Below, piece by piece: positions 1-64,000 of a DNA stretch of 64,000 nucleotides. This DNA is from Micromonospora endolithica. GTDB taxonomy: Bacteria; Actinomycetota; Actinomycetes; Mycobacteriales; Micromonosporaceae. A program made the position numbers and the translations under genes. The DNA lies in contig NZ_RBAK01000001.1 of the NCBI RefSeq assembly GCF_003626595.1, positions 124,001 through 188,000 of the forward strand. The letters are read 5' to 3'. A model generated the notes under the pieces. It saw only the letters and a list, made by a program, of their open reading frames with translations, did no database searches and was not told the origin of the DNA. Numbering within the stretch: the stretch's first letter is position 1; each line of letters opens with the position of its first letter.

Positions 1-71
1 CGCTGCCCAGCGCGTTGTGTAGCCGGGCGGGCCTGGTAGACAGCCGGTGGACAGGCTGAACGTCGGCGTGG

Positions 72-111
72 TTACATCATTAGGTGATGATATCACCGTC
101 GCCTGATGTAA
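72..111 (+). promoter_or_regulatory. Nested palindromic operator over the arsR start
   Basis: TTACATCA (72-79) pairs with TGATGTAA (104-111). Inside it GGTGAT (83-88) pairs with ATCACC (92-97). The inner repeat contains the candidate start codons, so a bound repressor would cover the transcription start. ArsR/SmtB repressors typically bind such repeats. Autorepression of the ars operon is inferred from position. Confidence 0.6.
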
Positions 112-392
112 TCAGGTTGCTGGCGGACCCGATGCGAGCGCAGATCGTCGCGCTGCTCGCCGACGGCCCTGCCTGCACCTGCCACTTGGTGCAGGACACC
201 GGGGCGAAGCAGTCGAACGTCTCGAATCATCTCCGGCTGCTACGCGAGGCCGGCCTGGTGGTCGCCGAACCGTACGGCCGGTTCACCTACTACCGTCTGG
301 TGCCCGAGGCGCTGGAGGCCGCTGCAGGGCATCTCGCCGATCTGGCGAGCAGGGCTCGCGCCCGGTCCGGGGCTCGCAGGGAGTGCCCATGA
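87..392 (+). CDS. arsR: ArsR/SmtB-family arsenic repressor
   Basis: Winged-helix repressor of about 101 residues that should release the ars operon when it binds arsenite or a related thiophilic ion. The core motif ADPMRAQIVALLADGPAC is followed by CTCH near residues 31-34, a cysteine pair in the position used for As(III) in classical ArsR. The recognition region QSNVSNHLRLLREAGLV is well conserved. The start may be GTG at 84 or ATG at 87. Neither has a clear ribosome site, so a leaderless mRNA is possible. The stop overlaps the acr3 start (ATGA), which indicates translational coupling. Confidence 0.9.
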   Translation: MISPSPDVIRLLADPMRAQIVALLADGPACTCHLVQDTGAKQSNVSNHLRLLREAGLVVAEPYGRFTYYRLVPEALEAAAGHLADLASRARARSGARRECP

Positions 393-1483
393 GCAGCGTC
401 GACCAGCGCGGGACGCAGCCCTCCGCGGTGGTGGCCCGGTTGTCCCGCCTCGATCAGTTCCTGCCGGTCTGGATCGGTGTGGCGATGGTGGCCGGCCTGC
501 TTCTCGGTCGCCTTATCCCGGGCTTGAACAGTGCGCTGGAGGCGGTGAAGGTCGGCGGGATCTCCCTGCCGATCGCGGTCGGCTTGTTGGTCATGATGTA
601 TCCGGTGCTGGCCAAGGTCCGCTACGACCGGCTGGACACCGTCACCGGTGACCGGCGGCTGCTGCTGTCGTCGTTGCTGCTGAATTGGATCGTCGGGCCG
701 GCGCTGATGTTCGCCCTGGCGTGGATTTTCCTGGCTGACCAGCCGGAGTACCGCACTGGTCTGATCATCGTCGGTTTGGCCCGTTGCATCGCCATGGTGA
801 TCATCTGGAACGACCTGGCCTGCGGGGACCGGGAAGCTGCTGCCGTCCTGGTTGCGCTGAACTCGGTTTTCCAGGTCCTCGCGTTCGGTTTGTTGGGCTG
901 GTTCTATCTGACCCTGCTGCCGCAGTGGCTGGACCTGCCCGGCGCCGAGTTGGCCGTGTCTGGTTGGGACATCGCCGTCAACGTTCTGATCTTCCTCGGC
1001 GTCCCGCTGCTCGCCGGGTACCTGACCCGCCGGCTGGGCGAACGCGCGCGAGGCCGTGACTGGTACGAGGCCTGTTTCCTGCCGAGGATCGGTCCGGTCG
1101 CCCTGTACGGGCTGCTGTTCACCATCGTCATCCTGTTCGCGCTGCAGGGCGGGGCCATCACCTCCCGCCCCTGGGACGTGGTGCTGATCGCGGTGCCGCT
1201 GCTGGTCTACTTCGCGCTCATGTGGGCCGGGTCCTACGCCCTCGGTCGGGTGATCGGTTTGACCTATGAGCGCACCACCACCCTGGCGTTCACCGCCGCG
1301 GGCAACAACTTCGAACTCGCCATCGCCGTTGCCATCGGCACGTTCGGGGTAACCAGCGGCCAGGCTCTCGCCGGGGTGGTCGGTCCGCTGATCGAGGTGC
1401 CGGTGCTGGTAGCGCTGGTTTACGTCAGCCTCGGCCTGCGGCGTCGGCTGTTTCCCGACGCTGCGCCGGCGGTGCTGCGATGA
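389..1483 (+). CDS. acr3: ACR3-type arsenite efflux permease
   Basis: Integral membrane arsenite exporter of about 364 residues and roughly ten transmembrane segments. It belongs to the ACR3 (BASS superfamily) class rather than ArsB. Family hallmarks are GLARCIAMVIIWNDLACGD, with the cysteine needed for arsenite transport, and TAAGNNFELAIAVAIG. The ATG at 389 overlaps the arsR stop; an in-frame GTG at 383 is less likely. It exports As(III), including that made from arsenate by ArsC three genes downstream. Confidence 0.95.
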   Translation: MSSVDQRGTQPSAVVARLSRLDQFLPVWIGVAMVAGLLLGRLIPGLNSALEAVKVGGISLPIAVGLLVMMYPVLAKVRYDRLDTVTGDRRLLLSSLLLNWIVGPALMFALAWIFLADQPEYRTGLIIVGLARCIAMVIIWNDLACGDREAAAVLVALNSVFQVLAFGLLGWFYLTLLPQWLDLPGAELAVSGWDIAVNVLIFLGVPLLAGYLTRRLGERARGRDWYEACFLPRIGPVALYGLLFTIVILFALQGGAITSRPWDVVLIAVPLLVYFALMWAGSYALGRVIGLTYERTTTLAFTAAGNNFELAIAVAIGTFGVTSGQALAGVVGPLIEVPVLVALVYVSLGLRRRLFPDAAPAVLR

Positions 1484-1683
1484 ACTGCCTGGACTGCGGC
1501 GCCACCGGCGTCGTGGGTGTCTGCACCGACTGCGGCGCCGCCGTGTGCCGCGATCACGTCGTCGTCGCCGAGGTGCACCTGACCCGCATCGCACCGGTCG
1601 ACCGGCAGGAGACGGTCGAACCAGCGGCACGTCAGTTGCGCTGCACCACCTGCAACGCCGCCTATCTCGCCGCCACCAGCTGA
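1480..1683 (+). CDS. Small zinc-ribbon protein (DUF2180-like)
   Basis: A 67-residue protein with three cysteine pairs or clusters: CLDCG at the N-terminus, CTDCG about 12 residues later, and CTTC near the C-terminus. This looks like a zinc ribbon or B-box-like fold resembling DUF2180. It overlaps the acr3 stop by ATGA and lies upstream of arsC, so it is an operon member. Its function is not established. A metal-binding or chaperone role is inference. The cysteines could equally bind zinc structurally or respond to arsenite. Confidence 0.75.
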   Translation: MNCLDCGATGVVGVCTDCGAAVCRDHVVVAEVHLTRIAPVDRQETVEPAARQLRCTTCNAAYLAATS

Positions 1684-1703
1684 CCACCGCAAGGAGTGCT
1701 GAC

Positions 1704-2120
1704 ATGAGTGACAAGCCCAGCGTTCTGTTCGTCTGCGTGCACAACGCCGGTCGCTCCCAGATGGCCGCTGGCTGGCTGCGTCACCTCGCCGGCGATGCCG
1801 TCGAGGTCCGCTCCGCAGGCTCCGCGCCCGCCGACACGATCAATCCCGCCGCGGTGCAGGCCATGCGGGAGGTCGGCATCGACATCACCGGCCAGAGTCC
1901 CAAACTCCTGGAGTACGCCACCGCGGAGGCCTCGGACGTCATCGTCACCATGGGCTGCGGCGACGTGTGCCCGGTGTTTCCCGGCAAGCGTTACGAGGAC
2001 TGGACACTCGACGACCCCGCCGGCAAGGGCGTCGAGGCCGTGCGTCTGATCCGCGACGACATCCGGGACCGGGTGCAGCAGCTGGTCCACGAGCTTGTCC
2101 CCGGCGCAGCCCGCTCCTGA
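1704..2120 (+). CDS. arsC: Arsenate reductase, LMW-phosphatase type
   Basis: About 138 residues. The N-terminal P-loop CVHNAGRSQMA is the low-molecular-weight phosphatase/thioredoxin-type ArsC signature (CX5R) whose first cysteine attacks arsenate. Further cysteines in TMGCGDVCPVFPG match the redox pair that carries the disulfide outwards. DWTLDDPAG is also typical. It reduces As(V) to As(III) for export by Acr3. A strong ribosome site AAGGAG (1691-1696) precedes the ATG. It is last in the four-gene ars operon. Confidence 0.95.
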   Translation: MSDKPSVLFVCVHNAGRSQMAAGWLRHLAGDAVEVRSAGSAPADTINPAAVQAMREVGIDITGQSPKLLEYATAEASDVIVTMGCGDVCPVFPGKRYEDWTLDDPAGKGVEAVRLIRDDIRDRVQQLVHELVPGAARS

Positions 2121-2482
2121 CGCCTTCTCGCCGTCGGCGACAGGACCGGCAGGTTCAGGCCACCGACGCCGCCGCCGTTCGTGCGGTTGCAACGCGACGT
2201 GGGTCGCCGCGCTGCGCCGAACAGCAGGTGGCGTTGAATCCAGGTCGGCGCGGCGCGCAGGTCTCGATCTGAGTACCCCCGCCGGTGCAGCCCAACATGC
2301 TGTCGCTGCCGAGCTCACCTACCCGGCCTCGTCGATCCGGCGGGCACGAGCGGTCCTGCCGGCAGGTCAGGAAGCCGGTACGGTTCTGGGCAGACCCTGC
2401 CTGCCGGCGGCGACGCTCGGCGGCCCGACGCCGGCCGGCTGAGGTCGCGGCCCAGTGGGGCAGTGGCGGAGGAGGGACGCGG
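2121..2482. other. Intergenic region between arsC and phoU with a long hairpin
   Basis: No supported gene. An inverted repeat (2358-2371 with 2396-2408, one bulge, 24-nt loop) could end ars transcription or attenuate read-through into phoU. CCTGCCGGCAGG (2355-2366) is a perfect palindrome within it. No GTTCACC-type PHO box was seen in front of phoU. Confidence 0.4.
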
Positions 2483-3127
2483 GTGAGCAGGGACAGCTAC
2501 GGCGAACAGCTCGACCGGCTCACCGGACTCCTCGCGGCGATGAGCCGAGACGCCGCGGCGGCCATCCGGGGCGCCAGCAGCGGCCTGCTGCAGGTCGACC
2601 GCGACGCCGCGGAGGCGGTGCTGCGCGGTGACGCCCTGCTCGACGCCCGGCGCACCGACGTGGAGGCGATGATTCCGCTGCTGGTGGCACGGCATCAGCC
2701 GGTCGCCGGGGACCTGCGGCTGGTGCTGTGCGCGATGCGCATCGCCGGGGACCTCGAACGCATGGGGGATCTGGCGGTGCATGTCGCCAAGGTCGCGCTG
2801 ATGCGTCATCCCGTCACCGTCGTGCCGCCGATGGCCACGGGCGTGCTCACCACCCTGGCCGACGCCGCCACGCGGATCGCGGACAAGACCGCGGTCGTCC
2901 TGGCCACCCGGGACCCGCTGGACGCGATGCAGCTGGGTCTCGACGACGACGAGGTCGACGCCGCCCACGCCAGCCTGCTGTCGATGCTCGTATCGGCGTG
3001 GCCCTACGGCATCGAGTCCGCGATCGACCTGGCTCTCGTGGGCCGCTACTACGAGCGCTACGCCGACCACGCGGTCAACGTCGCCCGCCAGGTGGTGTAC
3101 CTCGTGACCGGTGACATCCGGCTCTGA
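2483..3127 (+). CDS. phoU: PhoU-family phosphate signalling protein
   Basis: About 214 residues in two repeated three-helix bundles. The signature RIAGDLERMGDLAVHVAK recurs as GRYYERYADHAVNVARQV in the second half, the E/DxxxD metal-binding motifs of PhoU. In characterised systems PhoU links Pst transporter activity to the sensor kinase and damps the Pho response. The GTG at 2483 is chosen because GGAGGAGGG lies just upstream and upstream codons look non-coding. The pst operon follows after a promoter-bearing gap. Confidence 0.9.
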   Translation: MSRDSYGEQLDRLTGLLAAMSRDAAAAIRGASSGLLQVDRDAAEAVLRGDALLDARRTDVEAMIPLLVARHQPVAGDLRLVLCAMRIAGDLERMGDLAVHVAKVALMRHPVTVVPPMATGVLTTLADAATRIADKTAVVLATRDPLDAMQLGLDDDEVDAAHASLLSMLVSAWPYGIESAIDLALVGRYYERYADHAVNVARQVVYLVTGDIRL

Positions 3128-3212
3128 CAGGGCTTCATTTTCCGGACATCTGGGCATCCGCCCGCCGCCATGTCACATTTCTGCAACGGTGGGCCACTTT
3201 CCGCGCCGTGGA

Positions 3213-3267
3213 GTTCACTTTTCGTTCACCTGCGTCCGGTGGGCCGGCTACCTGGCCCTCCTACCTT
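3213..3267 (+). promoter_or_regulatory. PHO box and -10 of the pst operon
   Basis: Two adjacent 11-nt direct repeat units, GTTCACTTTTC (3213-3223) and GTTCACCTGCG (3224-3234), match the PhoP-box layout known from streptomycetes. A TANNNT -10 (TACCTT, 3262-3267) follows about 28 nt later. A weaker GTCACATTT half-unit lies at 3172. Phosphate-starvation activation of pstSCAB is inferred from this match. Confidence 0.8.
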
Positions 3268-3320
3268 GGCTGACGTACGGCCCGGACGGGCTGATGCACC
3301 CCGATAGAGAGGCTTACCTG

Positions 3321-4292
3321 GTGAACCGCAACGTGCTTTCGCGGCGCGTCCTCGCTGGCGTCGCAGTCGCCGCGCTCGCGCTTGCCGGCTGCAGCGATAA
3401 CGCCGAGAACACCGACGCCGCCGGTGGCGAGACCAAGCTCTCCGGCGAGGTGAAGGTTGACGGGTCGAGCACCGTGGCCCCTCTGAGCGAGGCCGCCGCC
3501 TCCATCTACAAGGAGGAGGGCGGTCAGGCCGGCGTGAACGTGTCCGTCGGCACCTCCGGCACCGGTGGTGGGTTCGAGAAGTTCTGCAAGGGTGAGACCG
3601 ACATCTCCAACGCCTCCCGCCCGATCAAGGACGCGGAGAAGGCGGCCTGTGAGGCCGCTGGTATCAAGTTCAAGGAGCTGATCGTCGCCAACGACGCGCT
3701 CACCGTGGTCGTCAGCAAGGACAACACCTGGGCCGACTGCCTCACGGTCGACCAGCTGAAGAAGATCTGGGAGCCCAACTCCAAGGTCAACAACTGGAAC
3801 CAGGTCGACCCGAAGTTCCCCAGCGAGCCGCTGAAGCTGTTCGGCGCGGGTACCGACTCGGGCACCTTCGACTACTTCACCGCCGAGATCAACGGTGAGG
3901 AGGGCGCGAGCCGCACCGACTACACCGCGTCGGAGAACGACAACGTTACGGTGCAGGGCGTGTCCGGCACCAAGGGTGGCCTCGGCTACTTCGGCTTCAC
4001 CTACTTCGAGGAGAACGCCGCCAAGCTCAAGGCGCTGAAGGTCGACGGCGGCGCGGGCTGCGTCGAGCCGAGCCTGAAGACCGCCCAGGACAACACCTAC
4101 AAGCCGCTGTCCCGCCCGCTGTTCATCTACGTCAGCGACGCCGGGGCCAAGAAGCCGCAGGTCGAGAACTTCGTCAGCTTCTACATCGAGTCGATCGACG
4201 ACATCGTCAAGGAGGCGAAGTTCGTCCCGCTGACCGAGCAGCAGAAGGGCACGCTGAAGAGCGAGTTCGACGCCCTGAAGGCCGCGGTCTGA
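3321..4292 (+). CDS. pstS: Phosphate ABC transporter substrate-binding lipoprotein PstS
   Basis: About 323 residues. The N-terminus has a lipoprotein signal with lipobox LAGC near residue 24, so the mature protein is anchored outside the membrane. Phosphate-binding motifs are VDGSSTVAPLSEA, GTSGTGGGFEKFC and GAGTDSGTFDYF. The GTG at 3321 has a purine-rich AGAGAGG upstream and gives a proper signal peptide. It delivers phosphate, and unavoidably some arsenate, to PstCA. The next gene starts 1 nt after its stop. Confidence 0.95.
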   Translation: MNRNVLSRRVLAGVAVAALALAGCSDNAENTDAAGGETKLSGEVKVDGSSTVAPLSEAAASIYKEEGGQAGVNVSVGTSGTGGGFEKFCKGETDISNASRPIKDAEKAACEAAGIKFKELIVANDALTVVVSKDNTWADCLTVDQLKKIWEPNSKVNNWNQVDPKFPSEPLKLFGAGTDSGTFDYFTAEINGEEGASRTDYTASENDNVTVQGVSGTKGGLGYFGFTYFEENAAKLKALKVDGGAGCVEPSLKTAQDNTYKPLSRPLFIYVSDAGAKKPQVENFVSFYIESIDDIVKEAKFVPLTEQQKGTLKSEFDALKAAV

Positions 4293-4293
4293 C

Positions 4294-5241
4294 GTGACCA
4301 CCAGCACCCAGAGCGCCGGTTCTGTCGCAGGGAACTCCCTGCGGCGGGGCCGGCGCCGCCCCATAGAGAGCATCGTCCAGGTGCTCCTTGTCGCCGCCGC
4401 GCTGGTGTCGATCGTGACCACGGTCGGCATCGTGATCGCCCTGGCCGATCCGACGATCGAGTTCTTCCAGCAGGTCAGCCTCGTCGAGTTCTTCACCACC
4501 ACCAGCTGGACGCCGACATTCGCGCAGAAAGCGTACGGCGTGCTGCCGCTGGTGTCGGCGACCCTGGTGGTGACGGCCATCGCCCTGATCATCGCGGTGC
4601 CGATCGGTCTCGGTTCGGCGATCTACCTGTCCGAGTACGCCAAGCCGGCGACCCGTAGGGTGCTCAAGCCGATCATCGAGCTGCTCGCGGGTGTGCCGAC
4701 CGTGGTGTACGGCTTCGTGGCGCTGTTCGCGCTCAACCCCCTACTGCAGAAGTGGTGGCCCACCGACAACGGTCCGGGCTTCCAGAACCTGCTCATCGCG
4801 GGTATCGCGATGGGCATCATGATCGTTCCGACGATCGCCAGCATCTCCGAGGACTCGATGGCCGCCGTGCCGCGCAGCCTGCGCGAGGGCGCGTACGCGC
4901 TGGCCTCGACGAAGATGCAGGTGTCGACCCGTGTGGTGGTCCCGGCGGCCATCTCCGGCATCGTCGCCGCAGTCGTGCTGGGCGTCTCCCGCGCGGTGGG
5001 CGAGACGATGATCGTCACCATCGCCGGTGGCCTGACCTCCGACCGGGTGGTCTTCAACCCGCTGGAGGGCGCGGCCACCATGACCGCGTTCATCGCCAAC
5101 ATCTCCTCCGGTGACATCCCGGTCGGCTCGCTCGACTACGACTCGGTGTTCGCCGTCGGCGCGCTGCTGTTCCTGATCACTTTCGCGCTCAACGCCGTGT
5201 CGATCCGGATGGTCCGTCGCTTCAGGGAGGTCTACGAGTGA
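4294..5241 (+). CDS. pstC: Phosphate ABC transporter permease PstC
   Basis: About 315 residues with six predicted membrane spans. The first is preceded by a basic stretch (RRGRRR). LAGVPTVVYGFVALFAL and the EAA-like loop SISEDSMAAVPRSLREGAYALAS are typical of PstC; the latter contacts the ATPase PstB. It starts with GTG one base after pstS and its stop overlaps pstA (GTGA), so pstC and pstA are likely translated in a coupled way. Confidence 0.95.
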   Translation: MTTSTQSAGSVAGNSLRRGRRRPIESIVQVLLVAAALVSIVTTVGIVIALADPTIEFFQQVSLVEFFTTTSWTPTFAQKAYGVLPLVSATLVVTAIALIIAVPIGLGSAIYLSEYAKPATRRVLKPIIELLAGVPTVVYGFVALFALNPLLQKWWPTDNGPGFQNLLIAGIAMGIMIVPTIASISEDSMAAVPRSLREGAYALASTKMQVSTRVVVPAAISGIVAAVVLGVSRAVGETMIVTIAGGLTSDRVVFNPLEGAATMTAFIANISSGDIPVGSLDYDSVFAVGALLFLITFALNAVSIRMVRRFREVYE

Positions 5242-6155
5242 GCGCCCCCACCCTCACCCCTACCCGGCCGGAGCCCTCCGCGCCGGGTGCCGCGCTGACC
5301 CAGCGCCGCAGCCGCCCCGGCGAGGTGGCCTTCCGGCTGGCCATGCAGTCCTGCCTGGTCATCGCCTTCGGTGTGCTCGCCTCGCTGCTGGCCTGGGTGC
5401 TGATCAAGGGTTGGAACCGGTTGGACTCGCGGCTGTGGACCGAGATGCCCACCGGCCTGACCAGCCGGCTAGACGGTGCCGGCGTGCAGTCCGCCCTGGT
5501 CGGCACCTTGTGGATCATCTCGTTGGTCGCGGTGATCTGCCTGCCGATCGGCATCCTCTCCGCCATCTACCTGGAGGAGTACGCCGACAACACCCGCTGG
5601 TACAACCGGCTGCTGGAGCTGAACATCCAGAACCTCGCCGGCGTGCCGTCGATCATCTTCGGCATCCTCGGCCTGGGTATCATCGCCCGCGCACTCGGGC
5701 TCGGCTTCACCGTCATCACCGCCGCGATCGTGCTGTCGCTGCTGGTGCTCCCGGTGGTCATCATCGCCACCCGGGAGGCCATCCGGGCGGTGCCGCAGTC
5801 GATCCGTCAGGCGTCGTACGCGCTCGGCGCCACCAAGTGGCAGACCGTCTCGCGGCAGGTGCTGCCCTCCGCGGTGCCCGGCATCGCCACCGGCTCCATC
5901 CTGGCCCTGTCCCGCGCCATCGGCGAGGCCGCACCGCTGATCGTGCTCGGTGCGGTCACCTTCATCACCTTCAACCCGGACGGGCTGGACAGCGCCTACA
6001 CGGCTCTGCCGATCCAGATCTACACCTTCATCACCCGCCCGCAGGCCGAGTTCGCCGAGCTTGCGGCCGGTGCGATCGTCCTGCTGCTGGCCATCGTGCT
6101 GGTGATGAACTCCATCGCGATCTTCGTGCGGAACCGGTTCGAGAAGCGTTGGTGA
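5238..6155 (+). CDS. pstA: Phosphate ABC transporter permease PstA
   Basis: About 305 residues and six membrane spans. LAGVPSIIFGILGLGII and the coupling loop EAIRAVPQSIRQASYALGAT mark PstA. It forms the translocation channel with PstC. The GTG start overlaps the pstC stop codon, and pstB begins within about 60 nt of its stop, so it lies inside the four-gene pst operon. Confidence 0.95.
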   Translation: MSAPTLTPTRPEPSAPGAALTQRRSRPGEVAFRLAMQSCLVIAFGVLASLLAWVLIKGWNRLDSRLWTEMPTGLTSRLDGAGVQSALVGTLWIISLVAVICLPIGILSAIYLEEYADNTRWYNRLLELNIQNLAGVPSIIFGILGLGIIARALGLGFTVITAAIVLSLLVLPVVIIATREAIRAVPQSIRQASYALGATKWQTVSRQVLPSAVPGIATGSILALSRAIGEAAPLIVLGAVTFITFNPDGLDSAYTALPIQIYTFITRPQAEFAELAAGAIVLLLAIVLVMNSIAIFVRNRFEKRW

Positions 6156-6215
6156 GCACCCGTGACGTATCAGCCGCTGCACCGCCGCCCCAAGAACGAG
6201 TCTGAGGTGAGAACC

Positions 6216-7079
6216 GTGAACCCCGATACCACCAGCCGCCCCGCGGTCAACATCGCCGGCGTCGGCGCCCAGCCGGTCGCCGGGCACCAGCCCCGCGCAG
6301 CCGCACCGGTCATGGAGCTGTCCGGCGTCAGCGTGTACTACGGCGCCTACGAGGCCGTGCGCGGCACGTCGATGCCGATCCAGGAGAAGCAGATCACCGC
6401 GATGATCGGCCCGTCCGGGTGCGGCAAGTCCACGATCCTGCGCTCGCTGAACCGGATGAACGACCTGATCCCCGGCGCCCGGGTGACCGGCTCGGTGACC
6501 TACCACGGTCAGGACCTGTACGCCAAGGACGTCGACCCGATCGAGGTCCGCCGCCGCATCGGCATGGTCTTCCAGAAGCCGAACCCGTTCCCGAAGTCGA
6601 TCTACGACAACGTCGCCTACGGGCCCCGGGTCACCGGCATGAAGGTCGCCAACATGGACGACCTGGTCGAGAAGGCACTACGCGACGCCGCCCTGTGGGA
6701 CGAGGTCAAGGACAAGCTGAAGAGCAGCGGGCTGTCGCTGTCCGGTGGTCAGCAGCAGCGCCTGTGCATCGCCCGGACCATCGCGGTCAAGCCGGAGATC
6801 ATCCTGATGGACGAGCCCTGCTCGGCGCTCGACCCGATCGCCACGGCCAAGATCGAAGACCTGATGTTCGAGCTGTCGAACGATTACACGATCGTCATCG
6901 TCACGCACAACATGCAGCAGGCCGCCCGGGTCAGCCACTACACCTCGTTCTTCACCGCCGAGGTCGACGAGAAGCAGGAGCGCCACGGCCGGCTGGTCGA
7001 GTTCACCAACACGAGCAAGCTGTTCACCAACCCGACCGACAAGCGCACCGAGGACTACATCACCGGCCGGTTCGGCTGA
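6216..7079 (+). CDS. pstB: Phosphate ABC transporter ATPase PstB
   Basis: ABC ATPase of about 287 residues. Walker [10 protein letters not shown], signature [12 protein letters not shown], Walker [14 protein letters not shown] and the H-loop VTHNMQQA are all intact, so it should energise PstCA. The GTG at 6216 is preferred because GAGGTGAG lies a few bases upstream. An earlier in-frame GTG at 6162 would add 18 residues. It is the last gene before two hairpins that probably end the operon. Confidence 0.95.
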
Positions 7080-7149
7080 CAGCCGCACCAACGGTGCCCG
7101 TGCCGGCAGGACTCACCGCGGAGGTGCAGTCGGCGAATCGTTACCTCAC

Positions 7150-7180
7150 GTGGGGCTTCGCAGGTGTGGCGAAGCCCCAC
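7150..7180 (+). terminator. Terminator-like hairpin after pstB
   Basis: Perfect 12-bp stem GTGGGGCTTCGC / GCGAAGCCCCAC with a 7-nt loop, about 70 nt downstream of the pstB stop. There is no clear T-tract, which is common for actinobacterial terminators. Confidence 0.75.
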
Positions 7181-7186
7181 TACTGA

Positions 7187-7218
7187 GGCCCGTGACCTGC
7201 ACGATGGGCTCACGGGCC
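7187..7218. terminator. Second hairpin downstream of pst
   Basis: Perfect 9-bp inverted repeat GGCCCGTGA / TCACGGGCC with a 14-nt loop, right after the first stem-loop. It may back up termination or serve as an operator for the downstream regulator gene; the sequence does not decide. Confidence 0.4.
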
Positions 7219-7317
7219 GTTGTCTCATGCCGTGCGTGCGGGCCGCAACACGGCGGACCGTCCTCAGCCCACCGCGAGCCGGCCTGAGGGCCATGAGCTG
7301 AACCGGAGCCGGTACCG

Positions 7318-8073
7318 ATGAACAACCTCGTCGAGGCCACCACCGGCGACCGACGCAACGACGGTCGCCTCGTGCTGCTCGTGGTCGATGACGACGACGT
7401 GCTCGGCGCGGAGCTGGTCGACAAGCTGTCCGCCCACCGGATCCGCGGGCACCACTTCCCGCACCCCGCGGAGGCGCTGCTCGGCGCGGGCGCCCTGCAG
7501 CCGGACGCCGCGCTGGTCGCGGCGGGACTGGCCACCATGAGCAGCACCGACATGGTGCGGCTGCTCGCCGGCCGGGCGGGCATCCCCACCGTCGTCGGGG
7601 TCGGCGACGACGACGGACCGTTGGCCGCCGCCGTGCTCAAGGAAGGCGCGACCGCTTGCGTGCGGCGCCCGTACCGCACCGACGAGATCATCCCGATCCT
7701 GCGGGCCATCCGCCCGGACAGCGCCAGCTCCCTCGACCCGCCCGTCGAGATCGGCGGACTCAGGGCCGACCCCGCCACGCTGGAGGTGCACCTGCATGGC
7801 CGCCTCGTGGCGCTGCCGATGAAGGAGTTTCAGCTGCTGTACTTCTTCATGACCCACGCCGACCGCACTGTCACCCGCGAGCAACTGCTGTTGGCGGTCT
7901 GGCACGGGTTGTCCGGGGACGCCTCCAACACCCTGACCGTGCACATCAAGCGGCTGCGCAAGCGGCTGGGCATGGACGACGGCCAGCCACCCATGATCGT
8001 GACGGTCCGGGGGTTGGGCTACCGGTTCATCCCGTCCACCATGACGGTGTCGGCCTCCCCGCCCCTGCCATGA
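7318..8073 (+). CDS. OmpR/PhoB-type regulator with degenerate receiver
   Basis: 251 residues. Residues about 17-125 form a receiver fold: the acidic cluster DDDD is at 24-27, but the strand-3 phosphoacceptor position (PDAALVA, about residue 68) is alanine and the usual KPF lysine is arginine (RRPY). Residues about 140-245 are a winged-helix domain with MKEFQLL, TLTVHIKRLRKRLG and VRGLGYRF. It is therefore probably a phosphorylation-independent DNA binder. No histidine kinase is adjacent. The position between pst and phoX suggests a phosphate-related role, which is inference. Its stop overlaps the next start (ATGA). Confidence 0.85.
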   Translation: MNNLVEATTGDRRNDGRLVLLVVDDDDVLGAELVDKLSAHRIRGHHFPHPAEALLGAGALQPDAALVAAGLATMSSTDMVRLLAGRAGIPTVVGVGDDDGPLAAAVLKEGATACVRRPYRTDEIIPILRAIRPDSASSLDPPVEIGGLRADPATLEVHLHGRLVALPMKEFQLLYFFMTHADRTVTREQLLLAVWHGLSGDASNTLTVHIKRLRKRLGMDDGQPPMIVTVRGLGYRFIPSTMTVSASPPLP

Positions 8074-8762
8074 CCACCGCGGACGAAGCCGCGGAGCCGG
8101 CCGAACCCGCGGAGCGGACCGAACCAGCGGAGCTAATCGGACCGGCGAAGCCGTCCGAACCGGCGGAGCTGATCGCGCCGGCGGAACCGACCGACCCGGC
8201 GGAGCGCGCGGAGCCGATCGAACCGGCGGAGCTCGCGGAACCGACCGTGCCGGCTGCGGAGCAGGCGCCCGCCACGGTCGATCAGGACTCGGACGTGGTC
8301 ATGGTCGCCGTGCCCGTCGCCTACGTCGCCCACGTCGCACGGCTGCTCGCCGAACTCGACGCCGAGGCGAAACCACGCCCCGTGCCACGAGGACCGCTGC
8401 GTCCCAAAGAGCAGCCGCCGGCCAGGCCCTGGCCGGTGGAGGACCTACGCCGACTGAGCACCGGACGCAGCCTCACCCACCGGACCGTGATCCAGGTCCT
8501 GGACGCGCTCGCGCGTCGTCCGGGGGAACTGTTGAGCAGCCCGGAGCTGGCAGCCGAGGCCGGCACCACCCGGGACAAGATCGTCGGGGCGTTCGCCGGT
8601 CTGACACGACTGCTGAAGGCGCACTACGACTTCCCGGCCCTCGGCCTGCCATTCACGCGCGTGGCGGGTGGTCCCGAAGGGCGACCGCCGGAGATGTTCT
8701 ACCGCCTCGACGAGGAACAGGCGATGCGATGGAGGCAGGCACGCGGTCTCGCCCCTGAGTGA
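8070..8762 (+). CDS. Unrecognised protein: Pro-Ala-Glu repeat plus winged-helix-like domain
   Basis: About 230 residues, start overlapping the preceding regulator stop. Residues about 8-65 are a low-complexity run of three- to four-residue units of the type EPAE, with Leu/Ile and Thr variations; it is acidic and probably extended. The C-terminal about 110 residues (RTVIQVLDALARRPGELLSS, then an ELAAEAG helix and a wing-like GRPPEMFYRL) look like a winged-helix DNA-binding domain. I do not recognise the family. Coupling to the degenerate-receiver gene suggests that the two act together. Confidence 0.7.
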   Translation: MTTADEAAEPAEPAERTEPAELIGPAKPSEPAELIAPAEPTDPAERAEPIEPAELAEPTVPAAEQAPATVDQDSDVVMVAVPVAYVAHVARLLAELDAEAKPRPVPRGPLRPKEQPPARPWPVEDLRRLSTGRSLTHRTVIQVLDALARRPGELLSSPELAAEAGTTRDKIVGAFAGLTRLLKAHYDFPALGLPFTRVAGGPEGRPPEMFYRLDEEQAMRWRQARGLAPE

Positions 8763-8807
8763 GGTCGGTGCGGCGACGTGGCCACGCAAGCACCGGCGAC
8801 ATGCTCC

Positions 8808-8874
8808 GTTCACCTGTCAGATTTATGCCTGTCGTTTTCCGTCGTGTCTGCGGTCCACCTCGCCTGCCTAGCGT
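8808..8874 (+). promoter_or_regulatory. PHO-box-like promoter of phoX
   Basis: GTTCACCTGTC (8808-8818) is a good PHO-box unit. The following 11-mer matches poorly and a second good unit was not found. TAGCGT (8869-8874) fits a TANNNT -10 about 40 nt before the ATG. Phosphate control is likely because phoX is a classic Pho-regulon gene, but the box is weaker than that of pstS. Confidence 0.55.
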
Positions 8875-8914
8875 CCCGGGTGACAACACTTCGGACCTGC
8901 TCAGGAGAGACCCC

Positions 8915-11011
8915 ATGACGGAGTTCCGGCCCTCACGCCTGTTGCCGGTCCTGACCGGCCACGGCGGGCGCAGCGCGATGACCTGCCAGTACCGCTGCGG
9001 CAACGCCTGCTCCCACCCGGCGCCCAACACCTCGGACAACCCGTACTTCGGTGACATCGCCGGGGAGGTGTCGCGCCGCGGCCTGCTGCGCGCCGGCGCC
9101 CTGGGTGCGCTGGTCGTGGGCGCCGGCAGCACCGTGGGCGCGATCGGCGTCGGCGGCGAGGCCGCCTATGCCGCACCGGCTGCCCCCGACGCCGCGGCGG
9201 CGCCGGCCGGCTCCGGTGCGCTGACCTTCAAGCCGATCCCCCCGAACACCCTGGACACGGTGATCGTGCCCAACGGCTACGACCACTCGGTCCTGCTCGC
9301 CTGGGGTGACGAGGTCGTGCCCGGCGCGCCGGCGTGGCGGGCCGACCGGCAGAGCCCGGCGGCGCAGGCCAGGCAGTTCGGGTTCAACAACGACTGGCTG
9401 GTCACCCTGCCGCTGGACCGGCGCGGCCGTCGGGCGCTGCTGGTGGTCAACCACGAGTACACCAACGAGAACCTGATGTTCCCCGGCTTCACCACCCTCG
9501 ACGCGCTCACCGTCGAGCAGATCAAGATTGCGATGGCCGCCCACGGTCTCAGCGTCGTCGAGGTCGAGCGCGTCGGCGACAGCGGCGAGTGGCGCCCCGT
9601 CGGCAAGGGCGCCCGCCGGCTCAACCGGCGGATCACCGCCTCCACGAAGATGCGGTTCACCGGTCCCGCCGCCGGCAGCCCGCTGCTGCGCACCGCCGCC
9701 GACCCGCGCGGGCTGACCGTGCGGGGTTCGCTGAACAACTGCGCCGGCGGCCTCACCCCGTGGGGCACGATCCTGTCGGGTGAGGAGAACTTCAACCAGT
9801 ACTTCGTCGGCGGCGACGGCGTCCCGGCGCAGACGAAGCCGGCGCTGGCCCGCTACGGCATCGACACCGTCAACCGGTACCCGTCGGGCTCGCGCAAGTG
9901 GGAACGGGCCGACGAGCGGTTCGACCTGACCCGCAACCCGAACGAGGCCAACCGGTTCGGCTGGATCCTCGAACTCGACCCCTACAACCCGGACTCCACG
10001 CCGCGCAAGCACACGGCGTTGGGTCGGTTCAAGCACGAGGGCGCCGAGATCATCCTGGCCAAGGATGGGCGGGTCGTGGCGTACATGGGCGACGACGAGC
10101 GGTTTGACTACCTGTACAAGTTCGTCTCCGACAAGAAGATGCGCCGCGGGAACGGCCCGGCGCAGCGCGCGCACAACATGACGCTGCTGGAGTCCGGCAC
10201 GCTGTACGTGGCGCAGTTCGAGGCGACCTCCGCCGCCGAGATCGACGGCAGCGGCACACTGCCCACCGACGGGGCGTTCAACGGCGCCGGCCGCTGGATC
10301 CCCCTGGCTCGGGGCAACCAGTCGCTGGTTGCGGGAATGACCATTGACGAGGTGCTGGTGCACACCCGGCTCGCCGCGGACAAGGTCGGCGCGACCAAGA
10401 TGGACCGCCCCGAGGACGTCGCCCCGAACCCGCGCACCGGCAAGGTGTACGCCGCGCTGACCAACAACACCCGCCGCGGCGCCGCCGGCCAGCCGGCCGC
10501 CGACGAGGTTAACCCGCGCGCCAACAACAAGCACGGCCACATCCTGGAGATCACCGAGAACAGCAGCGACAACGCCGCGGAGACGTTCACCTGGACCATC
10601 CCCATCGTCTGCGGTGACCCGACCGACCCGTCGACGTTCTTCGCCGGCTACGACAAGACCAAGGTGTCCCCGATCTCCTGCCCGGACAACCTCGACTTCG
10701 ACGCCCACGGCAACCTGTGGATCTCCACCGACGGCAACGCGCTGGGCTCCAACGACGGCCTGTTCGCCGTCCCGGTCGAGGGCCCGGAACGCGGACACGT
10801 CAAGCAGTTCCTCACCGTGCCGACCGGCGCCGAGCAGGCATCGGCGCACATCGCTCCGGACAACCGCACCGCCTTCGTCTCCGTGCAGCACCCCGGTGAG
10901 CTCGACGGCGCCAGCATCGACAACCCCGCCTCCACCTGGCCTGATGGGGACTTCGCCCGCCCGGCCGTGATCACCGTCTGGCGACTGGACGGCCGCCAGA
11001 TCGGCGCCTGA
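8915..11011 (+). CDS. phoX: PhoX-family alkaline phosphatase, Tat-exported
   Basis: About 698 residues (DUF839/PhoX). The twin-arginine segment SRRGLLRAGALGALVVGAG lies near residues 49-67 after an unusual Cys-containing N-terminus, so export folded through Tat is expected. NNCAGGLTPWGTILSGEEN holds the cysteine and acidic residues that bind the Fe-Ca cofactor in PhoX. It releases phosphate from extracellular esters for Pst. The ATG at 8915 has CAGGAGAG upstream. A strong terminator follows. Confidence 0.95.
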   Translation: MTEFRPSRLLPVLTGHGGRSAMTCQYRCGNACSHPAPNTSDNPYFGDIAGEVSRRGLLRAGALGALVVGAGSTVGAIGVGGEAAYAAPAAPDAAAAPAGSGALTFKPIPPNTLDTVIVPNGYDHSVLLAWGDEVVPGAPAWRADRQSPAAQARQFGFNNDWLVTLPLDRRGRRALLVVNHEYTNENLMFPGFTTLDALTVEQIKIAMAAHGLSVVEVERVGDSGEWRPVGKGARRLNRRITASTKMRFTGPAAGSPLLRTAADPRGLTVRGSLNNCAGGLTPWGTILSGEENFNQYFVGGDGVPAQTKPALARYGIDTVNRYPSGSRKWERADERFDLTRNPNEANRFGWILELDPYNPDSTPRKHTALGRFKHEGAEIILAKDGRVVAYMGDDERFDYLYKFVSDKKMRRGNGPAQRAHNMTLLESGTLYVAQFEATSAAEIDGSGTLPTDGAFNGAGRWIPLARGNQSLVAGMTIDEVLVHTRLAADKVGATKMDRPEDVAPNPRTGKVYAALTNNTRRGAAGQPAADEVNPRANNKHGHILEITENSSDNAAETFTWTIPIVCGDPTDPSTFFAGYDKTKVSPISCPDNLDFDAHGNLWISTDGNALGSNDGLFAVPVEGPERGHVKQFLTVPTGAEQASAHIAPDNRTAFVSVQHPGELDGASIDNPASTWPDGDFARPAVITVWRLDGRQIGA

Positions 11012-11023
11012 CCCCACCTCCCC

Positions 11024-11062
11024 GACGAGGGTGCCCTCCCCGCCAGGGAGGGCACCCTCGTC
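11024..11062 (+). terminator. Strong terminator after phoX
   Basis: A perfect 17-bp stem (11024-11040 with 11046-11062) closes on a 5-nt loop CGCCA, 12 nt downstream of the phoX stop. It isolates phoX from the following gene. Confidence 0.9.
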
Positions 11063-11154
11063 CCATATCCGCGGCCGAGCCGCAGGGCACGGGCACCGAC
11101 TCCCCCCGCCTCCCCAACCCGGCCGATCGCCGAGGCGAGGAGCAGAGTCTTCCG

Positions 11155-11577
11155 ATGGACATCGCCGCTGATCGCGGCGTGCTGCGCGCCGACTACCACG
11201 ACCGTGGGCCAGGTGCCCACTACGTCACCCTGACCGGTGCGCTGCTGGTGCGCGACGCCCGGATCGCCTGGTTGAAGCCGATCTGGCTACCGCCGGTCAG
11301 CTCGCGCACGACCTTACGCGCCTGTTGGCCCCCGCCTGGGCCACTCCGTCTCGCCGTTGATCTGACCGCGCTGCGGAACCTCGACTGCGCCGCGCTCGCC
11401 GTCCAACTGCCCGTCCGGGACTACGCGTCGTCGCTCGGCCAGCAGATCGTGATCACCGCCGCCGCCGGTGCGCCGGCACGTGTTGTGAGACTCAGCGCAG
11501 TCAACCCGCTTCTCGGCTATCCAGCGCTGCCTCCTCGGCCGGGCGGTGAGGACCCGACACGATCGAAAGCGGCCTGA
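11155..11577 (+). pseudogene. STAS-domain-like protein with a compensating double frameshift
   Basis: The open frame (140 codons) starts and ends like an anti-sigma-factor antagonist: YVTLTGALLVRDARIA at the front and LAVDLTALRNLDCAALAVQL, VVRLSAVNPLLG at the back. The central stretch (about 11270-11340) is proline- and tryptophan-rich and unlike the family. The neighbouring frame over exactly that stretch reads VEADLATAGQLAHDLTRLL, which fits a STAS helix. Two opposite single-base changes therefore seem to have scrambled about 22 codons. The phosphorylatable Ser of STAS antagonists appears as Asp/Cys (LDCAAL). It is broken or altered; the function is unknown. Confidence 0.5.
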
Positions 11578-11722
11578 CCGGTCGGGCAGGTCCCCGTGCC
11601 GACGGTGTTCGATCAACCTCAGTCTCTCTGGCCGTGACGGCGGCTCGGGTCCGTTCGGTCGCACCTGGCCGGGTACCCGAACCTGTTCACCGACATCGAG
11701 GCCGATCACGTGAGCTGCGCTC

Positions 11723-12070
11723 CTAGCAGCAGGTCGTCAGGTATGCCTGTAGGTCCGCCAGCGCCGTCATCACCCCGTCGCGGTCAGCCCGGTAGTACAC
11801 CGACTTGCCCTCACGCCGTGCCGCCACCACCCTGCCGCGTCGCAGCAGCGTCAACTGCTGCGACGCGGTGGCCTGGCTGATCCCGACCCGCTGCGCGATC
11901 TCCCCGACGGACAACTCCGCTCCCTGGGCGAACAGCATCATGATCCGTTGGCGGGTCGGGCTGCCCAGGGCCTTGAGGAACTCCTGCGTGTCCTGCGCCA
12001 GCGCCGCGTCGCCGCTGTCTGTTCCGGTCTCGGGGGTCCGGTGAGCCTGCTCGGACCTCGACTGCTCCAT
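11723..12070 (-). CDS. ArsR/SmtB-family repressor, Cys-Cys C-terminus
   Basis: About 115 residues. Winged-helix motifs ALGSPTRQRIMMLFAQGAEL and ISQATASQQLTLLRR are clear. There is no CxC in the recognition region; instead the protein ends TTCC, so a different thiolate site may sense the metalloid. The ATG at 12070 is chosen because a GGAAGG stretch lies 3-4 nt upstream; 12 further codons upstream are open. It is divergent from the ArsO-like gene across a 63-nt region that holds a near-perfect palindrome. Confidence 0.85.
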   Translation of the reverse strand: MEQSRSEQAHRTPETGTDSGDAALAQDTQEFLKALGSPTRQRIMMLFAQGAELSVGEIAQRVGISQATASQQLTLLRRGRVVAARREGKSVYYRADRDGVMTALADLQAYLTTCC

Positions 12071-12094
12071 GCCTTCCACCCTCCCCCACAAGCA

Positions 12095-12126
12095 TCGTAT
12101 TGTCATTCAACGAAATGACGATACGA
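12095..12126. promoter_or_regulatory. ArsR-type operator between divergent genes
   Basis: TCGTATTGTCATT (12095-12107) pairs with AATGACGATACGA (12114-12126) in 12 of 13 positions across a 6-nt centre. It lies between the ArsR gene at 11.7 kb and the oxidoreductase at 12.1 kb, so one bound repressor could control both. Confidence 0.75.
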
Positions 12127-12133
12127 TGATGAG

Positions 12134-13246
12134 GTGACCACCTCTACCGAACCCGTCATCATTGTGGGCGGCGGGCAGTCCGGCCTCGCCGCCGCCCGCA
12201 CGGCCCTCGCCGCACGCCTGCGACCGATCGTGCTGCAAGCCGGTGCGGAGCCGGTCGGCTCGTGGCTGGACTACTACGACAGCCTCACCCTGTTCTCCCC
12301 GGCCCGGTACAGCGCGCTGCCCGGCATGGCCTTCGACGACGGCGACCCGGACCGCCACCCGACCCGCGACGAGGTCGTGGCGTACCTGCGCCGCTACGGC
12401 GAAGGCATCGACGCCGACATCCGCACCGGCGTGCGCGTCACCGCCGTGCATTCGCGCCCCGGCGGCGGCTACCTGGTCCGCACCGGCGCCGGCGACGAGA
12501 TCGCGGCGGCGGGCGTCGTCGCGGCCAGCGGCTCCTTCGCCAACCCCTACCTACTGGTGCTGCCCGGCCGGGACGGCTACACCGGCGAGGTTCGCCACGT
12601 CGCGCACTACCGCCGCCCCGAGCCCTACGCGGGCAGGCGGGTCGTGGTGGTCGGTGCCGGGAACTCCGCGATCCAGGTCGCCTACGAACTGGCCCCGCAC
12701 GCGCAGGTCACCCTGGCGACCCGGGCACCGGTCCAGTTCGTGCCCCAGCGCATCCGCGGCCGGGACCTGCACCACTGGCTGCACGTCACCGGCACCGACC
12801 GCCTGCCCCGATCCGTGCTCACCCGGCTGATCCGCCACGCCGCCGTCCTGGACACCGGCGCCTACCGCGGGGCCATCTCCTGCGGGCAGCTCGCCCGCCG
12901 GGAGATGTTCACCACCTTCACCTCCGACGGCGTCACCTGGCCCGACGGGACGTCCGAGCCGGTCGACGCGGTGATCTTCGCGACCGGCTACCGTCCGCAC
13001 CTCAACTACCTCTGGCCCCTGCCCGGTGCCGTTGCGGCCAACGGCTCGCCCCACCAGGCAGGTGGCGTCTCCACGACCCATCCCGGGCTGGTCTACCTGG
13101 GACTGGAGTTCCAGCGCTCGTTCGCGTCGAACACCCTGCGCGGCGTCGGCCGCGACGCCGCGCACGTCGTCGCCGCCCTGGCCGAGCGCGGGTCGGCGCG
13201 AACGCGACGCGCAAGCCTCACGAAGCAGGCGTCGACTCGACGGTGA
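12134..13246 (+). CDS. arsO: ArsO-like FAD-dependent monooxygenase
   Basis: 370 residues. Two dinucleotide-binding folds: IIVGGGQSGLAAA at the N-terminus (FAD) and VVVVGAGNSAIQVAYELA around residue 170 (NADPH). FATGYRP is the ATG-type motif of flavin monooxygenases. Such proteins occur in arsenic clusters as ArsO, but the reaction there is poorly defined. The GTG at 12134 has a purine-rich GATGATGAG upstream. Its last 29 nt overlap the end of the convergent ArsR gene. Confidence 0.8.
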   Translation: MTTSTEPVIIVGGGQSGLAAARTALAARLRPIVLQAGAEPVGSWLDYYDSLTLFSPARYSALPGMAFDDGDPDRHPTRDEVVAYLRRYGEGIDADIRTGVRVTAVHSRPGGGYLVRTGAGDEIAAAGVVAASGSFANPYLLVLPGRDGYTGEVRHVAHYRRPEPYAGRRVVVVGAGNSAIQVAYELAPHAQVTLATRAPVQFVPQRIRGRDLHHWLHVTGTDRLPRSVLTRLIRHAAVLDTGAYRGAISCGQLARREMFTTFTSDGVTWPDGTSEPVDAVIFATGYRPHLNYLWPLPGAVAANGSPHQAGGVSTTHPGLVYLGLEFQRSFASNTLRGVGRDAAHVVAALAERGSARTRRASLTKQASTRR

Positions 13247-13595
13247 GCAGTGCCGCGAGCTGGCGCAGGACCGCCGGCCGGGCCCGGTAGTACACCCACG
13301 TGCCGCGCCGCTCGGCGTCGACGAGGCCGGCCTCGCGCAGCGCCTTGAGGTGATGCGAGATCGTCGGACCGGTCAGCTCGAACGCCGGTGTCAGGTCGCA
13401 GACGCACGCCTCCCCGCCCTCGGCGGAGGCGATCATCGACAACAGCCGCAGCCGTACCGGGTCACCGAGGGCCTTGAACGCCGGCGCGAGCACCGCGGCG
13501 GCCTCCGCCGGCACCCGCCGCTGCGCCAGCGGCGCGCAACAGGGGGCGTCGGCGTCCAGTTCGACGAGCGCGAGAGGCGACGCTTGTTTCAACAT
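13218..13595 (-). CDS. arsR: ArsR-family repressor with N-terminal Cys pair and CVC motif
   Basis: 125 residues. DAPCCAP near residues 19-20 and GEACVCDLTP near 63-65 give the three-cysteine As(III) site known from corynebacterial-type ArsR proteins, where N-terminal cysteines from one subunit join the one near the DNA-binding domain. TGPTISHHLKALREAGLV is the recognition helix. A palindrome lies just upstream. It faces a small Cys-pair protein gene, which it may control together with itself. Confidence 0.88.
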   Translation of the reverse strand: MLKQASPLALVELDADAPCCAPLAQRRVPAEAAAVLAPAFKALGDPVRLRLLSMIASAEGGEACVCDLTPAFELTGPTISHHLKALREAGLVDAERRGTWVYYRARPAVLRQLAALLTVESTPAS

Positions 13596-13614
13596 GCCTC
13601 TAGGTTGACATCCC

Positions 13615-13643
13615 TCTAACCAACGTGCAACTCTCTGGTTAGA
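13615..13643. promoter_or_regulatory. Palindromic operator upstream of the 13.2-kb arsR
   Basis: TCTAACCA (13615-13622) and TGGTTAGA (13636-13643) form a perfect 8-bp inverted repeat with a 13-nt spacer, about 20 nt upstream of the arsR start and 40 nt upstream of the divergent small gene. Confidence 0.65.
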
Positions 13644-13681
13644 CAGACATCAAGACAGCCGCCGAGGGAAAGGGCAGCAGC

Positions 13682-13831
13682 ATGTTCCACGTCACGGGTC
13701 GGCCGAACAGGCGCACTGCGGATGTCCGGTTCTGCGACTCCTGCGCCGAGGTCACGACGAGCAGGCAGCGGGCCGAGCGCCGCTACGACCGCGCCCGTAC
13801 GGCCGTGTACGCGGCCATCGGCCCGCGATAG
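13682..13831 (+). CDS. 49-residue CxxC protein in the arsenic cluster
   Basis: A short ATG-TAG frame with GAGGGAAAGGG upstream as ribosome site. The product has one pair of cysteines, RFCDSCAEV, followed by a basic helix (RQRAERRYDRARTAVYAAIG). Codon third positions are GC-rich as in real genes here. It starts about 40 nt from an ArsR operator and is divergent from that repressor. I do not recognise the family. A thiol- or metal-binding role is inference from the cysteines and context. Confidence 0.6.
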   Translation: MFHVTGRPNRRTADVRFCDSCAEVTTSRQRAERRYDRARTAVYAAIGPR

Positions 13832-13854
13832 CCGGCCGAGACCGGCTAGACTCA

Positions 13855-13872
13855 ATCGCCTATCGGCGATAG
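13855..13872. promoter_or_regulatory. Operator upstream of the 13.9-kb ArsR
   Basis: Two overlapping perfect inverted repeats: ATCGCC/GGCGAT (13855-13870) and CTATCG-G-CGATAG (13860-13872), 18-36 nt before the start codon. Probable autoregulatory ArsR site. Confidence 0.6.
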
Positions 13873-13890
13873 ACGATCGAGGGCAAAAAC

Positions 13891-14217
13891 GTGGACGAGC
13901 TACTGGATCGGGCGACCGCGCAGACGTACGCGTCGTGGTTCCGGGCCCTCGCCGACCCGACCCGGGTGCAGATCGTCGAGTACCTGGCCCGCCACGCCCG
14001 GCCCATGAGCGTGGGCGAGATCGTCGCCGCCGTCGGCCTTGCGCAGTCCACCGTCTCCCAGCACCTGAAGATCCTCACCGAGGTGCGCTTCGTCCTCGTC
14101 GAGCCGGTCGGTACCGCCCGGCACTACCACATCAACGACGCCTGCGTCGACTGCTTCCCCTCCGCCGCCGACGTCGTCATGGGCCGACCCGCCCCGAGCC
14201 CGAACGGAGCCTGCTGA
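13891..14217 (+). CDS. ArsR/SmtB-family repressor with C-terminal CxxC
   Basis: 108 residues starting at GTG with GAGGG upstream. ALADPTRVQIVEYLARHARP and AQSTVSQHLKILTEV define the winged helix. Metal ligands are probably in DACVDCFPS near residues 87-90 plus the last residue Cys, a third arrangement different from the other two ArsR proteins nearby. Its stop overlaps the start of the acetyltransferase (TGATG), so the pair forms a two-gene operon. Confidence 0.85.
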   Translation: MDELLDRATAQTYASWFRALADPTRVQIVEYLARHARPMSVGEIVAAVGLAQSTVSQHLKILTEVRFVLVEPVGTARHYHINDACVDCFPSAADVVMGRPAPSPNGAC

Positions 14218-14714
14218 TGGCCGACCTCACCGTCCGCCCCATGACAGCCGACGACGCCCCGCCGGTCCTGGCCATCTACCAGGCCGGCCTCGACGGCGGC
14301 CACGCTAGCTTCGAGACCACCGCACCCACCTGGGCCGCGTTCGACGCCGGCAGGCTGCCCGACCACCGCCTCGTGGCGGCCGACGCGCGCGGCCCGGTGG
14401 TCGGCTGGGTCGCGGTCTCGCCGACCTCGACCCGCGCCGTGTACGCGGGCGTGGTGGAACACTCCGTCTACGTGGACCCCGCCGCCCGCGGCCGTGGCGT
14501 CGCCCGGCTGCTGCTGGACGCGCTCGTCGCCTCCACCGAGGCGGCCGGCATCTGGACGATCCAGTCCGGCGTCTTCGGCGAGAACGCCGCCAGCCTCGCC
14601 CTGCACCAACGGGCCGGCTTCCGGGTCATCGGTGTCCGAGAACGGGTCGCGCGCCACCACGGCCGGTGGCGCGACGTCGTCCTGCTCGAACGGCGCAGCC
14701 CCGCCATCACCTGA
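14217..14714 (+). CDS. arsN: GNAT N-acetyltransferase, ArsN/PAT-like
   Basis: About 165 residues of the phosphinothricin-acetyltransferase subgroup of GNAT: N-terminal VRPMTADDAPPVLAIYQAGL, acetyl-CoA loop ARGRGVARLLLDALV, and NAASLALHQRAGFRVIGV. In ars clusters this type (ArsN1) acetylates the organoarsenical antibiotic arsinothricin, a glutamate mimic like phosphinothricin. That substrate is inferred from the co-transcribed ArsR and the surrounding ars genes. A general PAT function cannot be excluded. Confidence 0.75.
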   Translation: MADLTVRPMTADDAPPVLAIYQAGLDGGHASFETTAPTWAAFDAGRLPDHRLVAADARGPVVGWVAVSPTSTRAVYAGVVEHSVYVDPAARGRGVARLLLDALVASTEAAGIWTIQSGVFGENAASLALHQRAGFRVIGVRERVARHHGRWRDVVLLERRSPAIT

Positions 14715-14790
14715 CCACCCCTCGGTCCTAGGCACCGGGGCCGCCGTCTACCTGTTTGATTCGACAGTTCTCGACACAGAGGAGTTTCCG

Positions 14791-16209
14791 ATGAGCGCCT
14801 TAGACAACCTTCCGGTCGTGGTGATCGGCGCCGGCCCGGTCGGTCTGGCCGCCGCCGCGCACCTGCACGAGCGCGGCATCGCCTTCACCGTACTCGAAGC
14901 CGGGGACACCGCCGGCGCCGCCGTGCGGCAGTGGGGACACGTGCGGGTGTTCTCGCCGTGGCGGTACAACATCGACCCGGCCGCCCGCCGGATCCTGGAG
15001 GACGCCGGCTGGGTCGCCCCCGACGCGGATGCCCTGCCCACCGGCGGCGAACTCGTCGCCGGCTACCTGCAGCCCCTCGCAGAGCTGCCGGCGCTCAAGC
15101 ACCACCTGCGCTACGGCGCCCGGGTCGAGGCGATCAGCCGGCTCGGCCTGGACCGGCTGCGCACCGCGGGACGCGAGACGACCCCGTTCCTGATCCGTCT
15201 CGCCGACGGCGAGGAACTGCTCGCCCGCGCGGTGATCGACGCCTCCGGCACCTGGGGCATCCCGAACGTGCTCGGCGCGTCCGGCCTGCCCGCCCGGGGC
15301 GAGGCCGACGTGGCGGCGTACCGGGAGCACGCGCTGCCCGACGTGCTCGGGCAGGCCCGGGACCGGTTCGCCGGCCGGCACACCCTGGTCGTCGGCGCCG
15401 GCCACTCCGCCGCCAACACCCTGCTCTCCCTGGCCGAGCTCGCCGGGTCCACGCCGGGCACCGAGGTGACCTGGGCGATCCGATCCGCCTCGCCGTCGCG
15501 CACCTACGGCGGCGGCGACGCCGACGCCCTTCCCGCGCGCGGCGCCCTCGGCTCGCGGCTGCGCGCCCACGTCGACGCCGGCCGGATCCGGCTGCTCACG
15601 GGCTTCTCGGTGCAGGCCCTCACGCCGGCCGGTGACCGCGTGAGCGTGGCCGTCCGGCACACCGCCGGTGGCGAGGAGGCGATCACCGTGGACCGCATCG
15701 TCGCGGCCACCGGATTCCGTCCGGACCACTCCATCACCGCCGAGCTGCGCCTGGACCTGGACCCCGTCATGGGCGCCACCCGCGCCCTGGCACCGCTGAT
15801 CGACCCGAACGAGCACTCCTGCGGCACCGTGCCCCCGCACGGCGTGGACGAGCTCGCCCACCCGGAGACCGGCTACTACGCCGTCGGCATGAAGAGCTAC
15901 GGCCGCGCGCCGACGTTCCTCATGGCCACCGGCTACGAGCAGGTCCGCTCCGTCGTCGCCGCTCTCGCGGGCGACTGGCAGGCCGCCCGCGACGTGCAGC
16001 TCGACCTGCCCGAGACCGGCGTCTGCAACAGCAACCCCGACGACTCCGCCACCGGCGACAGCTGCTGCGGATCAACTTCGGCCACCGAGCCGACGGGACG
16101 GGGGCTCGCCACCGGCATCTCCGGTGGCCTGCTCGCCGCGCCGTTGGGCCTGGTCACGCTCGACGCCGCTCCCGCCGACGCTGCGACCGGCGGCTGCTGC
16201 GGCAGCTGA
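14791..16209 (+). CDS. FAD/NAD(P)-binding oxidoreductase with Cys-Cys tails
   Basis: About 472 residues. VVVIGAGPVGLAAAAHL is the FAD fold; LVVGAGHSAANTLLSLAEL near residue 200 is the second nucleotide fold; FRPDHS follows in the C-terminal half. The tail (residues about 425-472) carries CN, SCCGS and a final GGCCGS, so two vicinal cysteine pairs hang on a flexible Gly/Ala end. Such Cys-tailed flavoproteins occur in actinobacterial ars islands, but the reaction is unproven. Vicinal thiols could bind As(III) or Hg(II). Ribosome site GAGGAG; its stop overlaps the next start. Confidence 0.8.
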   Translation: MSALDNLPVVVIGAGPVGLAAAAHLHERGIAFTVLEAGDTAGAAVRQWGHVRVFSPWRYNIDPAARRILEDAGWVAPDADALPTGGELVAGYLQPLAELPALKHHLRYGARVEAISRLGLDRLRTAGRETTPFLIRLADGEELLARAVIDASGTWGIPNVLGASGLPARGEADVAAYREHALPDVLGQARDRFAGRHTLVVGAGHSAANTLLSLAELAGSTPGTEVTWAIRSASPSRTYGGGDADALPARGALGSRLRAHVDAGRIRLLTGFSVQALTPAGDRVSVAVRHTAGGEEAITVDRIVAATGFRPDHSITAELRLDLDPVMGATRALAPLIDPNEHSCGTVPPHGVDELAHPETGYYAVGMKSYGRAPTFLMATGYEQVRSVVAALAGDWQAARDVQLDLPETGVCNSNPDDSATGDSCCGSTSATEPTGRGLATGISGGLLAAPLGLVTLDAAPADAATGGCCGS

Positions 16210-17469
16210 TGCCCACCACCACGACGGTGCCCGCCGACCTCACTGTCGGTGGGCACCACGCCCATGGCTGGCGGATCGTCGCCGCTCTCGCCGTCACCTC
16301 GACCATCGGTTACGGCGTCCTGTACTACGCCTACCCGGTCCTGATGACACCCATGGCCGCCAGCCTTGGTGCGTCCACCACCGCGGTCACCGGCGCGCTC
16401 ACCGCCTCCGTCCTGGCCGGTGCCCTGGTGGCCATTCCGGTCGGCCGATGGCTCGACCACCACGGTGGGCGCGCGCTGATGACCGTCGGCTCGATCACCG
16501 CCACCGCGCTTCTGATCGCCTGGTCCCAGGTGCAGACCATCGGCCAGCTCTACGCCGTCATGATCGGCATCGGGATCACCGGCGCGATGGTGCTCTACGA
16601 ACCCGCCTTCGCCGTCATCGTCTCCTGGTTCACCCCCCGATCGGCGCGCCACCGCCCTGCTGGTGGTCACGATCGTGGCCGGGTTCGCCAGCACCGTTTT
16701 CATGCCCCTGACCGGCCTGCTCACCGCGCACCTCGGCTGGCGCGGCGCGCTGCTCGTCCTCGCCGCCATACATGGCCTGGTCACCGTTCCCCTGCACGCG
16801 CTCACCGTCCGCCAGCCCCGACCACCAGCGACGACAGCATCGTCCGGCTCGGCGCGGCCCGAGCACGTCCAGCGGCGGGCGGTCGCCCGGGCAGCGATGG
16901 GCGACGCCCGCTTCTGGATCCTCGCCGTGACCTTCATCGCCCACGGCGCAGCCACCAGCATCATGACCGTGCACCTCATCGGCTACCTGATCAGCCGCGG
17001 GCACCCCGCTACCTTCGCCGCCACCGCCGCCGGCCTGCTCGGCGTCCTGTCCGTCGCCGGCAGACTCGTCCTCACCGCCGCCCGCCGACGACTGCCGGTC
17101 GTCACCATTGTCGCCGCGGTCTTCGCCACCCAGGCCACCGCCGTGCTCGCGATGCCGCTGCTCGCCGGCACCCGCACCGGAGCGATCATCAGCGTGGTCG
17201 GCTTCGGGCTCGGCTTCGGCATCACCAGCCTCGCCACCCCCGCCCTGCTCGCCGACCGGTACGGCACTACCGCCTACGCCACCATCGCCGGCCGACTCGC
17301 CACCCCCGTCACCGTCGCCAAAGCCGCCGCGCCCCTCGGCGCTGCCACCCTCCTGCACACCGCCGCCGGCTACACGCTGCTGCTCACCACCGTCGCCGCC
17401 TGCTGCGCGCTCGCCTCCACCGGCATGCTCCTGCGCGCTACCGCCACGCCGCCGGCCGCCAACGGCTGA
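16209..17469 (+). pseudogene. MFS transporter interrupted by a +1 frameshift
   Basis: Codons 1-144 encode the first spans of a major-facilitator transporter (GWRIVAALAVTSTIGYGVLY, IPVGRWLDHHGG). At a run of six C (16633-16638) the frame is lost and continues in the next frame from about 16640 to 17469 with the remaining spans. Removing one C restores FTPDRRATALLVVT, typical for the family. The rest shows no decay, so this is either a recent mutation or a homopolymer sequencing error. It is translationally coupled to the flavoprotein (TGATG), so the intact gene was probably the exporter partner of this arsenic unit. Confidence 0.8.
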
Positions 17470-17669
17470 GCTGGACACCCCTCGAGCGAGAGAACCGCCG
17501 CTGCCGGGCAGTTCGGTGTGGCGATCAGTGGGATTGTGGTTGCACGGACAGCAGGCGCGCAACAATGCCGCTGTCACGCGGGCGCCAGTGTCGACCCGGC
17601 CAACAGCCACCCGATCAGGATGAGGTGGTGATGTCGTCTACGCCCGGCGTCCCCGCAAGCCGCCGTCAA

Positions 17670-18491
17670 TCAACCTGTGGTGGCGTGGCGCCATACCTTG
17701 ATCGAGGACAGGGCCAGCAGGACGGCCAGGCCGGGGACGAGAACCGCGTCGGGGATGACGCCGAGCAGCAGGCCGCCGCCGATGGTGCCGGTGATCGAGC
17801 CGAGCGCGAGGACGCCGGTGAGGCGGGCGTGGCGGCGCAGGACGGCGAAGCTACCGTCGCGGCTGTAGCGGGCGAAGGCGACGAGCATGGTGGGCAGCGA
17901 CACGGCCAGGGATAAACTCCCGGCGATCTTGATGTCGGTGCCGAACAGCAGCACGATCGTGGGGATCAGCAGTTCACCGCCGGCCACGCCCATGAGGGCG
18001 GCGACAACACCGATGAAGAACCCGGCGACCACGCCGGCGGTGACGACGACGGCCGGCGCCAGGGCGATGTGGTGCAGCGTGCCGGTGTGGTTGCCGATGA
18101 GATCCGCGGCGATGGCGACGAGCAGGACGGCCAGGACCCGGTAGAGGGTGGCCGAGCGCATCCGGGTGGCCCAGAACGCTCCGGCCCACGCGCCGGCGAG
18201 GCTGCCGAGCAGCAGGTTGGCGACCACGTCCCCGTGCGGGGCGAGGGCGGACAGCGGCACCGCGCCCAGCCGGGCGGGCAGTGCGGTCAGGACGACGACG
18301 AGGCTGAGGGCCTTGTTGAGGATGACGGCTTGCAGCGCGGCGAACCCGAGCATGATGAGCAGCGGCAGCCGGAACTCGGCCCCGCCCAGGCCGATCATGC
18401 CGCCGAGGACCCCGACGGCCGCGCCGGCGGTGAACGCCAGAGGCAGCCAGATACGAACGGCACGGCGGTCCGTGGCTGGCGATGTCTGCAC
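17670..18491 (-). CDS. TauE/SafE-family membrane permease
   Basis: 273 residues with about eight membrane spans. GGMIGLGGAEFRLPLL in the first half and LMGVAGGELLIPTI in the second are the duplicated glycine-rich motif of the TauE/SafE (DUF81) family, which exports or imports sulfite and organosulfur anions. The substrate here is unknown. The 200 nt between it and the MFS gene hold nothing recognisable. Confidence 0.88.
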   Translation of the reverse strand: MQTSPATDRRAVRIWLPLAFTAGAAVGVLGGMIGLGGAEFRLPLLIMLGFAALQAVILNKALSLVVVLTALPARLGAVPLSALAPHGDVVANLLLGSLAGAWAGAFWATRMRSATLYRVLAVLLVAIAADLIGNHTGTLHHIALAPAVVVTAGVVAGFFIGVVAALMGVAGGELLIPTIVLLFGTDIKIAGSLSLAVSLPTMLVAFARYSRDGSFAVLRRHARLTGVLALGSITGTIGGGLLLGVIPDAVLVPGLAVLLALSSIKVWRHATTG

Positions 18492-18616
18492 AGGCGGACC
18501 CTACGGGGCGATCAACGTGCCGGCGGTTGAGGGCCAGCAGGCGGTGCTGCTCACGCCGTTTCGCGCGCGTCGGTCCTCGATGGATTGGCGGACAGGGCTC
18601 GCGGCCGGGCTCCCCG

Positions 18617-20476
18617 CTACCCGTTTGGATCGTTTCCGTCTCGGGGATGGGGCGCCGATCGGTGACGGGCGGGTGAGTCGTGGGGAACTATGGGACGCCG
18701 AGGCGCGGTGTCCGGTGGTGGTGATGTCTCCTCCATCAGCCTGGCCAGTCCGGCCCGGGTGGCAACCACCAGCAGTTTCTCGCCGCGCTGTAACCGGCGG
18801 CCGGAAGGCAGGGAGGACGGCAGGCGAGCGCCGAGCGTGTTGGTCACCTCAAGTAGCCACGCTTCGCCGGGACGCCGTAGATCACCAACGGTCTGTTCCT
18901 CGACAGCCGAGTACGGGGCGACCACGAGGTCAGCCATCAGCAGGACCCGTCGGTCGATCGGTATCGCCTCCAGGTTCTGCCCGAGCAGGCGCGCGGCGAA
19001 GAACGGCACCGCCAGGTAGCTGACGCTGCGCGAGATGGTCAGATCGAAGGCCTGCTGTACTTGTTCGGCGAAATCGCCGTCGAAGAGTCTCAGGACCACC
19101 CGCAGGTCGCGGTGAACGGCCCGGCTGATCAACGCTGTCTCCAGATTGACAGAGTCGTCGGACGTGATCACCACCAACGCACGACTGGTGGGCACCGAGG
19201 CGGCCAAGAGTGTGCCGCGCCTGCTCGCATCGCCGATGATCAACGGAACACCCAGGTCCCTGGCGACCTGCACACCACGCGCGTCGGCCGATCTGTCGAT
19301 CGCGACGACGTTGACGCCGAGAGCGTGCAGCCCTTCGATCACATGACTGCCGACGCCTCCCAGCCCCACCACCACGACGTGGTCCGCTACCCGCTTCGGC
19401 AGCGTGCCGTCGAGGACCTCAAGCCGGGCCTTGACGACGGCGTCGACCACGGCACCGGTCAACAGGGGGATCAGCGCGATACTGACGATCGTCAACACGA
19501 GAAGGGTCACCTGTTCCAACGCGGTAGCACTCAGCTCAGCGTCGGCTCCACCGAACGCGGCGAGAACAGCTGCGTAGATCACCTCCCGCCAGGAGTCGTC
19601 CGGACGCTGCAGCGCCAGAATCGCGGCCCCGGCGACCAGGAGGCCCACGAAACCCGCCAGCACGAACCGCAGCCTCCGCCACACTCGTTCGAGGATGGCC
19701 CCGACAGGATGGCGCTGAGTGCGCCGGGAGTGAGTCAACGCTGCCGGCTTGCGGGGTACGGCGGAGGCAAGAACGAGATCAGCTGCGTCTTGGTCCGCTG
19801 GTAGAACGTCCGCTCCCTCGCGCCCCTCGCTGACAGCCAGACCACACAGGACCGCGCGGGCGGGTACGTCTTCTCGGCGTGCCACGACGATGGTGCCGCC
19901 ACGCAGCCCTTCCGTGGGCGTCACCTCCCCCACGGTTGCCGCCACGAACGCCGGCGCAGCCAGAGCCCCATCCGACAGCACCGTGCAGTACGGCAGCTGC
20001 GCGATGCCCTCACTCAGGCTCGTGTTGAACATCCGCACGACGATCCGCAGGCCCGGGTTGAGGCCGTGCGCCAGCAGAGCCGCCTCGATGTTCGCGACAT
20101 CGTTGCGCCCCACCAGGGCCAAGGCGTCCGCCTCGCCGAGCTCCGCCGCCCGATACGCGTCGGCGTCCGGCCGCTCCGACTCGATGATCCTCACGCCGTC
20201 CAGCTTGCCGATCCGGCGTCCGTAGGTGGACGCCCGCGAAGGCATGATCACCGTGACGTTGCGCTTGTGCCGGTTGACCAGTTCATCGGCCAAGCGGTAG
20301 GCCAGGGTGTCATCGCCACAGATGACGAACCGACGTGCTTCGCCGGCATCTACCCGAACCTCGGCGGACGCCGCGGTGACAGCCACGCCACCGATCGTAT
20401 CGAGGGCTGACAAGACCGCGCGACCGGCGAGATCGCGCGAATCCGTTGCAGCGGAGGAGGATGCGAGATCACGCAT
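18617..20476 (-). CDS. Double TrkA-N (RCK) membrane protein, CASTOR-like, without pore filter
   Basis: 619 residues. Residues about 46-165 form a first NAD-binding RCK domain (RRFVICGDDTLAYRLADEL). Two membrane helices lie near 275-295 and 325-350. A second RCK domain follows (VADHVVVVGLGGVGSHVIEG) with a TrkA-C-like region. The layout resembles RCK-gated ion channels, but the loop between the helices lacks a GYG-type selectivity filter. It may be a regulatory or divergent channel of the CASTOR/POLLUX type. Ion specificity is unknown. It is monocistronic in appearance. Confidence 0.75.
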   Translation of the reverse strand: MRDLASSSAATDSRDLAGRAVLSALDTIGGVAVTAASAEVRVDAGEARRFVICGDDTLAYRLADELVNRHKRNVTVIMPSRASTYGRRIGKLDGVRIIESERPDADAYRAAELGEADALALVGRNDVANIEAALLAHGLNPGLRIVVRMFNTSLSEGIAQLPYCTVLSDGALAAPAFVAATVGEVTPTEGLRGGTIVVARREDVPARAVLCGLAVSEGREGADVLPADQDAADLVLASAVPRKPAALTHSRRTQRHPVGAILERVWRRLRFVLAGFVGLLVAGAAILALQRPDDSWREVIYAAVLAAFGGADAELSATALEQVTLLVLTIVSIALIPLLTGAVVDAVVKARLEVLDGTLPKRVADHVVVVGLGGVGSHVIEGLHALGVNVVAIDRSADARGVQVARDLGVPLIIGDASRRGTLLAASVPTSRALVVITSDDSVNLETALISRAVHRDLRVVLRLFDGDFAEQVQQAFDLTISRSVSYLAVPFFAARLLGQNLEAIPIDRRVLLMADLVVAPYSAVEEQTVGDLRRPGEAWLLEVTNTLGARLPSSLPSGRRLQRGEKLLVVATRAGLARLMEETSPPPDTAPRRPIVPHDSPARHRSAPHPRDGNDPNG

Positions 20477-20600
20477 CAGGCCAGAGCGGTGAACTCGCCC
20501 AGCTCGACGCCGACGGGTACAGGCCCTTGCGCCCGACGGCCGCCACTTCGGCCGACTGACCCGGGGTGGAAGCGACGGCGACGCCCCCCGCCCGCCCGGA

Positions 20601-20765
20601 TCAACGGGCCTGGCGTCGGCGTCGGACGATCAGCAGACCGACGACCACGGCCAAGAGCACACCGGCGGCGAGCAGCGGGGCGGCGTTCGCGGTGGCAACA
20701 CCGAGGGCGGCGCTGATGCCGGCGAGACCACCGGTGACCAGCAGAACATGCACGGTGCAGCACAC
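20601..20765 (-). CDS. MerT-like small membrane protein, start uncertain
   Basis: A frame just downstream of merA encodes two hydrophobic helices: GLAVCCTVHVLLVTGGLAG with a vicinal Cys pair in helix 1, then LLAAGVLLAVVVGLLIV and a basic tail RRRRQAR. Cys pairs in the first helix are the hallmark of mercury uptake proteins. The only ordinary start codon (GTG, 20765) lies inside helix 1. About 17 coding-like codons upstream, to the merA stop, lack ATG, GTG or TTG. It may use an unusual start or be damaged. Confidence 0.5.
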   Translation of the reverse strand: MCCTVHVLLVTGGLAGISAALGVATANAAPLLAAGVLLAVVVGLLIVRRRRQAR

Positions 20766-20817
20766 GGCCAGACCGCCGGCCGCCCACAGAACGCTTCGGC
20801 CGCCGCCGTGTGGGGTG

Positions 20818-22206
20818 TCAGGAACAGCAGGAGGTCGGTAGCTCGTTGCGGAACGTTCCGGCGACGATCCGCAGGCTTTCCGCCATGGTCAGATACGGTG
20901 CCCAGGTGTCGGCGATGTCGTCGACGTTCATCTGGGCCTTGATGACGTACGTGGCGGCGAGCATCATCTCCCCGGCGCCGTCGGCCAGGGCGTGCACACC
21001 CAGTACCCGGCCGGTGGCGGTGTCGGCGACGAGCTTGACAGCGCCGCGGGTGTCGCGGTTGACCAGCGCCCGCGGCACGTCTGCGAGGTCGAGAACCCGG
21101 CAGGTGCAGTCGTGCCCGGCCGCGAGGGCGTCGGCTTCGGTGAGCCCGGCTGAGGCCATCTGCGGGCGGGTGAACACCACCGACGGCAGGCCGGTGTAGT
21201 CCACCCGGGCCGGGCGCGTCCCGGTGTCGGCCAGGGCGTTGACCGCCGCGACCCGCCCGGTGGCGGCGGCGGCGTAGACGTAATGCGGGGCGCCGGTGAC
21301 ATCGCCCGCGGCGTAGATGCGCGGGTTGGCGGTGCGCTGCGCGTCGTCGACGTTCACGAACCCGCGCCCATCGGTCGTCACTGCGGCGGCGGCCAGGTCT
21401 AGGCCGTCGGTGCGGGCTCGGCGGCCGGTGGCCACCAGCAGCCGCTGCCCGAGCACCCGCCGCCCGGATGCGGTGACGACCTGCACCCCGCCGTCGACGT
21501 CTTCCACCGCAGTGACGTGTTCCTCGATCACGGTGATGGCGTCGCCGGCGAACACCTCCCGCAGCGCCGCGGCGAGTTCCGGCTCGGCCCGCGGCGCCAA
21601 CCGGCCGACGACCGTGACCCGGGTACCGAGGTGGGCGAACAGCTGCGCCTGCTCCATGCCGACGTACCCGCCGCCGATCACCACCAACGAGGTGGGCAGC
21701 ACGTGCTGCCCCATCGCCGTGGTCGACGTCAGGTAGTCGACGTGCTCCAGGCCGGGCAGGTCCGGGCGGTCCGGTTCGGCGCCGGTCGCCACGACGTAGG
21801 CACGGGCGTGCAGTGGCTGCCCGTCGACGGCGAGGGTGTCGCCGTTGACGAACGTCGCCTGGCCGGGGCGGATCTCGAAGCCGTAGGCGGCGGCGACGTC
21901 GGCGTACTTGGCCTGCCGCAGCTGATCGACCAGTTCGTTCTTCTGCCCGACCAGCGCACCCAGATCGACCCCGCCGGCCGACGTCGGCGCGCCGGGGAAC
22001 GGGTTGGCAAGCGCAGCGTGCCTCGTGCCGGCCGCTGCCAGCAGCGTCTTCGACGGCACACAGCCGATGTTCACGCACGTCCCACCGAGGGTCGCCCGCT
22101 CGACCAGCACCACCCGGGCGCCAGCCTGCCGGGCGGCGATCGCCGCGGCCATCGCCGCCCCACCTGTGCCGATCACCGCGAGATCGACGCCGTAGTCCTC
22201 ATCCAT
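20818..22206 (-). CDS. merA: Mercuric reductase
   Basis: About 462 residues. The redox disulfide GGTCVNIGCVPSK near residue 40 and the C-terminal vicinal pair TSCCS identify MerA, which reduces Hg(II) to Hg(0) with NADPH. VVIGGGYVGMEQAQLFA is the NADPH fold. It lacks the N-terminal HMA (NmerA) domain, which is common in actinobacterial enzymes. The ATG at 22206 has GAAGGG upstream. It is divergent from merR over a classic operator and is followed by a MerT-like frame. Confidence 0.95.
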   Translation of the reverse strand: MDEDYGVDLAVIGTGGAAMAAAIAARQAGARVVLVERATLGGTCVNIGCVPSKTLLAAAGTRHAALANPFPGAPTSAGGVDLGALVGQKNELVDQLRQAKYADVAAAYGFEIRPGQATFVNGDTLAVDGQPLHARAYVVATGAEPDRPDLPGLEHVDYLTSTTAMGQHVLPTSLVVIGGGYVGMEQAQLFAHLGTRVTVVGRLAPRAEPELAAALREVFAGDAITVIEEHVTAVEDVDGGVQVVTASGRRVLGQRLLVATGRRARTDGLDLAAAAVTTDGRGFVNVDDAQRTANPRIYAAGDVTGAPHYVYAAAATGRVAAVNALADTGTRPARVDYTGLPSVVFTRPQMASAGLTEADALAAGHDCTCRVLDLADVPRALVNRDTRGAVKLVADTATGRVLGVHALADGAGEMMLAATYVIKAQMNVDDIADTWAPYLTMAESLRIVAGTFRNELPTSCCS

Positions 22207-22245
22207 GAGATGCCCTTCGCTGGTCACCGGCCGGGTACAGGGTTC

Positions 22246-22277
22246 AGACTGGACCTTCCAGTGCAGGGGAAGGTCAA
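22246..22277 (-). promoter_or_regulatory. mer promoter/operator
   Basis: ACCTTCC (22253-22259) and GGAAGGT (22268-22274) form a perfect 7-8-7 dyad. On the minus strand a -35 TTGACC (22277-22272) is separated by 20 nt from CAGTCT (22251-22246). Overlong spacers with the dyad between -35 and -10 are the signature of MerR-activated promoters. Confidence 0.85.
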
Positions 22278-22295
22278 GGGCGGGAGGTGACCGGG

Positions 22296-22685
22296 GTGCG
22301 GATCGGGGAGCTGGCGGCGGCGACCGGCACGACCACCAAGACGCTGCGCTTCTACGAGGACGCCGGCCTGCTGCACCCCGCCGGGCGTACGCCCGCCGGA
22401 TACCGCGAGTACGGCCAGGACGCGGTCGCCCGGCTGGACTTCATCCGCCGCGGCCGCGCCGCGAGCCTGACCCTGGCACAGATCCGCGAGGTCCTCGACG
22501 TGCGCGACCAGGGCCACGCGCCGTGCCGACACGTCGAGGACCTGCTCGCCACCCGCCTGCGCGCCCTCGACGCCCAAATCGCTGACCTGCAGGAACTACG
22601 CGCCACCGTCGCGCAGCTGCACGACGCCGCCCGCGGCGGCGACCCAGACACCTGCGGCGCCGAACAGGTCTGCCGCTACCTGTAA
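22296..22685 (+). CDS. merR: Mercury-responsive MerR regulator
   Basis: About 129 residues. The N-terminal helix-turn-helix VRIGELAAATGTTTKTLRFYE is of the MerR type. Cysteines in HAPCRHVEDLL, DTCGAEQ and QVCRYL match the three Hg(II) ligands of MerR. The GTG at 22296 is chosen because GGGAGG (22282-22287) gives correct spacing; GTG at 22287 is an alternative. It should bind the dyad shared with divergent merA and activate it with mercury. Confidence 0.92.
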   Translation: MRIGELAAATGTTTKTLRFYEDAGLLHPAGRTPAGYREYGQDAVARLDFIRRGRAASLTLAQIREVLDVRDQGHAPCRHVEDLLATRLRALDAQIADLQELRATVAQLHDAARGGDPDTCGAEQVCRYL

Positions 22686-22700
22686 CCCGAGGAGACCACA

Positions 22701-23270
22701 GTGACCGCCGCCGAGACCCCTCGAACGTTCGACCACGAACACTGCGGCTGCTGCGGCCGCCAACTCCCCGCCAGCGAGGTCGTCGAGCTGGGCACCACTC
22801 CCGGGGTGTTCATCTGCGTCGGCTGCGCCCTCTGGGCTGCCCGCCGCGCCGGTCCCGTCGCGGCGCTACGGCAGCTGCGGTTCACCCCGCTCGGCGCGTT
22901 GGCGCGCCGGCTCACCGGCAGCCGCGCCACGCCGGGAACGGCCCAGGCAGCCGTGCCGATCCTGCCCAGCGCCGACCTGGACCGCACCGCCGCGTTCTAC
23001 ACCGCCGCCGGGTTCAGCGAGACCGAGCGCCACGACGGCTACCTGCTGCTGCACAACAGCGGGGTCGAGCTGCACTTCACTCACGAGAGCACCCCGACGC
23101 CCGGGCAGTGCTTCGTCCACGTCGCCGACGCGGTGAAGCTGTGCAAGCAGCTACGCGAGCGCGGCACCGCCGGCGCGGGCGAGGTCGCCGAGCAGGACTA
23201 CGGCTTGCACGAGTTCGTCCTGACCGACCCCGACGGCAACCGGATCAGGTTCGGCAGCCCCACCAGCTGA
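22701..23270 (+). CDS. Zinc-ribbon/VOC-domain fusion protein
   Basis: 189 residues starting 15 nt after merR, with GAGGAG as ribosome site. Residues 1-60 carry HCGCCGRQL and CVGCALW, a four-cysteine zinc-ribbon-like module. Residues about 85-189 form a vicinal-oxygen-chelate domain (PILPSADLDRTAAFYTAAGF and LTDPDGNRIRFG), as in bleomycin-resistance and glyoxalase proteins. The reaction is unknown. Cotranscription with merR suggests a mercury-linked role; the fusion itself is unusual. Confidence 0.8.
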   Translation: MTAAETPRTFDHEHCGCCGRQLPASEVVELGTTPGVFICVGCALWAARRAGPVAALRQLRFTPLGALARRLTGSRATPGTAQAAVPILPSADLDRTAAFYTAAGFSETERHDGYLLLHNSGVELHFTHESTPTPGQCFVHVADAVKLCKQLRERGTAGAGEVAEQDYGLHEFVLTDPDGNRIRFGSPTS

Positions 23271-23309
23271 GCAGCTTTCAACACCCCCGGCGCTCTAGCC
23301 TTGCATCCG

Positions 23310-23321
23310 GTACCTAGGTAC
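23310..23321. promoter_or_regulatory. Palindrome in the promoter of the second merR-type operon
   Basis: GTACCTAGGTAC is a perfect 12-bp palindrome, 13 nt before the first ATG of the following gene. A -35-like TTGCAT lies at 23301. Probable operator of the downstream MerR-family protein. Confidence 0.5.
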
Positions 23322-23333
23322 AGGCTTACCGTC

Positions 23334-23684
23334 ATGGGTATGACCAGCGATGACCAGGCGTGGGTGCCCGAGGCGTGCACCCTGCCGACCGTGGACCGGC
23401 CGCTGCGGCTGGCCGAATTCGACCACCTGTTCGCCACTGCCGTGCGTGCGCAGCAGCGGCTGTCCCCCACCGCGCTGCGGTTGCTCCTCGACCCGGCCGC
23501 CGAGGCCACGGCCCGGGACCTGACCGGCCGGGAGAGTTCCTGCTGCTCGTTCTTCACGTTCACGTTCGCCGGTGACGACGCCGGTGACAGTGGCGGGCTG
23601 CGCCTGGACGTGCAGGTGCCGGCCGGGCACGTCGACGTCCTGGACGCGCTCGCCGGCCGGGCCGCCGCCGGGATGGCCGGGTGA
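23334..23684 (+). CDS. Conserved hypothetical protein with CCSFF motif, coupled to a MerR gene
   Basis: About 116 residues; the start is ATG at 23334 or 23340, neither with a good ribosome site. The most striking motif is RESSCCSFFTFTF near residues 69-81, a vicinal cysteine pair in an aromatic context, followed by VQVPAGHVDVLDALAGR. I recognise it only as a small protein of the kind that accompanies MerR-type regulators in actinobacteria. A soft-metal-binding function is inference. Its stop overlaps the next gene (GTGA). Confidence 0.65.
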   Translation: MGMTSDDQAWVPEACTLPTVDRPLRLAEFDHLFATAVRAQQRLSPTALRLLLDPAAEATARDLTGRESSCCSFFTFTFAGDDAGDSGGLRLDVQVPAGHVDVLDALAGRAAAGMAG

Positions 23685-24124
23685 GCGGGTTGCGCAGCAG
23701 CCAGGTCGCCGCAGCGACCGGGGTGAACCTGCAGACGCTGCGCTACTACGAGCGCCGCGGGTTGCTCGCCGAGCCGGACCGCAGCCTCGGCGGGCATCGC
23801 CTCTACCCGGAGCACACGGTCACCGCGCTGAAGGTGATCAAGGCGGCGCAGCGGCTCGGGTTCACCCTCGATGAGGTCGCTGACCTGCTGGAGGCCGGCC
23901 AGCACCGGCATGCCCGGCGTCAGGACGCCGGGTTACAGGCCCGTGCCCGGGCCAGGCTGTCCGAGGTGCAGGCGAAGATCGCTAACCTGCAGGTCATCGC
24001 CGGCACGCTGCGCGCCGCCGTGGACGCCGGCTGCGACGACCTCGTCGCCTGCACCGATCAGCCGTGCTGCCCCATCCCGTTCGCGACCATCGCCGTAGGA
24101 GCCTCCGATGCCGACCCTCGTTGA
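23681..24124 (+). CDS. MerR-family metal regulator
   Basis: 147 residues. SSQVAAATGVNLQTLRYYERRGLL is the MerR-type DNA-binding region, followed by the dimerisation helix. Ligand cysteines cluster at the end: GCDDLVACTDQPCCPIP. The mid-helix Cys of mercury MerR is absent, so the metal may differ from that of the 22.3-kb MerR. It is translationally coupled to the CCSFF gene upstream and overlaps the membrane-protein gene downstream, giving a three-gene unit. Confidence 0.88.
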   Translation: MSGLRSSQVAAATGVNLQTLRYYERRGLLAEPDRSLGGHRLYPEHTVTALKVIKAAQRLGFTLDEVADLLEAGQHRHARRQDAGLQARARARLSEVQAKIANLQVIAGTLRAAVDAGCDDLVACTDQPCCPIPFATIAVGASDADPR

Positions 24125-24386
24125 CCGTGCCCGCCGGGTGCTCCCGTCCGGGTTGACCGGCCTAGCCGGGGTGGCGTGCGCGGCGTGCTGCGCCATCCCG
24201 CTGCTGCTGGCCGCCGGGGTGTTGTCCGGCGCCGGGTGGGCCGCCGCCGGGGCGTGGATGCCCGGCATCGCCGTCGCCCTGGCCGCCCTGGCCGGCGGCG
24301 CCTGGTGGTGGGCGGCCCGGCGCCGGCACCGCGGCGACTGCGCCGACGGCACGAGCTGCGGCTGTTCGACCGGATCACCGGCATGA
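24108..24386 (+). CDS. MerF/MerT-like small metal-transport membrane protein
   Basis: 92 residues. The first helix carries [17 protein letters not shown], a Cys-rich signature of mercury or related metal uptake proteins. A second helix ([17 protein letters not shown]) and a Cys-rich tail ([14 protein letters not shown]) follow. It overlaps the end of the MerR gene by 17 nt. It probably moves metal across the membrane to a reductase or exporter. The assignment to MerF versus MerT is open. Confidence 0.75.
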
Positions 24387-24420
24387 CCGCGGGCCGCGGC
24401 CGGGCCGGTACGGTCCCGGC

Positions 24421-24765
24421 ATGACCGTCGCCCGTTCCATCCTGTTGTTCGTCGTCGCCGCGCTGTTCGAGATCGGCGGGGCGTGGCTGGTCTGGCAGGG
24501 CTGGCGCGAGCACCGCGGCCTGTGGTGGATCGCCGCCGGCGTCATCGCCCTCGGCGCGTACGGGTTCGTCGCCACCTTCCAGCCCGAGGTGAACTTCGGA
24601 CGCATCCTCGCCGCCTACGGCGGCGTGTTCGTCGCCGGATCTCTCGCCTGGGGCATGGTTGTCGACAAGTTCCGGCCCGACCGTTGGGACATCATCGGCG
24701 CCGGCATCTGCCTGATCGGCGTCGCCGTGATCATGTACGCGCCAAGGACCGCCGGCGGCTCCTGA
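24421..24765 (+). CDS. YnfA-family small membrane protein
   Basis: 114 residues and four membrane helices. [20 protein letters not shown] and [22 protein letters not shown] are typical of the UPF0060/YnfA family, related to small multidrug-resistance proteins. It may export a cation or drug. It sits 34 nt after the MerF-like gene, perhaps in the same transcript. Confidence 0.88.
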
Positions 24766-25201
24766 TCGCCAGAAACCACCGCTTCTTGACGATCGTCGAC
24801 ACAGCCTGAAGATTCGACCCCGTGTCTCGGCCAGGCCGGTGAGGAAGAGCGTGCCTGCGGTCACGAGCCGGCCTCAACGAGGAGGACGAACACCGAGGGC
24901 CGTGGTGACAACCGCCAGCGGGCCAGTGACACCTACACCAGCGTCCTACCTGCCGTGAAACGCCGCTGCGCCACCGCCCCCGCCAAACTCGTCCTCGCCG
25001 CCGCCCCGCCGCGCCCGCACCAGAATCCGCAAGAAGGGCCGCCGCAACCGACCCGCGCCGCAGCCGCGACGGGTGTTCCCGTCAAAGCACAGCCACCACA
25101 AGCTAGAAGCAGCGGCAGGTCAGAGCCCAGTCGACCCAATCGACGTCACGGACGGTCATGACACCTTTGGGGCGCCAGGCGACGCATCTCGCGCGCGGCG
25201 C
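24766..25201. other. Intergenic, no supported gene
   Basis: No frame here has convincing codon use or motifs. The Pro/Ala/Arg-rich frames are products of base composition. No hairpin terminator was recognised. Confidence 0.4.
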
Positions 25202-27232
25202 TTAAACGATATCGATCGTGTACTGCGCGGTGTGCACCCGGCCGTCGACCTGGAAGTCGAAAAAGGCCCGGTACCGGCCGGCGCTCGGCGCGGTCAGCCA
25301 GAACGTGATCGCCCCGTTGACCAGGTCCGGCTCCGGGTGGACGTGCACATAGCCCAGGTCGCCCTCGCGGACGACGACCAGGTGCCCGTACGCTCCCAGG
25401 TACCGCTGCACCTGCACCGGGCCCGCCGTGCCGTCACGGCCGACCCCGAATGCCATCGGCACGGTCACACCCGCCGTGGGGGTGCCGGTCATCTGCACCG
25501 TGAACGGTCCAGCCTTCGCCTGTGTCTGCGCCGACGGCAGCGTGACCGGGGCGTATGCGCCGGGCACGTGGTGGTCGGCACCGAGAACCAGCGGCTTCGG
25601 TGTGGCGTCGTCGGTGGTGACGGTGAAGTCGGCGTAGATGCGGTAGGTGCCGGCGCGGGCCAGTCGCAGGGGGACGCTCCAGGTGCCGTCGGATGCCATC
25701 GTCGGATGCAGATGCTGGTAGCCGCTCAAGTCCCGGCCCACCACAACGAGGTGCAACGGTTTGTCGTGAACGGTCACGAACTGCGTCGCTGCCTGCCGGT
25801 TGGTCCCCAGGATGCGGAACCGGTAGTCGACGGTCTGGCCCGCCGGCTGGGACCGCTGCACCGGCTGCAGGGTGTACCCGCCGGCGCTGACCGTCGTTCC
25901 GGTTGCCTGCGCCTGGCCCGCGCTGCCGTCACCCGGATGCGTGTGCGGCCCGGTACCGGGCGCATGTTGGTGCCCGGCTGCCGCCGACGCCGCCTGCTCT
26001 GTCGCCGCTGCCCCGACGGATGCCGGACCCGCCTGCGTGCCGGCGGCGGTCGGCTCGCCCGCACCGGTCCGTCCGAGGCCGAACCCGACCAGTAAAGCGA
26101 CCACCAGGCTACCGACGAGCACCGCGAGGCGCGCGGTGCTTGTATGAGGCCCGAACGTCGAGGCGACACGGGGCCCATCGAACTGGCCGGCCGGTGCGGC
26201 TGCCTGCTGGTTACCGTTTGTCGCTGCGGTCGCCGGGCCCGCATCCTGTCCGGCCGTCGACCCGGTCGCGGCGGCGATGCCCGCGGTGGCAGCCTCCACG
26301 CGCTTCCTCGCCGCGGCAACGGCAGTCGGTCGTCTCGTGTCCCCGGAGTGTGCGGAGCTGGCCCTGCGATCGGCGCCGCCGCGACCAGGTGTTTGCCCCT
26401 TGCGCGCCGAGGACGCCCCCGTGGTGCGGGAGCCCGCACCGCGCCGGCGCGAGGCCACGCCAGAGGTGCGGGAGCGCCCGGAGGGCCTGCCTGCCGAAGT
26501 TGGGCGAAGTCGCCACACCACGAATCCGGCGACCATCGCGACCAACGCCACCGCTACACCCCACCAGAGCAGCAGGCCGGGTCCACCGTCGTCATCTGCT
26601 GCGGGGCCGGTCGCGAGCGCGGGGGGCGCCGCCGAGACCGGTGGTGCGGCCGAGGTGGTTTCCGCCCCGGGCCCGTGTCCGGACGTCTCGTGCTGCTGAA
26701 CGGCGGCCATCAGCGCCGCGTCCGGTTGGTCGGTGGGCCGGCTCCAGCCCGCCGGCGCGGCCGTCGGGCGCCCCGTGTAGCGGAAGGTCATGCTGCCTCG
26801 TACCGGCTCACCGTCCGATGCCACCGACAGGTAGCTCACGGAGTACTGCCCTGCGGCGGGCAGGTGCGCAACCTGCACCACCGCCGGGAACCCCGTGGTG
26901 TACTCGCGCGGCTCGAACGTCCCGTTGACCAGGACGTACTCCCGCACCGGCTTGTCCAGCGGCTTCGGCTCGCCGTAGCGCCAGCTGTGGTCAACCCGAC
27001 CGCCATCGGGGGCGGTGATCGTGAAGTACGCGTTCGAGGCGACCTTCTCGGTGAAGTAGAGCTGCACGTCGGTCATCGCCTCGGTCACCGTGGCACCCGG
27101 CGCGGGCGTGGACATCGCCAGGGATCCGTGCGCCGCAGCCGGCTGTACGGGCACGAGGACGATGACCGCTACAACAGAGAGCGCGAGGATCCCGCAGACA
27201 AGCCCTCGGGGTGATCGGCGATGAGGACGCAT
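25202..27232 (-). CDS. CopC-domain fusion with a C-terminal His-rich copper-binding-like domain
   Basis: About 676 residues, far longer than ordinary CopC (about 120-200). A signal peptide precedes a CopC domain beginning AHGSLAMSTPAPGATV; a membrane helix lies near 228-245. A long Arg/Ser/Ala-rich linker (about 250-370) and a second helix (about 372-390) follow, then an outer domain of about 240 residues with HQHAPGTGPHTHP, GYQHLHP and GYVHVHPEP. It looks like two copper-handling exported modules joined through a cytoplasmic linker. Function beyond copper binding is inference. The ATG at 27232 or 27238 is equally possible. Confidence 0.75.
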   Translation of the reverse strand: MRPHRRSPRGLVCGILALSVVAVIVLVPVQPAAAHGSLAMSTPAPGATVTEAMTDVQLYFTEKVASNAYFTITAPDGGRVDHSWRYGEPKPLDKPVREYVLVNGTFEPREYTTGFPAVVQVAHLPAAGQYSVSYLSVASDGEPVRGSMTFRYTGRPTAAPAGWSRPTDQPDAALMAAVQQHETSGHGPGAETTSAAPPVSAAPPALATGPAADDDGGPGLLLWWGVAVALVAMVAGFVVWRLRPTSAGRPSGRSRTSGVASRRRGAGSRTTGASSARKGQTPGRGGADRRASSAHSGDTRRPTAVAAARKRVEAATAGIAAATGSTAGQDAGPATAATNGNQQAAAPAGQFDGPRVASTFGPHTSTARLAVLVGSLVVALLVGFGLGRTGAGEPTAAGTQAGPASVGAAATEQAASAAAGHQHAPGTGPHTHPGDGSAGQAQATGTTVSAGGYTLQPVQRSQPAGQTVDYRFRILGTNRQAATQFVTVHDKPLHLVVVGRDLSGYQHLHPTMASDGTWSVPLRLARAGTYRIYADFTVTTDDATPKPLVLGADHHVPGAYAPVTLPSAQTQAKAGPFTVQMTGTPTAGVTVPMAFGVGRDGTAGPVQVQRYLGAYGHLVVVREGDLGYVHVHPEPDLVNGAITFWLTAPSAGRYRAFFDFQVDGRVHTAQYTIDIV

Positions 27233-27425
27233 CAGCACATGCTCGTGACAGAACCGTCTTTAGTCGAGATCGAACTATCTTTTTGTTCGCATGGCAGAAG
27301 CTGCGGCCCGCCTCGATCGAAGTCGCTGCCCGATGTGACCTCGACCTGATGATCGTGGCGGCGCCGCTCCTTCGGTCTGCCCTGGATTGCCACCCGGGTG
27401 TGGCGATCCGTCGCCGACCGGGCTG

Positions 27426-28697
27426 TCAGCCGGTGATGACCTGCCACAGCAAGAAGCCGTTGAGGGCGATGACCAGGGCGGCGATGGCGCAGGCGGCGGC
27501 GGTGGTCGCGGGGTGATTGACCAGGTTGCCCATCAGGTCGCGGCGGCGGGTGAAAACGACGACGGGGATGAGCGCGAAGGGGATGCCGAAGCTGAGCACG
27601 ACCTGGGAGAGGACCAGGGCGGTGGTGGGGTCGAGGCCGAAGGCCAGGATGGCCAGGGCGGGGATGAGGGTGATCAGGCGGCGCAGCAGCAGCGGAATGC
27701 GCCGACGCAGGAAGCCTTGCATGATCACCTCGCCGGCGTAGGTGCCGACGCTGGTGGAGGCCAGCCCTGATACCAGTAGTGCGATGGCGAAGCCGAGCGC
27801 CGCGGCGGTGCCGACGCTCTGGGCGAGGCCGGCGTGCACGCCGTCGAGGGTGTCGGTGCCCGGGACGTCAGAGCGGTGGAAGCTGGCAGCGGCGATGAGC
27901 AGCATGGCCAGGTTGACGGTGCCGGCGGCGGCCAGGGCGAGCAGCACGTCGGTGCGCTGGCCGCGGAACAGGGTCCGCCGTTCGGCGTCGCACGTCGGCG
28001 GGATGCGGTCACGAGTGAGCGCGGAGTGCACGTAGATGACGTGGGGCATGACGGTGGCACCGAGGATGCCGGCGGCGAGCAGAACGCTGTCGGTGCCCTG
28101 CAGGCGCGGCACAAGGCCGGCGGCGGCGGAGCCCACGTCGGAGCCGGCGGCGAGCAGGTTCGCGGCGAACGCGACCACGATGACGCCGAGCAGGCAGGCG
28201 ATGACGATCTCAAAAGCACGGAAACCGCGGGCGCGCAACGCCAGGATGGCGAAAGAGGCAACACCGATGATCACCCCGCCCGGCAGTAGGGGAATGCCGA
28301 ACAGCAGGTACAACGCGACCGCGCCGCCGATGACCTCAGCCAGGTCGGTGGCCATCGCGACGAGTTCGGCCTGCACCCACATGACCCGGTTGACCGGACG
28401 GGGCAGGTGCTCACGGCACAACTCGGGCAGGCTGCGCCCGGTGGCCAGGCCGAGCTTGGCGGTCAGCGTCTGCACGAGCATCGCCATCAGGTTGGCGACA
28501 ACAACCACCCAGACCAGCAGGTAACCGTAGCGGGCGCCGGCGGTGGAGTTGGTGGCGAAGTTGCCGGGGTCGACGTAGGCGACGGCGGCCACGAACGCCG
28601 GGCCCAGCAGGATCAGTCGCCCACCCAGCCGACCGCGGGCCCGGGCGAGCTGCAACGGCGACGCCGCCGATCCAGCGGCGAGTTCATTAGTGACCAC
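27426..28697 (-). CDS. mntH: Nramp-family divalent metal transporter
   Basis: About 423 residues and eleven membrane helices. DPGNFATNSTAGARYGY is the conserved metal-binding helix 1 motif and GATVMPHVIYVHSAL the helix 6 motif of MntH/Nramp proteins, which import Mn(II) or Fe(II) with protons. The GTG at 28697 is chosen because CGGGAGGTG lies just upstream; frames further upstream look non-coding. The gene stands alone. No manganese operator or riboswitch was recognised. Confidence 0.9.
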   Translation of the reverse strand: MVTNELAAGSAASPLQLARARGRLGGRLILLGPAFVAAVAYVDPGNFATNSTAGARYGYLLVWVVVVANLMAMLVQTLTAKLGLATGRSLPELCREHLPRPVNRVMWVQAELVAMATDLAEVIGGAVALYLLFGIPLLPGGVIIGVASFAILALRARGFRAFEIVIACLLGVIVVAFAANLLAAGSDVGSAAAGLVPRLQGTDSVLLAAGILGATVMPHVIYVHSALTRDRIPPTCDAERRTLFRGQRTDVLLALAAAGTVNLAMLLIAAASFHRSDVPGTDTLDGVHAGLAQSVGTAAALGFAIALLVSGLASTSVGTYAGEVIMQGFLRRRIPLLLRRLITLIPALAILAFGLDPTTALVLSQVVLSFGIPFALIPVVVFTRRRDLMGNLVNHPATTAAACAIAALVIALNGFLLWQVITG

Positions 28698-29020
28698 CTG
28701 GCACCTCCCGACAACACCGATTAGACGCGGGTGCTGTTCCCGCTGGTGGTGGCCTCCTCGGGCCACGTCGGGTCCCGGCAGGGCCAAGCCCGCTGCATCA
28801 CGGGAGAGGACAGGTGTTGGCGACGCTTCAGGCGGCGTCCGGTGTCAGACAGGAAGTGCTGCTTCAGCCGAAGGCGCCCATCGCGGCATCATGCGCTGTG
28901 AGGTCAGCCGATCTGCCGTCGTACCCAGGCTGTCGACAACTCAGCCAGGCAGGCCAGGGCGCGCGAACCTTCCGGCGCCGACCCCAGGCTCGCCGGTCGG
29001 GATGTGACGCTCGACGCTCA
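28698..29020. other. Intergenic between mntH and ccdA, nothing found
   Basis: About 320 nt without coding signature, riboswitch-like structure or strong inverted repeat, apart from the mntH ribosome site at its left edge. Confidence 0.4.
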
Positions 29021-29887
29021 TCAAATGCCGATTTGCCCAGGGCCCAGCGTGGCGCGCAGCCAGATCGTGAAGTCGCCCCACGCGCCGGTGAGCAGGGCCA
29101 GACCGATGGCGATGAGCAGGATGCCGCCGACCCGGGTGACCCACTGGTGGTGGCGGCGGACGAAGCCGGTGAGCGCGAGCGCCCGGCGCAGACCGAGTCC
29201 GACGAACAGGAAGGGCAGGCCGAGTCCGGCACAGTAGGCCAGCGCGAGGATCGTCGCCCGCCCGGCCGTCGATTCGACCGCCGCCATACCGAGCACGGCG
29301 CCGAGGGTGGGCGACACGCACGGAGTCCAGGACAGGCCGAACGTCGCGCCGAGCACCGGAGCGCTGGCGAGTCCCGCCGTGGGTAACCGTGTGAGCCGGA
29401 CCTGCCGTTGCAACAGTGGCAGGGCCCCAAGGTAGGCGACCCCGAGCAGGACGGTCAGCGCTCCGGCAGCGATCTCGATCGGACGGGCGTTGCTCACCAG
29501 CGCGCGACCGGCGGTGTTGAACGCCACCGCCACGGTGACGAAGACGACGGCGAAGCCGGCGATGAACCCCAGCGTGCCTGCTGTCACCCGGCTTCGGGCC
29601 CATCGGCGCCGGGCCGCGTCCGGACCCGGTGCCTCAAGTGCGGTCGCCCGCGAGGTGCTCGACGACGCGACGGTTACCGGAGTCGGCACGGGTACGCCGG
29701 TGGAGCGCCGTGGACGGGCGGCGTTGTCCAGGTCGGCGCCCGCCAGTCCCGTGATGTATGACAGGTAGCCGGGCACCAGCGGCAGCACACACGGTGACAG
29801 GAAGCTCACCAACCCGGCTGCGGCAGCAACGGCCATCGCCACGACCAGAGGTCCGGACGAGGCAAGGGACGCGAACTGCTCACCCAC
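29021..29887 (-). CDS. ccdA: CcdA/DsbD-type thiol-disulfide membrane protein
   Basis: 288 residues and six membrane helices. LSPCVLPLVPGYLSYITGLAG in helix 1 and FGLSWTPCVSPTLGAVLG in helix 4 contain the two redox cysteines that pass electrons from cytoplasmic thioredoxin to the outside. A Ser/Thr/Arg-rich loop of about 45 residues after helix 1 is longer than usual. The family serves cytochrome c maturation or copper and thiol protection. A BlaI-like site lies about 100 nt upstream. Confidence 0.88.
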   Translation of the reverse strand: MGEQFASLASSGPLVVAMAVAAAAGLVSFLSPCVLPLVPGYLSYITGLAGADLDNAARPRRSTGVPVPTPVTVASSSTSRATALEAPGPDAARRRWARSRVTAGTLGFIAGFAVVFVTVAVAFNTAGRALVSNARPIEIAAGALTVLLGVAYLGALPLLQRQVRLTRLPTAGLASAPVLGATFGLSWTPCVSPTLGAVLGMAAVESTAGRATILALAYCAGLGLPFLFVGLGLRRALALTGFVRRHHQWVTRVGGILLIAIGLALLTGAWGDFTIWLRATLGPGQIGI

Positions 29888-29985
29888 ACCGCACCGCCGC
29901 AGCCGCGCGTGCTGCCGCTCCGGTATGACGCCGCATCCGCACCAACTCCCCAGTTGAACTCCGACTATCTGATCCTCGCAGGTCC

Positions 29986-30002
29986 TACTACTGGAAGTAG
30001 TA
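29986..30002. promoter_or_regulatory. BlaI/CopY-type operator upstream of ccdA
   Basis: TACTAC-TGGAA-GTAGTA is a perfect 6-5-6 inverted repeat matching the BlaI-family operator core known from actinobacteria. No blaI gene is present in the window, so the repressor would be encoded elsewhere. It lies between ccdA and the copCD gene end. Confidence 0.65.
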
Positions 30003-30125
30003 TCGGGGTGGCGGGCAGGCTGACGACACCAGATGCACCGAAAGTTCCGGGCCTGCGACGAGAGCGTCGGTTCCGGTAATCCGTAACCAACACCCCGGGT
30101 CAGCGCCTGTTCACGTCTTGCGCGA

Positions 30126-31763
30126 TCAGCGGACCGTCACGGTGGCGGTCACGGTGGCCTGGTCGATGTCGGTGGTACGGGCGGTCATCTTCAGCGTCCA
30201 GTCTCCGGCGACCGGGAAGCGGATCTCTGCGCTGCCGTGGTTGGGCTCCAGCACGTCGACCCGGACGGCGATCGGCTCGATACCGGCGCCGGGCAGAGCG
30301 ACGCTGAGGGTCCACTGGGCGACCGGCAGTGCGCGGCCTTGTGGGGTGTAGACGAAGGCGTGCAGGCTGTTGGCGGTACCCGCCTGCGCCGGATAGATGT
30401 CGAACTGCAGCGTGTACAGGTCAATGGTCACCGACTGGGCGATTCCGGCACGGTCGGCCCGGGCGGCCTCGGCATTGGCGGTGCGGCCGGGCGGGGTCTG
30501 CACCAGCACCGCGGCCAGCGCCAGCACCACAGCGGTGACGGTGAGTTCCACCCCCGCGGCCCGGGCGACCCGCCGGGGATGCTCGGCGGCGGTGCCACGC
30601 TGGACGAGGCGCCGTTGCCGCGCCGCCACCGCGAGGACGCCGGCCAGCAGCGCCGCCTTGGCGATCAGCAGCTGGCCGTACGGAGTGTTTACCAGCGCTG
30701 TTGGCCGGCCGAGCTCCATCACCGCCTGGCCGGTCCCGGCGACGATGAGCCAGCCGACGGCGAGGGTGGCCCAGCGGGACCAGGCGGGCAGGATCCGGGC
30801 GAGAACCCGCTGGTGGGTGCGGCGCAGCAGAAACACGGTCACCGCGAGGAGCCCACCCAGCCAGACGCTCATCGCGGCGAGGTGCACGGCGCCGGCGGCG
30901 ACACTGACCACCGGTATCGGTGCGGCGACAGGGTGCCCGGCCAGCGGCCAGGTGAGGAACACGCACACTGCCACCACGACAACCCCGACGACACGGCCCC
31001 GGCCGGCGATGCCGCGCACGGCGGCGGGAAGCAGCACCGCGGCCAGAGCGGTCAACGCGAGTCGGGCGGCGAGCACCACCCCGACGTCGCTCTCGCCGAC
31101 GGCCCGAAGGTCGGCTGGCCCCAACTCGCCGACGGGCGCGCCGACCGTGTCGGCGGCCTGACCGATCCAGGTGCCGGCCGTGGCCACCGCGACCAGGGCC
31201 AGCCCGGCGTACACCGTGACGGCCACCCCGCGGCGAGACCGTCGGCGGGGCCACATCGTGGCCGCCAGCAGGGTCGGTCCGACCGCCAGGACAAGGCCCA
31301 GGTAGCCGGTGAACTTGGCTGTCGGCAGCAGCAGCCCGGCATTCTGGCGGGCCTGCTCGTCCGGTGGGCGCGGCGGCGTGGCCGACGGGGCCCCGGCGGA
31401 GTAGACGAAGCTGCCGGCTATCGGATGGCTGTCGGCGGAGACGACACGGTAGCTGACCAGATAGGTGCCCAGCGGCCGCTCGGGCACCCGGACCGGGATG
31501 CGCATCGTCCTGTCCCGGACCTCGGGTCTACCGACGGTGATCCGCCTGCCGTCGGGCGCCAGGACCTGCACCCGGCCGGGCACGGCGGTGACCGGCTCGC
31601 TGAAGGTGAGCAGCACCTCCCGCGGCGCGTAGCCGATCACCTCGTCCCGGGCCGGCGTGGTGGTGACCAGGGCGGCGTGCGCCGCCGCCGGACTCGCCGG
31701 GGCGAGAGGGACGCAGAGCAGGGCCAGGACCAGCCCGAGCAGGACTGCGATTCGGGTACGCAC
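30126..31763 (-). CDS. CopC-CopD fusion, copper resistance/uptake
   Basis: About 545 residues. A signal peptide ends in PAAAHAALVTTTPARDE, where the new N-terminal His starts the CopC copper site. SADSHPIAGSF is the second CopC motif. About eight membrane helices of a CopD domain follow, with AGAVHLAAMSVWLGGLLAV and NTPYGQLLIAKAALL. A C-terminal outer beta domain of about 120 residues resembles YcnJ-type extensions. The GTG at 31763 is the most plausible start (the ribosome site is weak); GTG at 31781 is the alternative. Confidence 0.85.
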   Translation of the reverse strand: MRTRIAVLLGLVLALLCVPLAPASPAAAHAALVTTTPARDEVIGYAPREVLLTFSEPVTAVPGRVQVLAPDGRRITVGRPEVRDRTMRIPVRVPERPLGTYLVSYRVVSADSHPIAGSFVYSAGAPSATPPRPPDEQARQNAGLLLPTAKFTGYLGLVLAVGPTLLAATMWPRRRSRRGVAVTVYAGLALVAVATAGTWIGQAADTVGAPVGELGPADLRAVGESDVGVVLAARLALTALAAVLLPAAVRGIAGRGRVVGVVVVAVCVFLTWPLAGHPVAAPIPVVSVAAGAVHLAAMSVWLGGLLAVTVFLLRRTHQRVLARILPAWSRWATLAVGWLIVAGTGQAVMELGRPTALVNTPYGQLLIAKAALLAGVLAVAARQRRLVQRGTAAEHPRRVARAAGVELTVTAVVLALAAVLVQTPPGRTANAEAARADRAGIAQSVTIDLYTLQFDIYPAQAGTANSLHAFVYTPQGRALPVAQWTLSVALPGAGIEPIAVRVDVLEPNHGSAEIRFPVAGDWTLKMTARTTDIDQATVTATVTVR

Positions 31764-31938
31764 ACTCCATGGTTCGGACACGGCGACCGAAGGGTTCAAC
31801 GCGCGACGGATCCATCCGGGCTTCGATTGCCCGGCGGCCCACCGCCGCCCGCCGCACGGGTTGACGGATCGGCTCGCCGGCACCGACGATCGGGACCGCG
31901 ATTGAGGAGCGGTTCGCCTCTGCCTCGTGGAGAACCAT

Positions 31939-32556
31939 CTAACGGTGTGCCGGTGCGCGATGACGGCCGATGCCGGGCAGGAAGCGGCCGACTCGGCAGG
32001 CGTAGTCGAGGTAGGCAACACCGTGGGCGCGGATCAGGTGAGGCTCCTCGACCACGCGGACCTGCATCTGGATCGACGCGAGTAGCGTCACGGTGGCGGT
32101 GAGGCTGAGCGGGTTGGGCACGATCGCGGTAAGGCCGAGGCTGGTGGCGGCCATCGCGGTGAAGATGGGGTTGCGGGCAAGGGCAAACGCCCCGGTGGTG
32201 ATGAGCTTGGTGCGCTCCTCGGGGTCGACACCGATGCGCCACGAGGCACCCATGTGCAGTTGCGCCGCCAGCGTCGCTGCGATCCCGGCAACGGCCAGGA
32301 TCAGCCCGGCGACCGGCAGCCAACCGGAGTCCAGCGCGCCGACCGGGTCCAGGCCGGCGAGCCCGGCGAGCGGCCCGGCGGCGCCGAGCAGCAGGGCGGC
32401 GACGAACAGCAGCTTGGCCCACCACCGCACCGACCCCGGCGGGCCGGCGTCCAGCCGCAGCCCGGTGTCGCCGGTGGCTCGCCACTGCGCCACGGTGCGC
32501 CACCCGAACGTCAGGGCCAGCCCCAGCAGGTACAGAGTCAGCGCAAGGCCGGGCAT
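31939..32556 (-). CDS. Isoprenylcysteine-methyltransferase-like membrane protein
   Basis: About 205 residues, five or six membrane helices. GAFALARNPIFTAMAA, VVEEPHLIRAHGVAYLDY and CRVGRFLPGIG belong to the ICMT/PEMT-like membrane methyltransferase family. In bacteria these often sit beside metal-resistance genes and the substrate is unknown. The ATG at 32556 overlaps the stop of an 18-codon leader frame (TGATG), which decides the start over in-frame ATG 32568. The leader resembles an ArsR N-terminus, so expression is probably metal-controlled. Confidence 0.75.
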   Translation of the reverse strand: MPGLALTLYLLGLALTFGWRTVAQWRATGDTGLRLDAGPPGSVRWWAKLLFVAALLLGAAGPLAGLAGLDPVGALDSGWLPVAGLILAVAGIAATLAAQLHMGASWRIGVDPEERTKLITTGAFALARNPIFTAMAATSLGLTAIVPNPLSLTATVTLLASIQMQVRVVEEPHLIRAHGVAYLDYACRVGRFLPGIGRHRAPAHR

Positions 32557-32612
32557 CACCGCGCCCATTCTCCGAGGCGGACCCGCACCTGTCCATGCGT
32601 CGATGTCTCCAT
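32556..32612 (-). pseudogene. N-terminal relic of a CmtR-like ArsR gene used as leader ORF
   Basis: An 18-codon frame reads METSTHGQVRVRLGEWAR. The CmtR-like repressor at 53 kb begins METLTHGQVLARFG, the same pattern. The frame stops in TGATG directly on the methyltransferase start. A TANNNT -10 (TACTGT) lies about 6-7 nt before its ATG, so the mRNA is leaderless as at 53 kb. The rest of the repressor is missing. The relic now seems to deliver ribosomes to the methyltransferase gene. Confidence 0.6.
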
Positions 32613-32618
32613 GACCCG

Positions 32619-32637
32619 ACAGTACATCTAGTGCTGT
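32619..32637. promoter_or_regulatory. CmtR-type operator retained upstream of the relic
   Basis: ACAGTAC (32619-32625) and GTGCTGT (32631-32637) pair in 6 of 7 positions. The plus-strand block AGTACATC also occurs at the 53.2-kb CmtR-like operator at almost the same distance from the start codon, so the same repressor could bind both. Confidence 0.55.
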
Positions 32638-32757
32638 ATTCAGTAAAGAGTGAACTGAAGGCGTCGAGGCGCACCGAGGCATCACAGACGCGAAGCGTTG
32701 CGCAAGCTCGTCGACCATCGGGCTGCACCGAGATTGCTTCGTCAGTAAAGGCGGTCA

Positions 32758-33708
32758 ATGCTTAACGCCGTCCGTTACAGTAGTTTCGTGCTGTTTGACC
32801 GATTCAAGTCCCGGTGGGCTCTCGGCTGGCTGGCCGCCGCCGTCTGCGTGTCTGTGCTGCTCGCAATCGTGCTGCTAGACAGGCTGCCGATGAAGCGCGA
32901 GCCGGCGGCGCCGGCGGTCCACCTCGCCCCGCCCGATTCAGCCTCGACCGAGCGAGCGCCGATCGACAGCACGCGGTCTCCGGAATCGGTGCCGAGTGCG
33001 GCCCCGGCACCTGACGGGCTCCCCGTCGTTGACTACGACCCGGCACCGGCTGGGTTTCCGCCCGACCGCGACACTCTCGACACCACTCCGCTGACCGAGG
33101 GGTTGTCGCCGACGCGGAACATCCCCGCGTACGACGCGCCAGGCGGGCGGCCACTGGCTTACCTCGCTCCCACCATCAACGGCGTGGAACTCATCACGCC
33201 GGTCGTCGAGCGACGTGTGGGCTGGGTGGCCGTGCTGCTGCCCTCGGCGAACCGCCGTCTCGCCTGGTTGCCACCCGGCGGCTGGACCACGATGCCTCTG
33301 CGCGACCAGCTGGTAGTAGAGCGCCGGCCGCACCGACTGACCTGGTTCCGCGACGGCCGCGCCATGCACTCCTGGGAGGTCAGCCTTGGAATGCCGGGGC
33401 AGGCCACCCCGCTCGGGAGGACCTTCATCCTCGGCCGCACCCCTCCCCCAGAGGCCGTCTATGGGGGTGTGGACATCTACGCCTTCGGCGCAGTGCCCGA
33501 TGACCCGAGCGCGGTGCCGGCCAGCTTGCGAGGCGCGCACATCGGCCTACACAGCTGGCACAACGACGACACCCTCGGAGAAGACGTCACCAACGGCTGC
33601 ATTCGCCTGACCCGCAGCGCACAGCAGCAGATCCTCGACGAGGTCCCCCCGGGAACCAGCGTGGTGGTCGTCGACGCGCTGCCGACGCCGCCCGCGACAT
33701 CCCGATGA
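32758..33708 (+). CDS. L,D-transpeptidase (YkuD) with membrane anchor
   Basis: 316 residues from ATG 32758 (GTG 32788 also possible). One membrane helix lies near residues 22-42, then a Pro-rich stretch and a YkuD domain at about 185-310. Catalytic block: HIGLHSWHN, then DVTNGCIRLT. The family motif is usually (S/T)HGC; here Asn replaces that His, while the nucleophile Cys is present. It should cross-link peptidoglycan stems outside the cell. A small hairpin spans the stop codon. Confidence 0.85.
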   Translation: MLNAVRYSSFVLFDRFKSRWALGWLAAAVCVSVLLAIVLLDRLPMKREPAAPAVHLAPPDSASTERAPIDSTRSPESVPSAAPAPDGLPVVDYDPAPAGFPPDRDTLDTTPLTEGLSPTRNIPAYDAPGGRPLAYLAPTINGVELITPVVERRVGWVAVLLPSANRRLAWLPPGGWTTMPLRDQLVVERRPHRLTWFRDGRAMHSWEVSLGMPGQATPLGRTFILGRTPPPEAVYGGVDIYAFGAVPDDPSAVPASLRGAHIGLHSWHNDDTLGEDVTNGCIRLTRSAQQQILDEVPPGTSVVVVDALPTPPATSR

Positions 33709-34120
33709 CTTCGTGGTCATCCAAGCCTCGCATCTCTTTGTTTGACGACGTCGGCCTTCCTGGGAAGCCGGCCGTCTGCAGGGAACCCGTCCTGTGGAGG
33801 GCCGTTCGCCGCCGCGGGCCGAAGCCCATGTGTCAGCCTTTCACGCGCATGCCGGACGCAGATAGCCGGCAAGCCCCTTCTCCCACAGGATTGGCGTTTA
33901 CTTCGGCAGCCCGCCACTCATGCTGCGCGTAGGTGGCGTGCTCGGCTTCGTCAGGACGCACTGGGCCGGAGAAGCCACGCGAAACCTGGGCCCGCAGGCG
34001 TGGGGCGGGCGGCAGCGCAGCCTCAAGGCGGGGCCACCGATGAAGGATCACGCTGGCCGCCGGGGGGCGCCTTCGCGATTGGTCCTGACCCGCCCCCACA
34101 CCGACGCGCGCGAAATCGGC
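33709..34120. other. Intergenic, nothing recognised
   Basis: About 410 nt between the convergent L,D-transpeptidase and C39 genes. Codon use in all frames is irregular and no repeat stands out before the terminator at 34121. Confidence 0.4.
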
Positions 34121-34157
34121 CGCTGGCCGGGCTCCGTTTCCGGGAGCCCGGCCAGCG
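34121..34157 (-). terminator. Terminator of the 34-kb C39 peptidase gene
   Basis: Perfect 15-bp stem (34121-34135 with 34143-34157) and a 7-nt loop, 20 nt downstream of the minus-strand gene end. Confidence 0.85.
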
Positions 34158-34176
34158 CTCGTGCCGACGATTCGGC

Positions 34177-34824
34177 TCAGCTGGAGTAGCCGCGCTCGGC
34201 GGTCCAGTCAGCGAGCTCTTCGTCGTCAATCCAGTAGTACTTCTTCGGGTCGTACGGGTCGGCGATCTTCATTTCCTCGCTGCCGTCGCGGTAGCCCACC
34301 ACGGTCACGTAGTGCCCGCCCGGGAACACATGTGCATCCCCATCGGTGTCGACCCCGGTGCCGATGGTGTTAACCACCACACCACGCTTGGCGTCGACCG
34401 CCTCCGTCACGTCGGTCCGGAGCTTCTCGACCTGCTCGGGCTTCGCGGTGGTGCCCTTGATCTCGGTTGTCTCGTAGCCGCCACCGGTCATCTCGTTGAG
34501 CACCCGGGTGGTGTCATTGACCGAGTTGGTGCCGGCTTCGGTCGTGCCCAGCTTCTTGGCGACCTCCTTCTGGCTCGGGTCCTTGCCCTGGGTGGAAAGG
34601 GCGATGCTGGTCGCGGCCGGGGCGCAGTAGTAGGCGTTCGGCTGCCTCTCGTAGTCGTGCTCGAGCAGGCGCTTGTCCTCGGCTGACTGCTCCGGCGGCA
34701 CCGCGACGGCCGGCCTGCTTTCCATGGGGCCGGCTTGGACGGCCATCGCGGGGCCGGCGACGCCGCCACCGGCGATCATGAGACCAGCAATGGACGCGAC
34801 ACTCGTGCGGACGATCGAGTTCAT
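34177..34824 (-). CDS. Secreted C39-like (papain-fold) peptidase, copy 1
   Basis: About 215 residues with a Sec signal peptide (SIVRTSVASIAGLMIAGGG, cleavage near PAMA). The catalytic cysteine is in QPNAYYCAPAAT, the histidine in PGGHYVTVVGYRDG, and an acidic residue in IADPYDP. LGTTEAGTNSVNDTTRVLNE is shared with two paralogues at 47.5 and 60.7 kb. The ATG at 34824 is preceded by GGGAGC. It has a conserved structured leader of about 200 nt. The substrate is unknown. The name follows the C39-like fold; no ABC transporter is fused. Confidence 0.82.
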   Translation of the reverse strand: MNSIVRTSVASIAGLMIAGGGVAGPAMAVQAGPMESRPAVAVPPEQSAEDKRLLEHDYERQPNAYYCAPAATSIALSTQGKDPSQKEVAKKLGTTEAGTNSVNDTTRVLNEMTGGGYETTEIKGTTAKPEQVEKLRTDVTEAVDAKRGVVVNTIGTGVDTDGDAHVFPGGHYVTVVGYRDGSEEMKIADPYDPKKYYWIDDEELADWTAERGYSS

Positions 34825-35031
34825 TGATGAAGCTCCCATCGGTTATGCCGCTTCCATGTGAAGTGGAAGCGCACGCACCACGGGGAGGAGTGGACGCCCG
34901 CGGTGCGCCGTTGGTGGGCCTCGGACACCCCCCGACACCGGAACATCGACCGGCTGTCGGGCTCTCGACCAACGGTTACCCCAGCCAGGTTCATGAAAAC
35001 GCTGTGACCTGCTAGAAGCAGTGGGAGAATG
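34825..35031 (-). ncRNA. Conserved structured 5' leader, copy 1
   Basis: This leader and the one at 61.4 kb share, in order and with matching spacing, CATTCTCC, GTTTTCAYGAA, CGAGAGCCCG, TCCGAGGC and GATGGGAGC. Three helices form here: 34931-34937 with 34955-34961, 34875-34884 with 34897-34906, and 34850-34856 with 34864-34870. Each has a counterpart of different sequence but equal position in the other leader, which is covariation. The last block includes the ribosome site. It is probably a cis-regulatory RNA. I could not assign it to a known riboswitch class; the c-di-AMP (ydaO) class was considered but its core motifs are missing. Confidence 0.55.
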
Positions 35032-35349
35032 ACGGACCTCTGAGCGTGGATCGGGCATCCCGGGGGCGTGAGGGCCACGTGCTGGGCATGTCGGCGTTGA
35101 CGGGGCGAGGGGTCAGCAATCTCAGCCCATGACCAGATCGGCTGACTCCCGCGATGGCAGCCGCTGAAATGTCCGCGCTCGCCGCTCGAAGGCAACCTTG
35201 CGCTCTATCAGCAACGTCTCGTCGAAGTCGCCGAGTGATCCGGGGAGGGCGCTGAAAGACGATTGGCGGGCACAGCAGCCGAGGGTCTCGATTACCGCAT
35301 GCCCCGCTTCTCCTTTCGGGTCCGTTTTCAGCGAACTCGCAGGAACCCG

Positions 35350-35367
35350 GTACAGCGTTCCCTGTAC
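35350..35367. promoter_or_regulatory. Palindrome upstream of dsbA
   Basis: GTACAG (35350-35355) and CTGTAC (35362-35367) form a perfect inverted repeat about 70 nt before the start of the DsbA-like gene. Possible operator. The GTAC arms recall the 53-kb CmtR-type site, but the match is partial. Confidence 0.45.
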
Positions 35368-35434
35368 CTTTGCCCGAGTGCCCGCCATGCCGGGTGCTTG
35401 AGGCCGTACTGACCGACCGACAGGGGACGGATAC

Positions 35435-36097
35435 ATGACGAGGAACACGCGGCTGACCCTGGCAGCGATCGTGGTGCTGATGCTGGTGGTGGCTGGCCTG
35501 CTGGCCGTCGACCGCCGCGACGAGGTTCCCGCTGCCAAGACGGCCGGCGGAACGGTCGACACGGCGATGCTGGTCCGCGACGACAGCCACCGGCTGACGA
35601 CTGCCGCCGACGGCAAGGTGACGCTGGTGGAGTTCCTCGATTTCGAATGCGAGGCGTGCGGCGCCGCGTACCCGGCGGTCAAGCAGGTCCTCGCCGCCTA
35701 CGAGGGGCGGATCACCTTCGTGGTGCGGTACTTCCCGATTGCCAGCCACCCCAACGCTGACCTTGCCGCGCGGACCGCGCAGGCCGCGGCAAACCAGGGT
35801 CGCTTCGCCGACATGTATCGGCTGCTGTTCGAGAACCAGACCGTGTGGGGCCACAAGGAGCAGCCGCAGACCGAGGTGTTCCTCGGCTATGCCCGGGATC
35901 TCGGTCTGGACGTTGACCAGTTCCAGCGCGACCTCGACGACCCCGCCACCGCGGCGCGGGTGGCCAGGGACCGGGCGGACGGCGAGGCCGCGGGTGTGCA
36001 GGGCACCCCGACGTTCTTCCTCAACGGGCGCCCCCTGTCCGACCTGCGCAGCAAGGACGACCTGACCGGCGCGATCGACGCCGCTCTCGCCGGATGA
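35435..36097 (+). CDS. DsbA-like thiol oxidoreductase, copy 1
   Basis: 220 residues. An N-terminal membrane anchor (LAAIVVLMLVVAGLLAV) is followed by a thioredoxin fold with active site FECEACGAAYP (CxxC) and the cis-proline motif GVQGTPTFFLNG. It should oxidise or isomerise exported proteins, recharged by the VKOR protein encoded next; the two genes overlap (ATGA). It is a close paralogue of the 53.4-kb gene but lacks that protein's basic N-terminal extension. Confidence 0.9.
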   Translation: MTRNTRLTLAAIVVLMLVVAGLLAVDRRDEVPAAKTAGGTVDTAMLVRDDSHRLTTAADGKVTLVEFLDFECEACGAAYPAVKQVLAAYEGRITFVVRYFPIASHPNADLAARTAQAAANQGRFADMYRLLFENQTVWGHKEQPQTEVFLGYARDLGLDVDQFQRDLDDPATAARVARDRADGEAAGVQGTPTFFLNGRPLSDLRSKDDLTGAIDAALAG

Positions 36098-36735
36098 GCG
36101 CCGCCACCACCACCAGCAAGCCTGCTGTCGCCGCTCCGGGAGCCGGCCAGTTCCTCAGCACCGTCGCCGCGTGGGTCCTCACCGTCGGCGGTGGCATCGG
36201 GCTGCTCGCCGCGGCCGTCCTGACCGTCGAGAAGATCAACCTGCTGACCCGTCCCGGCTATGTCCCGACCTGCAGTATCAATCCGATCCTGTCGTGCGGC
36301 TCGGTGATGACCACGCCGCAGGCCGAGGCATTCGGGTTCCCCAACCCGCTGATCGGCATCGCCGGGTTCGCCGCCGTCACCACGATCGGCGTCATCTTGC
36401 TGGCCCGTGTGCGGCTTCCGCGCTGGTTCTGGCTCGGCCTGCAGGGCGGTGTCACCTTCGGCGTCGTCTTCGTGCACTGGCTGATCTACCAGAGCGTGTA
36501 CGTCATCGGCGCGCTGTGCCCGTACTGCATGGCGGTCTGGGCGGTCACTATCCCGATCTTCCTCTACACCACCCTGAGCACTCTGCGCGCCAACGCCCAC
36601 GCGCTGCCTGCGACCGTGCGTGCCGTCACCGACGGGGCCGCCCGCTACCACAGCGTCATCCTCGTCGCCTGGTACGCCGTCATCGTCGCCGCGATCCTGC
36701 ACCGCTTCTGGGACTACTGGAGCACTCTGGCCTGA
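36094..36735 (+). CDS. Vitamin K epoxide reductase family (VKOR) protein, copy 1
   Basis: 213 residues, five membrane helices. The loop cysteines CSINPILSCGSVM and the active-site CPYC in IGALCPYCMAVW are complete, so it can pass electrons from DsbA to quinone. It overlaps the dsbA stop. The same gene pair recurs at 53.4-54.9 kb. Confidence 0.92.
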   Translation: MSAATTTSKPAVAAPGAGQFLSTVAAWVLTVGGGIGLLAAAVLTVEKINLLTRPGYVPTCSINPILSCGSVMTTPQAEAFGFPNPLIGIAGFAAVTTIGVILLARVRLPRWFWLGLQGGVTFGVVFVHWLIYQSVYVIGALCPYCMAVWAVTIPIFLYTTLSTLRANAHALPATVRAVTDGAARYHSVILVAWYAVIVAAILHRFWDYWSTLA

Positions 36736-37171
36736 GATCCACCGTTACAACTCACTGTTCGCGGTCTGACAGCTCACCGTCCTGGCCGCTCTCCTCGCCG
36801 TCGCCGTCGAGGGATTGCCCGAGTGAGTGCTTAGCTGGTACCCGGTTGCCGACTCGCTCGGCCAGGTTCCGCACCGCCGCCGACCCTCACGGCCAGCGCC
36901 GCGACGGTGGTGCGAGTCGCGGTGGCCGCCGCTCGTCAGGCTGAGACTGCGATCCCGGTGACGGTGGGCACGGCACAGGCGGGGGCGTCGGCGCGATGTG
37001 CACGCCGCGTCCGGGTTGTGGCTCAGGTGCGGCCACAGAGCCACTCGCGGGCCGTCGCCGGTCGGCTGCCGCTCGACGACGGCCTCGACGGCGAGGTCGG
37101 CGGCGGCCACGGGGGCGGGGGTTCCCGCCGCGGCGGCCCGTCGTACGTACACCGGCCGCCGGCTCGGCGCC
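36736..37171. other. Intergenic with possible gene debris
   Basis: On the minus strand a frame starting at 37179, overlapping the CDF gene end, reads MTEAPSRRPVYVRRAAAAG and stays coding-like (GC-rich third positions) for about 60 codons, then loses this character near 36995. It may be a short or truncated gene coupled to the CDF gene. The remainder up to the VKOR stop shows no gene. Confidence 0.3.
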
Positions 37172-37825
37172 TCAGTCATCGTCGTCGTCTTCGACGAGTT
37201 CGCCTTCCCAGGCTTCGCGGCCCTCGTGGATGGCGAATGCGGCGATGACGAACCCGGCGACCGGGTCCAGCCACGCGGCGCCGGTGACGGCGTACAGCGC
37301 GAGGCCGACCAGGGTGGAGATGCTCAGCAGCACGCAGATCTTGGTCTCGGCGGCGTCGGCCAAGATGAGCCGGTCTCCCCCGAGCCGCATCGCCACCCGC
37401 TTCTTCGCCGCGGCCAGCACCGGCATGATCACCACGGAGGCGGCCAATAGCACCAGCCCTACGACCGAGGTGTCCGGCTCCTCCCCACCTATGAGGCTGC
37501 GCACGCCCTCGAACACGACGTACGCCGCGAGGACGAAGAAGGTGACGGCGACGGCCTTGAGGGTGCGGCGTTCCTTGGCCTCGTCGATGTCGCCGTGGCG
37601 CAGCCGGGCGGCCAACCGTAGCCCGACCAGCACCGACGCGGCGGACTCGATGCCGGAGTCCAGACCGAAGCCCACCAGCGACACCAGGCCGGCGAGCAGC
37701 CCAACGGTGATCGCGATGGCGCCCTCGGCGACGTTGTAGACCACGGTGAACTGCGCAAGGAGCAACCCCCGGCGGGTCAATCGCTCGGTCTCGGCCAGGC
37801 TCAGCGCCGCCGACTCGGCGCTCAC
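37172..37825 (-). CDS. CDF-type cation transporter, copy 1
   Basis: 217 residues, about five membrane helices. FGLDSGIESAASVLVG is the family's metal-binding helix (Asp and Glu instead of the HxxxD of zinc CDFs), and AWLDPVAGFVIAAFAIHEG the second. A short form without the cytoplasmic domain, ending in an Asp-rich tail. It probably exports a divalent cation. The GTG start overlaps the stop of the CmtR-like repressor upstream (GTGA), so both are one operon. Paralogue at 52.2 kb. Confidence 0.85.
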   Translation of the reverse strand: MSAESAALSLAETERLTRRGLLLAQFTVVYNVAEGAIAITVGLLAGLVSLVGFGLDSGIESAASVLVGLRLAARLRHGDIDEAKERRTLKAVAVTFFVLAAYVVFEGVRSLIGGEEPDTSVVGLVLLAASVVIMPVLAAAKKRVAMRLGGDRLILADAAETKICVLLSISTLVGLALYAVTGAAWLDPVAGFVIAAFAIHEGREAWEGELVEDDDDD

Positions 37826-38190
37826 CGCCGGTCCTCAGCGCAGCCGTAGGCCGGGCACAGCGCGACGGCCTCACCGGTCGCGGCGAGAAGACCCTCGGCG
37901 GCGCGCAGCAGGTCCATCAGCTCGGGCCGGGCCAGGGCGTAAAACATCTGCCGACCCTGCGGCCGGCCAGCGACCAGACCGCAGTCGCGCAGGCAGGCCA
38001 GATGCGCCGACACCGTCGACTGCGCCATCCCCAGCTCGCCGGTCAGGTCCACCACCCGCAGCTCCCCGTCGGCCAGCCGCCGAAGGATCGCCAACCGGGT
38101 CGGATCCCCCAACCCGTGGAACAACGCCGCCGCCGGCGCCAGGTCCTCCACTGGGCGAGTCGCCACCCGCCCACTTTTTCTAATCGCCAT
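37822..38190 (-). CDS. CmtR-like ArsR-family metal sensor, copy 1
   Basis: About 122 residues. VSAHLACLRDCGLVAGRPQGR carries the two cysteines of the CmtR (Cd/Pb) site on the recognition helix, and LCPAYGC supplies C-terminal cysteines. The ATG at 38190 is chosen because a perfect TATAAT ends 6 nt upstream on the minus strand, which gives a leaderless mRNA. It controls itself and the CDF gene, and perhaps the divergent methyltransferase, through the palindrome that covers its start. Confidence 0.88.
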   Translation of the reverse strand: MAIRKSGRVATRPVEDLAPAAALFHGLGDPTRLAILRRLADGELRVVDLTGELGMAQSTVSAHLACLRDCGLVAGRPQGRQMFYALARPELMDLLRAAEGLLAATGEAVALCPAYGCAEDRR

Positions 38191-38227
38191 GTAGCGATTA
38201 TATCGACCCTGTACGATCATCGCTACA
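38190..38227. promoter_or_regulatory. CmtR-type operator with consensus TATAAT
   Basis: TGTAGCGAT (38190-38198) and ATCGCTACA (38219-38227) form a perfect 9-bp inverted repeat. It includes the start of the minus-strand gene and its -10 TATAAT (38202-38197). The divergent plus-strand gene starts 40 nt away. Confidence 0.8.
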
Positions 38228-38266
38228 GTCCGGTGTCATCGGACGACAGCGATGAAGGAGCAGCAC

Positions 38267-38881
38267 GTGTTGATGAACAGGATGGAGACCGCACTGATCA
38301 ACTCGCCGCCGCGGCGGTGGCTGCAACGCTGGTACGAGGCGCCGTGGCTGCGCCGCCTCGGCGGGCCGCTCCCGCCCGGCGCCCGGGTGCTGGAGATCGG
38401 ATGCGGTCCCGGCTACGGCACCCGGCTGATCCTGGAGCGGTTCGGCGCCGCCCACGTCGACGCCCTGGACCTCGACCCGGCGATGATCGCCCGGGCGCGG
38501 CGGCGGCTGGCCGGCTACGGCGACCGGGTACGCCTCCAAACCGGCGACGCCGTCGACCTGCGCGCCAGCGTCGACGCTACCGACCCGAGCTACGACGCGG
38601 TGTTCGACTTCGCGATCGTGCACCACATCCCCGCCTGGCGCGCCGCCATCGCCGAGATCGCCCGCGTACTACGCCCCGGCGGGCGGTTCTACTTCGACGA
38701 GGTCACCGCCCGCGCCCTCTCCCGCCCGACCTACCGGGCGCTGTTCGACCACCCCCGCGACGACCGATTCACCGCCGAGGAGTTCCGCGCCGAGCTGCAC
38801 CGCCACAGCCTGCACGTCGGCGACCAGTGGCGCACCCTCGTCGGCGGGGACTACCTCATCGGCGTCGCGACCCGCCGCTGA
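38267..38881 (+). CDS. Class I SAM-dependent methyltransferase
   Basis: About 204 residues. RVLEIGCGPGYGTRLILERF is the SAM-binding motif I, DALDLDPAMI motif II, and FDFAIVHHIPAWR the motif near the acceptor site. The substrate is not evident; no arsenite-methyltransferase cysteine set is present. GTG 38267 with AAGGAG upstream is preferred over ATG 38252 and 38273. It is divergent from the CmtR-like gene and shares its operator region. Confidence 0.8.
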   Translation: MLMNRMETALINSPPRRWLQRWYEAPWLRRLGGPLPPGARVLEIGCGPGYGTRLILERFGAAHVDALDLDPAMIARARRRLAGYGDRVRLQTGDAVDLRASVDATDPSYDAVFDFAIVHHIPAWRAAIAEIARVLRPGGRFYFDEVTARALSRPTYRALFDHPRDDRFTAEEFRAELHRHSLHVGDQWRTLVGGDYLIGVATRR

Positions 38882-39069
38882 CCCACCAGCCAACCTCGAA
38901 CCGCAATCGTTGACTGCGCTGGAAGCGACGGCCAAGCCGACACCGTCGGGACGTACCGTTCCGACGGCACGCATCTGAGCTGACGGGGTCGGCCGGCGTA
39001 GTACCAGCAGCCCGGCGACGACGTACGCACCATCATCGCCCCACAGCGGAAGGGGCGGACGTCAGTCGG

Positions 39070-39762
39070 CTACGCCCGGTGGCGCCGCTGCCGCAGGTAG
39101 AGCGCCGCGCCTGCCGCGGCCAGGATGGCCAGCGCGGTGCCCAGGCCGATCCACAATCCGCCGTTGGTGCCGGCATCGCTGCCAGCGGCGGGGGACGGCA
39201 GTGCGGTTACGGGGGCGTCGGTGGCGGGGGCCGTGGTGGGCGTCGGCGAGGCTGGGGTGGTTGGTGCGGTGGAACCCGCGGGTGCGGCGGCGAGCTTCAC
39301 GGTGGGGGCGGAATTCGCCGGTTCAGGGTTGGCGGCGCTGGGTACCTCGATCCACCGGTCAACGCGGCCGTCGCTGTAAGTTTGCAGGATCTTGAAGGAG
39401 ATCTGCGGCGCGTCGGGCAGTTGCCGTACCCGAATCCGGTGCTCGGCGTCGTCGCCGACGGCCAAGGCGGGACCGGCGACGGTGTAGCTGTCGCCGGCTA
39501 CGCTGCCCAGCTTCCACCCCTTGGGTGCGGCGATCAGGGTGACGTCGCCGGGCGTGATGCCGTCGGGCAGGTACACCTGCACCGAGGCGACGCCGGCGCT
39601 GTCGGACTCGGCTTCGGCGTTGACGGTGACCAGGGCGTTGCTCGCGCCGGCCCGGGCGGGAGCGACGGTCACCTTGGTGTGCGCCCAGGCCGGCGCGCCG
39701 ACCGCCACGGCCGCCGTGGTCGCGGCAACCGCGGCCACCACCCCGGTGAGCAGACGCTTCAT
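39070..39762 (-). CDS. YcnI-family copper-binding exported protein
   Basis: 230 residues. The signal peptide ends in GAPAWAHTKVTV; the mature N-terminal His is the copper ligand of YcnI (DUF1775) proteins. A beta domain extends to about residue 150, followed by a Thr/Pro/Ala-rich spacer and a C-terminal membrane helix with a basic end (RQRRHRA). It binds copper at the outer face and is thought to hand it over with CopC/CopD or CtaG-type partners, which are encoded next. Confidence 0.88.
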   Translation of the reverse strand: MKRLLTGVVAAVAATTAAVAVGAPAWAHTKVTVAPARAGASNALVTVNAEAESDSAGVASVQVYLPDGITPGDVTLIAAPKGWKLGSVAGDSYTVAGPALAVGDDAEHRIRVRQLPDAPQISFKILQTYSDGRVDRWIEVPSAANPEPANSAPTVKLAAAPAGSTAPTTPASPTPTTAPATDAPVTALPSPAAGSDAGTNGGLWIGLGTALAILAAAGAALYLRQRRHRA

Positions 39763-39865
39763 GATGTGCCCCTTTCGCGGCGCTGTTCGCGTGGTCTCTG
39801 GTCGTCGCGCCTGGCGCGGGCGGTCCCGCAGCGCTGCGTCGCGGTGGCGGCCTCGCCGAACCTGG

Positions 39866-41878
39866 TCACGTCCGGACCTGCCGGTCGCGTTCGGCGAGGT
39901 CGGCGAGCATGCGGTTGTAGGCGGCCAGTTCGTCGTCCTCGCGGCCCTCGGCGGCGGCGCGGTCCGCGGCGCGGTCTCGGCGGCGGGCCTCGCGCTGGTC
40001 GGCGCGCATCCACTGCAGCATCAGCGCACCCAGGACGACGACGGTGGGCAGTTCTCCGAAGGACCAGGCGATGCCGCCGGCAGCGCGTTGGTCCTCCAGC
40101 GGGGTGGGTCCCCACGGACGCGCCAGCGCCGTCCACCAGTCCGCGGCGAGCAGGGTGGTCGACTGCATGAGCGCGACTCCAAGGAACGCGTGCAGCACCA
40201 TGCTGATCAGCACCAGCACAAGCTTCAGCGGGTGCGGAATACGGCGGGGAGCGGGGTCGATGCCGATGACCACCCAGAAGAACAGGTACCCGACGCCCAG
40301 GAAGTGAACGATCATGGCGAGGTGCGCCGCGTGTGAGCGCACCGCCAACTCGTACAGGCCGGTGAAGTACAGCACGTAGAGACTGGTGACATAGAGGGTC
40401 AACGCCGCCACCGGATGAGTCACCAGCTGGGAGACCCGGGAGTGCAGCGCGGCCTGCAGCCATTCGCGAGGCCCGGGCCAGCGCGGATCCGTCGACGGGG
40501 GCAGCGCCCGCAGGCCGAGGGTGACCGGTCCGGCCAGCACGAGCAGGATCGGCGCGACCATCATCAGCAGCAGGTGCTGCACCATGTGCACGGAGAACAG
40601 CACGGCACCGTAGCGGGCCAGGCCGCTGGAGGTGGCGACGACGATCACTGCGCAGCCGGCGAGCCACAGGGCGGTGCGGGCAGGTGGCCACGCGTCGCCG
40701 CGACGGCGTAGCCGCCACACACCGGCCAGGTAGAGGCCGGCGGCGGCCAGGGTCGCCGCGATGATCAGCGGCTCGGGCATCCAGGCCGTCGTCGCGGTCT
40801 CGACGCTCAACGGTGGGGGCATCGGAAACCCGAGCAGCGCCGTGACGGCGTCCTCCTCCCCTTCTCCGACAGGGGCGGGGGTGCGCGACAGCGCGACGGC
40901 GGCGCCGACCGCAGCGGCGAACAGCAGTGTCTCCACCACCGCGACGCGCAGGAAGGGACGCCGGTCTCCCCCGGCCAGGGCCCCGATCGCCCAACGGCGG
41001 TGCAGCAGTCCGGCGACCGCCACCGCGCCCAGGGCGGCCATCTTGACCAGCGCCAGCTGTCCGTACCGGGTGCCGACCAGGTCAGCCGGCGTGGTGAGGC
41101 GCACGGCCGTCGACAGCAGTCCCGAGGCGGCGACGGCGACAAGACAGGCCAGGGCCAAGGGAGAGAAGCGGCGGACGGCGCGGGTGAGGTCGGCGGTGCT
41201 GCCGCGGCGGGTCACGGCCAGCGCGAACAGGCCACCGGCCCACACGGTGGCCGGTAGCACGTGCAGCAGCAGGCCGGACACGGCGAGCTGATGATTGTCG
41301 GCCGCGGCCGCGTGCCCGGTGAACACCGGTGGCACGACACCGGCGAGCGCCGCCAGCAGCGCCACCGTCGCGCCCGCCGGGCGCAGACTCATCGCGGCCA
41401 CCACGGCCGCGAGCAGCGCGAAGGCGCCGCCGAGGGTGAGAGCTTGACCCAGCGGGATGGTGAGCGCGAAGTTCAGCACCGCCCGGGCCGACAGCACCTG
41501 GGAGGCGGGCAGCCCGAACAGGTCGACCAGGGTGTAGCACACCGCGACACCGGTCGACGCGGCCCACACGCCGGCGCTCCACGCCGCGGCGCGCAGCCGC
41601 CGGTAGCCCAGCGCCGACAACCCGCCCTCGTCACTGCGAGGCGACAGCAGGACAACCGCCAGCAGCAGCCCGACGGTGGCCACCGCCCCGACCCGCATGC
41701 CGAGGCGGGCGGTCGGCAGCAACCAAGCCGTGGCCGGACCCGGGTCAGGCAGCCCCGGCACCGTCTGCGGGACCGCTGCACCGCCCCACCAGAGCAGCGC
41801 CGCGCCGACACCGGCGGCGACGAGGACCGTGGCTGCCGGCACCAGCACGGGCCGACGGCGGATGACCTCGAGATTCAT
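39866..41878 (-). CDS. CopD-CtaG bifunctional copper/oxidase assembly protein
   Basis: 670 residues. The N-terminal half has eight or nine helices of a CopD domain (FTGHAAAADNHQLAVSGLLL, GTRYGQLALVKM). The C-terminal half is a caa3_CtaG domain (FSVHMVQHLLLMMVAPILLV, LAMIVHFLGVGYLFFWV), whose histidines deliver copper to cytochrome oxidase. The fusion is frequent in actinobacteria. Its ATG overlaps the copC stop (ATGA), so copC and this gene are one operon. Confidence 0.92.
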   Translation of the reverse strand: MNLEVIRRRPVLVPAATVLVAAGVGAALLWWGGAAVPQTVPGLPDPGPATAWLLPTARLGMRVGAVATVGLLLAVVLLSPRSDEGGLSALGYRRLRAAAWSAGVWAASTGVAVCYTLVDLFGLPASQVLSARAVLNFALTIPLGQALTLGGAFALLAAVVAAMSLRPAGATVALLAALAGVVPPVFTGHAAAADNHQLAVSGLLLHVLPATVWAGGLFALAVTRRGSTADLTRAVRRFSPLALACLVAVAASGLLSTAVRLTTPADLVGTRYGQLALVKMAALGAVAVAGLLHRRWAIGALAGGDRRPFLRVAVVETLLFAAAVGAAVALSRTPAPVGEGEEDAVTALLGFPMPPPLSVETATTAWMPEPLIIAATLAAAGLYLAGVWRLRRRGDAWPPARTALWLAGCAVIVVATSSGLARYGAVLFSVHMVQHLLLMMVAPILLVLAGPVTLGLRALPPSTDPRWPGPREWLQAALHSRVSQLVTHPVAALTLYVTSLYVLYFTGLYELAVRSHAAHLAMIVHFLGVGYLFFWVVIGIDPAPRRIPHPLKLVLVLISMVLHAFLGVALMQSTTLLAADWWTALARPWGPTPLEDQRAAGGIAWSFGELPTVVVLGALMLQWMRADQREARRRDRAADRAAAEGREDDELAAYNRMLADLAERDRQVRT

Positions 41879-42453
41879 CGACGGCCCGCCCGCACCCGCC
41901 GAATGAGCACGCCGGCGCCGGCCGCGGCCACCGCCAGCACCGCCACGACAACCGCCGCTCCCGAGCCCCCGTCAGCGTTGTCGGTCTGAGCGGCCGCAGC
42001 GGCCGCAGGGGCGGCAGATGGGGGCGAGATGGTGGCCGACGGCGTCGGCGAGGCCGACCGCGTGGGCGTACTGGTGACGGTGAAGGCGAACGATCCCTGC
42101 ACTGGGTGCCCGTCCACCGATACCACCCGGTAGGACACGGTGTACTCGCCGGCCGGCAGGTCCGGGTTCACCGGCTGGGTGGCGCGGGTGCCGGACACCG
42201 CCGGGGCGCCCGCCGTCACCGCGGCGTCGCCGGGTCCGGTCACCGCGATGGTGGTGAACTGCGGGTCGAGGCGCTCGGCGAACACCAGCTCGACCTGCCG
42301 CGGCGCGGACGGCACGCGGGCATCCCGGCTCGGGGTGGACTCCCGCAGCGCGTTGTGCGCCCAGGCAGGTGCGGCCGGCAGGAGCACGGCCAGAACGGCG
42401 AGCAGCGCAGCGGCCAGGCGGGCGGACTGTGGGAGTAGGTGAGGGCGGTGCAC
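41875..42453 (-). CDS. copC: CopC copper-binding protein
   Basis: About 192 residues. The signal peptide ends AAPAWAHNALRESTPSRDA, giving the N-terminal His ligand. VSVDGHPVQGSFAF is the second copper motif. A Pro/Ala linker and a C-terminal membrane helix follow. The GTG at 42453 is chosen for CAGGAG upstream. It sits in an operon with copD-ctaG, and ycnI lies just beyond. Confidence 0.92.
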   Translation of the reverse strand: MHRPHLLPQSARLAAALLAVLAVLLPAAPAWAHNALRESTPSRDARVPSAPRQVELVFAERLDPQFTTIAVTGPGDAAVTAGAPAVSGTRATQPVNPDLPAGEYTVSYRVVSVDGHPVQGSFAFTVTSTPTRSASPTPSATISPPSAAPAAAAAAQTDNADGGSGAAVVVAVLAVAAAGAGVLIRRVRAGRR

Positions 42454-42518
42454 GGACAACTCCTGGATCGGTGGTGCGGGCTTCAGGTAGTCGGTCCGGT
42501 ACGCCGGAAAGTTCCCGG

Positions 42519-43433
42519 TCACCACGTGCTGCCGTCGCACACGCCGTCGGCGTCGCGCGGCTCGGCCTGCAAGGTGGCGTGCTCGATGGCGAAACGGTCG
42601 TGCAGCAGTCGCCGCGACGACGCCAGCACGGCGGCCAGGTCGGCCTCCCGGTCAAGCACCAGGTGCGCCGAGGCGACCTCCATCCCCGAGGTGAGGGTCC
42701 AGACATGCAGATCATGCACGTCGGCGACACCGTCGACGCCGCGCAGCGCGTCGCGGACTGTGGCGACGTCCAGGTGCGGCGGGGCGGCCTGCACGAGGAC
42801 CCGCACGGCCGCCCGCCCGAGCTGGTAGGTCCGCGGCAGGATGAACAAACCCACCGCGACGGCGATGATCGGGTCGGCGTACCACCAGTCGGTGACCGCG
42901 ATCACCGCCGCTGCGACGATCACCCCGACCGAGGTGAACAGATCGCCGAGGACCTCCAGGTAGGCGCCGCGCACGTTCAGGCTCTCCTGGGAGCCCGACC
43001 GCAGCAGAAGGAACGCGACGATGTTGGCCACCAGGCCGGCCACAGCCACCGCGAACATCGGCCCGGCCAGGACCTCCGGCGGCGCGGTGAACCGGCGCAC
43101 CGCCTCGACGAGCACGTAGATCGCGACGCCGAACAGCAGCACCGCGTTGGCCAGCGCCGCGAGGACCTCTGCCCGGTACAGCCCGAAGGTCCGCTGCCCG
43201 TCCCGGGAGGCCCGGCTCGCCGCGGTGATCGCGGCCAACGCCATCCCGATGCCCAGGACGTCGGTGAACATGTGCCCCGCGTCCGACAGCAGCGCCAGCG
43301 AACCGGTCACCCACGCCGCGACCGCTTCGACCACCATGAACATGGCCAGCAGGACGAACGCCGCCCAGAGCCGGCCACGGTGCTTCTCGCCCGCCCGCAT
43401 CGCCTGCTGGCCGTGATCGTGCCCGGCACCCAT
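42519..43433 (-). CDS. CzcD-type CDF zinc/divalent metal exporter
   Basis: About 304 residues with six helices and a C-terminal cytoplasmic domain. ALLSDAGHMFTDVLGI carries the HxxxD zinc site of helix 2 and GAYLEVLGDLFTSVGVI the second. HDLHVWTLTSGMEVASAHL is the cytoplasmic CDF domain. Unlike the other two CDF proteins of the window it is a canonical long zinc-type exporter. The ATG at 43433 has GAGGAGGAC upstream. A good promoter with an operator lies 30-60 nt upstream. Confidence 0.92.
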   Translation of the reverse strand: MGAGHDHGQQAMRAGEKHRGRLWAAFVLLAMFMVVEAVAAWVTGSLALLSDAGHMFTDVLGIGMALAAITAASRASRDGQRTFGLYRAEVLAALANAVLLFGVAIYVLVEAVRRFTAPPEVLAGPMFAVAVAGLVANIVAFLLLRSGSQESLNVRGAYLEVLGDLFTSVGVIVAAAVIAVTDWWYADPIIAVAVGLFILPRTYQLGRAAVRVLVQAAPPHLDVATVRDALRGVDGVADVHDLHVWTLTSGMEVASAHLVLDREADLAAVLASSRRLLHDRFAIEHATLQAEPRDADGVCDGSTW

Positions 43434-43461
43434 CGCGTCCTCCTCGTCGACGTCCCGCGCC

Positions 43462-43490
43462 AACATATGCGGATATTGCAATAAGTGCAA
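43462..43490 (-). promoter_or_regulatory. Promoter/operator of the czcD-like gene
   Basis: On the minus strand, -35 TTGCAC (43490-43485), a 17-nt spacer and -10 TATGTT (43467-43462). TTGCA-ATAAG-TGCAA (43476-43490) is a perfect inverted repeat across the -35 region, a likely metalloregulator site. Confidence 0.65.
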
Positions 43491-43530
43491 GCGAGAGGGT
43501 CGACGCGGGACGAGTGACCGCACCTTTCGG

Positions 43531-44037
43531 TCAGCGGCGGGACGTCGCCTGATCCGGCTGCCGGCTGTCCGTGTGCAACTGGCGCAGGCGGCGCACCGCG
43601 GCGACCGACCGTTCGCCGTCGAAGACCTGCACCGCCAGCAGGGCCACCACCTCGCCGTTGGTCAGCTCCAGCGACGCCCACACCGCCTTGCGGTCGAACC
43701 GCACCCGCTGCACCATCTCCCACGGCACCGTGACGTCCCCCAGGAGGTTGCGCACCCGTACGCCGTCGCGGTCGGCGTGCACCCGCAGCCGCCAGGGCAC
43801 CAGCGTCAGCGCCGTGAAGAACACTCCGATGCCGGCGACCGCGAGCCGGTCGGTGGGGAAGTACTGGCCGCCGTTGGACGTCGTACCGCTCAACGTTGCC
43901 GCGGACAGCAGGTTGAAGCCCAGAACGACCACGGCGGCGGCGGCGCTGATCCACCTCACGCACCGGGGCCGCACGACAACGCCTCCGGCCGCCGCGTTCC
44001 CGCGGCCGTGCCGCGTCCCAAAGATCAATAGCGGCAT
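43531..44037 (-). CDS. PH-domain-like membrane protein
   Basis: 168 residues. Two hydrophobic helices (residues about 28-48 and 66-82) precede a bacterial PH-like domain with LRVHADRDGVRVRNLLGDVTVPW and a WxxVxxVRF-like segment. Such proteins are common in actinobacteria without a defined role. No link to the metal genes is evident from the sequence. Confidence 0.7.
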   Translation of the reverse strand: MPLLIFGTRHGRGNAAAGGVVVRPRCVRWISAAAAVVVLGFNLLSAATLSGTTSNGGQYFPTDRLAVAGIGVFFTALTLVPWRLRVHADRDGVRVRNLLGDVTVPWEMVQRVRFDRKAVWASLELTNGEVVALLAVQVFDGERSVAAVRRLRQLHTDSRQPDQATSRR

Positions 44038-44255
44038 CTGTCCTCCACTCGGTACCGGCCGGCCACGGCCAGCTTGTCAGGCCACCCGGCTGTTCACCGC
44101 ATGCCGCTGCTCACACCGCATGCCCGGGTAGTCACCGGCCGGCGGGTCTGCCTTCCGGCCGGCGAGGACACCTACCGCTCGATCGGCTTCCTTCGAGGGG
44201 TCGCGATCGGCGCCGACCGCCATGCTGCAGATCGCACTCGAGTGACGGTGCAAGG

Positions 44256-44711
44256 TCAGCGTGGCCACCGCCGCGCCGGTGAGTAGCCGGGATACCCCTC
44301 GACCCGGCGAGCAGGGTCGGCATGCAGCCAAGCGAGCATCTCGTTGTAGGCGAGCACGTCGGGATCCTCGGACTCCCTCCGCCGCGCTTGCGGGGTGGGC
44401 TCGGGCACGATCGTCTCGGCGGAGCGCTGGAACGTCCACGCCAGCGGTACCGCAACCGGCGCGGCGGCCGGACCTCGGGACGGCCCACCGCCTTTAGGGG
44501 TCCGGTCGGGCGGGGAGCCTGTCAGCAATCGGATCCAGAAGAAGACGCCGAACGCGGCGAACACCGGCCATTGGAGGGCGTAGCCGTAGCTGAGCGTATT
44601 GCCGGCGAGGGCGTGCTCGAACTGCCACCAACCCAGGCGTACGAACACCCCCGCCACCACCAGCACCACGAGGTGACCGACGAGCCGTGCCGGGGTCAGA
44701 TAGCGCCGCAT
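44256..44711 (-). CDS. Small membrane protein of unknown function (GutM-annotated type)
   Basis: About 151 residues. Helix 1 (LVGHLVVLVVAGVFVRLGWWQ) and helix 2 (YALQWPVFAAFGVFFWIRLL) are followed by a Pro/Gly linker and an acidic tail with EDPDVLAYNEMLAWLHAD. Similar actinobacterial proteins are often labelled regulator of the glucitol operon, but nothing here suggests DNA binding. The tail resembles YNRML-type ends as in the CopD-CtaG protein. It is divergent from the next gene. Confidence 0.6.
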   Translation of the reverse strand: MRRYLTPARLVGHLVVLVVAGVFVRLGWWQFEHALAGNTLSYGYALQWPVFAAFGVFFWIRLLTGSPPDRTPKGGGPSRGPAAAPVAVPLAWTFQRSAETIVPEPTPQARRRESEDPDVLAYNEMLAWLHADPARRVEGYPGYSPARRWPR

Positions 44712-44778
44712 CCCCAAAAGATAGCCGCGCTGACTGGCCGGGAGCAGAGCGACCCGACCTGGGACTATTGTGTTCGCC

Positions 44779-45267
44779 ATGCGGGTCACCGACGTACGCC
44801 ACGGGGATGGGCTCGTGACGCTGCTGTTCGCGATGGACGGCCTACGCGTGTTGCCCACCGGCAGGCGTAGCCCGCTGCGGTTGAGCGGCGCCGCTGTTTT
44901 CGCGGCCATCGCGCTGGGCCTGCTGAACATCGTCGTCGCCCATGCCAGCGCCACGGCGGGCGTAGCGGTGTGGCTCCTGGTGATCATCCTGCTCCTCGGG
45001 GGCGGACTGGGCGCCCTCGCCGCCCAGTTCGCGTCGATACGACGAGAGAAGCTGGCCCTGAGCGCGCCGGCGACCTTCCCGTGGGCGTCGGTGGACTGGG
45101 CACGCAGCGAACCCGACGCCAGCCGGGTGTCAGTCACCCTGGGCACGGGGGACGGCGGCAGCCTGACCTTCGAAGCCAGCGGTATGACCGGCGCGCGGAT
45201 GGCCTCCTGCTTCGCCCAATTCCTCATTCCCCAGTCGGCGCCGGCCGCTCCTTCGCTTCCCACCTGA
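44779..45267 (+). CDS. Hypothetical two-helix membrane protein
   Basis: About 162 residues, ATG 44779 (GTG 44770 also in frame). A basic N-terminal part precedes two adjacent helices (AAVFAAIALGLLNIVVAHAS and TAGVAVWLLVIILLLGGG), then a soluble C-terminal domain of about 75 residues with beta character. I do not recognise the family. It is divergent from the gene at 44.3 kb and convergent with ccsB. Confidence 0.55.
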   Translation: MRVTDVRHGDGLVTLLFAMDGLRVLPTGRRSPLRLSGAAVFAAIALGLLNIVVAHASATAGVAVWLLVIILLLGGGLGALAAQFASIRREKLALSAPATFPWASVDWARSEPDASRVSVTLGTGDGGSLTFEASGMTGARMASCFAQFLIPQSAPAAPSLPT

Positions 45268-45332
45268 TCCGGCGGCCTCCCGGTGAGGGATGGCCCGGCC
45301 GGTGGGCCGAGCCATCCCCGGGGCCATGGGGC

Positions 45333-46283
45333 TTAGGTGCCGGCGTAGGAGTGCAGGCCGGAGAACACCAGGTTGACGGCGAACAGGTTGAACATCATCG
45401 TCAACCAGCCCACCACGGCAATCCACGCCGCGACGGGGGCACGCACGCTCGGCGTCGCGTGGGCGTGTAGGTAGGCCGCGTACGCCACCCAGGAGATGAA
45501 CGCCCACGTCTCCTTGGGGTCCCAACCCCAGTAGCGACCCCAGGATGCTTCCGCCCATACGGCCCCGGCCATCACCGCGAACGTCCAGATCACGAATCCG
45601 ACGGAATGCATCCGAAACGACAGACGCCGCAACAGGGGCTCGGTAGGTAGCCGCGCGCCGAGGGTGTCGCGCACGTCCGCGGACCGGCCACCGCTTCGGC
45701 GTTCATGACGGGAGCGCAGCAGTAACGCCACCGCCGCCAGGAAACCGACCAGGAACAATCCGGTGGCCACGGCGGCGGCGCTGACGTGCACCGCCAGCCA
45801 CGCCGACTGCAGGGCGGGCACCAACGGACCCGCCGGGGTGTACAGGTGCAGACCTGCCGCACCCAGCAGGATCACGGCGCAGGACGCGACGTACAGGCCG
45901 AGCGGCCGAACGGCCGGGTGCCGCGCGGCCAGCACGAGCCAGGTCGCCGCACCCACCAAGGTGACGGCGACGATGAACTCATACATGTTGCCCCACGGCA
46001 CCCTGCCGGCGGCCACCGCACGCGTGACGAGGCAGGCGGCCTGCGCGACGGTGGCCACAGCGACGGCGACGGCGCCGCCGGCAGAGGCACGCGAAGCGGT
46101 CAGCCAGGGCGACGCGGCAGGTGCCCCTGGCCTCGCCACCGTGCCCGGCGCAGCCACGGCGACAGCAACTTGTGGGCGGCGCGCCGGCGTACGGCGCAAC
46201 GTCTCCGCAACACCGAAGACAACGAGCGCCAGCAGATAACCGAGCAGGGAAACAGCGAACAGTGAATCAGACAACTGGTTCAT
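45333..46283 (-). CDS. ccsB: Cytochrome c biogenesis protein CcsB/ResC
   Basis: About 316 residues and eight helices. WAEASWGRYWGWDPKETWAF is the haem-handling WWD signature, and GRVPWGNMYEFIVA the preceding conserved loop. With ResB it exports and attaches haem to apocytochromes. No resB is nearby. The ATG at 46283 has GGAGAGG upstream. It may cooperate with the CcdA encoded at 29 kb. Confidence 0.92.
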   Translation of the reverse strand: MNQLSDSLFAVSLLGYLLALVVFGVAETLRRTPARRPQVAVAVAAPGTVARPGAPAASPWLTASRASAGGAVAVAVATVAQAACLVTRAVAAGRVPWGNMYEFIVAVTLVGAATWLVLAARHPAVRPLGLYVASCAVILLGAAGLHLYTPAGPLVPALQSAWLAVHVSAAAVATGLFLVGFLAAVALLLRSRHERRSGGRSADVRDTLGARLPTEPLLRRLSFRMHSVGFVIWTFAVMAGAVWAEASWGRYWGWDPKETWAFISWVAYAAYLHAHATPSVRAPVAAWIAVVGWLTMMFNLFAVNLVFSGLHSYAGT

Positions 46284-46364
46284 GAGCCTCTCCAACAGAC
46301 GTCATCGCCCCGCCGTACACCTGTGCGGCCGAACACCTGCCCGAGGCTGGCGGGGGTGGGTGGG

Positions 46365-46592
46365 TTATCGGGGTTGCAGGCGAGCGGGATAGCCGGCTGC
46401 TGCGAGCGCGGCGGTCAGCACCGCAGCGTCGACGTAGGCGGGGTCGGCGTCGACGGCGGCTCGGCCCGCCGCTGCGGACACCTGCGCCCGGTGCACACCG
46501 GGCAGCGCTTCGAGGATCCGCTGCACCGCTCGTTCCGCCTGGTCGCAGCACAGAGCACGCACAATGATCAGATAGGTCACGGTGTCGTTCAT
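46365..46592 (-). CDS. HMA-like small metallochaperone with Cys-Cys instead of CxxC
   Basis: 75 residues with the beta-alpha-beta pattern of heavy-metal-associated domains: TVTYLIIVRALCCDQAERAVQ, GVHRAQVSAAAGRAAVDAD, LTAALAAAGYPARL. The usual GMxCxxC loop is replaced by ALCCDQA, two adjacent cysteines. It could bind copper or mercury with altered geometry, or be redox-active. The ATG at 46592 has AAGGA upstream. Function is inferred from the fold only. Confidence 0.7.
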   Translation of the reverse strand: MNDTVTYLIIVRALCCDQAERAVQRILEALPGVHRAQVSAAAGRAAVDADPAYVDAAVLTAALAAAGYPARLQPR

Positions 46593-46771
46593 GAGGGTCC
46601 TTAGCAGCAGGGACGGCCACACCCCTCGCGGCGAAGCTGGTGACAGCGGCACGCCGGGGACGGCGTCGGGGAACCGACCGGCGGTGGCGTCACCCGACGA
46701 CCGTCGGCCGGTGATCACGTGTCAACGAGCGCTGATTGGTCCGTCAGCGACTGACGGAGGTCAGCTGCAGA

Positions 46772-47197
46772 TCACGTCCGCGACACGCCCAGCTGCGACA
46801 ACGTGTGTCCGAGGGCAGACGGAAACTCCGGACGCGCCGGTGCCCGGTGCCCGGCCGCCACGCGAACGGTCCATCGGCCCGGCGTGGCCAGCAGAGCCGC
46901 CCCTGCGGCGACCAGAAGGATCAAGCAGGCGGCAGCCACCAGGCCATCGCGGTCGGCCGGCAGATGGTGACCGTCCACGGTCATGGCCACGCCCGAAAGG
47001 CCGCGCTGCGGCGCAGCCTCGGCGGCGGCGTCGCCGGTAGCCGCCTGCACTGCCGTAGACGCCGTGCTCGCGGGCGACGAATCCATGCCGGTTGCGCACT
47101 GCAGCGCGTGCAGAAGCACCAGGACGGCCACCATGACCGCCACCGTCACCGCACGGGACAGCGGCCGCACGACACCGGCAGGCCACGACGACACCAC
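46772..47197 (-). CDS. DUF6153-like small membrane protein
   Basis: 141 residues. Helix 1 (VTVAVMVAVLVLLHALQCATG) ends in a conserved-looking HALQC motif. A hydrophilic stretch of about 50 residues and helix 2 (GLVAAACLILLVAAGAALLA) follow. It resembles DUF6153 family proteins of unknown role, often found near copper and cytochrome genes. Confidence 0.6.
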   Translation of the reverse strand: MVSSWPAGVVRPLSRAVTVAVMVAVLVLLHALQCATGMDSSPASTASTAVQAATGDAAAEAAPQRGLSGVAMTVDGHHLPADRDGLVAAACLILLVAAGAALLATPGRWTVRVAAGHRAPARPEFPSALGHTLSQLGVSRT

Positions 47198-47547
47198 CGG
47201 TGCAGACTACGGCAGCCACAGCTCATGGCCGCACCGTGGCCCACGAAAGCGACGCGCCCCTACACGCCCGCCCCAGGTCAGCCATGAACATCCGCTCGCG
47301 GGACCTGGCGAGTGCGGCCGCAAGGCGACCTCGGACGGGGGCAGGCAGATGGTATCGACTGCCCGAACGTCCGTCCGCGCGCGTAATGTCCGGATCTCGG
47401 ACACTCGCCGCGGGCCGTTGCCGGAATGTCGCTGGGCCGGCGGCCGTTATGCCACCCGACGCTCGAGCACCCCCGCTCGGGCGTCGCTGCTTCATCGCGG
47501 TCCGCAGGCCACCTGCGCGGCCGTCCCCCGGATGAGAGGTGAGCACG
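47198..47547 (+). other. Leader/intergenic region before C39 copy 2, with hairpin
   Basis: No gene. An 11-bp stem with one G-U pair (47458-47468 with 47475-47485) lies about 60 nt before the start codon. The conserved blocks of the two other C39 leaders are not present here. Confidence 0.4.
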
Positions 47548-48240
47548 ATGACCACGACCACGCGTTGGCTGCCGGGCCTCACCCAGGCTCCGGTGATCCG
47601 TAAGGCCGCCCTCGCCGTCGCCGGACTGGCGATGGCCGGCGGCGCCATCGCCGGCCCGGTGGCCGCCGCGAACGCCGCCCCGGCCACGGCCGGCACTGCG
47701 GCTTCGGTCCAGCAAGAGCGCGGCAACGGCAAGGGCGCCGGCGGTAAGGAGCTGGACTTCCATTACAAGTTCCAGGAGACCTACTTCTACTGCGCGCCCG
47801 CGGCCACCAAGATGGCGCTGTCCGCGCTCGGTAAGGACCTGAGCCAGGACGAGCTGGCCAAGAAGCTGGGCACCACCGAGGCCGGCACCAACTCCGCCAT
47901 CGAAACCACCCGCGTCCTCACCGAGGTCAGCGGTAAGGGCTACCGCACCGTCGAGATCCCCGGCGACAAGGCCGACCAGGCCGAGACCGACCGGCTGCGC
48001 GACGACGTCGTCCGCGCCCTCGACGAGGGCCGGCCGGTGGTCGCCAACATCATCGGCACCGGCGTGGACACCGACGGCCACGCCCACGCCTACCCCGGCG
48101 GCCACTACGTGACCGTGGTCGGCTACCGCGACGGCGGGAACACCGTCAAGATCGGCGACTCCTGGTCAGACGAGGGCCAGTACTGGATCAACACCGACAC
48201 GTTGGCCGACTGGATCGCCTCCCGCGGCTACTCCGCCTGA
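47548..48240 (+). CDS. Secreted C39-like peptidase, copy 2
   Basis: About 230 residues. Signal peptide (AALAVAGLAMAGGAIAG) with cleavage near ANAAPA. Catalytic elements are ETYFYCAPAAT, PGGHYVTVVGYRDG and IGDSW. LGTTEAGTNSAIETTRVLTE matches copies 1 and 3. The start is ATG 47548 with GAGAGGTGAG upstream, rather than GTG 47539. It ends in a strong terminator. Its leader differs from those of the other two copies. Confidence 0.82.
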   Translation: MTTTTRWLPGLTQAPVIRKAALAVAGLAMAGGAIAGPVAAANAAPATAGTAASVQQERGNGKGAGGKELDFHYKFQETYFYCAPAATKMALSALGKDLSQDELAKKLGTTEAGTNSAIETTRVLTEVSGKGYRTVEIPGDKADQAETDRLRDDVVRALDEGRPVVANIIGTGVDTDGHAHAYPGGHYVTVVGYRDGGNTVKIGDSWSDEGQYWINTDTLADWIASRGYSA

Positions 48241-48252
48241 CCGGCTCGCACA

Positions 48253-48280
48253 GGGGCCAGCCCACACCCGGGCTGGCCCC
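48253..48280 (+). terminator. Terminator of C39 copy 2
   Basis: Perfect 11-bp stem GGGGCCAGCCC / GGGCTGGCCCC with a 6-nt loop, 12 nt after the stop codon. Confidence 0.88.
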
Positions 48281-48480
48281 CTGCCCGTGCACGCACACGT
48301 CGGTCCGCCGCCGGCGCCGCCTACGGCGGTGGCCGGCGGCGCGGTGAGGTCATCGCCGCACGGCGGCTTCCCGGGCACCACCCCTCCTGCCCGCCATTCC
48401 GCCGCCATTCGTTTGTCCCCCTTCGGGGCTCCTGCCGGCGTTCGGGTCTTCGCCCGCCGTTTCGTTCCTACTGTGCGGGT

Positions 48481-49227
48481 ATGGGCGACGAGGCGACGAA
48501 TGAGACGGCGCAGCGCGGGACTCTGTACGGGCGTCCCCGACGCCACGCCGGGCGCAGGCTCCTGCGCCGCCACGGCCGGGGACGGGTCGCGGCGACGCTC
48601 GCGGTGGCGCTGGTCGGGATCGTGGCGTTGACCGGAGCGGGCATGATCGGTGCCGCACTCACCGACCCGTCATCCCAGCCGCCCCCGCAGCCACCCGCCG
48701 CGGCCGCGCCCGCGACGGTGGCGCAGCCCGCCCCGGGCGCGTCGTCGCGGACCGGTCTTCCCGCATCCGCACCAACGACGATCTCGATCACCCGCATCGG
48801 CGTGCGCGCCAACATCCTCGCCCTCGGTGTCCGCGACGACGGCACCGTCGACGTGCCGCCTCTCGATCAGGCCATGGATGCCGGCTGGTACAAGCTGGGC
48901 GTCAGCCCCGGCGAAGTCGGTAACGCCGTCATCATGGGCCACGTCGACTCGGTGAAGATCGGACCGGCGGTGTTCTTCCGGCTCGGCGAACTCCTGCCCG
49001 GCGACATGATCCAGGTAACCCGGGCCGACCGCAGCGAGGTGAGCTTCCGCGTCGACGGGGTGAGGTCGTACCCGAAGGACGCCTTCCCGACAGAGCTGGT
49101 GTACGGGCCGTCCGACACCGCGAGCCTGCGGGTCATCACCTGCGGCGGAATCTTCAACGAGCAGGCAGGCAGCTATCCCGACAACGTCATCGTCTTCGCC
49201 ACCCTGGTCGGGTCCCGGCAGACATGA
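48481..49227 (+). CDS. Class F sortase
   Basis: 248 residues. A basic N-terminus and one membrane helix (about 36-58) are followed by a Pro/Ala spacer and a sortase barrel: ISITRIGVRANILALGVRDD, the His motif VIMGHVDS, and the catalytic Cys in LRVITCGG. This is the class F pattern of actinobacteria. It should cleave sorting signals and attach proteins to the wall. No LPxTG-type substrate gene was noticed in the window. Confidence 0.88.
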   Translation: MGDEATNETAQRGTLYGRPRRHAGRRLLRRHGRGRVAATLAVALVGIVALTGAGMIGAALTDPSSQPPPQPPAAAAPATVAQPAPGASSRTGLPASAPTTISITRIGVRANILALGVRDDGTVDVPPLDQAMDAGWYKLGVSPGEVGNAVIMGHVDSVKIGPAVFFRLGELLPGDMIQVTRADRSEVSFRVDGVRSYPKDAFPTELVYGPSDTASLRVITCGGIFNEQAGSYPDNVIVFATLVGSRQT

Positions 49228-49468
49228 CAGCGGGTCCGTCGATGGACCGGCCCCTGTCGGACCGGCCCCACCGACGGTCGCGCCTTCTGTACCCACGAGC
49301 CGCCGATCTCGTCGGTGTTGCCCGCCATCGCGGTAGCCGGTCACGGGACTGCAGTGCCCGCCCTCACCCCGGTGTGACTGACCATCGGTGCGAACGCTGC
49401 GGCGATGACGGCCATCGGCAAATAGAACACTTGCGCCGCACCCCTGCCGAGCTCGGCAGCGACCGGGA

Positions 49469-50752
49469 TCAGCCGCCAGCGACAGACGGCGTCGGCGTCG
49501 GCGTCGGCGAGCCGCCGGCCACCGCGCCCGAATGCGGCACCCGGGTGGGGGCCGGCCGAAGCCCTGCGGGCACCGGCAGCGCGCTGCCCTTGACGAACTC
49601 GGCCCAGCTGACGTTCCACGCCGTCCAGCCATTGCCCTCAGTCAACTGGACCTCGGTGCCCTTGAAGGAGACCAGGTCGCCGACCTGGGTGATGTTCATC
49701 AGCCAATCCGCCGCGGCCGGGGAGACGTTGGTGCAGCCGTGCGAGACGTTGGTTTTGCCCTGGTCCCCCACCGACCACGGCGCGCTGTGGATGAACTCCC
49801 CGCCCCAGGTGAGCCGCTGAGCGTCCTCGACGTCGACGACGTAGCCGCCATTGGGCTCCCCCCGGGTGTCGAAGGTCGTGTACTGATGCTTCTCCATGAT
49901 CACCATCTTGCCGCTGGAGGTCGGCGTGCTGGGCTTGCCGAGGCTGACCGGGATCTTGCGGACGAGCCTCCCGTCGCGGAACACCGACATCTGCTTGGTG
50001 GCGTTGTCGACCTCCAGTGACACCTGCCGACCAATCGTGGAGGTCGCCTTGCGGTCAGCGTCGCCGACGTGGTCCTTGCCGATCGGCAGCCCTTCGAGTG
50101 CGGCCCGGACGCTGATGGTGGTGCCGGGGCGCCAGAAATCGGGTGCCCGGTAATACACCTGGGAACCGTCGGACACCCAGGACCAGGTGCCGGGCTGCGG
50201 CGGATTCGTTTTCACGAACAAACGGCGTTGGACATGCGCTCTGGCCTGCTTGGGGATGGGAGGGTCGAAGGCGACCGTTACCGGCATCGCCGTGCCGTAC
50301 GTGCGGTTCCCGGCGAAATACAACGTGCTGGTGATCGCCGGCTTCGTTGATTTCGGCATCGTGGTGAACGTGGTGTTGCGGACGACGGTCTTCCCCTTGG
50401 CCCCGGTGGCGGTCACCTCGGCGCTGTAGGTGCGCTGTGGCTGCAACGGTGAGATCGGTACCCACGCCGATCCATCCTCGCGGGGCTCCGCCTTGACCTC
50501 CACACCCTTGTCGTCGGTGATGCGCACCGCCGTGACCATGCCATTCTTGACTGCTGCGCCCACCTCGGCCGTGATCGGAACGTCACTCGCCCGGTCGGCC
50601 GGTGTGATGATCAGCTCCGGCGGCGCCCACCCCTCTGCCCCCTCTGCAGGGCGGGTGCCGGGCTTACGCTCGGTGGTGCATCCACCGAGAACCGCCGGTG
50701 TCGCCGCTGCGATCACCACCAACATCGTCAACCGCCGCTTCAACTTCGCCAT
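49469..50752 (-). CDS. L,D-transpeptidase with Ig-like domain, lipoprotein
   Basis: About 427 residues. Lipobox VLGGC near residue 25. Ig-like domains (about 45-240) precede a YkuD catalytic domain (about 240-365) with HSAPWSVGDQGKTNVSHGCTN, the intact SHGC motif. A Pro/Thr-rich C-terminus follows. This is the Ldt(Mt2)-type architecture that makes 3-3 peptidoglycan cross-links. The ATG at 50752 is chosen because GGGGGG lies just upstream. Stop near 49469. Confidence 0.9.
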   Translation of the reverse strand: MAKLKRRLTMLVVIAAATPAVLGGCTTERKPGTRPAEGAEGWAPPELIITPADRASDVPITAEVGAAVKNGMVTAVRITDDKGVEVKAEPREDGSAWVPISPLQPQRTYSAEVTATGAKGKTVVRNTTFTTMPKSTKPAITSTLYFAGNRTYGTAMPVTVAFDPPIPKQARAHVQRRLFVKTNPPQPGTWSWVSDGSQVYYRAPDFWRPGTTISVRAALEGLPIGKDHVGDADRKATSTIGRQVSLEVDNATKQMSVFRDGRLVRKIPVSLGKPSTPTSSGKMVIMEKHQYTTFDTRGEPNGGYVVDVEDAQRLTWGGEFIHSAPWSVGDQGKTNVSHGCTNVSPAAADWLMNITQVGDLVSFKGTEVQLTEGNGWTAWNVSWAEFVKGSALPVPAGLRPAPTRVPHSGAVAGGSPTPTPTPSVAGG

Positions 50753-50773
50753 GCGTCCCCCCGCGTCTATCAC

Positions 50774-51066
50774 GTGCCCTCGTCACATTCTGTCGACATC
50801 ACGGAGCTATTCCCGCGATTTCGAACAACTCGGATCTGATGCTCGACCAGCACAGGACGCGGCGCTCCAGATCGCACACTCGTCGTTCAGGAATGGCCTG
50901 CCGGAATCTCTCTCGCTGGCGATACAGCAGGTAGCGGATACCGCGCACCGCCAGGTCGGACATGCCGAGGGGTCGCCGGCCGCGAGGTGTCGGACGGCAA
51001 ACGCCGACAATGACTACGGCGATGCCTCACGCGGCCCGCGCACCGACGACATGCGTAGCCGCGTCC
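50774..51066. other. Intergenic, nothing recognised
   Basis: Almost 300 nt between the divergent L,D-transpeptidase and DUF5990-like genes. No coding signal or repeat is evident apart from the promoter at its right edge. Confidence 0.4.
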
Positions 51067-51080
51067 TACAGTCGGACTGT
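51067..51080 (+). promoter_or_regulatory. Leaderless promoter and palindrome
   Basis: TACAGT (51067-51072) is a TANNNT -10 placed 6 nt before the GTG at 51079, as in leaderless actinobacterial genes. ACAGTC-G-GACTGT (51068-51080) is a perfect palindrome on top of it. Confidence 0.55.
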
Positions 51081-51522
51081 GCGGATTCGGATCGAGGGCA
51101 GCGACCTGCCGGGGCGGCGCGCCGGCGCGGCGGCCGACGCGCTGCGGCTGAGCAACGTGCACGTCGGGGTGCAACGCAAGGCCGAGGTGATCGACCGCGT
51201 GCGAGCCGATGCGTCGGAGGCGACCTGGGAGATCGAGGTGACCAGCCGCGACGTGAACGGGCTGCTCGACGTCGGCGGGCCGTGGGTGCACGGCCGGCCC
51301 GGGGCGCGATTCCTCTACCTCAGCTGGGGTGCGGTGACAGACGACGAGTTCGCGATGTTCCGCCGCGCGAAGCTGTTGTTCGACGACGTCCCGGGCGAGC
51401 TGCTGCGCGCCGCGCACGACGGCGCGGGAGCGCTAGTCGGGCGACTCGGGTTGACTGACGCCACGGGCGGGCCGCGGTGCGCCCGAGTCCGCCCGCCCAG
51501 CATCACCTGGACGGTGGAGTAG
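51079..51522 (+). CDS. DUF5990-like protein
   Basis: About 147 residues. VRIRIEGSDLPGR, NVHVGVQRK, GPWVHGRPGARFLYLSWG and a closing ITWTVE are typical of the small DUF5990 proteins of actinobacteria, whose role is unknown. The GTG at 51079 is chosen because of the -10 just upstream and because earlier codons look non-coding. Confidence 0.7.
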   Translation: MRIRIEGSDLPGRRAGAAADALRLSNVHVGVQRKAEVIDRVRADASEATWEIEVTSRDVNGLLDVGGPWVHGRPGARFLYLSWGAVTDDEFAMFRRAKLLFDDVPGELLRAAHDGAGALVGRLGLTDATGGPRCARVRPPSITWTVE

Positions 51523-52167
51523 CGCAGCTCCACCCGCAAGCAAATCAGTGCCGAGGTCTTCCAGGCCGGAGCATCCGAGGTCTGCGCTATCCCGGCCGAA
51601 GCGCCGGTTAAGAGACGGGCAGTTTCGTTCGGGGCGCTAAGCCGTCCTCACTCACCCGGTTCGACCGGTTGCCGTTGGTGGCGTTCGTCTTCGTACAACT
51701 ACAGCCTGCACCTCTGAGCCGGCCCGATTTCCATACATCGACGCGACCGGAGCACCAATCGCCGCCGCTGATGATCGAGAACAGACGCCTCGGGACCACC
51801 CGCGCCCCGATCTATGACGCGCGTGCGAGTCCGATCAAGATCTCGCCCATACCAGCGCTCAAGCCCGGCATCGCCCGGTCGACGAAGTCATCGGCATGGC
51901 CCTGGGTGGCGCTGAAGGCGCGTCGCGATGCAGTGGCCCGTCGACGACCGGAGCAATGAACTCGACGACCCGGACGGTCAAGAGTGCCGGCTGCCAACGC
52001 AGACTTATCGTGAGGGAGCGGGCCGCGGCCTGCGCCCGAGGGCCGGGACAGGATGCGCGTGTTAGGCCACGCGGTCGCCGCTCAGGTTGCGGTGCCGGCG
52101 GTGGCCAGCTCGACGTCGAACAGGCCCCGCACAGTCGGCGGCATCCGCCGTGCGAGCATCCGTGCGG
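51523..52167. other. Intergenic with a minus-strand gene fragment
   Basis: Mostly without signal. On the minus strand about 51812-51940 encodes a coding-like C-terminal end (ATQGHADDFVDRAMPG, then SAGMGEILIGLARAS and stop) with no start or upstream part. It is probably the tail of a lost gene whose family I cannot name. Confidence 0.35.
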
Positions 52168-52908
52168 TCATGTCCCGTCCGCCGAGCAGCAGGAGCATCC
52201 CGGCCGGCACGCGCACGCGTCACCCTCGGCGGCACCGGCTACGGCGTCGGCGCGGGTGTTGGCCAGCGGGACGGCGCAGCAGGCATCACCGCGCCACGCC
52301 TCGCGGCCTTCCTTAACCGCCACGGCGGCGATGACCAGCGCGGCGATGGGGTCGGCCCAGGACCACCCGAACAGGCTGTTCACCCCGAGGCCCACGAGCA
52401 GGACGGCGGACAGGTACGTGCACAGAAGCGTCTGCTTGGAATCGGCAACCGCCGAGCGTGAGCCGAGTTCCCGGCCGGCGCGGCGCTGCGCGTAGGACAG
52501 CACCGGCATGATCGCCAGCGACAGTGCCGCCAGCACCAGACCGATGCTGGAGTGCTCGGCCTCGGCGCCGCCGATCAGCGCCCGCACCGACTCCACGGTC
52601 ACATAGGCGGCGAGAGCGAAGAAGGAGACCGCGATGACGCGTAGCGCCACCTTCTCCCGAGCTTCCGGGTCGGGGCCGGCGAACTGCCACGCCACCGCCG
52701 CCGCCGACGCCACCTCGATCACCGAGTCCAGGCCGAAGCCGATCAGCGCGGTCGACGACGCGATCGTGCCGGCGGTGATCGCCACAATCGCCTCGATGAC
52801 GTTGTAGGTGATCGTGGCGGCGACGAGCAGCCGCACCCGGCGGGCGAGCACCTGACGACGCGCCGCCGACGGTGCTGCCGGCGTCAGGTTGATCAAGGGC
52901 AGGTTCAT
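52168..52908 (-). CDS. CDF-type cation transporter, copy 2, Cys-rich tail
   Basis: About 246 residues. FGLDSVIEVASAAAVAW and WADPIAALVIAAVAVKEG are the metal-binding helices shared with copy 1. The tail adds GDACCAVPL and GDACACRPGCSCCSADGT, eight or more cysteines absent from copy 1 (which ends in Asp residues). The tail probably captures a soft metal such as cadmium or lead. The ATG at 52908 overlaps the repressor stop (TGATG). Confidence 0.86.
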   Translation of the reverse strand: MNLPLINLTPAAPSAARRQVLARRVRLLVAATITYNVIEAIVAITAGTIASSTALIGFGLDSVIEVASAAAVAWQFAGPDPEAREKVALRVIAVSFFALAAYVTVESVRALIGGAEAEHSSIGLVLAALSLAIMPVLSYAQRRAGRELGSRSAVADSKQTLLCTYLSAVLLVGLGVNSLFGWSWADPIAALVIAAVAVKEGREAWRGDACCAVPLANTRADAVAGAAEGDACACRPGCSCCSADGT

Positions 52909-53237
52909 CAGCAGCAGCCCTTCTCGTCGGATTCCGGGCACGCGGCTGGGTCGACGGCCAAGACGAGGCCGAGCAGGTCCGCAAGGGCATGTGCCAGGCG
53001 GGCGTCGGCCAGCTCATAGCGCGTGCGGCGGCCCTGCGGCGCCGCGACCACCAGACCGCAACCGCGCAGGCACGACAAATGGTTCGACAGGTTTTGCCGG
53101 GTCGTGCCCAGCAGCTCCGCCAGTTCGGCCGGATAACCTGGCCCGTCGCGCAGGGCCAGCAGCAGCCGCGCCCGTGTCGGATCCGACAGGGCATGGCCGA
53201 AGCGGGCCAACACCTGCCCGTGCGTCAACGTCTCCAC
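52908..53237 (-). CDS. CmtR-like ArsR-family metal sensor, copy 2
   Basis: About 109 residues. LSNHLSCLRGCGLVVAAPQGR has the CmtR-type cysteine pair, and the end carries AACPESDEKGCC. The GTG at 53237 is chosen because a TANNNT -10 (TACTAT, 53250-53245) ends 7 nt upstream, making a leaderless mRNA; ATG 53258 is in frame but lies inside the operator. It is translationally coupled to the Cys-tailed CDF gene. Confidence 0.88.
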   Translation of the reverse strand: METLTHGQVLARFGHALSDPTRARLLLALRDGPGYPAELAELLGTTRQNLSNHLSCLRGCGLVVAAPQGRRTRYELADARLAHALADLLGLVLAVDPAACPESDEKGCC

Positions 53238-53244
53238 GCCACGG

Positions 53245-53265
53245 ATAGTACATCCCATGATGTAC
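53245..53265. promoter_or_regulatory. CmtR-type operator, copy 2
   Basis: GTACAT (53248-53253) and ATGTAC (53260-53265) form a perfect dyad with a 6-nt centre, overlapping the minus-strand -10. The plus-strand block AGTACATC recurs at 32.62 kb. Confidence 0.75.
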
Positions 53266-53411
53266 CAAACAAGGCGACCGGCAGCTCCCACATACAGCAA
53301 ACCCTCAGCCGACATCCATGCCGGCGGTAAAGCCTGCGCTGTATTCTCGCCTGGGTTGAGCAGGGGCGGGGCCGCTAGCGGGTTGCCCTGTTGGACAGCG
53401 AGGGGTGTTTT

Positions 53412-54218
53412 ATGCCGGCGAAGAATGCCAAGGCGCGCAAGCGCACCGCCAGGACCGCCACGGCGGCCGGTGCGAGCGCGGCGCGTTCCACGCCGGCGGC
53501 AGCGAACAGCGCCAGGGCCCAGGCGAAGGCGAACGCGGGCAAGGCGGCACGCAAGATCCGCAAATCTGGCATGAGCACGAACATGAAAGTCACCCTCGGC
53601 ATCGTCGCCGCCGCCCTTGTCGCGCTGATCGGCATCGTGGTGACCAACCAGGGTGACAACACCCCCGCGCCGGCCGCCACGTCCGAGACGCTCGTGCGCG
53701 CCGACAGTCACCGGCTGTCGACCGCCTCCGACGGCAAGGTCACCGTCGTGGAGTTCCTCGACTTCGAATGCGAAGCCTGCCTGGCCGCCTATCCGGGAGT
53801 GGAGAAGCTGCGCGCCGAGTACGGCGACCGGATCACCTACGTGGTGCGCTACTTCCCCATCCCCAGCCACCCGAATGCCTACAACGCGGCACACGCCGCC
53901 GAGGCCGCCGCTAGGCAGGGCAAGTTCGAGCCGATGTACAAGAAGCTGTTCGACACCGCCACCGCCTGGGGACACCAGCAGCAGCCGCAGACCACCGTCT
54001 TCGAGGGCTACGCCCAGGAGCTGGGCCTGGACATAACCCGCTACAAGGCCGACGTGGCCAGCGCCGAGGTCGACGCCCGGGTCAAGGCCGACGCCGCCGA
54101 CGGCGAAGCGCTGGGCGTGCAGGGCACCCCGACCTTCTTCATCAACGGCGCCAAGTACACCGACCGGCCCACCTACGAGGGCCTGAAGGCGGCTATCGAC
54201 CAGTCCCTGGCGTCATGA
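53412..54218 (+). CDS. DsbA-like thiol oxidoreductase, copy 2, with basic N-terminal extension
   Basis: About 268 residues. Residues 1-53 are a Lys/Arg/Ala-rich cytoplasmic segment (MPAKNAKARKRTARTATAAG and so on) absent in copy 1. A membrane anchor at about 58-78 and the thioredoxin fold follow, with FECEACLAAYPG and GVQGTPTFFING. GAGGGG upstream supports ATG 53412. A second possible start at 53571 would remove the extension. Partner of the VKOR gene, which overlaps its stop. Confidence 0.88.
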   Translation: MPAKNAKARKRTARTATAAGASAARSTPAAANSARAQAKANAGKAARKIRKSGMSTNMKVTLGIVAAALVALIGIVVTNQGDNTPAPAATSETLVRADSHRLSTASDGKVTVVEFLDFECEACLAAYPGVEKLRAEYGDRITYVVRYFPIPSHPNAYNAAHAAEAAARQGKFEPMYKKLFDTATAWGHQQQPQTTVFEGYAQELGLDITRYKADVASAEVDARVKADAADGEALGVQGTPTFFINGAKYTDRPTYEGLKAAIDQSLAS

Positions 54219-54853
54219 GCCAGACGCTGACCTACAACACCACGGCCGACGACGTCGACACCGCGGCGAAGGCTGGACTGTCGGACCGCCTGATCGGGTG
54301 GGTCCTGATGATCGGCGGGCTCGTCGGCGCTCTCGCGGCGTTCGTCCTGACGGTCGAAAAGATGGCCCTGCTCAAGAACCCGGCCTACGTACCGAGCTGC
54401 TCCATCAACCCCGTCCTGTCCTGCGGCTCCATCATGACCACCAGCCAGGCCGAGGTGTTCGGCTTCGCCAACCCCCTCATCGGCCTCGCCACATTCCCCG
54501 TCGTGGCCGCCACCGGCGCCGCCATACTGGCGAAGGCCTGGCTACCCCGCTGGTGGTGGCTCGCCCTACAAGCCGGCGTGGTCTTCGGCGTCGCGTTCGT
54601 GCACTGGCTGTTCTTCCAGAGCCTCTACCGCATCGGCGCACTCTGCCCGTACTGCATGATCGTTTGGGTCGTTATGATCGTGCTGTTCACCTACACCACC
54701 CTGCACAACCTCGACCGAGGCCACCTTCCCGCACCCCGCAAGCTCACTGACGCCCTGGTGCGCATTCACAGCGCCATCCCGACACTCTGGCTGCTGACCC
54801 TCGCCGTGTTGATCGCCATCCAGTTCTGGAGCTACTGGAGAACCCTCATCTGA
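54215..54853 (+). CDS. VKOR-family protein, copy 2
   Basis: 212 residues, five membrane helices. CSINPVLSCGSIMTTSQAEV and IGALCPYCMIVW keep both cysteine pairs. Sequence and length are close to copy 1 at 36.1 kb. It reoxidises the DsbA-like protein encoded just upstream. Confidence 0.92.
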   Translation: MSQTLTYNTTADDVDTAAKAGLSDRLIGWVLMIGGLVGALAAFVLTVEKMALLKNPAYVPSCSINPVLSCGSIMTTSQAEVFGFANPLIGLATFPVVAATGAAILAKAWLPRWWWLALQAGVVFGVAFVHWLFFQSLYRIGALCPYCMIVWVVMIVLFTYTTLHNLDRGHLPAPRKLTDALVRIHSAIPTLWLLTLAVLIAIQFWSYWRTLI

Positions 54854-55209
54854 CCGCCGACGGCGAGCATTCCAAGCCGGGTGAGCCGAACCGAGGCAGT
54901 GACTCCGGACAGCTCAAGCAGGACCACCAACGTCGAACGCTGCTTGCCGGGGCATGCTACGCACACTGGGCAGGTGAAGGTGACGAACGGAGCAGCCCGC
55001 GGGCATCACCCCGTGGGAGGTCGACAAGGGTCAACGGCAACGGCTGCACGATTCTCGGCAGTAGGCCCACGGCGCGGGCATTGAGGGCATCTCCAAGATG
55101 ACGGAGGAGCATCTGCGCAAGGTTGGCAGGCGCGAGCAGCCCCAGATGGCCAAACGTCAGGCTGGGCGGCCATAGCCCCCGAGCGGCGCCGCACACGTCG
55201 CGGCGTTGC
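54854..55209. other. Intergenic with unassigned coding-like scraps
   Basis: A plus-strand stretch near 55085-55180 reads SKMTEEHLRKVGRREQPQ followed by a stop and lacks a start. No complete gene or strong repeat. Confidence 0.3.
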
Positions 55210-55320
55210 TCACGGTGCTGAACCAATGGTGGCGAGCAGGTCCCAACAGGCCTGCTCGCATGCCCGGCAAGACTCGGCGCAGATGCGGCAGTGCTGTGCA
55301 CTTCCGGACGGACGCAAAGC
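55210..55320 (-). pseudogene. C-terminal relic of a DUF326 four-helix copper-binding protein
   Basis: The minus strand encodes QHCRICAESCRACEQACWDL and a short end before the stop at 55210. Five cysteines at 3- or 4-residue spacing are the hallmark of the last helix of DUF326 (copper storage, Csp-type) proteins of about 110-130 residues. The upstream part is gone and replaced by the end of the OsmC gene. No start codon. A truncated copper-binding gene. Confidence 0.6.
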
Positions 55321-55340
55321 CCGGGTGGCGCCAGGAAACC

Positions 55341-55784
55341 TCAGTCCCGATCGAAACCGGCAGCCTTGACGAGTGAGATGGGAGTGCCAAGTTCGACGGT
55401 ACGGGAGACGGTGCAGAGCCGGTCGTGCGACTGCTGCATCGACCTGGGCAGTGCCTCGCGTGCCTTGTCGCCGTCCGCGCCCGCCGGGAACGTCACCGTG
55501 AACTCGACCGTGAGGTTCTGCATCCGGTTTCCTCCGGCCGCGTCCCGGATTTTGTCGCCAGTGACTCCGACGGAGAACTGGGTCGGTTCGGCGCGGCGGC
55601 TGGTGATGTAGTCGACGTCTACGGCGGTACAGCCGCCGATGGCGGCCAGCAGCAGCTCCACCGGCGTGAAGCTGGCATCCTCACCCGTGCCCATCGACAT
55701 CGATCCGCCTCGGGCGTTCCGCACGACGTATTTTCCCACGCTGGTGCGCTCGATCTCCACCGAGCGGAAGCTGTCCTCACTCAT
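55341..55784 (-). CDS. OsmC-family peroxiredoxin-like protein
   Basis: About 147 residues. FTPVELLLAAIGGCTAVDVDY holds the first redox Cys and SHDRLCTVSRTVE the second, the pair that reduces organic peroxides in OsmC/Ohr proteins. The ATG at 55784 lies 7 nt after TAGCGT on the minus strand, a leaderless arrangement. Monocistronic. Thiol-stress defence fits the metal context. Confidence 0.88.
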   Translation of the reverse strand: MSEDSFRSVEIERTSVGKYVVRNARGGSMSMGTGEDASFTPVELLLAAIGGCTAVDVDYITSRRAEPTQFSVGVTGDKIRDAAGGNRMQNLTVEFTVTFPAGADGDKAREALPRSMQQSHDRLCTVSRTVELGTPISLVKAAGFDRD

Positions 55785-56356
55785 GACCGGGACGCTACCC
55801 AGGCCTTCTGGCCCCCGAGTCACCGGCCTAGCCGACCGATCGCCCATCCTCTACTGCCAGTGACTGCCATGCCAGGACAGCGTCGATCAGAAGTGCCGCA
55901 CCGGCGCCGTGTGGGCCACCCACCTCGGTCTCAGCTAAAGGTTCGAGCCGTGCCCCACCGGTGCCGGTACTTCTCGGGACCAAATGCGTCGGCGAACAGG
56001 AACTGGTACCTCTTGCGCTCGTCGTCGACATTGCGCGGGTTGTGGACTGGCGACGTCAATCATCGGCTGTTGTGCAGGGGGCTGCCCGCGTAGTCAGGGA
56101 CGGGTCTTCGCCTTGCTGAACACGGGCGGCACGTCGTACACCGACAGCTCCGGGCGGGGTCGCCCGTCGGACGTGGTTACGCCCACCGGCGCTCGAGCGC
56201 GGTGTCCGCGCCGGCCGGGTGCACAAAGAAACGGGGGCGATACCTGCGCCGGGCGCAGCCGCAAGACGCCCCATTGGTTGAGTCACTGCCTGCTCGACTG
56301 CCATAACGCCAGGCCATGCACCTCGCGGCCCGCCGGAGCAGCCAGAAGCCATCCCT
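55785..56356. other. Intergenic with coding-like C-terminal fragments on the minus strand
   Basis: One minus-strand frame (about 55940-56045) reads NPRNVDDERKRYQFLFADAF, then GPEKYRHRWGTARTFS and a stop. A second (about 56096-56225) reads VHPAGADTALERPVGVTTSD, then GRPRPELSVYDVPPVFSKAK and a stop. Both have GC-rich third positions and no convincing upstream parts. They look like remnants of one or two genes that I cannot identify. Confidence 0.35.
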
Positions 56357-56890
56357 CTACCCCATGAACACGGTAGGCCGGGTGGGTTTGCTCCGCCGCT
56401 GCTCGTTCTGTTTTCGCCACCCGTACCGGGTCACGCCCTGCGGCTTGAACACCGAGAGGATCACGGTGAGGAGCAGCATTACCAGGCCACCGACGGAATG
56501 GAGCAGTGTTCCAGGCAACCCGCGCGGATCGGGGCTGGACGCCGCCGCCTGCGCCAGGTAGCTCACGGTCTGTGTCTCTAGCAGCAGGATGGTTGCGGCA
56601 AAGACGGTGAGCAGGAGTTTTGCCAACACCCAGTAGTGCCGGAACAGGCCCCACGGCGTGCCTAGCGCGTTGACGGTCCCAACGAGCACCGATGCGAGAG
56701 CCAGCGGGACGATGGCGTACAGGATGATCACTTCCATCGCGAAGTACGCGCCACGAACCGTCTGGACGCTTTGACTGGTCACCGCGGTGACGTCGAGAGC
56801 GAGGTAGGCGAGGACCGCGCCCAGCCAACCGACCGAAGTGGCGACGTGGATGGTCAGCACGGCCTTACGCAGACGGGGAGACATGGTCAT
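56357..56890 (-). CDS. DUF2269-like integral membrane protein
   Basis: 177 residues, four helices. VLTIHVATSVGWLGAVLAYLA is the N-terminal signature with a helix-borne His; LFRHYWVLAKLLLTVFAATILL follows in helix 3. The family is uncharacterised. It overlaps the upstream small gene (ATGA). The pair is divergent from a TetR regulator. Confidence 0.7.
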   Translation of the reverse strand: MTMSPRLRKAVLTIHVATSVGWLGAVLAYLALDVTAVTSQSVQTVRGAYFAMEVIILYAIVPLALASVLVGTVNALGTPWGLFRHYWVLAKLLLTVFAATILLLETQTVSYLAQAAASSPDPRGLPGTLLHSVGGLVMLLLTVILSVFKPQGVTRYGWRKQNEQRRSKPTRPTVFMG

Positions 56891-57174
56891 CGATAGCTTC
56901 CGTGCGACGCGTGGTTCGCGCCGGGACTACTGACGAAGACTGCCGGTATGTCGCCGTCGGGCGTTGGTGCGCCGGTGGCAGCGGCGTGCCGGCCGGGACC
57001 GTGGCCGCTGCCGGTAATCGCCAGGATCACGGCCAGCAGGATCAGGACGCCGACGATGACCGCGGACACCTTCACCCAACGCGGCGCCCGGGGAGGTTCG
57101 CTGCGGGGCGACCCACGGTCGGAGTCCAGGCCGGTGCCCTCGCCAGCTGGGCGGGAGCGGGGCGGATCTGTCAT
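56887..57174 (-). CDS. Small single-helix membrane protein
   Basis: 95 residues from ATG 57174 (GGGAGGAAG upstream). A basic/Pro-rich N-terminus is followed by one helix (VSAVIVGVLILLAVILAI) and an outer tail with several His residues (GSGHGPGRHAA, NHASHG). It may be a metal-binding or accessory subunit for the DUF2269 protein with which it is coupled. No family recognised. Confidence 0.65.
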   Translation of the reverse strand: MTDPPRSRPAGEGTGLDSDRGSPRSEPPRAPRWVKVSAVIVGVLILLAVILAITGSGHGPGRHAAATGAPTPDGDIPAVFVSSPGANHASHGSYR

Positions 57175-57262
57175 GAGCTTCCTCCCGGGTGACCTTTTGC
57201 GAGACACTTCGCCTCCATCAAATCATAGTGTTCTGGTGGTAGCCATCCCGTATGCTTTGGTG

Positions 57263-57841
57263 GTGCCGAAGTTGTGGAACACGACGATCGAGGCGCATCG
57301 CCAGACGGTGCGCGACGCGATCTTGGAAACCACCTGGGCGCTGGTGAGCAAGCATGGGTTGATGTCGGTGACGATGACGCAGATCGCCGAGAAGGCCGGC
57401 ATCGGTCGCGCCACGCTGTACAAGTACTTCCCGGATGTCGAGTCCATCCTGACCGCCCAGCATGAACGTCACGTCGCCAGCCACCTCGCGCATCTCACTG
57501 AACTCCGCGACCAACCCGGCACCGCGGGCGAGCGGCTCGAAGCGGTTCTCCAGCGCTACGCCATCATGTGCCACTACCGGCAGCGACACGGCACGGAAGA
57601 ACTGGCGGCACTCCTGCACCGAAATGAGCATGTCGCTAACGCTCAGCAGCAGCTCATCGACCTGTTCCGAGACCTGCTGACCGAGGTCGCCGCAGGCGAA
57701 CTGCGCGACGACGTCGCGCCTGACGAGCTTGCGAGCTACTGCCTGCACGCTCTCACCGCAGCCAGCAGTATGCCGAGCGATGCCGCAGTCAACCGCCTTG
57801 TCGCGGTCACGCTGGCCGGGCTACGGCCTCCACCCTCGTAA
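57263..57841 (+). CDS. TetR-family regulator
   Basis: About 192 residues. The N-terminal HTH MTQIAEKAGIGRATLYKYFP is clear. TATGCT (57251-57256) ends 6 nt before the GTG at 57263, so a leaderless start is likely; GTG 57260 is also in frame. It is divergent from the DUF2269 pair, which it probably regulates. The effector is unknown. Confidence 0.85.
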   Translation: MPKLWNTTIEAHRQTVRDAILETTWALVSKHGLMSVTMTQIAEKAGIGRATLYKYFPDVESILTAQHERHVASHLAHLTELRDQPGTAGERLEAVLQRYAIMCHYRQRHGTEELAALLHRNEHVANAQQQLIDLFRDLLTEVAAGELRDDVAPDELASYCLHALTAASSMPSDAAVNRLVAVTLAGLRPPPS

Positions 57842-58184
57842 GCCCAGAACCGGGGATGCACCAGCAGGACCGGGAGACCTTCGGCAGGCGGCCACAGGGT
57901 TAATCATCGCTGCGAACAGCGTGGCGTTCCACTACACCGGGCGCGGTGCGCGAACAGCCGTTCCCCGAACTCTGTGCCGATTACGAGAGACCGCCTATTC
58001 GCGGTCCTGGCCAGCGGGGAGCACGTGAAGCCGCCTGCCACGCCCGGAGCGGGACGGCAACTGCCATGGGTTACGCGGACTGCTCCCGTTGCTGCGGGCT
58101 GGGCGCCTGGAGCAACGAGCAGGCTCGCCTGCAGGACTGGTGCATGAGGCGAGACCCAGAACCGCGCGAGCCACCCGCTCCGGA
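57842..58184. other. Intergenic, nothing recognised
   Basis: About 340 nt without a supported gene, between the TetR gene and the terminator of the MFS gene. Confidence 0.4.
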
Positions 58185-58223
58185 CTCTGGCGTGGACGTC
58201 GGTCTTCGACGTCCACGCCAGAG
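58185..58223 (-). terminator. Terminator of the MFS exporter gene
   Basis: A perfect 16-bp stem (58185-58200 with 58208-58223) with a 7-nt loop lies 64 nt downstream of the minus-strand stop. Confidence 0.88.
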
Positions 58224-58287
58224 GAGTGATCTTCAAAGTGCCGATGGTAGCCAGTCCCGCCGCGACCGCCTCCAGCACGCAGGCTGT

Positions 58288-59700
58288 TCAGTGCGCGTGG
58301 GCCTGAACGTCGGCAGATGGCTTCAGGGTCGGCACGATGAGCAGTGCGAGGACAGCGGAAACCGCAGCCACGATTGCGGCAAAGGTGAAGCCGCGGGTAA
58401 AGCCGGTGCTGCTGCTGCCGGCGATGCTCGCCGCGGCGATGCTGGAGACCACGGCGGCTCCGAGGGCGGCGCCGAACTCGTGGAAGGTGCTGAGCAGGCC
58501 CGACGCGATTCCCGCCTCGTGATGAGCGACGTGTCCCAGCGCGGTCGTGGAGGCGGCGACGAAGGCGGCGCCGATTCCCGCTGCGCCGACGCTGATCCCC
58601 GTCACCACCAGAGCCGGACCGGTCCCGAGCGCGGGTACCGCGGTGCCGAGGGCCGCGATCGTAAGGCCCGTCATCGCGATGGGCCGGGCGCCGATGCGGC
58701 CAACGACCTGGCCGGCGACGTGGGCGCCGATGATCGTGGCCACGGCGACCGGCAGGAACAGCAGCCCGGTTCGCAGGGGGCCGTAGCCCTTGTGGTGCTG
58801 CAGGTAGAACGAGCCGAGGAAGAACACCGCGATCATCAGCGCGGTTGCCACCAGGATCAGGAACGTGCCACCGGCCACCGACCGTCGGGTCAGGAGCCGC
58901 AGGTCCATCAGCGGCGAGCGCACGGTGCGTTGCACGACGGCAAACAGGGCGTACAGGATGACGGCGCCGGCCAGGGTCCCGAGGGTCGCGGCGGTCAGCC
59001 AGCCCCGGTCGCCCGCGTTGATCAGCGCGTAGATCGCTGCGCCGGTCGCGGCCGTGACAAGGATGGCGCCCGGAACGTCCAGGCGCGCCCGAGTTCCTTG
59101 CGGCAGCTCTGCCGGCAGCATCCGGGCTAGTACCGCCAGCACGATCAGGCCGATGGGCACGTTGATGTAGAACACCCACTGCCAGCCGGGACCGGCGGTC
59201 AGGACACCACCGAGCAGGACACCGATCGCAGAGCCGCCACCGCCCAGCGCCGACCAGATGCCGAGCGCCTTGTTGCGCTCCTGTCCGTGGAAGATTCTCG
59301 TCACCACCGACAGGGCCGCGGGTGACAGCATCGCCGCACCAACGCCCTGCGCGACGCGGCCGCCGATCAGCATCGCGGCGTCGGCGGCCAGACCGGTGAC
59401 CAGAGACGCGACGGTGAACACGAGCAGGCCGAGCAGCACCACGCGGCGGGAACCGAACAGATCCGCCGCCCTGCCGCCGAGAAGCATCAGGCCGCCGAAC
59501 ATCAAGGTGTAGGCGCTGACCACCCACGTCAACGTGTCGCGTTGCAGCGCGAGGTCCGTGCCGATGTGCGGCAGCGCGATCGCCACCACGGTGACGTCGA
59601 GGATGAGCATGAACTGGGCGATGCCGAGCAGTGCCAGCATGCGCCAGCGGCGTGAGTCGGTTGCGGTGGTTTCCGGTTGGTCGACGGCCTGAGCGGACAC
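58288..59700 (-). CDS. DHA2-type MFS drug exporter
   Basis: About 470 residues, 14 predicted helices as in EmrB/QacA exporters. FMLILDVTVVAIALPHIG is motif D1-like, LLGGRAADLFGSRRVVLLG motif A, and RVAQGVGAAMLSPAALSVV motif C-like. The GTG at 59700 is chosen for GGAGG upstream. It is divergent from a TetR gene, the usual layout for repressor-controlled efflux. The substrate is unknown. Confidence 0.88.
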   Translation of the reverse strand: MSAQAVDQPETTATDSRRWRMLALLGIAQFMLILDVTVVAIALPHIGTDLALQRDTLTWVVSAYTLMFGGLMLLGGRAADLFGSRRVVLLGLLVFTVASLVTGLAADAAMLIGGRVAQGVGAAMLSPAALSVVTRIFHGQERNKALGIWSALGGGGSAIGVLLGGVLTAGPGWQWVFYINVPIGLIVLAVLARMLPAELPQGTRARLDVPGAILVTAATGAAIYALINAGDRGWLTAATLGTLAGAVILYALFAVVQRTVRSPLMDLRLLTRRSVAGGTFLILVATALMIAVFFLGSFYLQHHKGYGPLRTGLLFLPVAVATIIGAHVAGQVVGRIGARPIAMTGLTIAALGTAVPALGTGPALVVTGISVGAAGIGAAFVAASTTALGHVAHHEAGIASGLLSTFHEFGAALGAAVVSSIAAASIAGSSSTGFTRGFTFAAIVAAVSAVLALLIVPTLKPSADVQAHAH

Positions 59701-59785
59701 GGCGTCGCCTCCAATTCGAACAGCAGTGTTTGACTTGTGTCGGGGTACAGTAACTCGTACACCACTGTTCAACAAGGGGGATCGG

Positions 59786-60391
59786 GTGACGGTACCGACG
59801 TCGGCGCAGCCGCTGGCCAGGCGAGCGGATGCGCAGCGCAGCATCGCGGCGATACTCAAGGCCGCGGTGAACGCCCTTAGCCGCGACCCGGATGCCAGCG
59901 TCAGCGACATCGCCAAGGCGGCCGGCGTCGGGAGGGTCACGCTCTACGGCCACTTCCCGAATCGCGCCGACCTGGTCGAGGCGGCGCTCGCCCACGCCAT
60001 CGACCAGGGCCACGCCGCACTCGACGCGGTCGACCTGGTCGGCGACACCCGGCAGGCACTCACGCGGCTGATCGACTCCAGCTGGCTGCTGGTAAACCAG
60101 TCCCGCGCCCTCCTGCTCGCCGCCCAGGCAGTTCTCCCGCCAAGCCGCATCCGCGACCTACATGCCGGACCGGTCGAGCGCGTCGAAGGCCTCGTCAAAC
60201 GCGGTCAGGACGACGGAGCGTTCCGCAGCGACCTATCCACTTCATGGCTGGTCGGTGTCATGCACAGCGTGATGCACACCGCCGCCGACGAGATCAACGC
60301 CGGCCGCCTCGATCCTGACCAGGCCGCGGCATTCATCACCGCGACCGTCCTGGCCGCCTTCACGCCGCCCGGACGGCGCGTCCCCGCCTGA
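59786..60391 (+). CDS. TetR-family repressor of the MFS exporter
   Basis: About 201 residues. SVSDIAKAAGVGRVTLYGHFP is the HTH. The GTG at 59786 has AAGGGGG upstream. The 85-nt divergent region contains spaced ACAGT/ACTGT half-sites (59747-59771) that may form the operator. Control of the MFS gene is inferred from the divergent layout. Confidence 0.85.
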   Translation: MTVPTSAQPLARRADAQRSIAAILKAAVNALSRDPDASVSDIAKAAGVGRVTLYGHFPNRADLVEAALAHAIDQGHAALDAVDLVGDTRQALTRLIDSSWLLVNQSRALLLAAQAVLPPSRIRDLHAGPVERVEGLVKRGQDDGAFRSDLSTSWLVGVMHSVMHTAADEINAGRLDPDQAAAFITATVLAAFTPPGRRVPA

Positions 60392-60729
60392 GAACCGTCA
60401 GGCCAACCGGTCCCGTCCGCGCTGGCCCCCCGGCGGCGCGCACTCGGGCAGCGGAGGCCTCGCGAGCCGCTACATCGGTCGCGACGACATGTCGCAGAAG
60501 TCGTTGCAGCGCTCCGGTGAGCAGGTCCGCCGCTCAATGGACATCCCGAGTGAGCAGACCGCCGTCCCGCCTCGATCAGTTCAGGGATGCAGCAAGCGGG
60601 GACCGGAGCTACGGGAGGAGTACGTCTTGCTGTATCTGGAGAGGGCAACTGGCGGCCGGTCTCCGAGTGGGTAGGGCCGCAGGCCGAGCCCCCTGTCGGC
60701 GCCCGGCCTGCAGCTGTTCGTGAGTGGTA
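60392..60729. other. Intergenic with hairpin near C39 copy 3
   Basis: No gene. GCAGGCCG (60680-60687) and CGGCCTGC (60705-60712) form an 8-bp stem, a possible terminator for the minus-strand C39 gene that ends at 60730. Confidence 0.4.
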
Positions 60730-61395
60730 TCAGCTGGAGTAGCCGCGGGCGGCGATCCAGTTGGCCAGCTTCTGGTCGGTCATCCAGTAGTGCTTCTCCG
60801 GGTCGTACGGGTCGGCCACCTTCAGCCGGTCGCCATCGTCGCGGTACCCGACAATGGTCACGTAGTGCCCGCTGGGGAACACGTGCTGGTCGCCTTCGGT
60901 GTCCACACCGGTGCCCATGGTGTTGGCCACGACGCCTCGCTTGGCGTCGACCGCCTCAACCACGTCGGTACGCAGCTTGTCGACCTGCGCAGGTGTGGCG
61001 GTGGCGCCGCCGATCTCGGTGGTCTCGTAGCCACCGCCGGTCACCTCGTTGAGTACCCGGGTGGTGTCGTTCGCAGAGTTGGTACCGTCCTCGGTCGTGC
61101 CCAGCTTCTGGGCGACCTCCTTCTGAGGCAGGACCTTGCCCTGAGTTGACAGGGCGATCCGGGTCGCGGCCGGGGCGCAGTAATAGCCGTTCGGTTGCTT
61201 CTGGTAGTCGTACTCCAGCACCCGCTTGTCTTCCGGCGGCTGCTGCGGCGGCTCCGGCGGCGGGGGCGGCGGCTGCACAGCAGCGGTCGGCTTGTTCTCT
61301 GTGGGGCTGGCGTGAGCGGCCATCGGAGCGGCAACAGCGCCACCGGTGACCATGAGAGCAACGGACAGAGTGCTCTTGCAAAGAAGTGACTGCAT
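60730..61395 (-). CDS. Secreted C39-like peptidase, copy 3
   Basis: About 221 residues. Signal peptide (LLCKSTLSVALMVTGGAVAA), then a Pro-rich spacer (VQPPPPPPEPPQQPPEDKR) not seen in the other copies. Catalytic motifs are QPNGYYCAPAAT, PSGHYVTIVGYRDD and VADPYDP. LGTTEDGTNSANDTTRVLNE makes it closest to copy 1. The ATG at 61395 has GGGAGC upstream, and a leader matching that of copy 1 precedes it. Confidence 0.82.
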   Translation of the reverse strand: MQSLLCKSTLSVALMVTGGAVAAPMAAHASPTENKPTAAVQPPPPPPEPPQQPPEDKRVLEYDYQKQPNGYYCAPAATRIALSTQGKVLPQKEVAQKLGTTEDGTNSANDTTRVLNEVTGGGYETTEIGGATATPAQVDKLRTDVVEAVDAKRGVVANTMGTGVDTEGDQHVFPSGHYVTIVGYRDDGDRLKVADPYDPEKHYWMTDQKLANWIAARGYSS

Positions 61396-61596
61396 CGTCA
61401 GGCTCCCATCGAGTTGAGGCCTCCGGTACGTCGGAGGGGCGATACCCACGGGGACGGAACGCCCGTAGTACGCCATTGGTGCCTCGGATACTCCCGGCTT
61501 CTGTGGCTCACCATCGGCTTGCCGGGCTCTCGGCCGTCGAATACCCGGTGGAGTTTCGTGAAAACACTGCGTATTTCGCGGAGTAGGAGGAGAATG
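61396..61596 (-). ncRNA. Conserved structured 5' leader, copy 2
   Basis: Counterpart of the leader at 34.8-35.0 kb with the same blocks in order. Helices: 61493-61498 with 61521-61526; 61438-61452 with 61462-61474 (with small bulges); 61420-61425 with 61432-61437. The paired sequences differ from the other leader while pairing is kept. The block GATGGGAGC carries the ribosome site of the peptidase gene, so folding could control translation. Confidence 0.55.
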
Positions 61597-61604
61597 GGCC
61601 GCCT

Positions 61605-61871
61605 TCAGGCGGCCAGCCGGACCGCCGCACCGCCGGCCCGTGCTCTGAAGCCGGCCCAGGCCCAGCAGATGATCGCCGCCGCGTTGAAGGTGACCGACGC
61701 ATGCACGTCAACGACGAACCGCACCCTCGGGCGTATTGACGTGCTCGACGAGCGGATCCTCACGCCGAGTGGCAGCCGCACCGCTGCGGGCCGGAGGCGA
61801 AAGCCCTCGTGGCTACTCTCGTCTGGCCACCATCCCCACCTCCCCGGCGGTAAGCAACGGTGGCGGCTCAT
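61605..61871 (-). other. Possible membrane-protein fragment or small ORF
   Basis: The last about 40 codons of a minus-strand frame (VHASVTFNAAAIICWAWAGF, then a basic/Ala end) have coding-like composition and a hydrophobic helix. The upstream part is Arg-rich and unconvincing. It could be a short real gene or a relic. The stretch from 61872 to 62226 shows nothing supported. Confidence 0.3.
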
Positions 61872-62226
61872 CCGCCGCGAGCGGACACGGCGAGCTGACC
61901 TTTACGCGTGCTGGTCACCGCGCCCGGCGTCACTGCACACCCTCATGCAGGTGGCCAGGTCCCCCTGGCCAACGTCGCCCTCAATGTGCCCCGAGCAGCG
62001 CAGCACCTCTGCACGGCTTCTTCGCAGGAAATTGCTGGCCGAGGCCCGCCGCCACGGCAGGCGCTGTCCGCCACGACGACGCGCCTACCGGCCCGGCGGC
62101 GGTTGCCCATCCCGGTTCGCTGGCGCAGCGGTAGACCCATCCCTCACATCGCCGCCCGCCAGGAGCAGCCAGTGACGAAGACTCCCGGAGAGTCGAGTGC
62201 GGCGCTGAGGGGTCGGGCCATATGCG

Positions 62227-63279
62227 TCAAATTCGGCGCGCGGTAAGCCATCGGTCTGGCCAGTAGCCGCTGCCGTCCAGCAGCGGTGCGCCGGAAAGGT
62301 CACCCATGGTCGGGCCGTCTGTCTGGGACCTGCTGGAGATGAACCGGTGGTGCCCCCCGTCGTCGAGGCCCAGATAGATGCCCGAGTGATCGATTTGGTC
62401 GTTGGGTACCGGCTGAGCGTTCAGGAACACCAGGTCGCCGGGGAGCAGACGGTCGATGGCTCGGGCTCGCTGCCCGGAATTGGGCATCAGTTGCGCACCG
62501 GGGCCGAATTCTGCCATCGCATATGCCCGTCGGGGCAGGCCCTCACCGGGCGTGTTCGTGCCGCGCAGCGGATAACCGAGGCGGTGACCGTAGACCATCC
62601 GGAGGTAGCCGGAGCAGTCCAGTGCCAGCTTGCGTTGCGGCTCGGGCGTTTCGCTTTTGCCGTCCGGGAACGTCCAAGAGACGCCAAGGTAGTCGTAGAA
62701 ATCAGATCGCTCCTGACGGCCATCCGGGTCCGCAGGGTCCGGCGGCCCGAATGATGCGTCCCCCGCATACTGTTGTCCATCGTTGTTCTTCTTCGCCGGG
62801 GCTTCGTCGACGTATTCGAAGGCGATCGCCAGCACATCCGGTGAGCGGTCCTGGCGGGCTGCTGAGAGCCAATCAACGAACCACGCCTGGGTTTCCGCGC
62901 CGGCCCGCCACGGCTGCGGTGCGATCCGAACCCACACCTGCGTATCGACCTTCGCGGATGTAAAGGTCGGCTCCTCAAACGTTCGCGTCGGCCCGTAGAT
63001 TTGCACAGTCCGCGCGCCATCAGTCATGACCGCCACAGGTTGCCCGGACGAGTCGATGATCTCCGTACGGTCTGGCTCCTTCGACCGCTGGTAGGTGTAG
63101 CCCGAGGGGCCAGATGTGCGCCCCCCGGCCGCACCCGCGCCACCTAACGTGATTTCGGGTTGATCGTCTGGATTTGGCCGCACCGCCACATAGGTGATCG
63201 CGGCGGTAAGAACCAACAGCATGAACCCGGCGATGTTCAGTAGGACGACGCGTCTACGAAAGTGCGCCCAGAGTTTCAT
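62227..63279 (-). CDS. NlpC/P60-family cell-wall hydrolase, membrane anchored
   Basis: 350 residues. An N-terminal anchor (VVLLNIAGFMLLVLTAAITY) is followed by an outer region of about 150 residues (SH3-like) and an NlpC/P60 domain: catalytic Cys in LALDCSGYLRMVYG, GDLVFLNAQ, catalytic His in DHSGIYLGLDDGG, and a further His in HHRFISS. It is expected to cut peptidoglycan stem peptides. The start is ATG 63279 with GGGGAGAAGG upstream. Confidence 0.85.
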   Translation of the reverse strand: MKLWAHFRRRVVLLNIAGFMLLVLTAAITYVAVRPNPDDQPEITLGGAGAAGGRTSGPSGYTYQRSKEPDRTEIIDSSGQPVAVMTDGARTVQIYGPTRTFEEPTFTSAKVDTQVWVRIAPQPWRAGAETQAWFVDWLSAARQDRSPDVLAIAFEYVDEAPAKKNNDGQQYAGDASFGPPDPADPDGRQERSDFYDYLGVSWTFPDGKSETPEPQRKLALDCSGYLRMVYGHRLGYPLRGTNTPGEGLPRRAYAMAEFGPGAQLMPNSGQRARAIDRLLPGDLVFLNAQPVPNDQIDHSGIYLGLDDGGHHRFISSRSQTDGPTMGDLSGAPLLDGSGYWPDRWLTARRI

Positions 63280-63726
63280 TCCACCTTCTCCCCTCTTGGG
63301 ACTAGGCCTGGGCGATCGGCCAGCTCACTGGCACAAAATCGGCGCATAGCAATATCATTTCGGCCTACAACTGTTCGCTGGCCCATTACCCGCTACTGGC
63401 TTCTACTAACGAGCAGTAGTAGACGTGCCGGGCGCATCTGTCGAACGTCCGGTGGTGTTCGGTGTGCGTCCACTCGGCTTGGCGCTGCCTTGCCTGTTTG
63501 CGTTCGGCGACCTGCTTGCCCGGCAGGGAGCAGCCGAAGTGCGGCCAATAGCTCGGTGGGTGCCTTCGTTCTCTGGTGGCCCACCGGCAACTGCGCGGAG
63601 TCCCCAGTTAGAGCAGCGGCAGGACGGGTAAGCGCTGTCGCCCAAGTCCTACTATCCGCGGCCGTAGTTCGCCCTGATCTGACAGATCCGTCGTCAGCGG
63701 CCCTTGCCGGACATTGCGGAGGAAGC
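63280..63726. other. Intergenic with a BlaI-like half-palindrome
   Basis: No gene. TACTAA (63404-63409) and GTAGTA (63416-63421) nearly repeat the BlaI-type operator of 29.99 kb with a 6-nt centre. It is about 300 nt upstream of the DUF305 gene. Confidence 0.4.
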
Positions 63727-64000
63727 ATGAGCAGGAAGCGTTTCCCACTCGTCGGGGCAGGTGGCTTCGTCGCTCTGGCCATCGCTATCGGGGGCTGCAG
63801 CGATGGGTTGCTGGTCACCGCGGCGGTCGCGACGGCCAGCCCGCACACGCCCGGCCCAGCGGGGTCCGCGCATGGCTCGGCCATGTTCGCGGCGATGATG
63901 GTCTCGCACCACGAGGAAGGCATCGAGTTCGCCCAGCTGGCGGTGAACAAGGCGTCAACGCCTGGTGTGAAGACGCTGGCTGAACGCTCGTTGCGCCATC
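63727..64000 (+). CDS. DUF305 lipoprotein, cut by the window end
   Basis: At least 91 residues are present. GGAGGAAGC supports ATG 63727. Signal peptide with lipobox AIGGC near residue 24, then a spacer and the start of a DUF305 domain: MFAAMMVSHHEEGIEFAQLA, with the paired His typical of this ferritin-like, copper-associated family. The C-terminal part lies beyond the window. Confidence 0.8.
   Translation, partial: MSRKRFPLVGAGGFVALAIAIGGCSDGLLVTAAVATASPHTPGPAGSAHGSAMFAAMMVSHHEEGIEFAQLAVNKASTPGVKTLAERSLRH

Follow-up and report, generated by a model that had tools for sequence, protein, structure and literature searches.

The 64,000-nt stretch of the Micromonospora endolithica genome analysed here (the window) encodes two predicted secreted proteins of the Peptidase_C39_2 family, copies 1 and 3, each preceded by a leader with promoter-like, hairpin-forming and ribosome-binding elements. 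The coordinates of the genes and of the leader features are collected in Table 1; the signal peptides of both proteins were judged by eye. The Pfam neighbours of the two genes (32758-36735 and 62227-63279) are envelope-related and include YkuD L,D-transpeptidase, DsbA-like, VKOR and NlpC/P60 families. The window has one further C39_2 gene (47593-48234, plus strand), with 53% identity to copy 1 across the matched part; the hairpin module described below was not found in its leader.

Table 1. Features of the two C39_2 leaders and genes (positions in the window; promoter, hairpin and Shine-Dalgarno assignments are predictions)
Feature	Position	Strand	Basis
C39 copy 1 leader	34825-35031	minus	
-35 box GTTTTC of SigB/F-type promoter, copy 1	34995..35000	minus	letters and constant spacing in homologues
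-10 box GGGTAA, 13 nt past the -35 box, copy 1	34976..34981	minus	homologues; consensus as quoted in PMC8346170
First hairpin CCCGACA/TGTCGGG, copy 1, predicted near the RNA 5' end	34931..34961	minus	
Hairpin A, extended form, GCACCGCGGG/CCCGTGGTGC, copy 1	34875..34906	minus	
Hairpin B, CGCTTCCA/TGGAAGCG, copy 1	34849..34871	minus	covariation from the wider family
Linker and Shine-Dalgarno CCGATGGGAG, copy 1	34833..34848	minus	homologue in the wider family: CAACCCCCGAATGGAG
Peptidase_C39_2 copy 1, predicted secreted, start ATGAAC at 34824	34177..34824	minus	PF13529, E 1.9e-20
C39 copy 3 leader	61387-61596	minus	
-35 box GTTTTC, copy 3	61560..61565	minus	
-10 box GGGTAT, copy 3	61541..61546	minus	
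First hairpin CCCGGC/GCCGGG, copy 3	61493..61526	minus	
Hairpin A, extended, imperfect, GTACTACGGG/CCCGTGGGTA, copy 3	61443..61471	minus	
Hairpin B CCTCCG/CGGAGG, copy 3	61420..61437	minus	
Shine-Dalgarno GGGAG, copy 3	61403..61407	minus	
Peptidase_C39_2 copy 3, predicted secreted, start ATGCAG at 61395	60730..61395	minus	PF13529, E 1.6e-19 (60730-61380)

In pairwise alignment the leaders of copies 1 and 3 could be aligned over their full length, and blastn with leader 1 recovered the DNA upstream of copy 3 at 69% identity across 130 nt (E 2e-6). A sequence-only reading of this locus had described five blocks shared by the two leaders, three helices kept with different bases, and a ribosome site within the 3' block. 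The end-to-end alignment agrees with the sharing of the blocks, the three helices can be written in both copies, albeit with an imperfect hairpin A in copy 3, and the 3' block GATGGGAGC does hold the ribosome site. This same block (34822-34839, minus strand) contains an in-frame ATG, so that gene prediction may set the start of copy 1 five codons too far upstream; homologues favour a start at the ATGAAC at 34824 over one at the ATG within GATGGGAGC at 34839. Computed folding of the copy 1 leader was more stable than that of its own shuffled versions (z -2.86), and the copy 3 leader showed no gain over its own shuffles (z -0.15).

The first of the shared blocks have the character of a promoter. 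Across 12 distinct long leaders from other Micromonospora genomes (14 rows, in which L014 and L042, and likewise L018 and L043, the latter pair judged by equal matches, are the same leader), the pattern GTTTT(C/T)-N13-GGGTA is kept with identical spacing, and at the level of motifs the window leaders carry a SigB/F-type promoter as defined by a GTTT -35 element and a GGGTA -10 element 12-14 nt apart. The Bacillus subtilis SigB consensus quoted in PMC8346170 is GTTTAA-N12-14-GGGA/TAA/T, and the Streptomyces coelicolor promoters excerpted there include GTTTCC-N13-GGGTAT. The S. coelicolor SigB-family promoters given in that source likewise have a GTTT... -35 and a GGGTAA/T -10 element, and the window spacer of 13 nt falls within their 12-14; in Micromonospora, the boxes would be read by a putative SigB-type factor. 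Four sigma factors of the SigB/F/G type scored above the curated cut-off in the M. endolithica genome, where the pattern GTTT-N15-GGGTAACC occurs at three places, copy 1 among them, as against none for the reversed pattern. Transcription of copy 1 is predicted to start about 7-10 nt beyond the -10 box. With such a promoter in the 5' third of the leader, the RNA would begin near 34969-34966, and the first blocks, which the sequence-only reading had counted as RNA along with the rest of the 207 nt, would lie outside it. For the same reason, the 5' side of a further outer helix, P1 (CCGTTGG/CCAACGG), would lie mostly upstream of the predicted start; P1 was rejected, its covariation among 15 homologues being equalled by 200 of 500 shuffles.

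To describe the subgroup to which the window leaders belong, a covariance model (R1) with a near-zero covariation term was built from the 12 long leaders. Among 160 Micromonospora genomes, R1 had full-length places in 11, 15 in all; in a 250-genome sample of the family, no full-length place fell in another genus. Fourteen of the 15 places lie directly before C39_2 matches, and the fifteenth (L091) also precedes a C39_2 match. In these 15 leaders, hairpins A and B together gave a covariation of 0.219 against 0.191 +- 0.017 for shuffled alignments, a value reached by 26 of 500 shuffles, and the arm-swapping test, in which each arm is paired with arms from other leaders, gave p values of 0.15 for hairpin A and 0.042 for hairpin B. 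The window subgroup taken by itself weakly supports the two predicted hairpins. Covariation between two paralogues, which had been offered as evidence for RNA structure, does not suffice for that purpose, as the shuffle counts for the subgroup and for P1 illustrate. Moreover, hairpins A and B are missing at five C39_2 loci that retain the SigB-type promoter and the ribosome site; these have four distinct short leaders, those of L021, L027 and L100 and one found identically at L020 and L045, perhaps from one species. In the wider family described below, hairpin A is absent from three leaders (L024, L026 and L108). The structure is hence dispensable in some paralogues, and the refutation named in the sequence-only reading, homologues that do not keep the helices, applies in part.

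Partial R1 matches were also observed before a WhiB-family gene, presumably wblE/whiB1, whose copy in the M. endolithica genome matches Pfam PF02467 and has the same block of promoter and first hairpin (L061, C9:186957). An nhmmer profile of promoter and first hairpin, made from the 12 long leaders, matched four of 30 wblE loci with E values of 6e-11 to 2e-8, all four in Micromonospora, and a fifth Micromonospora wblE locus at E 5e-4. The window subgroup looks like a chimera, in which a wblE-like SigB-type promoter and first hairpin are combined with the 3' module seen in other C39 leaders. Among the 30 wblE leaders gathered across Micromonosporaceae (L235-L264), 19 have the motif GTTN-N15-GGG(T/A)(A/T), followed in many of them by a stem whose letters differ by genus, and in three of the five Micromonospora wblE loci a SigR-like GGAAT-N19-GTT motif stands in tandem, downstream of the SigB-type motif. 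The first hairpin of wblE was considered as a family-wide covarying stem and not retained: compensatory changes are visible, but the comparison of own with swapped arms gave p 0.076 (13 leaders). A further place in the M. endolithica genome (L059, C18:90253-90279) has a SigB-type motif and then a CGAGAGCCCG block resembling the C39 and wblE leaders; there was no obvious gene in the stretch read, and the place possibly encodes a small RNA.

The leaders of more distant C39_2 genes have a cleaner form of the 3' half of the window leaders. Their order is CCGAGCGCC-NYUCCC-GGUGC (hairpin A), a short linker, hairpin B, CAACCCCCGAAUGGAGC and the start codon, the 3' linker being of the CAACCCCCGAA type, C-rich and followed by the Shine-Dalgarno sequence. 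Sequence comparison identifies the 3' half of each window leader as a diverged version of this Micromonospora-wide leader. For its analysis, 60 distant C39_2 stretches were added to the earlier loci to give 87 upstream stretches, of which 81 have the ribosome-site motif (all except L004, L005, L006, L007, L008 and L134). Setting aside two exact duplicates left 79, omission of four without the CGAGCGCC start (L024, L026, L108 and L147) left 75, and removal of 17 near-duplicates left 58, a non-random sample drawn from the best-scoring C39_2 matches. A covariance model built from these 58 leaders (R2) placed its two best matches in the 64-kb window at the two window leaders (E 4.8e-4 and 0.036). 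Of 300 Micromonosporaceae genomes, 96 were matched by R2, 95 of them Micromonospora and one from another genus; the 95 come from at least 106 Micromonospora genomes, so that at least 11 are without a match. Up to 11 copies were found per genome. Two copies in one genome (G072; L207 and L208) sit at contig ends, for which reason the repeated family may break draft assemblies and the copy numbers may be underestimates.

The module also precedes a second family of genes. Forty further R2 copies were fetched, hand-picked and non-random among the matches listed; two are cut off by contig ends, and L204 and L210 were left out of one follow-up step. A tblastn check of the 38 complete copies placed 34 before a muramidase-like protein and four before C39_2. 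No Pfam family reaches its cut-off in the muramidase-like protein, which is about 180-200 residues long and is related to two muramidases of solved structure, 8b2e (phmmer E 6e-13) and 8b2h (1e-13). Both entries are tabulated among the structures of the GH184 paper (PMC10394673), and homology to them assigns the downstream protein to the GH184 muramidases, with a predicted enzyme activity. The M. endolithica copy L164 and the copy from the other genus (L267) both precede the muramidase-like protein. Apart from the N-terminus, the C39_2 and muramidase-like families are different proteins. At nine muramidase-like loci, a stretch of 40-64 residues matches the C39 protein of the window (E about 1e-6); by eye it corresponds to the signal peptide, and leader and signal peptide may accordingly have spread as one cassette. 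In one Micromonospora genome (G148; L196-L198), a minisatellite whose unit resembles GACGAGGC..CCCGCC, variable in copy number, lies between the promoter and the module of muramidase-like genes.

We examined the structure of the module in two alignments, one made with MAFFT from the 58 leaders and one fitted to R2 (A6, 79 rows). In the MAFFT alignment, 90.6% of the cells of both hairpins are paired, against 37-54% when the arms are slid, and covariation was 0.139 compared with 0.072 +- 0.008 after shuffling (0 of 500 shuffles). The corresponding values for A6 were 94.3% of cells paired and a covariation of 0.298 compared with 0.109 +- 0.009, again reached by none of 500 shuffles; slid controls gave 0.03-0.10, and two-sided changes occur in all eight pairs of hairpin B. 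Both R2 and A6 were fitted to the proposed structure. Because A6 leans towards the structure through R2, a coupling scan and arm-swapping tests were added; two rows counted among the 79, L163 (a second, partial place) and L127 (reverse strand), were omitted from the 77-row analyses. In the scan of well-filled columns in 77 rows, seven of the 11 strongest pairs are pairs of hairpin B. The other four (columns 57-101, 11-134, 12-105 and 13-105; z 5.1-7.2) are isolated and form no helix; columns 12 and 13 have more than 80% standard pairs with column 105, and we read the four as putative differences between the two gene families. When arms were swapped among 57 non-redundant copies, own arms paired at -14.1 and swapped arms at -9.9 kcal/mol (permutation p < 1e-4), with the own arm best of all in only 10 of the 57. 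On this evidence hairpin B, as predicted from the alignments, covaries strongly in the wider family and has the covarying pairs expected of a structured cis RNA. The proposal of a structured leader before C39-like peptidases is thereby upheld in its last hairpin, where compensatory changes became apparent once homologues were added. The module sits between promoter motif and start codon in both gene families, and would therefore be transcribed. A protein-coding leader was ruled out, as the lengths of the hairpin-B region have no 3-base period and the region is non-coding. 

The promoters of the wider family are of a different type. A search of the upstream 300 nt found the motif GGAAT-N18-GTT in 52 of the 58 C39_2 leaders and in all 19 muramidase-like ones, against shuffled averages of 0.08 and 0.015, respectively; among the 52, its distance to the module is 49-60 nt in 39 cases and 15 nt in one. 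This is the SigR consensus as cited from Paget et al. in PMC2375139, and 71 of 77 wider-family copies are preceded by exactly this motif with this spacing. Window copies 1 and 3 have the SigB-type motif instead, which suggests that SigR-type and SigB-type promoters have been exchanged around a retained 3' leader module. One sigma factor of the SigR/SigH type scored above the curated cut-off in the M. endolithica genome. Sites similar to those of SigR are also read by other ECF sigma factors. Since the known SigR regulon concerns oxidative stress and the genes of the wider family encode wall-type enzymes, such a factor may read these sites. At four loci of the M. endolithica genome (L005, L009, L011 and L012), one or more GGAAT-N18-GTT-like motifs were seen by eye before a C39_2 gene and muramidase-like genes.

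Taken together, these results confirm a shared leader, though not as a single uniform RNA. The two hairpins differ in the way they are conserved. Hairpin A has the stem GCGCC/GGUGC in 71 of 77 rows, and shows no covariation because the stem hardly changes. Between the two gene families, identity is 0.99 in stem A, 0.85 in the 3' linker and 0.92 in the Shine-Dalgarno sequence, against 0.50 in stem B, 0.49 in the inter-hairpin linker, 0.30 in loop A and 0.33 in the DNA just upstream. That stem A and the 3' linker stay fixed while stem B, constrained only to pair, drifts in the same sequences is the main reason to favour sequence-specific recognition, which the near-invariance of hairpin A suggests. 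We therefore hold, with moderate confidence, that this is a shared Micromonospora leader, composed of the predicted hairpins A and B, a C-rich linker and a likely ribosome-binding site, which would be transcribed by stress sigma factors and likely tunes translation or mRNA lifetime through hairpin A and the linker. Under this reading, the sigma factor would set the timing, a SigR-like factor for most copies examined and a SigB-like factor for the window pair, with promoter use deduced from the motifs; the leader would then likely set the translation or the mRNA lifetime of the predicted-secreted wall-type enzymes; and a putative trans-acting factor, either an RNA-binding protein or a small RNA, would read hairpin A and the linker beside the Shine-Dalgarno sequence. 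Post-transcriptional tuning of stress-induced envelope enzymes is, in short, the likely function of the leader. More tentatively, and with considerable doubt, hairpin A and the CAACCCCCGAA linker could be the docking site of an undiscovered trans regulator that coordinates the secreted cell-wall enzymes of a genome, up to about ten in number, forming a genus-specific RNA regulon laid over SigR- and SigB-type promoters and carried by a portable leader cassette.

The same conservation bears on a simpler account, which is a serious one although we consider it somewhat unlikely: that the leader is passive, its hairpins protecting the 5' region of the mRNA or keeping the ribosome site clear, with the cassette copied from gene to gene and all regulation residing in the promoter. 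The high constancy of the promoter motifs, the paralogues that do without hairpins, the apparent signal-peptide stretch common to nine muramidase-like loci and the window C39 protein, and a Shine-Dalgarno sequence that is not specially sequestered would all follow from it. A cassette free of function would, however, be expected to drift evenly, which is at odds with the difference between stem A and its linker on the one hand and hairpin B and the upstream DNA on the other.

A metabolite riboswitch acting on translation, the class implied by the sequence-only reading, is improbable. A conserved structured leader ahead of wall-type enzyme genes would suit it, and there is a precedent in the ydaO/yuaA c-di-AMP riboswitch (RF00379), which precedes cell-wall hydrolase genes in other actinobacteria and controls them. 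However, the whole window gave no match to Rfam 15 at the gathering threshold; with E values up to 10, the copy 1 leader gave just two chance matches, both within the gene, and the copy 3 leader none; and ten wider-family loci searched with E up to 1 gave three chance matches, all in L011. No covariance-model match to RF00379 was obtained at the thresholds used, and the predicted fold of the C39/muramidase leader is far smaller and simpler than that of the ydaO/yuaA RNA. The lack of a known riboswitch class reported earlier is in this respect borne out. The module consists of two simple hairpins in about 70 nt, and no pseudoknot or second helix was apparent in the coupling scan of 77 rows. Nor was there a clear excess of Shine-Dalgarno sequestration, the mean unpaired value being 0.27 compared with 0.25 for shuffled upstream sequence (higher in 51 of 77); in the absence of both sequestration and a second helix, a classical switch is not favoured. 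The 5' arm of hairpin B (CTCC/CTTCC), a possible mask of the Shine-Dalgarno sequence in the window subgroup, was discarded as an anti-Shine-Dalgarno element, being freely replaced in the wider family (for example in L132, L137, L141, L144, L151, L155 and L164); by eye, L028, L044 and L091 of the window subgroup keep a CTCC/CTTCC-type arm though the hairpin decays. Masking by the UCC of the hairpin A loop was likewise set aside, because by eye it applies to C39_2 leaders only and the muramidase loops are of the UGAC type. Least probable of all is that hairpin A serves as a DNA operator for a transcription factor: its arms, GCGCC/GGTGC, do form an inverted repeat in 71 of 77 rows, but the spacer between them varies (4 nt in 14 rows, 5 in 8, 6 in 50 and 7 in 5), which a dimeric binding site would poorly tolerate, and the compensatory changes in hairpin B point to RNA.

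In the preferred reading, that of a leader tuning stress-induced envelope enzymes after transcription, this element resembles candidate leader RNAs found by comparative genomics (as in PMC2864571 and PMC6429828), which likewise show conserved hairpins with compensatory changes and an unassigned function. It differs from those candidates in having been found in one genus and one genome of another genus, in being multicopy and in having no Rfam 15 match. The titles and abstract openings among the literature matches listed contain no description of this Micromonospora leader element.

Micromonospora is a genus of antibiotic-producing actinomycetes, in which two families of wall-type enzymes are linked by a leader that has covariation support and no match in Rfam. 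The analysis names exact bases for mutation. If the invariant hairpin is indeed read by a trans-acting factor, it would provide a way into the control that filamentous actinomycetes exert on cell-wall remodelling after transcription.
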